From positions 1-32,423 of the forward strand of contig NZ_JAALFE010000029.1 in the NCBI RefSeq assembly GCF_011059185.1: DNA of 32,423 bases, given 5' to 3'. Numbering within the stretch: position 1 is the stretch's first letter; each line of letters begins with the position of its first letter. Origin of the DNA: Paragemmobacter kunshanensis (GTDB lineage: Bacteria; Pseudomonadota; Alphaproteobacteria; Rhodobacterales; Rhodobacteraceae). The notes under the pieces were generated by a model. The model saw nothing but the letters and a program-made list of their open reading frames with translations. It did not search any database and had not been told where the DNA came from. The position numbers and the translations under genes are program-made. Shown piece after piece: positions 1 to 32,423 of this stretch.

Positions 1-878
1 GCCGTCAACGCCATGATTTATATGCGAAATATCACGATTACGACAGCGAAATCAGCGACTTACTTGGAGAATGTGGGATGAAGAGGGTCCGGATTCCGTC
101 GGGGCCAGATGGCAAGAAGTTCTTCAATGCGGTCAGTTTCCACGGCATGAGTAATAGTTCAACTTCGGTCGAGAATCAACTTGTGAACATTTGGACGGCC
201 TTGGAAACAATTACTCCAGAGTCCTATTCTGGAAGCACCATCTCAAATGTTACACAGGGAGTTTTGCCATTCATTGGTCTAAACTATATGGCCAGGCTAA
301 CTCGTTGCCTTTTAGGAGATGTGCTGCGATGGAATCGCAAGTTTGCCTTTAAGTCAATCAAGTCAGCGGCTTGTGGAGACGGAGACAACCTTCTGCAGCA
401 GTTTTATTGTCTTTTGACTTTGGATGCCAACGAACCTCTGGTGGAGGTGCTGTTCGCCGAGATGAAGGACTTCCATCTATTGCGCCACAGAACTTTTTCA
501 TTTCTCAAAACGCTCAGATCCCGAGCGAAGACACTTAAGGCGATCGAAGATCATGAACGTAGGGTAAGTTGGCAGATTCATCGAATTTACCGCACTCGAA
601 ATCTAATCGTTCACCGAGGACAAGTGCCGAGCTATACAAAAACATTAGTTGTGAACGCACATGATTATTTCGATCAAGTTTTTGAATTAACCTGCGCGCT
701 CGGTGGCGGCGACCAGCATTACGATACCTACGAGGATATTTTCCGATATATGGAAATGCGTTACAGTAAGTACAAGGAAGACCTTTCAGTTAGCGAGGCT
801 ATCACGGCAACTGATGCCCGAGTTGTTCTCTGGACTCCACCTCAAGACATCGATCGAAAAATCATCCTACCCACTTGA
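1..878 (+). CDS. HEPN-domain protein, 3' part (5' end outside window)
   Basis: The reading frame is open from the left edge through the first ATG at 78, so that ATG is probably internal and the gene is cut by the window. About 290 residues are visible. A helix reading ENQLVNIWTALE and, near codon 174 counted from the ATG at 78 (597-614), the motif RNLIVH fit the HEPN fold: R-x4-H with a polar residue after Arg is the usual ribonuclease active site of this superfamily. The layout, HEPN at the C-terminus of a longer protein, resembles ApeA-type abortive-infection proteins, but the N-terminal part cannot be seen. Codon use is AT-rich and unlike genes further right, suggesting horizontal transfer. 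HEPN membership is fairly secure from the motif; a defence role is inference. Confidence 0.6.
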   Translation, partial: RQRHDLYAKYHDYDSEISDLLGECGMKRVRIPSGPDGKKFFNAVSFHGMSNSSTSVENQLVNIWTALETITPESYSGSTISNVTQGVLPFIGLNYMARLTRCLLGDVLRWNRKFAFKSIKSAACGDGDNLLQQFYCLLTLDANEPLVEVLFAEMKDFHLLRHRTFSFLKTLRSRAKTLKAIEDHERRVSWQIHRIYRTRNLIVHRGQVPSYTKTLVVNAHDYFDQVFELTCALGGGDQHYDTYEDIFRYMEMRYSKYKEDLSVSEAITATDARVVLWTPPQDIDRKIILPT

Positions 879-941
879 AAGTCAGCCCGCAAATTTGAGG
901 ATGTCCTTGACACTGCTACTTCATTTATATTTGCGAGGCTA

Positions 942-966
942 GACGATCACGGTTCAAGTGATCGTC
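942..966. repeat. Perfect 9-bp inverted repeat, 7-nt loop
   Basis: Arms GACGATCAC and GTGATCGTC enclose GGTTCAA, about 65 bp after the HEPN gene stop. On the plus strand it is followed by A's rather than T's, so it is not a canonical intrinsic terminator for that gene. It could be an RNA 3'-end hairpin or a protein-binding site. Confidence 0.6.
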
Positions 967-1022
967 AAAAATACATATTGGACGGACTAATAATATATAA
1001 ATTACGTTCTTGAAGAATTTTT

Positions 1023-1069
1023 CGGCGCTCTTGGCATTGCAGCGCCGGATGCGCTGTTCTGAACAGCGC
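1023..1069. repeat. Two adjacent stem-loops sharing a GCGCT core
   Basis: CGGCGCT (1023-1029) pairs with AGCGCCG (1041-1047), and GCGCTGTTC (1051-1059) pairs with GAACAGCGC (1061-1069) around one central T. They lie at the transition from AT-richer to GC-rich DNA. The rest of the 879-1314 interval holds no gene I can support. Confidence 0.5.
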
Positions 1070-1314
1070 CTATCAGGTTTAGAATGTTATATGACTAGCT
1101 AATTGCGCCAACGTGTGTCCGCTTTCCGCCCAATGCAGGCTCATGACATGGCGCGGCTGGGGAAGGGGAGTTTGCCGCAGGATCGCGATGGGCTTTTTTC
1201 GATGGGCCACCGGAAGGGCTGTGTCCTGCCAGTGGGAGGAGGCGGGGGTTTTCCGGTTGTGCGGGGGGCGGCAAGGCACGGGCGGGGCTGTCTCTGGTGG
1301 GTTGATATGGAAAA

Positions 1315-1341
1315 GGCCGGCCCCGTGGGGGCCGGCCTGAT
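1315..1341 (-). terminator. Intrinsic terminator of the ECF cluster
   Basis: Ten-bp arms GGCCGGCCCC and GGGGCCGGCC around a 3-nt loop occupy 1315-1337. Reading the minus strand, the hairpin is followed by a run of four T's (complement of AAAA at 1311-1314). It sits about 22 bp past the stop of the secreted repeat protein gene. Confidence 0.8.
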
Positions 1342-1359
1342 GGGCGTTGGTTCGGGGGA

Positions 1360-1692
1360 TCAGCTGTCGCCGCCGTTGCCGCTGTCACCGCCGTTGGAGT
1401 TGCCGCCGTTGCTGTCGCCCCCGTTGCTGTCGCCGCCATTGGAGTTGCCGCCGTTGCTGTCGCGGCCATTGCCGCCGCGATCGCGGCTGTCGCCGCCATT
1501 GCCGCGCAGGAGGCGGAGGAGATCGCCTTCGACCTGTGCGAGGTCGAGGAAGACCGGCTGGGCGTCGGTGCCGGCCGGGGCCGTGACGGGCGCGGTGAGC
1601 GCAGCCGGGGCGGGCAGGGCGAGGCCCGCTGCCTGGGCGCCAAGCGGGGCGAGGGCGAGGATGGCGGCGGCGGTCGTGGTGATCGTCTTCAT
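1360..1692 (-). CDS. Secreted Gly/Asn/Asp/Ser-repeat protein
   Basis: A 110-aa protein. The start at 1692 is chosen because AAGGAG lies 7-8 nt upstream and the N-terminus then forms a signal peptide, with a likely cleavage site after AQA near residue 21. Residues about 22-63 form an Ala/Pro-rich stretch and a short amphipathic segment (DLAQVEGDLLRLLRG). Residues 64-110 are a low-complexity tail of near-repeats NGGDS/NGGNS, built from 15-nt DNA units. A longer in-frame start at 1782 exists but has no such support. The gene is the last of the sigma/anti-sigma cluster and has its own ECF-type promoter at 1735-1763, so it is probably a target of the neighbouring sigma factor. Function is unknown; the Asp/Asn-rich tail might bind cations, which is speculation. 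I recognise no family. Confidence 0.7.
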   Translation of the reverse strand: MKTITTTAAAILALAPLGAQAAGLALPAPAALTAPVTAPAGTDAQPVFLDLAQVEGDLLRLLRGNGGDSRDRGGNGRDSNGGNSNGGDSNGGDSNGGNSNGGDSGNGGDS

Positions 1693-1734
1693 GTCTGTCT
1701 CCTTGCTGTCGGGCCGTCTGGCCGTTTCGTACAG

Positions 1735-1763
1735 GGACAACGCGGGGGGCGGGAGGCTATTCC
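1735..1763 (-). promoter_or_regulatory. ECF-sigma promoter of the repeat-protein gene
   Basis: On the minus strand GGAAT (1763-1759), a 16-bp spacer and CGTTGTCC (1742-1735) match the elements and spacing of the promoter before the sigma gene at 3096-3124. GGAA-type -35 and CGTT-type -10 elements are typical of ECF sigma factors. The expected start point is some 35 nt upstream of the start codon at 1692. Confidence 0.75.
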
Positions 1764-1807
1764 CGCCCCGTGGCGGGATCACGCAGCCGTGATCGGCGGG
1801 GGCGCGA

Positions 1808-2560
1808 TCATTCCGCCCAGCCGCGCGCGATGAGGGCGGCCTCTTCCTCGGGCGAGAGGGCGAGGCCCGCGCCGCGCCGGTCGAGATAGGCGGAGAAATC
1901 CTGCAGGGCCGTGCCTTCGGCGGCGGCGAAGCCCGGTTCGGTGGTGCTGTCCCCGGGCAGGGTTTCGGCGAGGACCATCTCGATTTGCCAGCCCCCCTGG
2001 GGCAGGCGGCAGGCGAGGGCCAGGTCGATGCGGCGGGCGGCGCGGTCGAGGGATTCCACCTCGCGGCAGTGGCCGGTGGCGGTGGGCAGGGTGGAGAGGA
2101 TCACGGCTTCCGGCCCCGAGGTGGTGGCCAGGGTCGCGCCGGAGGGCAGGCCTTCCAGCGCGGTGGCGAGCGGGCTGGCCGCATCGAGCGGCCCCACGGC
2201 AAGGGTGGCGGGGGGCGCGGGCTGGACAAGGTAGAGCGCAAGGGCCAGCCCGGCGGCAAGGCCTAGGCCGCCCGCCAGGGCGGGGCGAAGGCGGCCCCGC
2301 GCGGGCGGGAAGGGCAGGATTGCCGCCGAGGGGGCGGGTTCGGCCAGCAGGGCCTGGATCGCGGGCGGCACGGGTTCGGAAAGGGGTGCGGCAAAGGCGC
2401 GGGCCAATGCGGCATTGGCCGCGAAGAGATCGTCGACATAGGCCTGATCGGCGGGGTGATCGGCCAGATGCATCACCACGGCGGCGGAATCTTCGGGGGA
2501 AAGTTCGCCATCCACGAAGGCGGCGAGGCGGGCGCGGTCCATTGCTTTGGGGGCGGTCAT
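1808..2560 (-). CDS. Membrane anti-sigma factor
   Basis: A 250-aa protein whose start codon overlaps the sigma stop as ATGA (2557-2560), a sign of translational coupling. Residues about 7-60 resemble the cytoplasmic anti-sigma domain (RLAAFVDGELSPEDSAAV..HLADHP), but the H-x3-C-x2-C zinc motif of ZAS proteins is absent. One transmembrane helix spans about residues 92-112. The C-terminal 135 residues would lie in the periplasm and could sense the inducing signal. Known anti-sigma factors of this layout hold the sigma at the membrane until a stress inactivates them. The role comes mainly from gene order and topology, so the specific signal cannot be assigned. Confidence 0.8.
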   Translation of the reverse strand: MTAPKAMDRARLAAFVDGELSPEDSAAVVMHLADHPADQAYVDDLFAANAALARAFAAPLSEPVPPAIQALLAEPAPSAAILPFPPARGRLRPALAGGLGLAAGLALALYLVQPAPPATLAVGPLDAASPLATALEGLPSGATLATTSGPEAVILSTLPTATGHCREVESLDRAARRIDLALACRLPQGGWQIEMVLAETLPGDSTTEPGFAAAEGTALQDFSAYLDRRGAGLALSPEEEAALIARGWAE

Positions 2561-3063
2561 TGACGGGGTCCTTGCGAGAGGCCAAGCTTGGGCAGGAGCG
2601 CCTCACGGGCGCGGGAGAGGCGGCTCATCACGGTGCCGACGGGGATGTCGAGGGTTTCGGCGGCCTCGCGGTAGCTGAGGCCTTCGATCGCGACGAGGGC
2701 GAGGACGGCGCGCTGCGGCTCGGGCAGGGTGGCCATGGCGGCGCGGGTGCGGGCCAGCATCATGCGGTCTTCCGGCAGGCTGGCGGCCTTGCCTTCGTCG
2801 CTGAGATCGACATCGGCGGGGTCGATGGCGGGGCCGTGCCGCATGTGGCGGCGGCGGTCGTCGATCCAGAGGGTCTGGATGATGCGATACATCCAGCTGT
2901 CCATCCTTGTGCCGGGCTGGAACTGGGCGGCGTTGCGCAGCGCCTTTTCGCAGGCGGCCTGCACCAGATCGTCGCCGTCCTGGCGGTTGCCCGTGAGGCC
3001 ATAGGCGAAGCGGCGCAGGCGGGGGACGAGTGCGACGAGGTCTTGTCGGAACAGGTCTGCCAT
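2557..3063 (-). CDS. ECF RNA polymerase sigma factor
   Basis: A 168-aa sigma-70 family protein of the ECF type, with only regions 2 and 4. Region 2 covers about residues 8-75 (GDDLVQAACEKALRNAAQF, then DSWMYRIIQTLWIDDRRR). Region 4 covers about 108-158 (LPEPQRAVLALVAIEGLSYREAAETLDIPVGTVMSRLSRARE, a helix-turn-helix). I start at the ATG at 3063, which has GGAAAGAG just upstream; a TTG five codons earlier would consume that ribosome-binding site. It heads a minus-strand cluster with an overlapping anti-sigma gene and a secreted protein. A promoter with ECF elements lies upstream and recurs before the secreted-protein gene, indicating autoregulation. I do not assign an ECF subgroup. Confidence 0.92.
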   Translation of the reverse strand: MADLFRQDLVALVPRLRRFAYGLTGNRQDGDDLVQAACEKALRNAAQFQPGTRMDSWMYRIIQTLWIDDRRRHMRHGPAIDPADVDLSDEGKAASLPEDRMMLARTRAAMATLPEPQRAVLALVAIEGLSYREAAETLDIPVGTVMSRLSRAREALLPKLGLSQGPRQ

Positions 3064-3095
3064 CGGGGCTCTTTCCAATTGGGGGTGATCCGGCA

Positions 3096-3124
3096 GGACA
3101 ACGCGGCGGGGCGGATTTCATTCC
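3096..3124 (-). promoter_or_regulatory. ECF-sigma autoregulatory promoter
   Basis: On the minus strand GGAAT (3124-3120), 16 bp, then CGTTGTCC (3103-3096). The same two elements with identical spacing precede the repeat-protein gene at 1735-1763, and the GC-rich spacers are also similar. This pairing is the main evidence that both are read by the sigma factor encoded here. Confidence 0.75.
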
Positions 3125-3218
3125 GCCGCCCGCCGCGAAATCCGCGAATCGGTCGCCCATGCGCCCGGCCCATGCTGGCCCGGAGGGCGGGGCAGGGAAA
3201 GGGGTGGCGGCGGCGGGT

Positions 3219-3266
3219 TTCCTACAAAAATAATCAGCTTTACATTTCCAAGCAAAACACTAGGGT
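3219..3266 (+). promoter_or_regulatory. Probable promoter region of hemP-bfd-bfr
   Basis: An isolated AT-rich stretch in GC-rich DNA, 57-104 bp before hemP. A weak sigma-70-like pair TTTACA (3239-3244) and TAGGGT (3261-3266) with 16-bp spacing is the best I can find. I see no clear Irr, RirA or Fur box, although iron control is expected for these genes. Confidence 0.35.
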
Positions 3267-3322
3267 AATCCCGGCCGGGCTGTCCGGCATCCTGACACCG
3301 TGATCCCTGCCTGCCTTCCGTG

Positions 3323-3472
3323 ATGACCGACAAGCCCGAGACCCAGACCGATATCCCCGTGCATGACGTGCTGGCCCTGACGGGCGGCGGCAGCCTTGCG
3401 CGCCTGATTCATCAGGGCGAGGTCTATGTCCTGCGCATCACCCGGCTGGGCAAGCTGATCCTGACCAAGTGA
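3323..3472 (+). CDS. hemP: Hemin uptake protein HemP
   Basis: A 49-aa protein ending LRITRLGKLILTK, the hallmark C-terminus of the HemP family (usually 45-80 aa), after an N-terminal stretch rich in acidic and polar residues. HemP proteins accompany haem-uptake and iron-storage genes and are thought to help expression or function of haem uptake; the mechanism is not settled. The ATG at 3323 has no good Shine-Dalgarno sequence; a GTG immediately before it is an alternative. The gene is followed after 7 nt by a bfd-type ferredoxin gene and then bacterioferritin, so the three form an iron operon. It lies divergent to the ECF sigma gene. Confidence 0.88.
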   Translation: MTDKPETQTDIPVHDVLALTGGGSLARLIHQGEVYVLRITRLGKLILTK

Positions 3473-3479
3473 GGCGCGC

Positions 3480-3767
3480 GTGATCGTCTGTCATTGCACC
3501 GGAATATCGGATCACGACATCCGCGCCGCGGTGGACTGGATGCGGCGGGCCGATCCCGAGACGATCATCACGCCCGGCAAGATCTATCACGCGCTGGGGC
3601 ATCGCGCCGATTGTGGCGGATGCATGCCGCTCTTTCTTGACACGATGCGAATGTGTGCCAGCCTTGAGGTACCCACGACACCGCCGGCCATTGGCGCGGT
3701 GTCCAGGCAGGCGATACCAATCCTCAGGCAAGGACGGCACCATGAAGGGCGATCCCAAGGTAATTGA
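3480..3767 (+). CDS. bfd: Bacterioferritin-associated [2Fe-2S] ferredoxin
   Basis: A 95-aa protein starting with GTG. The N-terminal 55 residues carry the BFD-type [2Fe-2S] ligands: C-x-C at residues 4-6 (VCHC) and C-x2-C near residues 45-48 (DCGGC). In well-studied bacteria Bfd reduces the ferric core of bacterioferritin so iron can be mobilised. The position between hemP and bfr fits exactly. The C-terminal 40 residues lack a recognisable domain and make it longer than the usual 60-75 aa; the end overlaps the bfr start by 26 nt, implying coupled translation. Confidence 0.85.
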
Positions 3768-4227
3768 ATTTCTCAACGCGGCGTTGCGGTCGGAACTGAC
3801 GGCGGTCAGCCAGTACTGGCTGCATTTCCGGCTGCAGGAGGATTGGGGGTTCGGCCATCTGGCCGCGAAATCGCGGGCGGAGAGCATCGAGGAGATGCAC
3901 CATGCCGACAAGCTGATCGCGCGGATCATCTTTCTGGAGGGCCATCCGAACCTGCAGAAGCTGGACCCGCTGCGCATCGGGCAGACCCTGCGCGAGACGC
4001 TGGAGGCGGATCTGGCCGCCGAGCATGAGGCGCGCAGCCTGTATATCGAGGCGCGGCGGCATTGCGACAGCGTGGGCGATTTCGTGACCCGCGCGCTGTT
4101 TGACGAGCTGATCGCGGATGAGGAGGGGCATATCGACTTCCTGGAAACGCAGTTGGGCCTGTTCGACCGGCTGGGCGAAGAGAAATACGGAATGCTGAAC
4201 GCAAAGCCTGCGGATCAGGCGGAATAG
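3742..4227 (+). CDS. bfr: Bacterioferritin
   Basis: A 161-aa iron-storage protein that assembles into a 24-subunit shell and oxidises and stores iron. All ferroxidase-centre residues expected from the E. coli protein are at the same numbers: Glu18, Glu51, His54, Glu94, Glu127 and His130. The haem-ligand Met52 is also present. The start at 3742 gives the conserved N-terminus [12 protein letters not shown]; the frame is open further upstream but that stretch is only the overlap with bfd. Being last in hemP-bfd-bfr, it is expected to rise when iron is plentiful, though no iron box was identified. Confidence 0.96.
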
Positions 4228-4354
4228 GGCTGCGGCCGGGGTTTCGCGGGGTCCTGCGGGTTCCCTCGATGACCTTCGATTGATGGATGGGGGCGGGCGC
4301 TGGTCAAGGCGGCCGCCTTTTCCTATGGTCCGGCGCGGGAATGCGGGGGCGGCG

Positions 4355-5107
4355 ATGGTGGAACGGCGGCGGGTATTGGTGACGGGGGCAGGCGCGCCGG
4401 GGGGGATCGGCCTTGCCTGCGCGCGGGCGCTGGCGCGGGGGGGCGACCGGGTGGCGATCTGCGCCACGACGGGGCGCATCCATGCGCGGGCGGCGGAACT
4501 GATCGCCGAGGGGCTGGAGGTGACGGCCCATGTCGCGGATCTGACGGAACCCGATCAGGTGGCGCGGCTTTTCGATGCGGTGGGGCCGGTCGATGTCCTG
4601 GTGAACAATGCGGGGATGGGATCGGTGGGGGCACCGGCGGCGCAGGTGTCGTTCCTGGATCTGGACCCGGATCAGTGGCGGCGGGCGATGGATGCCTCGC
4701 TCACCACGGCGGTGCTGGTGACGCGGGCCTTCCTGCCGGGGATGGTGGCGCGGGGGCGGGGCCGGGTGGTGATGATGGCCAGTGTGACGGGCCCCTATGT
4801 CTCGAATCCCGGGGAGGCCGCCTATTCGGCGGCCAAGGCGGGGATGGTGGGGCTGACCCATGCGCTGGCGCTGGAGGTGGCGGCGCGGGGGGTGACGGTG
4901 AATGCCGTGGCGCCGGGCTGGGTGGCGACCGAGGCCTCGACCCCGGAAGAGCTTTTGGCGGCGCGGGCGACGCCGCCGGGGCGGGCGGGCACGCCCGATG
5001 AGGTGGCGGCGGTGGTGGGGTTTCTTGCCTCGGACGCGGCATCCTATGTGAACGGGGCGGTGATCGTGGTGGATGGCGGCAATATCCTGCAGGAGCGCAA
5101 GGCATGA
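4355..5107 (+). CDS. SDR-family oxidoreductase (FabG-like)
   Basis: A 250-aa short-chain dehydrogenase/reductase. The N-terminal Rossmann motif TGAGAPGGIG, the NNAG motif, the catalytic Ser in MMASVTG, Y-x3-K in YSAAK and the C-terminal VDGG are all visible, so it should be an active NAD(P)-dependent enzyme. Substrate is unknown; the overall form resembles FabG-type 3-oxoacyl reductases, but it sits outside a fatty-acid gene cluster. I chose the ATG at 4355 (MVERRRVLVTG), which begins the fold directly and has a G-rich stretch upstream; ATGs at 4280 and 4325 would add an unstructured basic extension. Its stop overlaps the next start as ATGA, implying an operon with the RNA methyltransferase. 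Confidence 0.88.
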   Translation: MVERRRVLVTGAGAPGGIGLACARALARGGDRVAICATTGRIHARAAELIAEGLEVTAHVADLTEPDQVARLFDAVGPVDVLVNNAGMGSVGAPAAQVSFLDLDPDQWRRAMDASLTTAVLVTRAFLPGMVARGRGRVVMMASVTGPYVSNPGEAAYSAAKAGMVGLTHALALEVAARGVTVNAVAPGWVATEASTPEELLAARATPPGRAGTPDEVAAVVGFLASDAASYVNGAVIVVDGGNILQERKA

Positions 5108-6258
5108 CGCCGGGCGCGCGGGCGGCGGCGGCGATCGCGGTGCTGGAGCGGGTGCTGGCGGGGCAGGCGGCAGAGGTTGCGTTGGTGCAGTGGGGGCGGG
5201 CGAGCCGCTTTGCCGGATCGGGGGATCGGGCCATGGTGCGCGACATCGTCTTTGCGGCGCTGCGCTGCCGGGCGTCCTTTGCGGCGCTGGGGGCTGGGCT
5301 GACGGGGCGGGGCCTTGTGCTGGGCTGGGCGCGGGCGACGGGGCAGGAGGCGCTGTTTGATGGCGCGGGCCATGCCCCCGCGCCGCCCGGGCCAACAGAG
5401 GCGGGGGCCGCGCCCGAGGGCGCGGCGGCGCTGGATTGCCCCGACTGGCTGGAGCCATTGCTGCGGGCGTCTCTGGGGGCGGATTTCGCGCCGGTGATGC
5501 AGGCGCTGCAGCGGCGCGCGCCGGTCTTTCTGCGGGTGAACTTGGCGCGGGTGACGCGGGAGGCGGCGCAGGCGGAACTGGCGGCGGAGGGGGTGGAGAC
5601 GGTGGCGCATGGGCTGGCGGCCTCGGCGCTGGAGGTGGTTTCGGGCGCGCGGAAGGTGCAGGCGACGGCGGCCTATCGCGAGGGGCGGGTGGAATTGCAG
5701 GATGCCGCGAGCCAGGCGGTGGTGGAGATGCTGCCCCTGGCCGATGGCATGGCGGTGCTGGATCTGTGCGCGGGCGGCGGGGGCAAGACGCTGGCCATGG
5801 CGGGGCGGGCGCGGCTGCGGCTGGTCGCGCATGATGCCGAGCCGCGGCGCATGGCGGATCTGCCCGCGCGGGCGGGCCGGGCCGGGGTGGCGGTGCAGCG
5901 GACGGACCGGCCCGAGCGGGCGGGGCCCTATGACCTGGTGCTGGCGGATGTGCCCTGTTCCGGTTCGGGCAGCTGGCGGCGCGATCCGGAGGGGAAATGG
6001 GCGCTGACGGCAGAGCGGTTGGCTGCCCTGCGGGAGGTGCAGGCCGGGATCATGGACCGTGCGGCCGGGATGCTGGGGCCGGGTGGCGTGCTGGGCTATG
6101 CGACCTGTTCGCTGCTTGAGGCGGAGAACGGCGCGCAGGTTGCGGCCTTTCTGGAGCGCCATCCGGGCTGGCGGCTGGAGGCGGCGCGGCGCTTTACCCC
6201 GCTGGAGGGGGGCGACGGGTTTTTCGGCGCGATCCTGCGCCGCGGCGAGGGGCGTTAG
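5104..6258 (+). CDS. RsmB/NOP-family RNA m5C methyltransferase
   Basis: A 384-aa protein of the RsmB/NOP2 class. It has an N-terminal all-helical NusB-like region (about residues 1-75), a linker, then a SAM-dependent methyltransferase domain: LDLCAGGGGKT binds SAM, DVPCSGSGSWRRDPEGKW is motif IV with its Pro-Cys, and GYATCSLL is motif VI with the catalytic Thr-Cys. These enzymes make 5-methylcytosine, usually in 16S rRNA. The protein is shorter than E. coli RsmB (429 aa) and has an Ala/Pro-rich insert near residues 88-110, so exact orthology is not claimed. Overlap with the SDR stop suggests coupled translation. Confidence 0.87.
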   Translation: MTPGARAAAAIAVLERVLAGQAAEVALVQWGRASRFAGSGDRAMVRDIVFAALRCRASFAALGAGLTGRGLVLGWARATGQEALFDGAGHAPAPPGPTEAGAAPEGAAALDCPDWLEPLLRASLGADFAPVMQALQRRAPVFLRVNLARVTREAAQAELAAEGVETVAHGLAASALEVVSGARKVQATAAYREGRVELQDAASQAVVEMLPLADGMAVLDLCAGGGGKTLAMAGRARLRLVAHDAEPRRMADLPARAGRAGVAVQRTDRPERAGPYDLVLADVPCSGSGSWRRDPEGKWALTAERLAALREVQAGIMDRAAGMLGPGGVLGYATCSLLEAENGAQVAAFLERHPGWRLEAARRFTPLEGGDGFFGAILRRGEGR

Positions 6259-6294
6259 CGATCTGTTAACGTTTTCAGCGCCATACTGGCGGGC

Positions 6295-8049
6295 ATGGAA
6301 GACAGGACTCCTCGCCGTGGTGGAATTCTGACCGGCCTGCCCCTGGGGCAGGGGGGCGGGGAGATCTGGCTGCGGCTGGCGCTGGCGGCCGGAATCGCGG
6401 TGGCGATCGCGGGGCTTCTGTTGCGGCTGCCATCGGGGATCATGATCGCGGGGCTGTTGCTGGGGCTGGGCATGGCGGCCCTGGTCAGCCTGCAGGATCT
6501 GGCCCGGTTGCGCCGGCAGGCCGGCGCGGCGGCTGCGGCCTCCGGGGCCGTGGCCGGGGAGGCGGAGGGGGATCTGTTCGAAAGCCTGGCCGTGCCGCTG
6601 TTGCAATTCGACGCGGCGGGCGGGCTGATCCGGGCCAATGCCACGGCGCGGGCGCTCTTGGATCTGGCGCCGGGGGATCTGCCGGAACCGGCGGGGATCT
6701 TTGTCGATCTGGGGCGGCCGATCCGCGACTGGATCGTGGATGTGGCGCAGGGGCGGCTGCCGGGCGGGGCCGAGATGGCGGGATTGCGGGGCCGCAGCCG
6801 GGGCGAGGAGGCGGAGCGCTTCCTGCAGGTGACGCTGCGGCCTGACGGGGCTGGCGGGGCGCTGGCCATCCTGCAGGACACCACGACGATCAAGCGGATG
6901 GAGGCGCAGTTCGCCCAGGGCCAGAAGATGCAGGCCATCGGCCAGCTTGCGGGCGGGATCGCGCATGATTTCAACAATCTGCTGACGGCCATTTCGGGCC
7001 ATTGCGACCTGCTGCTGCTGGGCCGGTCGGCCGATGATCCCGATCATGGCGACCTGCTGCAGATCAGGCAGAATGCGAATCGGGCGGCGGCGCTGGTGGC
7101 GCAGCTTCTGGCCTTTTCGCGCAAGCAGACGCTGAAGCCCGAGCGGCTGGATCTGGCCGAGACGCTGGCCGATCTGACGCATCTGCTCAACCGTCTGCTG
7201 GGCGAGAAGGTGGGGCTCGACCTGCTGCATGCCCGCGCGCCGGTGGCGATCCGGGCGGATCGGCGGCAGCTGGAACAGGTGATGGTGAACCTGGTCGTGA
7301 ATGCCCGCGATGCCATGCCCGAGGGCGGTGTCGTGCAGATCGAGACACGGCTGGAGCGGCTGGAGCGCGAGGTGATCCGCGACCGCGCGATCCTGCCGCG
7401 GGGCGAGCATGTGGTGATCGCGGTGCGCGATACGGGCTGCGGGATCGGGCCGGAGCATATGGGCAAGATATTCGAGCCTTTCTACACCACGAAGCGGATC
7501 GGCGAAGGCACCGGGCTGGGCCTGTCGACGGCCTATGGCATCGTGAAGCAGTCGGGCGGGTTCATCTTCGTCTCCTCGACCCCGGGCGAGGGGACGGAGT
7601 TCGAGCTGTGGTTTCCGCAGTGCAGCGATCTGCCTGCGGAGCCGGTGGCGGCACCCGCGGCGCGCCGGGGGGCGCGGCGCAGCGATGCGGTGGTCCTGCT
7701 GGTGGAGGATGAGGTGCCGGTGCGCACCTTTGCCGCGCGCGCGCTGCGCCTGCGCGGGCTTTCGGTGCTGGAGGCCGCCAATGCCGAGGCGGCGCTGGCG
7801 CTGCTGGAGGATGCGGCGCTGCATGTGGATGTCTTTGTGACGGATGTGGTGATGCCGGGCCTGGACGGGCCGGGCTGGGTGCGGCAGGCGCTGGAACGGC
7901 GGCCGGGCGTGCGGACGGTGTTCATCTCGGGCTATGCCGAGGAATCGCTGTCGGACGATCAGGCGCGCATCCCGAATTCGGTTTTCCTGCCCAAGCCCTT
8001 TTCGCTGACGGAACTGACCGAGACGGTGCAGGCGCAACTGGCGGCCTGA
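6295..8049 (+). CDS. cckA: Hybrid histidine kinase CckA
   Basis: A 584-aa membrane hybrid kinase. Two helices lie at about residues 25-43 and 47-66, followed by one PAS-like domain (about 95-198). The dimerisation/phosphoacceptor domain contains GQLAGGIAHDFNN with His224. The ATPase domain carries N332/N336 (NLVVNARDA), DTGCGIG and GTGLGLST. The C-terminal receiver has the acidic pair LVEDE, phospho-Asp517 in TDVVMPG and the conserved Lys in LPKPFS. This order matches CckA, which in alphaproteobacteria phosphorylates CtrA and CpdR through ChpT; in Rhodobacterales that pathway controls motility and gene transfer agents. It is shorter than Caulobacter CckA (691 aa), apparently by one sensory domain. 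It lies 36 bp after the methyltransferase gene. Confidence 0.9.
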   Translation: MEDRTPRRGGILTGLPLGQGGGEIWLRLALAAGIAVAIAGLLLRLPSGIMIAGLLLGLGMAALVSLQDLARLRRQAGAAAAASGAVAGEAEGDLFESLAVPLLQFDAAGGLIRANATARALLDLAPGDLPEPAGIFVDLGRPIRDWIVDVAQGRLPGGAEMAGLRGRSRGEEAERFLQVTLRPDGAGGALAILQDTTTIKRMEAQFAQGQKMQAIGQLAGGIAHDFNNLLTAISGHCDLLLLGRSADDPDHGDLLQIRQNANRAAALVAQLLAFSRKQTLKPERLDLAETLADLTHLLNRLLGEKVGLDLLHARAPVAIRADRRQLEQVMVNLVVNARDAMPEGGVVQIETRLERLEREVIRDRAILPRGEHVVIAVRDTGCGIGPEHMGKIFEPFYTTKRIGEGTGLGLSTAYGIVKQSGGFIFVSSTPGEGTEFELWFPQCSDLPAEPVAAPAARRGARRSDAVVLLVEDEVPVRTFAARALRLRGLSVLEAANAEAALALLEDAALHVDVFVTDVVMPGLDGPGWVRQALERRPGVRTVFISGYAEESLSDDQARIPNSVFLPKPFSLTELTETVQAQLAA

Positions 8050-8143
8050 ACGTCAGGCGGGCCTGCGCATCAGCCGGGACAAGGGGGATCGGGCGGGAAA
8101 TGGGAAAGTGCCGGCCGGGGCCTCTGGCGGGTATGGGTGCAGG

Positions 8144-8205
8144 GGGCAGGGCTTGATGGTGCCTGCCAGGCAGGGACAGGGCTCGATGCCGCCTGCGGGG
8201 CAGGG
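8144..8205. repeat. Imperfect 30-bp tandem duplication
   Basis: Two copies of a unit of the form GRCAGGGCTYGATG..GCCTGC..GGCAGGG follow one another with a period of about 30 bp. They lie in the 187-bp gap between the convergent cckA and sulfotransferase genes. I see no terminator with a T-run there, only a short CCTGA/TCAGG hairpin at the cckA stop. Confidence 0.5.
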
Positions 8206-8236
8206 GGCGCAGAGCGGCCAGGCCCCGCGCCCGCCG

Positions 8237-8839
8237 TCAGGGGGCCAGGGGGCGGAGGGTTTCGTAGAGCGCGAAGTCGCGGGCGGCGGCCTTGCGCAGG
8301 CGGGCCTCGGTCGCGGGGGCAAGGTCCATCGGCGCGGCGGGCGAGACGTTCAGGCGCGGCAGGATGATCTCGCAATCCAGCCGGTCTTCGAGGAAATGGA
8401 CGAAGGTTTCGATCTCTTCATAGCGGAAGAGGTGATCGAGGCCCTTCTCGGCCTTGGGCTGCAGGAAGCGGGCCTGCGAGCCGACGGCGGCGAATTCCGG
8501 CTGGGGATCGTCGCACCAGGCGTTCACGAAGGCGTCGAAGGTCATGCCCTGGGTGGATTTCGCCGGATCGGTGACATCGTCGCGCTGGCGGTAGCGGAAC
8601 CAGGATCCCAGCCAATCGCGCGGTTCGCGCATCAGGGCCACCACGGTGAAGGGCTGCCCCGAAGTCACCTCGAGATAGGGGCCGATGAAGCGGTGGAAGC
8701 GCTGGACGGGCGTGTGTTTCAGCACCGGGGGGCGCTGGATCGACATGGTGGCCATCGATTCGAGCGCGGCCTCGATCGCGGTGGAGCCCGTCTTTGGCGT
8801 GGCCAGGATGGCCAGTCGTTGTTCCCAGAATACCAGCAT
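8237..8839 (-). CDS. Sulfotransferase-family protein
   Basis: A 200-aa protein. PKTGST at residues 15-20 is the loop binding the 5'-phosphosulfate of PAPS, and REPRDWLGSWFRYR (from about residue 71) matches the 3'-phosphate-binding motif with its Arg and Ser. It should therefore transfer sulfate from PAPS, or it may be a divergent member; the acceptor cannot be predicted. The start ATG at 8839 has AGGA six bases upstream. The gene stands alone between convergent cckA and divergent recA. Such small orphan sulfotransferase-like proteins often have unknown substrates; nodulation or polysaccharide genes are absent nearby. Confidence 0.8.
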   Translation of the reverse strand: MLVFWEQRLAILATPKTGSTAIEAALESMATMSIQRPPVLKHTPVQRFHRFIGPYLEVTSGQPFTVVALMREPRDWLGSWFRYRQRDDVTDPAKSTQGMTFDAFVNAWCDDPQPEFAAVGSQARFLQPKAEKGLDHLFRYEEIETFVHFLEDRLDCEIILPRLNVSPAAPMDLAPATEARLRKAAARDFALYETLRPLAP

Positions 8840-8995
8840 GACACGTCCTGCAGCGCCGGGCGCGGCCTCTGCGCGCCCCCCCTTCCGCGCCTTCTACACA
8901 AGGTCGCCGCAATAGGCGAGGGGCAGCCGCAGGCACCGGGCCGCGTAAACCGGGCCTTAACCTTTGCCGCGCAGGATGGGGATGTTCGAATTTGG

Positions 8996-9024
8996 TTGAA
9001 ATGTTCCCTATTTGTGCTCATAAG
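8996..9024 (+). promoter_or_regulatory. recA sigma-70 promoter
   Basis: TTGAAA (8996-9001), a 17-bp spacer and CATAAG (9019-9024) form a good -35/-10 pair. The predicted start falls at about 9031, inside the SOS box. Confidence 0.65.
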
Positions 9025-9029
9025 GATGA

Positions 9030-9044
9030 GAACACTTGGGGAAC
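9030..9044 (+). promoter_or_regulatory. LexA (SOS) box of recA
   Basis: GAAC-N7-GAAC is the exact complement of GTTC-N7-GTTC, the direct-repeat LexA site known from alphaproteobacteria. It lies just after the -10 element, where bound LexA would block transcription start. Confidence 0.85.
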
Positions 9045-9093
9045 AAGCGCAGCAATTGCCGCCCGGTCGCGGCTGTGAAATAAGGAGACGGAC

Positions 9094-10167
<1,074 letters not shown>

Positions 10168-10188
10168 CGCGGGCGACCTTCGGGGCGC

Positions 10189-10233
10189 GCACGAAAGGGG
10201 CCGGAACCGCAGGGTTCCGGCCTTTTTTCGTGC
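10189..10233 (+). terminator. Intrinsic terminator of recA
   Basis: GGCCGGAACC (10199-10208) pairs with GGTTCCGGCC (10213-10222), followed by six T's (10223-10228). Outer arms GCACGAAA and TTTCGTGC extend the stem, so it may act in both directions. Confidence 0.9.
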
Positions 10234-10336
10234 CGGGGGCGGGGGCGGGTGGATGGCGGCTGTGGACAGGGGCGGATTGCAGGGCTAATTGGGGTTCCGA
10301 ACCGGTTTTCCGCCTTTCCGAAAGGGCCCCTGCAGC

Positions 10337-13018
10337 ATGGCGTCGCTGAACGATATCCGCTCTACCTTCCTTGATTTCTTTGCGCGCAACGGGCATCGCG
10401 TCGTCGACTCCTCGCCCCTGGTGCCGCGCAACGACCCGACGCTGATGTTCGCCAATTCCGGCATGGTGCAGTTCAAGAACTGTTTCACCGGGGTGGAGAC
10501 GCGGGATTACAAGCGGGCGACGACGGCGCAGAAATGCGTGCGGGCGGGTGGCAAGCACAATGACCTGGACAATGTGGGCTATACCGCGCGGCATCATACG
10601 TTCTTTGAGATGCTGGGGAATTTCAGCTTTGGCGATTACTTCAAGGCCGAGGCGATCGCCTTTTCCTGGGAATTGCTGACGAAGGATTTCGGGATCGACC
10701 CCAAGAAGCTGTGCGTCACGGTTTACCATACCGACGACGAGGCCGCGGGGATCTGGAAGAAGGTGGCGGGGCTGGAGGATCACCGGATCATCCGCATCCC
10801 CACGGATGACAATTTCTGGCGCATGGGGCCGACGGGGCCCTGCGGGCCCTGCACGGAGATCTTTTACGACCACGGCGACCATATCTGGGGCGGCCCTCCG
10901 GGTTCTGCGGATGAGGATGGCGACCGGTTCATCGAGATCTGGAACAACGTCTTCATGCAGAACGAGCAGTTCGCCGATGGCACGATGCGCCCGCTGGACA
11001 TGCAATCCATCGACACGGGCATGGGGCTGGAGCGGATCGGGGCGCTGCTGCAGGGCAAGCATGACAATTACGACACCGATCTGATGCGGTCGCTGATCGA
11101 GGCATCCGCCCATGCGACAAGCCAGGATCCCGACGGGCCGGGCAAGACGAGCCATCGGGTGATCGCGGATCACCTGCGGTCGGTTTCGTTCCTGATTGCC
11201 GATGGCGTGATGCCGTCGAACGAGGGGCGGGGTTACGTGCTGCGCCGGATCATGCGGCGCGCGATGCGGCATGCGCATATGCTGGGCGCGCAGGATCCGG
11301 TGATGCACAAGCTGGTGCCCGCGCTGGTGCGCCAGATGGGCGGGGCCTATCCGGAACTGGGCCGGGCGCAGGCCTTGATCGAGGAAACGCTGCGGCTGGA
11401 GGAGACGAAGTTCAAGCAGACGCTGGACCGGGGGCTGAAGCTGCTGGATGAGGAACTGGGGCGGCTGCCCGAGGGGGCGGAGCTGCCCGGGGGCGCGGCG
11501 TTCAAGCTTTATGATACTTACGGCTTCCCGCTGGACCTGACGCAGGATGCGCTGCGCGAGAAGGGCCGGGCGGTGGATGTGCAGGGCTTCGAGGCGGCGA
11601 TGGCCGAGCAGCGCGCCAAGGCGCGGGCGGCCTGGGCCGGGACGGGCGAGGCGAAGGATGCCAGGATCTGGTTCGAACTGGCCGAAGCCGACGGGGTGAC
11701 GGAATTCCTGGGCTATGACACGGAAACCGCCGAGGGCGTGATCACCGCGCTGGTGCGGGACGGGGCGGGGATCGGATCGGCGGAAGCGGGCAGCACGGTG
11801 CAGATCGTGGTGAACCAGACGCCCTTCTACGGGGAATCGGGCGGGCAGGTGGGCGATGCGGGGTATATCCGCACGGCGACGGGTCTGGCCCATGTGACCG
11901 ACACGAAGAAGGCGGCGGGGGTGTTCCTGCATGTCGCGCGGATCGTGGAGGGCACGGTGATCAAGGGCCAGCCCGCCAAGCTGGAGGTGGAGCATCGCCG
12001 CCGCGCGGCGATCCGCGCGAACCATTCCGCGACGCATCTGCTGCATGAGGCGCTGCGGCGCGCGCTGGGGGAGCATGTGGCGCAGAAGGGATCGCTCAAT
12101 GCGCCGGACCGTCTGAGGTTCGACTTCAGCCATTCGGCGGCCTTGTCGGGGGCGGAACTGGCGCAGGTGGAGGCCGAGGTGAATGACTTCGTCCGCCAGA
12201 ACAGCCCGGTCGAGACGCGGATCATGACGCCGGATGACGCGCGGGCCCTGGGGGCGCAGGCGCTGTTCGGCGAGAAATACGGCGAGGAAGTGCGCGTCGT
12301 GTCGATGGGCGTGCTGGACGGATCGGGCAAGGGGACCGAGGGCAAGACCTATAGCCTTGAGCTTTGCGGCGGCACGCATGTGGCGCGGACGGGGGATATC
12401 GGGGCCTTCGTGCTGCTGGGGGATTCGGCGTCATCCGCCGGGGTGCGGCGGATCGAGGCGCTGACGGGTGCGGCGGCGCTGGAGCATCTGCGCGCGCAGG
12501 ATGCGCGGCTGGCGGATGTGGCATCGGTGCTGAAGGCGCCGGTGGGCGAGGTGGTGGAGCGTGTGAAGGCGCTGGCCGAGGAGCGCCGCGCGCTGCAGAA
12601 CGAGGTGGCGCAGCTGCGGCGCGAGCTGGCGATGGGCGGCGGGGCCAAGGGCGGCCCCGAGGCGAAGGATGTGGGGGGCGTGAAGTTCCTGGCGCAGGTG
12701 CTTTCTGGCGTGTCGGGCAAGGACCTGCCCGCGCTGATCGACGAGATGAAGGCGCGGCTGGGGTCCGGCGCGGTGCTGTTGATCGCGGATACCGGGGCGA
12801 AGCCTGCGGTGGCGGCGGGCGTGACGGCGGATCTGACGGGGCGGCTCTCTGCCGTGACGCTGGTGAAGGCGGCGGCCGAGGCGATGGGTGGCAAGGGCGG
12901 CGGTGGCCGGCCCGACATGGCGCAGGCGGGCGGTGCGGATATCGCGCTGGCCGAGGCGGCGATTGCAGCGGCGGAAGCCGCGATCGGGGCCAATTCTAAT
13001 CTTAAGGATCTTCTGTGA
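10337..13018 (+). CDS. alaS: Alanyl-tRNA synthetase
   Basis: An 893-aa class II aminoacyl-tRNA synthetase that charges tRNA-Ala. The N-terminal catalytic core begins [35 protein letters not shown]. The editing domain shows HSATH near residue 562 and CGGTH near residue 676, the zinc ligands that clear Ser/Gly mischarging. The C-terminal part holds a coiled coil ([19 protein letters not shown]) and a glycine-rich DHHA1-like end. I place the start at the ATG at 10337, giving MASLNDIRS; the frame is open 16 codons further but without a match to the family. A short hairpin CCTTTC/GAAAGG at 10313-10325 overlaps the likely ribosome-binding site AAAGGG. Confidence 0.97.
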
Positions 13019-13308
13019 TGGCGACTGCGCTTTGGATCGCCCATGTCCATGTGACCGACGCCGAGGCCTATGGCCGCTATGCCAAGGAGGCGGGGCCTGC
13101 CATCGCCGCCCATGGCGGCGTGTTCCTTGCCCGCGGCGGGCGCTATGTGCAGCTTGAGGGCAATGACCGCGCGCGCAATGTGGTGGCGCGGTTCCCCAGC
13201 CTGGAGAAGGCGGTGGAATGCTACAATTCGCCCGCCTATCAGGCGGCGCTGGCCCATGCGAAAGGGGCCAGTGTCCGCGATCTGATGGTGGTCGAGGAAA
13301 TCGAGTGA
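13018..13308 (+). CDS. DUF1330-family protein
   Basis: A 96-aa single-domain protein with the dimeric alpha/beta-barrel pattern of DUF1330: WIAHVHVTDAEAYGRYAKEAGPAIAAHGG at the start, then VVARFPSLEKAVECYNSPAYQAAL. Biochemical function is unknown for the family. The ATG at 13018 shares its A with the alaS stop (TGATG), so translation is probably coupled to alaS; a GTG one codon earlier is possible. Confidence 0.85.
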   Translation: MATALWIAHVHVTDAEAYGRYAKEAGPAIAAHGGVFLARGGRYVQLEGNDRARNVVARFPSLEKAVECYNSPAYQAALAHAKGASVRDLMVVEEIE

Positions 13309-13343
13309 AATTGGCGGCAGGTTTTTGCCCCCTGTGGATAAAT

Positions 13344-13365
13344 CGGCCCCTTCGGGGGCCGTTTT
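13344..13365 (+). terminator. Intrinsic terminator of alaS-DUF1330
   Basis: CGGCCCC and GGGGCCG enclose a stable TTCG tetraloop and are followed by TTTT, 35 bp past the DUF1330 stop. Confidence 0.85.
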
Positions 13366-13401
13366 CATGGTAGTGTCACGGAAAAGAATCCGAGGACGAG
13401 C

Positions 13402-13437
13402 ATGTGTGATTGCCTAGATTTCCGGGGGTGCGTCTGA
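13402..13437 (+). CDS. Cys-rich 11-codon leader ORF
   Basis: The frame reads MCDCLDFRGCV, with three Cys in eleven residues and a Leu CTA codon that is unusual in this GC-rich genome. A GAGG lies nine nt upstream. Its TGA overlaps the ATG of the glutamine amidotransferase (TGATG), so a ribosome finishing here could restart there. Expression is not shown; it could be chance. Confidence 0.4.
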   Translation: MCDCLDFRGCV

Positions 13438-14231
13438 TGTGCCGCTGGGCCGCCTATGTGGGAGCGCCAATCTTTCTGGAAGAGATCGTGAGCCGACCGG
13501 GCCATTCGCTGATCCACCAGAGCCATTGCGCCACGCAATGCCATACCGCGATCAATGCCGATGGGTTCGGCCTGGCCTGGTATGGCGACAGGCCGGAGCC
13601 GGGGCTTTATCGTGATGTGATGCCGGCCTGGTCTGATCCGAACCTGCGCAGCCTGACGGCGCAGGTGAAATCGGGGCTGTTTCTGGCGCATGTCCGCGCC
13701 TCGACCGGGACGGCGACAAGCCGGAACAACTGCCATCCCTTTACCGTGGGGCGGTGGAGTTTCATGCATAATGGCCAGATCGGCGGCTATGAGGCCTTTC
13801 GCCGGGATGCCGACATGATGATCCGCGAGGATCTTTATGCCCACCGGAAGGGGGCGACGGACAGCGAGGCGCTGTTCCTGATCGCGCTGGCCGAGGGGCT
13901 GGACCATGATCCGCAGGGCGCGCTGGAGCGGGCGGCGGCGCGGGTGATCGCTTTGTCGCGGGCGAAGGGGACGGGGCCGCATCTGCGGCTGACGGCGGCT
14001 TTGTCGGATGGCGCGCGGCTTTATGCGGTGCGCTATGCCACCGATGACCATGCGCCGACGCTTTATCATCGCTGGTCGGTGCAGCGGCAGGGGCGGGCGG
14101 TGGTGTCCGAGCCGCTGGAAAGCGATGAGGCGGACTGGACCGAGGTTCCTGCCGGATCCTTCTGCATCTTCGAGGGCGCGGAGGTGACCTTGCGCCGGTT
14201 CGATCCCCTGGCGCTGAGCCGGGCGGCCTGA
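13437..14231 (+). CDS. Class II glutamine amidotransferase
   Basis: A 264-aa Ntn-type amidotransferase of the YafJ/EgtC-like group. The start at 13437 is fixed by the chemistry: Met is followed by Cys2, the nucleophile exposed after Met removal (MCRWAAYVG). An upstream in-frame start at 13410 would bury that Cys. Other family signatures are NADGFGLAWYG, FLAHVRAST, NCHPF and FMHNGQIGGYE, which shape the glutamine pocket and oxyanion hole. The amide acceptor is unknown; there are no other ergothioneine genes nearby, so EgtC itself is unlikely. It follows a strong terminator and a tiny Cys-rich ORF that overlaps its start codon. Confidence 0.88.
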   Translation: MCRWAAYVGAPIFLEEIVSRPGHSLIHQSHCATQCHTAINADGFGLAWYGDRPEPGLYRDVMPAWSDPNLRSLTAQVKSGLFLAHVRASTGTATSRNNCHPFTVGRWSFMHNGQIGGYEAFRRDADMMIREDLYAHRKGATDSEALFLIALAEGLDHDPQGALERAAARVIALSRAKGTGPHLRLTAALSDGARLYAVRYATDDHAPTLYHRWSVQRQGRAVVSEPLESDEADWTEVPAGSFCIFEGAEVTLRRFDPLALSRAA

Positions 14232-14259
14232 TCGCCACCCCCGCTTGGCGGATGGTCTG

Positions 14260-14314
14260 TTGACGTCACCGATGGTGTCGTTAATGGTTGTTTCCTGATC
14301 TGGCCCAATTCAGG
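14260..14314 (+). promoter_or_regulatory. Possible promoter and operator of the LysR gene
   Basis: TTGACG (14260-14265) and a weak TAATGG (14282-14287) are spaced 16 bp. Just downstream, CCTGA (14294-14298) and TCAGG (14310-14314) form a dyad with an 11-bp spacer, a plausible autoregulatory site for a LysR-type protein. Confidence 0.35.
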
Positions 14315-14379
14315 GGCATGGTAACGAGTGTGGCGATTCCCGAGTGCAAGATGATTTTCTGCCAAGGGAGTTACGTGGC

Positions 14380-15264
14380 ATGGCGGCGCCTTTTCCGGAT
14401 TGGAACGACCTGCGGGACATCTTGCTGATCAGCGATGCGGGCAGCCTGTCGGGGGCCGCCCGGATTGCCCAGATCAGCCAATCCACGATGTCGCGGCGGC
14501 TGGCCGCGATCGAGGCGAACGGGCAGCCGATCTTTCTGCGCGACGAGATGGGGCGGATGACGCCGAATGCGCGGGGGGTGGAACTGGTGGCCGCCGCGCG
14601 CGAGATGGCCGCGATCTATGAGCGGATCCGGTCGCGGCTGAACGAGGCCGGGCCGCCGCTGAAGGTGGTGAGTTGCGCGATGCTGGCGCGGCTGTTCCTG
14701 TCGCCTGCGCTGCCGGTGTGGCAGGCGCGGTCGGACATGGCGGCGGAACTGGGCGTGCATGACGAGGTCTATGCGCTGGATGAGGACAGTTTCGACGTGA
14801 TGGTGGCGCCCATGGCCAATGCGCCGGAGCGCAGCACGGGGCAGATGCTGGGCCATTTCCAGATGGGGCTGTTCGCCGCGCCGCAATATGTGGCGGCGCA
14901 TCGCATCCGGGGGCGGCTGGAGACGCTGGACGGGCAGGGGGTGATCCGGGCGTCGAAGGTGCTGGCGGATATGGATTGCTATCGGTGGCTGGCGCGGCAG
15001 GGCGGCAATGTGAGCCTGCTTTCGCCCAATATCCCCACCATGGCCGAGGCCTGCGCGGCGGGGTTGGGCATTGCGCTTTTGCCGCTGGACCTTGCCGGGA
15101 ACGATCCGCAGTTGTTGCCGCTGGACGGGCCAAAACCCCCGCCCTGCGAGATCTGGGCGGTGGCGGATGCCGCCAAGGCCGCCGATCCGCGCGTGGCGGG
15201 ATTCATGAAATGGGCGCGCGGACATTTCCGCGCGACCCGGGGCGAGGTGCAGGCAGACGCTTAG
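14380..15264 (+). CDS. LysR-family transcriptional regulator
   Basis: A 294-aa regulator. Residues about 8-67 are the winged helix-turn-helix (LRDILLISDAGSLSGAARIAQISQSTMSRRLAAIEAN), and residues about 90-285 are the periplasmic-binding-protein-like effector domain. The ATG at 14380 is preferred because AAGGGAG precedes it; a GTG at 14344 would add 12 residues. Ligand and targets are unknown. The gene ends tail-to-tail with typA, sharing the bases TTAG between both stop codons, and has no room for a separate terminator. Confidence 0.88.
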   Translation: MAAPFPDWNDLRDILLISDAGSLSGAARIAQISQSTMSRRLAAIEANGQPIFLRDEMGRMTPNARGVELVAAAREMAAIYERIRSRLNEAGPPLKVVSCAMLARLFLSPALPVWQARSDMAAELGVHDEVYALDEDSFDVMVAPMANAPERSTGQMLGHFQMGLFAAPQYVAAHRIRGRLETLDGQGVIRASKVLADMDCYRWLARQGGNVSLLSPNIPTMAEACAAGLGIALLPLDLAGNDPQLLPLDGPKPPPCEIWAVADAAKAADPRVAGFMKWARGHFRATRGEVQADA

Positions 15265-17078
15265 GAGGCGCGGGCCTGCCGCTTGCGTTCATGCGGATCG
15301 AGGACGCGCTTGCGCAGGCGGATGATCTTGGGCGTGACTTCCACCAGTTCGTCATCGTCGATATAGGCGATGGCCTCTTCAAGGCTGAAGCGGATATGCG
15401 GCGTCAGGCGCACCGCCTCATCCGTGCCCGAGGCGCGGACGTTGGTCAGTTTCTTGCCCTTCAGCGGGTTCACCTCGAGATCATTGTCGCGGGAATGTTC
15501 GCCGATGATCATGCCCTCATAGACGTTTTCCTGCGGGCCGATGAACATGCGCCCGCGTTCTTCGAGGTTCCAGAGCGCATAGGCGACCGAGACGCCGTTT
15601 TCCATGCTGATCAGCACGCCCTGGCGGCGGCCCTGGATCGGGCCCTTGTGGGGCACCCAGCCGTGGAAGATGCGGTTCAGGACGCCCGTGCCGCGCGTGT
15701 CGGTCAGGAACTGGCCGTGATAGCCGATCAGCCCGCGCGAGGGGACATGGGCGATGATGCGGGTCTTGCCCGCGCCTGCGGGTTTCATTTCCACAAGGTC
15801 GCCCTTGCGTTCGCCGGTCAGCTTGTCGATGACCGCGCCGGAATATTCGTCATCCACATCGACGATGACTTCTTCCACCGGTTCCATCCGCACGCCGTCT
15901 TCTTCCTTGAAGATGACGCGGGGGCGGGAGATCGAGAGTTCGAACCCCTCGCGGCGCATGTTTTCGATCAGCACGCCCATCTGAAGTTCGCCACGGCCCG
16001 AAACCTCGAACGCCTCGCCGCCGGGGGTATCGGCCACCTTGATGGCGACGTTGACTTCGGATTCCTTCATCAACCGGTCGCGGATCACGCGCGACTGGAC
16101 CTTTGATCCGTCGCGGCCAGCAAGCGGGCTGTCATTGATGCCGAAGGTGACGGTGATCGTCGGCGGATCAATGGGTTGGGCGGGAAGGGCGGTGTCGATG
16201 TCCAGCGCGCAGAGCGTGTCGGCCACGGTGGCCTTGGTCATGCCGGCAAGGGTGACGATGTCGCCTGCGACGGCTTCGTCGATCGCGGTCTGGGTCAGGC
16301 CGCGGAAGGCCAGCACCTTGGTCACGCGGAACTGTTCGATCCGGTCGCCGGTGCGCGAGAGGGCCTTGAGCGTTTCGCCCACCTTGAGCCGGCCGGATTC
16401 GACGCGGCCCGTCAGGATGCGGCCGATGAAGGGATCGGCGGAAAGCGTGGTGGCCAGCATGCGGAAGGGTTCGGACTGGCGTTCGATCTGTTTCGGTGCG
16501 GGGACGTGGCGCACGATCAGATCGAAGAGCGCGGTCAGGTCCTTGCGCGGGCCGTCAAGGCTTTCATCCGCCCAGCCGGCGCGACCCGAGGCATAGAGAT
16601 AGGGGAAGTCGAGCTGTTCGTCATTCGCGCCGAGATTGGCGAAAAGATCGAAGACCTCGTTCAGGGCGCGGTCGGGTTCGGCATCGGGCTTGTCGACCTT
16701 GTTCAGCACGACGATCGGGCGCAGGCCAAGGGCCAGCGCCTTGGAGGTGACGAATTTCGTCTGCGGCATCGGGCCTTCGGCGGCATCGACCAGCAGGACG
16801 ACTCCGTCCACCATGTTCAGGATGCGTTCGACTTCGCCGCCGAAATCGGCGTGGCCGGGGGTGTCGACGATGTTGATGCGGGTGGTCCCATGTTCGACGG
16901 AGGTGCATTTGGCAAGGATGGTGATGCCGCGCTCACGCTCGATGTCGTTGCTGTCCATGGCGCGTTCGGAGACGGCCTGATTGTCGCGGAAGGAGCCGGA
17001 CTGTTTCAGCAGCTCGTCGACGAGGGTGGTCTTGCCATGGTCGACATGCGCGATGATGGCGATGTTGCGAAGCTCCAT
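15261..17078 (-). CDS. typA: Ribosome-associated GTPase TypA/BipA
   Basis: A 605-aa translational GTPase, close to the 607 aa of E. coli BipA. The start at 17078 gives [24 protein letters not shown] with the P-loop at residues 10-17; the long upstream extension of the frame is not protein-like. Further G motifs are [18 protein letters not shown] and NKVDKPDA. The C-terminal half has the EF-G-like domains and the BipA tail ending near KRQARAS. TypA acts in 50S ribosome assembly and adaptation to stress or low temperature. It converges on the LysR gene with a 4-bp overlap. Confidence 0.96.
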
Positions 17079-17157
17079 CGGGGAGATCTCTTTCAATGCT
17101 TTCTGCGGTTGCGAGGGGCCATACAGGGTTTGCGGCCCGTTGGCTAGGGCCATGCGG

Positions 17158-17760
17158 TCAGGTGGCGATATAGCGGTCGCGGCGGTGGTTGATGGCGATG
17201 GTGAGGTTGACGACGGCAGCGCCGAGGAAGGACCAGGCGACGGTCTGCCAGGGCAGGAAGATGAGGGCGGTGGCGAAGAGGGCGGCATCGAAGAGAAGCT
17301 GGGTCTGGCCCGCGCGGAAGCCTGTGCGATCCTGCAGGTAGAGGGCAAGGATGCCGATCCCGCCGAGGGAGGCGCCGTGGCGGAAGATGGCCAGCAGCGC
17401 CGCGCCCGAGACGAAGCCGAAGAGGATGGCGCCGAAGGCGGGGTTGAGGGTGGAGAAATCCACCCAAGCTGGCATCAGCGCCGAGAGGATCGAGAGGGCG
17501 GCGACGGCGACGAAGGTCTTGATCGTGAAGGCAAGGCCCATGCGGCGGTAGCCGAACCAGTAGAAGGGGATGTTGAGGGCAAAGAAGACCGGGCCGAAGG
17601 GAATGCCCGAGGCATAGGAGAGCAGCACCGCAAGGCCCGCCGTCTGGCCCGTGATCAGGCCCAGATGGGTGAGGATGACGATGCTGAAGGCCGCCATGGT
17701 GGCCCCGAAGGCGATGCCTTGGGCATCTTCGATCAGGCTGTGGGTCTTTGGATCGGTCAT
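17158..17760 (-). CDS. YitT-family membrane protein (copy 2)
   Basis: A 200-aa integral membrane protein with about five to six hydrophobic helices. It is clearly paralogous to the gene just upstream (17811-18413): both begin with a short xDPKTH/RRHTLLEDAQGIAFG-type sequence, share LTHxGxxTGQTxGLAVLLxY, and end with NHRRDRYIAx. YitT/DUF161 proteins are of unknown transport or regulatory role. The second gene of a two-gene operon, it starts 50 bp after its twin and stops about 80 bp before typA. Confidence 0.83.
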   Translation of the reverse strand: MTDPKTHSLIEDAQGIAFGATMAAFSIVILTHLGLITGQTAGLAVLLSYASGIPFGPVFFALNIPFYWFGYRRMGLAFTIKTFVAVAALSILSALMPAWVDFSTLNPAFGAILFGFVSGAALLAIFRHGASLGGIGILALYLQDRTGFRAGQTQLLFDAALFATALIFLPWQTVAWSFLGAAVVNLTIAINHRRDRYIAT

Positions 17761-17810
17761 GGGCGCGCTGTAGCGGGAAGGGGTGCGCTGCGCCAGAGGG
17801 GGGCAGCGGA

Positions 17811-18413
17811 TCAGGCGGCGATATAGCGGTCGCGGCGGTGGTTGAGGGCGAGGAAGAGCGAGAAGGTCGCAGCCCCGAGGAAGGACCAGAGCAGGGTTTC
17901 CGGCGCAAGGATCAGCGCGGCGGCGGCGAAGATCACCACATCCACGGCAAGCTGGACATAGCCCGCCTGGATGCCCCAGCGATCCTGGATCATCAGGGCG
18001 AGGATGGAGAAGCCGCCGAAGCTGCCGCCATGGCGGACGACGGCGAGGGCGGCGATGCCGAAGAGGATGCCGAAGAGGATGGCCGCGAAGGCGGGTTCGA
18101 TGGGGCCGAGGGTCATCCAGCGCGGCAGGATCTCGGTCAGGATCGACAGCGCGGCGGTGGTGATCAGCGTCCGCAGCGCAAAGCGCCCCCCCATGCGCCA
18201 CCAGCCCAGCAGCAGGAAGGGCAGGTTGATGGCGAAGTAGACCAGCGAGAAGGGCAGGCCCCAGCCATAGGCGAGAAGCACGGCGAGGCCGGTCGTCTGG
18301 CCGGTGGCAAAGCCCATATGGGTGAGGATGTGGATCCCCAGCGCGGCCATGACGATGCCGAAGGCGATGCCCTGGGCGTCTTCCAGAAGGGTGTGGCGGC
18401 GGGGATCGGACAT
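17811..18413 (-). CDS. YitT-family membrane protein (copy 1)
   Basis: A 200-aa membrane protein, the same length as its downstream paralogue and alignable along its whole length, so the pair arose by tandem duplication. Hydrophobic segments lie near residues 15-35, 40-58, 60-75, 82-98, 108-128 and 150-180. The C-terminal half lacks the extra soluble domain found in Bacillus YitT, so these are short-form members. A sigma-70 promoter with a four-site operator lies immediately upstream, so expression is tightly controlled by an unidentified factor. Function is unknown. Confidence 0.83.
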   Translation of the reverse strand: MSDPRRHTLLEDAQGIAFGIVMAALGIHILTHMGFATGQTTGLAVLLAYGWGLPFSLVYFAINLPFLLLGWWRMGGRFALRTLITTAALSILTEILPRWMTLGPIEPAFAAILFGILFGIAALAVVRHGGSFGGFSILALMIQDRWGIQAGYVQLAVDVVIFAAAALILAPETLLWSFLGAATFSLFLALNHRRDRYIAA

Positions 18414-18447
18414 GGCGGACCTGCGGGAAGGGGGATGACGCTGGAAG

Positions 18448-18488
18448 GGTCATAGCACCTGACCTTTAAAGGGTCAATGACATTGACC
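18448..18488 (-). promoter_or_regulatory. Promoter with four-half-site operator
   Basis: Half-sites GGTCA (18448), TGACC (18460), GGTCA (18472) and TGACC (18484) alternate in orientation at an exact 12-bp period, each separated by 7 bp. On the minus strand TTGACC (18477-18472), 17 bp and TATGAC (18454-18449) form a strong -35/-10 pair inside the array. A bound repressor would cover the whole promoter. The last pair forms the perfect 17-bp palindrome GGTCAATGACATTGACC. Confidence 0.75.
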
Positions 18489-18683
18489 TTTGCGCCGGTT
18501 GTGTCCGGGCTGCATCAGGGGCGGCAGTTTGGCTTGCGGGGGATTGCCGGAAGGGGATGTGGCGGGATAGACGGTTCCTCCCGCAACGCAAGGATGGAGG
18601 GCGTGATGGTGAACATTGCTGGATCGTCACGACGTGGCGGGGAATTCGGGGCGGCCTCGCGGGCCGTGGCAGGGGCCGCATCG

Positions 18684-18738
18684 CGCGAGGCGCGCGGCTG
18701 AGGCCTTTCCCGAAGGGTCGCCGGGCCTAGGCCTCGCG
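18684..18738. other. Possible structured RNA in a gene-free stretch
   Basis: CGCGAGGC (18684-18691) and GCCTCGCG (18731-18738) can pair and enclose a smaller CCTT-TCCC-GAAGG hairpin. The interval 18489-18872 otherwise has no gene I can support; one 31-codon frame at 18606-18701 has a G-rich upstream sequence but no recognisable product. An sRNA or 5' leader of the DUF1127-like gene is possible. Confidence 0.3.
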
Positions 18739-18872
18739 ACGCAACCCTCTGACAATGCAGGATGAATTCGGGCCTTGCCGCGCCTTGTGGCGGGCGTTCC
18801 GGGCGCTGTCCTGTTCCAACCAACCCTCAACAGGAGCCGGATCAGGATGCGCTGCACCTGCCGGGAAATGAC

Positions 18873-19109
18873 ATGGAAAAGACGCTGAAGACGGGGCGGG
18901 TCGCGCCCCATTCCATCGAACTGGCGCTGGCCGAGCATGGCGCGCTGCGCGTGTTCGGGGCGGCGACGCTGGCGCTGCTTCGGGTGGTGTTTGCGCCTGT
19001 CGAGGCCGATCCGACCGACAGGCTGAGCGAGCATCTGCGGCGGGATATCGGCCTGCCGCCGCGGGGAAGCCCGCTGCCGGAAGCGCCGGTGCTGCCGGTC
19101 CGGTGGTGA
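18873..19109 (+). CDS. DUF1127-like small protein
   Basis: A 78-aa basic protein. The segment DRLSEHLRRDIGLPP near residues 49-63 matches the C-terminal signature of DUF1127 proteins (usually 45-80 aa), which in several alphaproteobacteria are stress-induced and act with RNA turnover or phosphate/carbon responses. The start ATG at 18873 follows a weak GGGAAA. The first 45 residues (RVAPHSIELALAEHGALRVFGAATLALLRVV) are helical and hydrophobic. A strong hairpin follows its stop. Family assignment rests on one short motif, hence moderate confidence. Confidence 0.65.
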   Translation: MEKTLKTGRVAPHSIELALAEHGALRVFGAATLALLRVVFAPVEADPTDRLSEHLRRDIGLPPRGSPLPEAPVLPVRW

Positions 19110-19113
19110 CGGG

Positions 19114-19143
19114 AAGGGGCCGGATCTGGCGATCCGGCCCCTT
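19114..19143 (+). terminator. Terminator-like hairpin after the DUF1127-like gene
   Basis: Thirteen-bp arms AAGGGGCCGGATC and GATCCGGCCCCTT enclose TGGC, directly after the stop. The trailing T-run is only TT, so termination may be partial or the hairpin may protect the RNA 3' end. Confidence 0.65.
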
Positions 19144-19183
19144 GCCGAAGATCATCGGCCGATGCGCGGTGCGTGGCGGGGCG

Positions 19184-19314
19184 CCCCCTCTCCCCGACCC
19201 TCTCCCCCCCCGGGGGAGAGGGAGGGGCACCCGGCTTGGCCTGCCTTGGTCCGGTTGGAACGGGGTGCCATTCCCTCTCCCCCCCCTTGGGGGAGAGGGT
19301 CAGGGTGAGGGGGG
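19184..19314. repeat. REP doublet (REPIN-like) beside the icd stop
   Basis: Two hairpin-forming repeats, 19184-19222 and 19273-19314, each contain CCCTCTCCCC..GGGGAGAGGG and are inverted relative to each other with about two mismatches in 24 outer bases. The 50-bp middle also has GGCACCC/GGGGTGCC arms, so the whole element can fold into one long hairpin. It ends right at the icd stop codon. Confidence 0.7.
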
Positions 19315-20529
19315 TCAGCCCGCCAGAGCCTTGTTCAGGTATTCGTCGACCTTTTCCAGATAGCCCATGGTGGTGAGCCATTTCTGATCGGGCCCGACGA
19401 GCAGGGCGAGGTCCTTGGTCATCCAGCCATCCTCGACCGTCTGCACCGTCACGCGTTCCAGGGTGGAGGCGAAGTTCATCAGCGCGTCATTGCCATCCAG
19501 TTTCGCGCGGTGCTTCAGCCCGCCCGTCCAGGCATAGATCGAGGCGATGGAGTTGGTGGAGGTCTGCTTGCCCTTCTGGTGTTCGCGGAAGTGGCGGGTG
19601 ACGGTGCCGTGCGCCGCCTCTGCCTCAACCACCTTGCCATCGGGCGTCATCAGGACCGAGGTCATCAGGCCGAGCGAGCCGAAGCCCTGGGCCACCGTAT
19701 CCGACTGCACGTCGCCATCGTAGTTCTTGCAGGCCCAGACATAGCCGCCCGACCATTTCAGCGCGGAGGCGACCATGTCGTCGATCAGGCGGTGTTCGTA
19801 ATGGATGCCCGCGGCCTTGAAGCGGTCTTCGAATTCCTCGGCATAGACCTTGGCGAAGAGATCCTTGAAGCGGCCGTCATAGGCCTTGAGGATCGTGTTC
19901 TTGGTGGACAGATAGACCGGCCAGCCCTTCAGGAGGCCATAGTTGAAGGAAGAGCGCGCGAAGTCGATGATCGACTCGTCAAGGTTGTACATGCCCATGA
20001 CGACGCCGGAGCCGGGGGCGTTGAACACTTCGCGTTCGATCACTTCGCCGTCTTCGCCCACGAATTTCAGCGTCAGCTTGCCCTTGCCGGGGAAGCGGAA
20101 ATCGGTCGCGCGATACTGGTCGCCAAAGGCGTGGCGGCCCACCACGATGGGCTGGGTCCAGCCCGGCACGAGGCGGGGGACGTTCTTGCAGATGATCGGT
20201 TCACGGAAGATCACGCCGCCGAGGATGTTGCGGATCGTCCCGTTGGGGGATTTCCACATCTGTTTCAGGTTGAACTCTTCCACCCGCTGTTCATCGGGGG
20301 TGATGGTCGCGCATTTCACGCCGACGCCGTATTGCTTGATCGCATTGGCGCTGTCGATCGTGATCTGGTCATTGGTGCGGTCACGCTCCTCGATCCCGAG
20401 ATCGTAGTATTTCAGATCGACATCGAGATAGGGCAGGATCAGTTTCTTCTTGATGAAGTCCCAGATGATCCGGGTCATCTCGTCGCCGTCGAGTTCGACA
20501 ACGGGGTTCGCCACCTTGATCTTGGTCAT
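19315..20529 (-). CDS. icd: NADP-dependent isocitrate dehydrogenase
   Basis: A 404-aa TCA-cycle enzyme converting isocitrate to 2-oxoglutarate. It is of the eukaryote-like type (N-terminus [21 protein letters not shown], not the E. coli type). [12 protein letters not shown] holds the isocitrate-binding Ser/Asn/Arg cluster, the metal-binding Asp lie in the [28 protein letters not shown] region, and AHGTVTRH is the NADP site. The start at 20529 yields MTKIKVANP. Its 160-bp upstream region, shared with the divergent DUF2235 gene, has three dyad sequences. Downstream it abuts a REP doublet that may act as its 3'-end structure. Confidence 0.97.
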
Positions 20530-20544
20530 CGGTCGCCCTTTCGA

Positions 20545-20645
20545 CTATGGATTCGCTGGGCAGTCCATAGACCATTCCGAAGGGAAAGGAAAGGTTTGTA
20601 TGCAACGGCATACCGAAATGTCGCGGGCTTGACGGATTGCAATCC
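20545..20645. promoter_or_regulatory. icd/DUF2235 divergent control region with three dyads
   Basis: CTATGGA-N12-TCCATAG (20545-20570), GTATGC-AACG-GCATAC (20598-20613) and the perfect palindrome GGATTGCAATCC (20634-20645) lie between the two start codons. A possible plus-strand -35, TTGACG, is at 20629-20634, but no good -10 is visible for either direction. Confidence 0.4.
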
Positions 20646-20692
20646 TGGGTTGATCCTTGGACGCGGTGGTGGGGTAAGGGGTAGGGCGGCGC

Positions 20693-21850
20693 ATGGCGAA
20701 GAACCTGGCGATCTTCTGTGACGGGACGTGGAACCATCTGGATGCGGCGGAGCCCACGAATGTGGCGATCCTGTCGAAGAACGTGCCGCCGGTGACGGCA
20801 GGGGGCGTGGTGCAGAAGGCGATCTACATGCCCGGGGTGGGCGCGCCGCGGCAGGAGGCGGGGCTGGTGGAGCGGGCGCTGGACCGGGTGACGGGCGGGG
20901 CGCTTGGCTGGGGCCTTGATGGCAAGCTGAAGGCCGCCTATCGCGAGGTGGCGCGGCAATATCAGCCGGGGGACCGGCTGTTCCTGTTCGGCTATTCGCG
21001 CGGGGCCTATATGGCGCGGTCGCTGGCGGGGTTGCTGCGCAGTTGCGGCCTGCCGGAAGAGGTGACGGAGGCGCGCATCGACGAGGCGATGACGCGCTAT
21101 CGCAACCGGGAGCCGGGATCGCATCCGGACGCGCCGGAGCCGTTGCGGTTTCGCGCGGCCTTTTCGCCCCGGCTGGCCACGAGCGAGACGGACCGGATGG
21201 TCCGTCCCGGCCCGGTGGAGATGCTGGCGGTGGACTATCTGGGCGTCTGGGATACGGTGGGGGCGCTAGGGGTGCCGGATCAGTTTGCAGGGCTGGCGGC
21301 GCTGACCAACGGGAAATACAAGTTCCACGACCTGCGCCTGTCGAGCATGGTGAAGGCCGCGCGGCATGCGGTGGCCATCGACGAGCGGCGCAAGACCTTT
21401 CCGCCGACGTTGTGGGAGAACCTGACGGATCTGAACGCAAGCGGGACGGGCGGGCAGCCCTATCGGCAGGAATGGTTTCCGGGCACCCATGCGGGCGTGG
21501 GCGGGGGCGGGCCGGTGCGGGGCCTGTCGAATGCGGCGCTCTTGTGGGTGGTGGAGGGGGCCGAGGCGGCGGGGATGGAATTTTCCGCCACGATGAAGGA
21601 GGTGGCGGCGGCGGCGGTGCGGCTGGATGCGCCGCTGGATGCGCATCTGCCCAAGGCGGGGCTGGGGGCGCGGCTGATGGCGCGCAATGCGGCGGACCGG
21701 GCGCCGCCGCCTGCATTGCAGGCGATTTCCCATCCGGCGCGGGAACGCTGGCGGTTGCATGGCTATCGGCCGGTGCCGCTGCGGCCCTTCGGGCCGCGGC
21801 TGGATCCCGCGATGTTGCCGGGCGACTGGCCGCCGGATCAGGAGAAGTAG
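20693..21850 (+). CDS. DUF2235 alpha/beta-hydrolase-like protein
   Basis: A 385-aa protein of the DUF2235 family. FCDGTWN at residues 8-14, the nucleophile elbow GYSRG at 100-104, VWDTVGALG, and WFPGTHAGVGGG with a likely catalytic His are all family signatures. Some relatives are type VI secretion phospholipases (Tle1), but most free-standing alphaproteobacterial copies are uncharacterised, and no VgrG, PAAR or immunity gene is next to this one. It has no signal peptide, so it is probably cytoplasmic. It ends 13 bp inside the convergent HD-domain gene. Confidence 0.86.
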   Translation: MAKNLAIFCDGTWNHLDAAEPTNVAILSKNVPPVTAGGVVQKAIYMPGVGAPRQEAGLVERALDRVTGGALGWGLDGKLKAAYREVARQYQPGDRLFLFGYSRGAYMARSLAGLLRSCGLPEEVTEARIDEAMTRYRNREPGSHPDAPEPLRFRAAFSPRLATSETDRMVRPGPVEMLAVDYLGVWDTVGALGVPDQFAGLAALTNGKYKFHDLRLSSMVKAARHAVAIDERRKTFPPTLWENLTDLNASGTGGQPYRQEWFPGTHAGVGGGGPVRGLSNAALLWVVEGAEAAGMEFSATMKEVAAAAVRLDAPLDAHLPKAGLGARLMARNAADRAPPPALQAISHPARERWRLHGYRPVPLRPFGPRLDPAMLPGDWPPDQEK

Positions 21851-22425
21851 CCGAGCGCCCGTTCGCGGACCCAGGTCCAGAGCCGCGGCGCGCCGCGGGC
21901 GATCTTGCTGCCGACGCGGGTGTCGAGCTGATCGAGCGTCACGTCATAGGTGATCCAGGTGCCGCCGCCCGATTGCAGGTTGGCCATGACGGGCTGCACG
22001 CGATCCAGGCTTTTGGCGAAGCGGGCATCGGGGGTTTCGGCGGCCTCGAATTCATCCCAGAGGGCGCGGAAGCTGTCGCGCAGATCGGGGGGGAGAAGGC
22101 CGAAGATCCGGTCGGCGGCGCGTTGTTCGGCCTGCATGGTGGCGGCAGAGGCATGGGCCGCGCCATTGGCGGAATGGATCGGGACATCGCCCACGTCAAT
22201 CTCCACCAGATCGTGCAGGAGGAGCATGCGGATCACGCGGTTGATGTCGACGCCGGGTTCGGCCTGATCGGCCAAGGTCAGCGCGTAGAGCGCAAGGTGC
22301 CAGCTGTGCTCGCCGGAGTTTTCGGGGCGCGAGCCATCGCAGAGCGTGGTGGCGCGCAGGACTGATTTCAGGCGATCCGCCTCGTTCAGGAAGGCGAACT
22401 GGGCGGCGAGGCGGTCGTCAGTCAT
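21838..22425 (-). CDS. HD-domain hydrolase (YfbR-like)
   Basis: A 195-aa metal-dependent phosphohydrolase. The H...HD...D pattern is visible as GEHSWHLAL (near residue 39), LLLHDLVEIDVGD (near 68) and a later Asp near SLDRVQP, typical of the HD_3 group containing the 5'-nucleotidase YfbR. A nucleotide-salvage role is likely but not proven. It is the last gene of a minus-strand operon, starting 18 bp after the 87-aa gene, and overlaps the DUF2235 gene at its 3' end. Confidence 0.85.
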   Translation of the reverse strand: MTDDRLAAQFAFLNEADRLKSVLRATTLCDGSRPENSGEHSWHLALYALTLADQAEPGVDINRVIRMLLLHDLVEIDVGDVPIHSANGAAHASAATMQAEQRAADRIFGLLPPDLRDSFRALWDEFEAAETPDARFAKSLDRVQPVMANLQSGGGTWITYDVTLDQLDTRVGSKIARGAPRLWTWVRERALGYFS

Positions 22426-22443
22426 GGCAGGGGACGGGGGCCA

Positions 22444-22707
22444 TCAGTGGCCGCTGTCGGGCCCGCGCGGCGCGGCGGGGGCGGTGCCGCCTTCGCGTTT
22501 GGCCTTGAGCGTCTGTTCGAGGAATTTGCGCCCCTTGCGTTCGGCCAGGATCACGCGGACGGCGGTCATGTAGGCCTCTTGCGTGGTGGGGGAGGCATCG
22601 AGCAGCACTTTGCCCACCTTTTCATGCAGGCGGTCATCGCCGACCTCGTCCATCGCATCGACGACATCCTGGGCGAGCTTTTCGGTCAGGTCCTGAAGGA
22701 TGCCCAT
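22444..22707 (-). CDS. Conserved-looking 87-aa protein, unknown function
   Basis: A small, mostly helical protein: MGILQDLTEKLAQDVVDAMDEVGDDRLHEKVGKVLLDASPTT is acidic, and the C-terminus (ERKGRKFLEQTLKAKREGG) is basic, ending in a disordered Ala/Pro-rich tail. I recognise no family. The ATG shares one base with the stop of the alpha/beta hydrolase (TGATG), so the two are translationally coupled and probably act together. Confidence 0.75.
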   Translation of the reverse strand: MGILQDLTEKLAQDVVDAMDEVGDDRLHEKVGKVLLDASPTTQEAYMTAVRVILAERKGRKFLEQTLKAKREGGTAPAAPRGPDSGH

Positions 22708-23366
22708 CAGCGCGAGCCTTCCGTCAGCCGGCGGCGAACATAGTCGGAAACCGTGTCGATCATCGGCTTCATATGGGCCTCTTCGTCCTTGAAGAAGTGA
22801 TCGGCGCCTTCCACCTCGGTATGGGTGATGGTGATGCCCTTCTGTTCGTGCAGCTTGTTCACCAGTTGCTTGGTGTCCTTGGGCGGGGCGACACGGTCGG
22901 CGGTGCCGTTGATGATGAGGCCCGAGGAAGGGCAGGGGGCGAGGAAGGAGAAGTCGTAGAGGTTGGCGGGCGGGGCGACGGAGATGAAGCCGGTGATCTC
23001 CGGGCGGCGCATCAGGAGTTGCATGCCGATCCAGGCGCCGAAGGAGAAGCCCGCGACCCAGCAATGTTTCGCGTTCTGGTTCATCGACTGCAGGTAGTCG
23101 AGCGCGGAGGCGGCATCGGAAAGCTCGCCAATGCCCTGATCGTATTCGCCCTGGCTGCGGCCCACGCCGCGGAAGTTGAAGCGCAGGACGGTGAAGCCCA
23201 GATTGTAGAAGGCGTAATGGAGGTTGTAGACCACCTTGTTGTTCATCGTGCCGCCATATTGCGGATGCGGATGCAGCACGATGGCGATGGGGGCGTCACG
23301 GTCCTTTTGCGGGTGGTAGCGGCCTTCGAGACGGCCCTCGGGGCCTGCGAAAATCACTTCGGGCAT
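22707..23366 (-). CDS. Alpha/beta hydrolase
   Basis: A 219-aa serine hydrolase. HPHPQYGGTMNNKVV (residues 32-46) and FNFRGVGRSQGEYDQG are typical of the group related to dienelactone hydrolases. The nucleophile elbow is GFSFG at 106-110, the acid lies in NGTADRVAPP, and the His in GADHFF completes the triad. No signal peptide. Substrate is unknown. It heads a three-gene operon with the 87-aa protein and the HD hydrolase, and is divergent from iscR across a 156-bp region holding an Irr-like box, so its expression might also respond to iron. Confidence 0.86.
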   Translation of the reverse strand: MPEVIFAGPEGRLEGRYHPQKDRDAPIAIVLHPHPQYGGTMNNKVVYNLHYAFYNLGFTVLRFNFRGVGRSQGEYDQGIGELSDAASALDYLQSMNQNAKHCWVAGFSFGAWIGMQLLMRRPEITGFISVAPPANLYDFSFLAPCPSSGLIINGTADRVAPPKDTKQLVNKLHEQKGITITHTEVEGADHFFKDEEAHMKPMIDTVSDYVRRRLTEGSR

Positions 23367-23400
23367 TGCGTGTTGCGCCTGTCTTTCCTGGAGCGAATTG

Positions 23401-23438
23401 TTGACGACTTCGCTCGGACAATTTAGAACTATTCCAAA
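23401..23438 (+). promoter_or_regulatory. iscR-suf promoter with overlapping Irr-like box
   Basis: TTGACG (23401-23406), 17 bp and TAGAAC (23424-23429) form a good sigma-70 promoter. TTTAGAACTATTCCAAA (23422-23438) matches the iron-control element TTTAGAA-N3-TTCTAAA at 13 of 14 defined bases and covers the -10. Irr bound here would repress in low iron. Confidence 0.75.
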
Positions 23439-23457
23439 CCGCAGCCGGGGGCTGCGG
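23439..23457 (+). other. 5'-UTR hairpin of the iscR-suf transcript
   Basis: CCGCAGCC and GGCTGCGG enclose GGG, beginning within a few bases of the predicted transcription start. No T-run follows, so it is more likely a 5'-stabilising or regulatory stem than a terminator. Confidence 0.5.
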
Positions 23458-23522
23458 TGCGGGGTCGGCCTGAGGTAATGGGCCGCGTTCCCGGCGTCAA
23501 TGTTTTTGGAAGGTGCGGGCCC

Positions 23523-23996
23523 ATGAAACTGTCGACCAAGGGGCGTTACGCCATGGTGGCGCTGGCCGATCTGGCGCTGGCCGAGGCGAAGGGGGGCGGG
23601 GAGTTGGTCTCGCTGGCCGAGGTGGCCAAGCGGCAGGATATCAGCCTGCCCTATCTGGAGCAGTTGTTCGTGAAACTGCGCCGCGCGGGGCTGGTGGAGG
23701 CGGTGCGGGGGCCGGGGGGCGGCTATCGGCTGGCGCGGTCGCCCGATGCGATCCGCGTGTCGGATGTGCTGGAGGCGGTGGAGGAGACGGTGGATGCGCT
23801 GCATACCGGGGCCGGGGCCTCGGGCGGGGTGTCGGGGACGCGGGCGCAGAGCCTGACCAACCGGCTGTGGGAGGGGTTGAGCGCGCATGTCTATGTGTTC
23901 TTGCACCAGACGCGGCTTTCGGACGTGATCCGCAACCAGATGACGCCTTGCCCTGCCGTTCCGGCGCTGTTTCGCGTGGTGGATGAGGATGCGTAA
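23523..23996 (+). CDS. iscR: Rrf2-family regulator IscR (single-cysteine type)
   Basis: A 157-aa winged-helix regulator. MKLSTKGRYAMVALADLAL and PYLEQLFVKLRRAGLVEAVRGPGGGYRLAR are the Rrf2 DNA-binding domain. E. coli IscR holds its cluster with three Cys and a His in the middle of the protein; here those Cys are absent and the only Cys is near the C-terminus (MTPCPAV). This agrees with what I recall for Rhodobacter sphaeroides IscR, which binds an Fe-S cluster differently. The start at 23523 follows GGAAGGTG. It is the first gene of the isc-suf operon and probably autoregulates it. Confidence 0.93.
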   Translation: MKLSTKGRYAMVALADLALAEAKGGGELVSLAEVAKRQDISLPYLEQLFVKLRRAGLVEAVRGPGGGYRLARSPDAIRVSDVLEAVEETVDALHTGAGASGGVSGTRAQSLTNRLWEGLSAHVYVFLHQTRLSDVIRNQMTPCPAVPALFRVVDEDA

Positions 23997-24002
23997 GGGG
24001 AC

Positions 24003-24021
24003 GATTTTTCTGCGAAAAATC
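24003..24021. repeat. AT-rich palindrome between iscR and iscS
   Basis: GATTTTTC (24003-24010) and GAAAAATC (24014-24021) enclose TGC, seven bases after the iscR stop. Such an AT-rich stem stands out in GC-rich DNA and could be a partial terminator, RNA-processing site or operator. Confidence 0.55.
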
Positions 24022-24089
24022 TGGGTGCCCGGCGGGGATGCGGGGCGCGGGGTGGTGCCCGGGTTCGGGTATTTGGGCCAAGGTGACGC

Positions 24090-25121
24090 ATGAAGGCGCG
24101 GGTCTATCTGGACTGGAACGCGACGGCGCCTTTGCGGGATGAGGCGCGGGCGGCGATGGTGGCCGCCATGGATGTGGTGGGGAACCCGTCTTCCGTCCAT
24201 GCCGAGGGGCGGGCGGCGCGGGCGGTGGTCGAGAAGGCGCGGGCGCAGGTGGCGGCGGCGGTCGGCTGCAAGCCTGCGGAGGTGGTGTTCACGAGCGGCG
24301 CGACGGAGGCTGCGGCGGTGCTGGGGCGGCTGCCGGTGGGGGCCGTGGAGGTGGACCCCACGGCGCATGATTGCCTTTGGGCGCAGCGGCGCGAGGGCGC
24401 GGGGCGCCGGGCGATGGGATGGGGCTATGCCAATAACGAGACGGGGGTGATCGCCGAGCCGCCCTCGCGGGAGGCGGGCGTGCCCCTGATGCTGGACATC
24501 GTGCAGGCGGTGGGGAAGGTGCCTTTCTCCTTTGCCTGGAGCGGGGCGGATCTGGCGGTGGTGTCGGCGCACAAGTTCGGCGGGCCGAAGGGGGTGGGTG
24601 CGCTGATCATCCGCGACGGGTTCGAGATGGTGCCGGTGCTGACGGGGGGCGGGCAGGAGATGGGCCGCCGCGCGGGAACCGAGAACATCATCGGCATTGC
24701 GGGTATGGGGGCCGCCGCCGAGGCGGCGCAGCGCGACCTGGAGGCCGGGCTGTGGGAGGAGGTGGCGGAACTTAGAAATATTCTAGATTCCACATTGTCC
24801 TCGGCTGGAAACAATACTATTTCGGTCGGGAAAGACCTGCGCCGCCTTCCCAACACGCTGTGCCTGATCGCGCCGGGCTGGAAGGGCGAGACGCAGGTGA
24901 TGGCGATGGACCTTGCGGGCTTTGCGATTTCTGCCGGATCTGCCTGTTCCTCGGGCAAGGTGAAGGCGAGCCGCGTGCTGCTGGCGATGGGGTTTGACGA
25001 GGGCCAGGCGGCGCAGGCGATCCGCGTGTCGCTGGGGCCGGGGGTGACGAAGGACGAGGTGCTGCGCTTTGCCGATCTGTGGCTGGCGCAATACGCAAAG
25101 GCCCTGAGCCGGGCCGCGTGA
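24090..25121 (+). CDS. Cysteine desulfurase, IscS/NifS-like
   Basis: A 343-aa PLP enzyme that takes sulfur from cysteine for cluster assembly. Class I features are [10 protein letters not shown] at the start, [12 protein letters not shown] with the PLP lysine, and [12 protein letters not shown] with the sulfur-carrying Cys in a flexible loop. At 343 aa it is shorter than E. coli IscS (404 aa). It is the second gene of the operon, 93 bp after iscR. Codons at 24771-24830 are markedly AT-rich compared with the rest of the gene and contain an Irr-like sequence. A second, SufS-type desulfurase closes the operon, so the two may serve different scaffolds or conditions. Confidence 0.9.
24771..24787 (+). 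promoter_or_regulatory. Intragenic Irr-like box
   Basis: CTTAGAAATATTCTAGA matches TTTAGAA-N3-TTCTAAA at 12 of 14 defined positions. It lies inside the IscS-like gene within a patch of rare codons (CTT AGA AAT ATT CTA), about 380 bp before sufB. An internal promoter or operator is possible; no convincing -35/-10 pair was found. Confidence 0.4.
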
Positions 25122-25164
25122 CAGGACAGACCGGGGCCGAGGCCCCAGCCGTGGAGAAAGACCG

Positions 25165-26682
25165 ATGACCGAAGCCGCGCTGAAGGATGCCGAGATCCGT
25201 GACGGGGTCGATCGCGAGACGATCGAGACCGTGCAGGCCATGGCCGGGAAGTACAAATACGGCTGGGAAACCGAGATCGAGACGGAATATGCGCCGAAGG
25301 GACTGTCGGAGGATATCGTCCGGCTGATTTCGGAAAAGAACGGCGAACCGGCCTGGATGCTGGACTGGCGGCTGGCGGCCTATCGGCGCTGGGTGAAGAT
25401 GGAAGAACCCCGCTGGGCGATGCTGAACTACCCCGAGATCGACTATCAGGACCAGTATTACTATGCCAAGCCGAAGAGCATGGCGGTGAAGCCGAAGTCG
25501 CTGGATGAGGTCGACCCGAAGCTTTTGGCGACCTATGCCAAGCTGGGCATTCCGCTGAAGGAGCAGGCCTTGCTCGCAGGCGTCGAGGCGCCGGAGGGTG
25601 AGCGGAAGGTGGCGGTGGATGCGGTCTTCGACTCTGTCTCCGTGGGCACGACGTTCAAGGCGGAACTGGCGAAGGCCGGGGTGATCTTCTGTTCGATCAG
25701 CGAGGCGGTGCGGGAGCATCCGGAGCTGGTGCAGAAATACCTCGGCTCGGTCGTGCCGCAATCGGACAACTTCTTTGCGACGCTGAATTCGGCTGTCTTC
25801 TCTGACGGGTCCTTTGTCTATATCCCCGAAGGCGTGCGCTGCCCCATGGAGCTTTCCACCTATTTCCGGATCAATGCCGAGAATACGGGGCAGTTCGAGC
25901 GGACGCTGATCATCGCGGACAAGGGCAGCTATGTGAGCTATCTGGAGGGCTGCACGGCGCCCAAGCGCGATACGCATCAGCTGCATGCGGCGGTGGTGGA
26001 GATCGTGATCCTTGACGATGCCGAGGTGAAGTATTCCACGGTGCAGAACTGGTATCCGGGCGATGAAGAGGGCCGGGGCGGGATCTACAACTTCGTGACC
26101 AAGCGGGCGGATTGCCGGGGGCATCGGTCCAAGGTGATGTGGACGCAGGTGGAGACCGGGTCGGCGATCACCTGGAAATATCCCTCCTGCATCCTGCGGG
26201 GGGATGACAGCCAGGGCGAGTTCTATTCCATCGCCATCGCCAACAATGCCCAGCAGGCGGATACGGGCACCAAGATGGTGCATCTGGGCAAGAACACGAA
26301 GAGCCGGATCGTATCGAAGGGGATCAGCGCGGGGCGGGCGCAGAACACCTATCGCGGGCTGGTGTCGATGCACCCGAAGGCCACGAACAGCCGCAACTAT
26401 ACCCAATGCGACAGCCTGCTGATCGGCGACAAGTGCGGGGCGCATACGGTGCCTTACATCGAGGTGAAGAACAACTCCTCCCGCGTGGAGCATGAGGCGA
26501 CCACGTCGAAGGTGGACGAGGATCAGCTGTTCTATTGCCGGTCGCGCGGGATGGACGAGGAAGAGGCGGTGGCGCTGGTCGTCAACGGTTTCTGCAAGGA
26601 AGTGCTGCAGGCGCTGCCGATGGAATTCGCCATGGAGGCGCAGAGCCTTGTGGCGATTTCGCTGGAAGGGTCGGTTGGTTAA
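25165..26682 (+). CDS. sufB: Fe-S scaffold subunit SufB
   Basis: A 505-aa SufB, the main scaffold of the SufBCD complex on which Fe-S clusters are built in the cytoplasm. Signatures include [31 protein letters not shown], the beta-helix core and [21 protein letters not shown] with conserved Cys, and the C-terminal SuFBD motif [26 protein letters not shown]. The ATG at 25165 follows GGAGAAAG. The stop codon itself lies within a palindrome, and two further palindromes follow before the next gene. Confidence 0.97.
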
Positions 26683-26722
26683 CCAAAAATCTTCGAAGAT
26701 TTTCGTAAATTTCTTCGAAGAA
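26675..26722. repeat. Three consecutive palindromes at the sufB 3' end
   Basis: TTGGTTAACCAA (26675-26686) contains the sufB stop; AAAATCTTCGAAGATTTT (26686-26703) and TTCTTCGAAGAA (26711-26722) follow. The last two share CTTCGAAG, with centres exactly 22 bp apart. Candidate roles are paired operators, an RNA-processing site or an attenuator. Confidence 0.7.
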
Positions 26723-26742
26723 GTTTGTCGGGAGAGTGAGCG

Positions 26743-27054
26743 ATGATCGTGACGACGACGCCTTCGGTTGAAGGCTATCAGATTGCCGAATACCTGGGGA
26801 TCGTCACGGGCGAGGCGATCATGGGCGCCAATATCGTGCGCGATCTGTTTGCCGGGATCACCGATATCATCGGGGGCCGGTCGGGCGCCTATGAGGCGAA
26901 GCTGGCCGATGCGCGGGAAACCGCGCTGAGCGAGATGCAGGACAAGGCGCGGGCCAAGGGCGCGAATGCCGTGGTGGGCGTGGACCTTGATTACGAAGTC
27001 ATCGGGCAGATGCTGATGGTGTCGGCGAGCGGCACGGCGGTGCGGCTGGGCTGA
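26743..27054 (+). CDS. YbjQ-family (DUF74) protein
   Basis: A 103-aa single-domain protein with the family pattern [46 protein letters not shown] and a C-terminal [20 protein letters not shown]. YbjQ proteins assemble into ring-like oligomers and have been suggested to be metal-related; function is unproven. GGGAGAG lies just upstream. Its position between sufB and sufC, in the same direction, makes a role linked to Fe-S assembly or metal handling plausible. Confidence 0.88.
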
Positions 27055-27149
27055 GATGGACAGGGCGACCTTTGCCATGAATTTTCCGCACTCGCGCCAA
27101 GGTCGGGGGGCATGCCTGCTTGCAGTTTGTGCGAGTATGGATGGTTGCC

Positions 27150-27404
27150 ATGAGCTACAGTCGCGGGATCGATTTCGATCCCAAGCGGGAATTTGCCGAA
27201 CGCCTGGCACGGATCGAGGCGGGCGGGATCAACACGAACCGCACGCTGTTCGTGGGGATGGAAGAGCAGCTTTCGCTGCCGCCGGGAACCTTTGTTCGCA
27301 AGAAGAAGAAGCGATCCTGGGCGAAGCCCGGGCTTTTGCTGCTGCTGGTGGCGGGATCGGCGGCGGGGATCGCGGCCGCGGCATCGGCGGATCTTCTGAT
27401 GTAG
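27150..27404 (+). CDS. Small single-pass membrane protein in the suf cluster
   Basis: An 84-aa protein: a soluble N-terminal part (MSYSRGIDFDPKREFAERLARIEAGG..), a basic patch RKKKKR near residues 49-54, and one C-terminal transmembrane helix rich in Leu/Ala (about 60-80). By the positive-inside rule the N-terminal domain should be cytoplasmic. I choose the ATG at 27150; earlier starts at 27120 and 27141 are possible. I know no family for it. It may tether something to the membrane, but that is a guess. Confidence 0.65.
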   Translation: MSYSRGIDFDPKREFAERLARIEAGGINTNRTLFVGMEEQLSLPPGTFVRKKKKRSWAKPGLLLLLVAGSAAGIAAAASADLLM

Positions 27405-27406
27405 CG

Positions 27407-27423
27407 ACGGGCCTGTGGCCCGT
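27407..27423. repeat. Short hairpin before sufC
   Basis: ACGGGCC and GGCCCGT enclose TGT two bases after the small membrane-protein gene. No T-run follows, so it is unlikely to end transcription. Confidence 0.4.
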
Positions 27424-27510
27424 GATCGGAAACGGGCCGTCTGGACGGCTGGATGATAACCGGGGGCTCCGCTTGGCGGTGGCCCCCCTTTGGCATTGAA
27501 GGTGGCGCAT

Positions 27511-28265
<755 letters not shown>

Positions 28266-28266
<1 letters not shown>

Positions 28267-29552
28267 TGGCGCTGCCGCAGGCGAAGCAGGACGCGCTTGC
28301 CGCGCGGATCGCGGGGCTGTCCTTTGCGAGCGAGGGCTGGCTGGGCGCTGCGCGGGGCGAGGCGCTGGCGCGGCTTTCGGCGATGGGGCTGCCCGCGAAG
28401 CGGGATGAATACTGGCGCTATACCGATCCTTCGGGGCTGGTGGCGGTGGATGCGCCGCGCGCGGCGGTGTTCGATGACAGCGACGAAAGCCCGGTCTTCG
28501 ACGGGATCGACCGGCTGAAGATCGTCTTCGTGGATGGCGTCTTTGACGCCGGCGCGTCGGATGACCTGCGGCTGGCGGGGGTGGAGATCGAGCGCCTGGC
28601 CAAGGCGGGGGGCGCGGATATCCATTGGGCGCGCGATCTTTATGGCGTGCTGGAGGCGCGGGGGCAGGTGCCGGTGCAGCGGCCCCTTGCGGCGCTGAAT
28701 TCGGCCTTTGCGACGGATGGCGTGCTGATCCGCGTCACGGCGAAGGCGGCGAAGCCTGTTTCTCTGATTTATGTCCATAAGTCAGAGACTTCCGACGCGA
28801 TCCTGCATCATTGCGTGAAGGTTGAATCGGGGGCCGAGATCACCATTCTGGAAAACGGCCCGGCGGCGGCGCGGTTTTCCAAGGTGCTGGAGGTGGAGGT
28901 GGCCGAAGGCGCGCGCTTCCACCATATCCGCGCCCAGGGGCGCGACCATGAGCGCCGGGCGGTGACGCATGTCTTCGCGCGGCTGGGGGCGGGGGCGCTG
29001 TTCAAGTCCTTCACCCTGACGGCCAATGGCGTGCTGACGCGGAACGAGGCGGTGATCGAGTTGGCGGGCGACGAGGCGGTGGCCCATGTCGCGGGCGCGG
29101 CGGTGGGCGACGGCAATTTCCACCACGATGACACGGTCTTTGTCACCCATGCGGCGGAGCGGTGCGAAAGCCGGCAGGTGTTCAAGAAGGTGCTGAAGAA
29201 CGGCGCGGTGGGGGTGTTCCAGGGCAAGATCCTGGTGAAGCCCGGCGCGCAGAAGACGGATGGCTATCAGATTTCGCAATCGCTGCTGCTGGACGAGGAC
29301 AGCCAGTTCCTTGCCAAGCCGGAGTTGGAAATCTACGCCGACGACGTGAAATGCAGCCACGGATCGACCAGCGGGGCCATCGACGAGGTGGCGCTGTTCT
29401 ATCTGCGGTCGCGCGGGGTGCCGGAACGGGTGGCGCAGAGCCTTCTGGTGCTGGCCTTTCTGGCCGAGGCCATCGCCGAGATCGAGGATGAGGCGATCGC
29501 CGAGGACATCCGGGCGCGGCTGGAAGGCTGGCTTCACCGGCACGAGCATTGA
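28266..29552 (+). CDS. sufD: Fe-S assembly protein SufD
   Basis: A 428-aa partner of SufB and SufC. The N-terminal part is divergent (ALPQAKQDALAARIAGLSF..KRDEYWRYTDPSGL); the C-terminal half has the SuFBD core, with HHIRAQGRDHERRAVTHVFARLGAGA and SQFLAKPELEIYADDVKCSHGSTSGAIDEVALFYLRSRGVPE. The complex with SufB accepts sulfur and iron. The start at 28266 overlaps the sufC stop by one base. Confidence 0.96.
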
Positions 29553-29555
29553 GGC

Positions 29556-30080
29556 ATGCCCGTCGTTCCTGACATGCTGGCATCCTGGCGGCGGCCGCGC
29601 GCGGTGATCGCGCGGAAGCTCGCCGAGGGGCCGCGCGAGGATAGGGCGCTGGCCACGCTGATGGGGGCCTGCGGGATGATCTTCGTGGCGCAATGGCCCG
29701 GCCTTGCCCGCGAGGCGCATCTGACGCGGATCGCGGCCGAGGCGGCGGGAACGCCGCTGGATCAGGTGCCGAGCCTGCAGGCGCTGATGGGATCGCGGCT
29801 GATGGCGCTGGTCTTTATCGCGCCCCTGGTCTTTTATGCGCTGGCGGGGATCAGCCAGCTGGTGGCGCGGGCCATGGGCGGCAAGGGCACGGGGTTCGGG
29901 GCGCGGCTGGCGCTGTTCTGGGCGCTGTTCTGCACGACGCCGCTGATGTTGTTGCAGGGGCTGGTGACAGGGTTCGTGGGGCCCGGGGCAGGGGCCGGGA
30001 TGGTGGGGATGCTGGTCTTTGCCGGTTTCCTCTATCTGTGGATCAACATGCTGATCGAGGCGCAGAAATCATGGACCTGA
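29556..30080 (+). CDS. Yip1-like membrane protein A
   Basis: A 174-aa membrane protein beginning three bases after sufD. A short cytoplasmic start (PDMLASWRRPRAVIARKLAEGPREDRALATLM) is followed by about four hydrophobic helices (near residues 33-50, 80-103, 118-135 and 143-165). The layout resembles Yip1-domain proteins of unknown function. It overlaps the next gene by 10 nt, which encodes a similar protein, so the two probably act as a pair. Confidence 0.7.
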   Translation: MPVVPDMLASWRRPRAVIARKLAEGPREDRALATLMGACGMIFVAQWPGLAREAHLTRIAAEAAGTPLDQVPSLQALMGSRLMALVFIAPLVFYALAGISQLVARAMGGKGTGFGARLALFWALFCTTPLMLLQGLVTGFVGPGAGAGMVGMLVFAGFLYLWINMLIEAQKSWT

Positions 30081-30661
30081 CCCTTTCCCAAATGGCCGCG
30101 CTGGTGAAGCTGACGCTGCAGCGCCCGCGCGAGGCGGCGCGGGTGGTGATGCGGATCCCGCTGCCGCTGCAGGCGCGCTGGGGTGTCATCGCGCTGATGG
30201 CGGTGCTGTCGGCGCTGCTGATGCAGGCGATGGTGATGCTGTTGCCGCAGCCGGTAGGGCCGGACGGGGCCGCGCTGCGGCCCATCGGGCCGTTCTTCTG
30301 GGCCGGGATGGTGGCCTTTGGCATGGTGGTGACGGCGCTGGTGGCGCATGCGCTGGGGCGGCGGTTCGGCGGCAAGGGAGAGCTGGCGGATGCGGTGATC
30401 CTGATCGGCTGGCTGCAGTTCATCCAGTTGCTGATGGTGGTGCTGCAACTCGTGGTGATGGTGGTGCTGCCCTTGGCCGCGCCCGTGATCGAGATTGCGT
30501 CGGTGGTGCTTTTCCTGTGGCTTCTGGTGAATTTCGTGGCCGAGATGCACGGCTTCCGGTCGCTGGGGATGGTGTTTCTGGGGGTGATCCTGGCCTTTGT
30601 CGGGATCGTCATGGCGATGAGCCTGCTGCTGGTTCTGCTGGGGATCGGAATTGATGTTTGA
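30071..30661 (+). CDS. Yip1-like membrane protein B
   Basis: A 196-aa membrane protein with about five helices. The start MDLTLSQMAALVKLTLQRPREAARVVMRIPLPLQARW matches the cytoplasmic lead-in common to bacterial Yip1-family proteins, and the C-terminus is very hydrophobic. It overlaps the preceding gene by 10 nt and sufS by 8 nt, so it is embedded in the operon. Function is unknown; a membrane role in cluster delivery or metal transport is only a hypothesis. Confidence 0.72.
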   Translation: MDLTLSQMAALVKLTLQRPREAARVVMRIPLPLQARWGVIALMAVLSALLMQAMVMLLPQPVGPDGAALRPIGPFFWAGMVAFGMVVTALVAHALGRRFGGKGELADAVILIGWLQFIQLLMVVLQLVVMVVLPLAAPVIEIASVVLFLWLLVNFVAEMHGFRSLGMVFLGVILAFVGIVMAMSLLLVLLGIGIDV

Positions 30662-31874
30662 TGTCGAAAAGATCCGGGCGGATTTCCCGATCCTGTCGCG
30701 GCAGGTGAACGGCAAGCCGCTGGTCTATCTGGACAATGGCGCCAGCGCGCAGAAGCCGCAGGTGGTGATCGACGCGATCACGCAGGCCTATTCGATGGAA
30801 TATGCCAATGTTCACCGTGGCTTGCATTACCTTTCGAATCTTGCGACCGAGAAGTATGAGGCCGTGCGCGGGATCGTCGGGCGGTTCCTGAACGCGGGTC
30901 CCGAAGAGATCGTCTTCAATTCCGGCACGACCGAGGGGATCAACCTTGTCTCTTACGCCTGGGCCGCGCCGCGGTTGCAGCCGGGGGATGAGATCGTGCT
31001 GTCGATCATGGAGCATCACGCCAATATCGTGCCCTGGCATTTCCTGCGCGAACGGCAGGGGGTAAAGCTCAAATGGGTGGAATGCGATGCCAAGGGCGAT
31101 CTGGACCCGCAGGCGGTGATTGATGCCATCGGGCCGCGCACGAAGCTGGTTGCCGTCACGCATATGTCCAACGTGCTGGGCACGGTGGTGGATGTGGCGG
31201 CGATCTGTGCGGGCGCGCGGGAAAAGGGCGTGCCGGTGCTGGTGGACGGGTCGCAGGCTGCCGTCCACATGCCGGTGGATGTGCAGGCGATCGGCTGCGA
31301 TTTCTATGCGGTGACGGGGCACAAGCTTTACGGGCCAAGCGGTTCCGGCGCGATCTTCATCAAGCGCGAACGGATGGAGGAGATGCGGCCTTTCCTCGGT
31401 GGCGGCGACATGATCCGCGAGGTGTCGCGCGAGGCCGTCAGCTATAACGACCCGCCGATGAAATTCGAGGCGGGCACGCCCTCCATCGTGGCGCAGATCG
31501 GGCTGGGGGTTGCGCTGGACTACATGATGGGGCTGGGCATGGCGAATATCGCCGCCCATGAGCGGGCCCTGCGCGATCATGCAAGGGCGCGGCTGGCGGG
31601 GTTGAACTGGCTGAATGTGCAGGGAAATTCCGACACGAAGGGGGCGATCTTTTCCTTCACCATGGCGGGGGCGGCGCATGCGCATGACATTTCCACCATC
31701 CTCGACAAGCGCGGCGTTGCGGTGCGGGCCGGCACGCATTGCGCGATGCCCCTGATGGAGCATATGGGCGTGGGGGCGACCTGCCGGGCGTCCTTTGGCC
31801 TTTACAACACGACGGACGAGGTCGAGGCGCTGGTTTCGGCGCTGGAACTGGCGAACGAACTTTTCAACGGCTGA
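30654..31874 (+). CDS. sufS: Cysteine desulfurase SufS
   Basis: A 406-aa class II cysteine desulfurase. FDVEKIRADFPILSRQVNGKPLVYLDNGASAQKP is the N-terminal signature, VTGHKLYGPSGSG holds the PLP lysine, and RAGTHCAMPLMEHMG holds the active Cys on a short loop. Enzymes of this type usually need SufE or SufU to relay sulfur, yet neither is seen next to it here. I start at the ATG at 30654; a TTG lies one codon earlier. It closes the isc-suf cluster; no clear terminator is visible between it and the tRNA. Confidence 0.96.
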   Translation: MFDVEKIRADFPILSRQVNGKPLVYLDNGASAQKPQVVIDAITQAYSMEYANVHRGLHYLSNLATEKYEAVRGIVGRFLNAGPEEIVFNSGTTEGINLVSYAWAAPRLQPGDEIVLSIMEHHANIVPWHFLRERQGVKLKWVECDAKGDLDPQAVIDAIGPRTKLVAVTHMSNVLGTVVDVAAICAGAREKGVPVLVDGSQAAVHMPVDVQAIGCDFYAVTGHKLYGPSGSGAIFIKRERMEEMRPFLGGGDMIREVSREAVSYNDPPMKFEAGTPSIVAQIGLGVALDYMMGLGMANIAAHERALRDHARARLAGLNWLNVQGNSDTKGAIFSFTMAGAAHAHDISTILDKRGVAVRAGTHCAMPLMEHMGVGATCRASFGLYNTTDEVEALVSALELANELFNG

Positions 31875-31938
31875 GGCGGGCAGGGGGCGGATAGGCGGTT
31901 GCATCCCCTGCGGCTTTTCGGTAATCGGATGCTACAGC

Positions 31939-32015
31939 GCACCCATAGCTCAGCTGGATAGAGTGTTGCCCTCCGAAGGCAAAGGTCGCACGTTCGAATC
32001 GTGCTGGGTGCGCCA
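31939..32015 (+). tRNA. tRNA-Arg (anticodon CCG)
   Basis: A 77-nt tRNA with encoded CCA. The acceptor stem is GCACCCA/TGGGTGC with discriminator G; the D-arm starts GCTCAGCTGGATAGAGT; the anticodon stem is TTGCC/GGCAA with loop CTCCGAA, giving CCG, which reads Arg CGG; the T-arm is GCACG/CGTGC around TTCGAAT. All stems pair. It is a typical integration site, and the DNA to its right is less GC-rich. Confidence 0.96.
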
Positions 32016-32068
32016 GTTTCAGAATGTCAGCAGGGCAGGGGGGAAGGGTATTCAATGCCAAGCGCATC

Positions 32069-32422
32069 TTAGCGCTTGAAGCCATCGAGAATTTCGACCC
32101 AGCGACTTTTGCGTGCCAGAACATAGTCCGCTTTGTTTGACCTGTTCACCACCCCGGCAGGACCCAAAGAGAAATCTGCGTTTACTCTTCTAGGAATGAG
32201 ACCGTGCTGTGAAGAGCGCGCGAGAACAGCCTCCGGACCAAGTCCACGGGCTCCAAGCAAGCGAGGATTGATCTCAACCGACATTCCCCAAGTGGCCTGC
32301 CGCTTGACTTCAAGATCGCCTGATTTTGCTCGCTGGGCAAGCGTTCTTCGCCCCGAGCGGTGTCTGTCGTCGCGCAAACGGCCGAAGTCGGGTGGATCAA
32401 GCCTCGAACCCGCAGCATTCTG
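32069..32422 (-). CDS. Partial ORF at right edge, unknown product
   Basis: A minus-strand frame that stays open to the right edge, so about 118 C-terminal residues are seen, ending LARKSRWVEILDGFKR. I recognise no domain. Base composition is lower in GC than most of the window and codon choice is less biased, as at the left edge. It lies 53 bp after the tRNA. It may be the end of an accessory gene or a chance open frame; an overlapping minus-strand frame at 32182-32418 is an alternative. Confidence 0.4.
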   Translation of the reverse strand, partial: QNAAGSRLDPPDFGRLRDDRHRSGRRTLAQRAKSGDLEVKRQATWGMSVEINPRLLGARGLGPEAVLARSSQHGLIPRRVNADFSLGPAGVVNRSNKADYVLARKSRWVEILDGFKR

Positions 32423-32423
32423 G

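Follow-up and report, generated by a model that had tools for sequence, protein, structure and literature searches.

Two motifs of the form GGAAT-N16-CGTTGTCC stand before an ECF sigma gene and a small repeat-protein gene in a 32,423-nucleotide stretch of Paragemmobacter kunshanensis DNA (the window), which raises the question of whether one sigma factor drives both genes and what else it may control. The original prediction was an autoregulated ECF circuit with identical promoters before the sigma gene and a secreted-protein gene downstream. The reading that we reach, with a probability of about 0.86, is an RpoE6-type (ECF26) autoregulated envelope-signalling circuit whose units are the sigma/anti-sigma operon, the repeat protein and an S8 subtilase on another contig of the genome, C43.

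Two promoter sites and the genes behind them

Pattern searches of the window and the genome confirmed both sites on the minus strand with the predicted N16 spacing. The ECF26-type promoter of the sigma/anti-sigma operon occupies 3096-3124 (GGAATGAAATCCGCCCCGCCGCGTTGTCC, 3124-3096), with the -35 element GGAATG at 3124-3119, the -10 element CGTTGT at 3103-3098 and 16 nucleotides between GGAAT and CGTT. The promoter of the small repeat gene, of the same type, occupies 1735-1763 (GGAATAGCCTCCCGCCCCCCGCGTTGTCC, 1763-1735), with GGAATA at 1763-1758, N16 and CGTTGT at 1742-1737, and its position is matched in orthologs. The -10 element ends 32 nt before the ATG of the sigma gene (3063) and 42 nt before that of the small gene (1692). 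The two promoters are identical, as had been claimed, in GGAAT, CGTTGTCC and spacing, but not in spacer sequence. The genome-wide scan proposed along with the claim gave two exact matches in 4,464,082 bases (4.46 Mb), both of them the window sites, and none for a reversed-pattern control. With spacings of N14-18 the window itself yielded two matches, and 100 dinucleotide-preserving shuffles of it yielded none.

The sigma gene (2557-3063, minus strand, ATG start) encodes a 168-aa RpoE6-like ECF sigma factor. Sigma70_r2 and Sigma70_r4_2 both score above the Pfam cut-off, and NCBIfam sigma70-ECF scores 77 bits (cut-off 42.9); domains 2 and 4 alone in a short protein are what defines the ECF class (group IV). 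The protein is 46.5% identical to the sigma factor encoded beside an S8 gene on pSymA of Sinorhizobium meliloti 1021 and 37.0% identical to the EcfG-like sigma factor of its own genome. RpoE6 is the nearest characterised relative among the sequences compared. ECF sigma factors of the RpoE6 type are found across many Alphaproteobacteria.

The original prediction overlooked the second gene of the operon (1808-2560, minus strand), which overlaps the sigma gene by 4 bases and encodes a probable membrane anti-sigma factor of 250 aa. Since this gene lies between the two promoters, the placement of the second site had to be amended; it sits between the anti-sigma gene and the small gene. The protein matches Pfam zf-HC2 weakly (23.8 bits, cut-off 22.2) and lacks the zinc-binding class I anti-sigma motif Hx3Cx2C; class I domains without zinc are also described in the relevant part of PMC7406223. 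Hydropathy gives one strongly hydrophobic segment at about residues 94-112. The AlphaFold2 model (pLDDT 84.7, pTM 0.56) shows a helical domain at the N-terminus and, beyond a linker predicted with little confidence, a four-strand C-terminal domain, which we infer to be periplasmic. By computation, this is the ECF26 anti-sigma layout of N-terminal domain, one transmembrane segment and periplasmic C-terminal domain. A fold search of the model against the PDB returned 993 matches at E<=10 and none at E<=0.001.

Two cysteines of the C-terminal domain, C165 and C184, are invariant across 29 aligned sequences. A cysteine pair 18-19 residues apart near this position was present in 30 of 30 orthologs scanned, and the S. 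meliloti and Rhizobium laguerreae counterparts carry one with a separation of 17-18. The model places C165 and C184 on strands consecutive in sequence (164-172 and 177-185). The pair is a possible sensor; it lends appeal to a redox or disulfide-dependent signal, yet its role may be purely structural. It appears to be undescribed so far.

The small gene (1360-1692, minus strand) is an open reading frame for a 110-aa protein with a signal-peptide-like N-terminus (by hydropathy and by eye), a short core, AQPVFLDL, and NGGDS/NGGNS repeats; similar ORFs have NGGDS or SNSS tails. It is probably secreted, and it has no family in Pfam or NCBIfam at E up to 1. Directly 3' of it, at 1311-1337 on the minus strand, the sequence reads as a terminator-like hairpin, GGCCGGCCCC...GGGGCCGGCC, followed by TTTT.

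Conservation of the sites and a likely third target

Relatives of the sigma factor were sought in 61 genomes; 45 yielded a match with E no higher than 1e-10, in many cases a paralog. A contig search gave 76 loci. The site counts use the 30 closest (at least 64% identity: L100-L127, L155 and L159) and set aside the other 46; with the window, L065 and L069 they make up 33 sigma loci. The 30 come from Tabrizicola sp. TH137, 'Rhodobacter ruber', Gemmobacter, Cypionkella, Pseudorhodobacter, Rhodovulum, Ruegeria and Paracoccus, among others, and include many metagenome bins. Because several loci are closely related (L065 and L102 are nearly the same), the counts that follow are not independent events.

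The pattern GGAATN-N14-16-CGTT stands upstream of the sigma gene in 28 of the 33 loci and upstream of a subtilase gene in 21 of 27 stretches, where mononucleotide shuffles lead one to expect 0.03 and 0.07. The spacing before sigma is N16 in 23 and N17 in 5 loci, and before the subtilase N16 in 14 and N17 in 7; among all remaining spacings between 8 and 25, each gene had a single stray (N12 and N23). Left free by the search, the second T of CGTTnT is found in all N16 sites (23/23 and 14/14) and in 11 of the 12 N17 sites. GGAAC, GGAAA and the reversed motif occur in none of the 33 sigma and none of the 27 subtilase segments, and GGAAG replaces GGAAT in none of the former and one of the latter. 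Permuted motifs matched 0.11 and 0.08 segments on average; their maxima, 13 and 6, perhaps come from permutations that overlap the true site.

The strict site is missing before five of the 33 sigma genes (L069, L123, L125, L126 and L127) and six of the 27 subtilase genes (L110, L112, L123 and L125-L127). L123 and L125-L127 are diverged loci, their sigma factors being 64-67% identical. Among the counted subtilase sites, that of L155, GGAATT, is weak and lies some 240 nt ahead of where the gene is estimated to start. In distant loci, with sigma identities of about 40-52%, a relaxed pattern gave no match in L072, L073, L074, L096, L097 and L099, one in L071 and two in L070; L072, L096, L097 and L099 have both the sigma gene and a subtilase, yet no such site. 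L095, L098 and L176 have several sites each.

Twelve of the 33 loci contain a complete ORF with a hydrophobic start and a tail rich in Gly, Asn, Ser and Asp, and the promoter before it is exact in 11 of these 12, with one mismatch in L103. The sites of L109 and L159 were counted by direct reading, the script having picked an earlier ATG. L118 and L120 show a tail of this kind as well, where the contig ends or close to it. A subtilase accompanies the repeat gene in 10 of the 12 loci, C43 being counted for the window's genome. The comparison of orthologous loci proposed as a check bears out conservation of both sites.

The tails are NGGDS within the window's genus and SNSS elsewhere. Proteins with the two tails are likely, though not proven, relatives, judging by where the genes lie, how far the promoter stands from them and a short core that by eye reads V-[QE]-x-V-x-F or similar. 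An SN-repeat ORF has a promoter of this type 40 nt upstream in R. laguerreae (L098) and 45 nt upstream on pSymA of S. meliloti 1021 (L176). On pSymA the (NSSS)n ORF, with a signal-peptide-like start, directly follows ecfR6, a position from which we infer that it is SMa0146. The small gene is prone to mis-annotation, as S. meliloti LMB1 shows: in L095 the annotated CDS 1793-2185, likely a mis-annotation, runs on the strand opposite the promoter-bearing (NSSS)n ORF. Judged by these features, the small low-complexity protein, which is probably secreted, seems to be a part of the mini-regulon in Rhodobacterales and Rhizobiaceae that has been overlooked and that recurs, though not universally (12/33). 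In the open PMC literature, searches found SMa0146 in PMC6180224 only and no description of the repeat protein there or elsewhere; the protein appears undescribed. Another small low-complexity protein (SAPSGGG/SR-rich) is encoded in L106 (5427-5774, minus strand), divergent from the sigma gene and with a site upstream.

The motif had also been offered as a ready-made tool for finding the rest of the regulon. The exact motif leads to nothing beyond the two sites, whereas a relaxed motif combined with orthologs reveals the S8 subtilase gene at 26271-27665 of contig C43, a likely third target of the sigma factor by its sequence context. Its upstream site is imperfect (GGAAT-N17-CGTTATTGTCC), so its recognition needs both the relaxed motif and the orthologs. 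The protein is 63-72% identical to the subtilases of seven congeners; it has a signal-peptide-like start, a low-complexity stretch of polar residues and an S8 domain whose D203, H235 and S402 fall in the family's DTG, HGT and GTS motifs. In the genus (19 genomes), the subtilase is present in 7 of 8 genomes with a sigma ortholog versus 1 of 11 without (one-sided Fisher p = 0.0012). The exception, G001 (83% complete), has a subtilase contig that starts inside the small gene, so any sigma gene beyond it would go unseen.

The arrangement of the genes varies among the congeners. In five of the seven with a sigma ortholog (L064-L068), the small gene is followed by a convergent S8 subtilase; in L063, which has no small gene, the subtilase faces the anti-sigma gene. 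Where targets are missing, their sites are missing too: the locus L100/L063 lacks the small gene and its site and keeps the other two sites, and L069 has no small gene, no subtilase match in its genome and an altered -10 element before its own sigma gene. In the window's genome, the sigma locus and the C43 subtilase both lie near contig ends beside foreign-looking DNA (GC measured on the window side). A simple insertion splitting the cluster was considered but not accepted, as the subtilase has other sequence upstream than in the congeners; a rearrangement may have taken place. At the C43 end (L077), the subtilase is followed by a foreign-looking ORF at 8168-9403 with no Pfam match at 0.01 and no PADLOC match at 0.1. 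At the start of the window's contig, a truncated ORF (3-878, plus strand) matches PADLOC ApeA over residues 48-222 (E 2.7e-9), with a GC content of 44-47% around it and 63-75% in the next 3 kb; it is possibly a piece of a defence island.

Known systems and competing readings

The closest characterised system is RpoE6-EcfR6 of S. meliloti (group ECF26). According to the sections of PMC6180224 drawn on here, RpoE6 overexpression raises 40 genes, including rpoE6-ecfR6, SMa0142 (a serine protease), SMa0139, SMa0146 and SMa0148; the cross-species ECF26 consensus is -35 GGAATA and -10 GT; and a divergent serine protease is widely conserved among ECF26 systems. An excerpt of PMC10880074 adds that RpoE6 strongly activates a heterologous ECF26 promoter. 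We located the printed SMa0142, SMa0148 and ecfR6 promoters on pSymA before S8, DUF6065-like and anti-sigma ORFs. From the published response and these matching promoters, the window sites belong to a promoter class that answers RpoE6 in a relative. The predicted autoregulated circuit driving the repeat protein is therefore supported both by the ortholog sites and by RpoE6 overexpression in S. meliloti.

The likeness extends to the parts. Besides the 46.5% identity of the sigma factors, EcfR6 has one transmembrane domain (PMC6180224, in part) and a C-terminal cysteine pair, the neighbouring S8 protease is 44% identical and has the same promoter type, and a promoter of this kind precedes the low-complexity (NSSS)n ORF right after the anti-sigma gene. 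The window's family has GGAATA/G-N16/17-CGTTnT, in agreement with the ECF26 consensus, and an S8 gene nearby in 27 of 34 stretches, preceded by a site in 21, as in rpoE6-type ECF26 loci. The systems differ in the orientation of the subtilase gene, which is divergent from sigma in S. meliloti, convergent in the window's congeners and on another contig in the window's genome, and in the repeat tail (NSSS against NGGDS). S. meliloti has extra RpoE6 targets, SMa0148 (DUF6065 by position and record name) and the glyoxylase SMa0139, and its SMa0148 and (NSSS)n sites read CGTTAC rather than CGTTnT. Its autoregulatory site of the RpoE6 type is internal to rpoE6 and precedes ecfR6, while the site listed for rpoE6 itself looks unlike it; upstream autoregulation is thus not identical there. 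The excerpt of PMC8175422 gives SMa0142 as predicted cytoplasmic though termed extracellular, and its overexpression as causing no fixation defect.

Other systems are less close. RpoE1/RpoE4 (ECF26), likened here by published description only, share the -35 element GGAATA at the rpoE1 and rpoE4 operons (PMC6180224, in part); they differ in responding to sulfite and driving sorT-sorU-azu2 (PMC3511301, in part). In Caulobacter, as far as the cited part of PMC13171946 goes, the ECF sigma gene sigV adjoins a gene for a small secreted protein, CaBP, whose promoter SigV activates; this is an EF-hand protein, no anti-sigma factor is identified there, and the promoter has GGAAA with a 13-nt spacer. 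As judged from sequence, the window's circuit is ordinary in kind (ECF26) and well supported, its sigma type and promoter being already known.

The sites could instead serve chiefly the general stress sigma factor EcfG (ECF15), with the local sigma factor in a minor role. The EcfG promoter, with -35 GGAAC and -10 CGTT, has a similar layout and is close to the window sites, and the genome carries PhyR-like and EcfG-like genes (named by eye, from resemblance) back to back around GGAACCAAACG...CGTTTGGT. Of the 40 genes that RpoE6 induces in S. meliloti, 27 fall within the regulon of RpoE2, a general stress sigma factor, on overexpression (PMC6180224, in part). Against this, the conserved sites have T as the fifth -35 base, and the absence of GGAAC from all 33 sigma and 27 subtilase segments does not fit ECF15. 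EcfG is moreover controlled by NepR/PhyR (PMC8103513, in part), whereas the partner here is a membrane-type anti-sigma factor. The targets also track the local sigma gene: G010, G013 and G016 have EcfG-like loci (L028-L030) but neither a sigma ortholog nor the subtilase. From the fifth -35 base and this co-occurrence, EcfG is unlikely to be the main user of the sites, and we give that reading little credence.

A conserved two-part motif at fixed spacing would also fit sites that are not promoters but operators, bound by a regulator. This reading seems to us still less probable, as the counted sites lie upstream of a gene and are oriented toward it, neither half repeats the other in inverted form, the two stand 16/17 nt apart and the -35 element is that of the ECF26 consensus, GGAATA/GT, printed in PMC6180224 (in part). 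Coincidence of chance or composition might be suspected from the 60 matches of the relaxed motif in this genome (13 for its reverse), 32 of the 38 examined looking coding; the exact pattern has only its two matches, both in the window, and chance is contradicted by site conservation far above that in shuffles, which makes it the least credible reading of all.

The proposed circuit and its wider regulon

In the RpoE6-type circuit, the single-pass anti-sigma factor would tether the sigma factor at the membrane until a periplasmic-side signal inactivates it and releases the sigma factor. The free sigma factor would guide RNA polymerase to GGAATA-N16/17-CGTTnT promoters. Induction of the sigma/anti-sigma operon would give positive feedback, with accumulating anti-sigma factor as a brake, while the small repeat protein and the C43 subtilase would be induced, probably secreted, and may cooperate outside the cell. 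The sites exist and are conserved, and the subtilase co-occurs with the sigma gene; induction by the sigma factor would hold by analogy with the S. meliloti counterpart. A bolder version, which we regard as doubtful, makes the recurrent ECF26 core a module of extracellular protease and repeat protein, co-induced because they act together, in which the repeat protein would be substrate, scaffold or inhibitor and the anti-sigma factor would sense its state, or periplasmic redox, via the cysteine pair.

PMC6180224 reports that microarrays did not succeed in assigning RpoE6 a role in S. meliloti. The comparison here defines the promoter sharply and brings out a set of sigma/anti-sigma, subtilase and low-complexity small protein that recurs in Rhodobacterales and Rhizobiaceae; with the invariant cysteine pair as a testable sensor, these make the signal and function of the circuit approachable. 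We found no description of the recurrent element of the circuit in the open PMC literature searched.

Three of the 60 matches of the relaxed motif, GGAATN{15,17}CGTT, in this genome are the known sites. From the other 57 we examined 38, namely all 37 with N16 or N17 and one with N15, leaving 19 with N15, and judged coding character by codon-position GC. One coding-looking match, C1:166540 (GGAATA...CGTTCTG), has a promoter-like layout before a metallophosphoesterase-like ORF. A search for GGAATAN{14,16}CGTTCTG in 21 genomes, 13 of them in the genus (G017 and G018 excepted), gave within the genus one more match in G005, in a stretch without a metallophosphoesterase-like gene, and a site in G002 and G003 that resembles the coding one on C85. 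Of the six non-coding matches, L205 and L208 have a possible downstream ORF but no T after CGTT, and the other four have no ORF by script. With 38 of the 57 examined, no further regulon member was accepted in this genome and none strictly excluded.

Across the genus, 14 of the 18 matches of GGAATN{15,18}CGTTGTC in eight sigma-bearing genomes, this one included, fall at the sigma locus, and 11 other genus genomes contain 14 matches; the number of genome-wide matches alone does not separate sigma-bearing from other congeners. Among the matches listed for the relatives, the motif stands before a DUF6065 gene in L110 (by Pfam), L098 (by record) and L176 (by likeness), a gene for an RTX-repeat protein in L118 (by Pfam) and in L109, L117 and L155 (by likeness), an alpha/beta hydrolase-like gene in L119 (below the Pfam cut-off) and in L112, L121 and L122 (by likeness), a permease gene of the sodium:sulfate symporter kind in L112, and a glycerate kinase gene in L112 (by Pfam) and L098 (by record). 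With such varied further targets, the regulons seem to vary around a recurrent core. The RTX-repeat protein, of 330-333 aa, is encoded at 3349-4338 in L118 and at 8754-9752 (minus strand) in L117 behind an ECF26-type promoter; its N-terminal half, tested for L118, matches no Pfam family.

Divergent from the sigma operon, the window contains hemP, BFD-like and ferritin-like genes at 3323-4227 on the plus strand. The strict inverted-repeat pattern GTGATTTTGTC...GACAAAATCAC has no match in L066, and its copy in the window looks degenerate by eye. The congeners L063-L065 carry this repeat, or one close to it, upstream of the sigma gene, and it is perhaps the site of an iron regulator.
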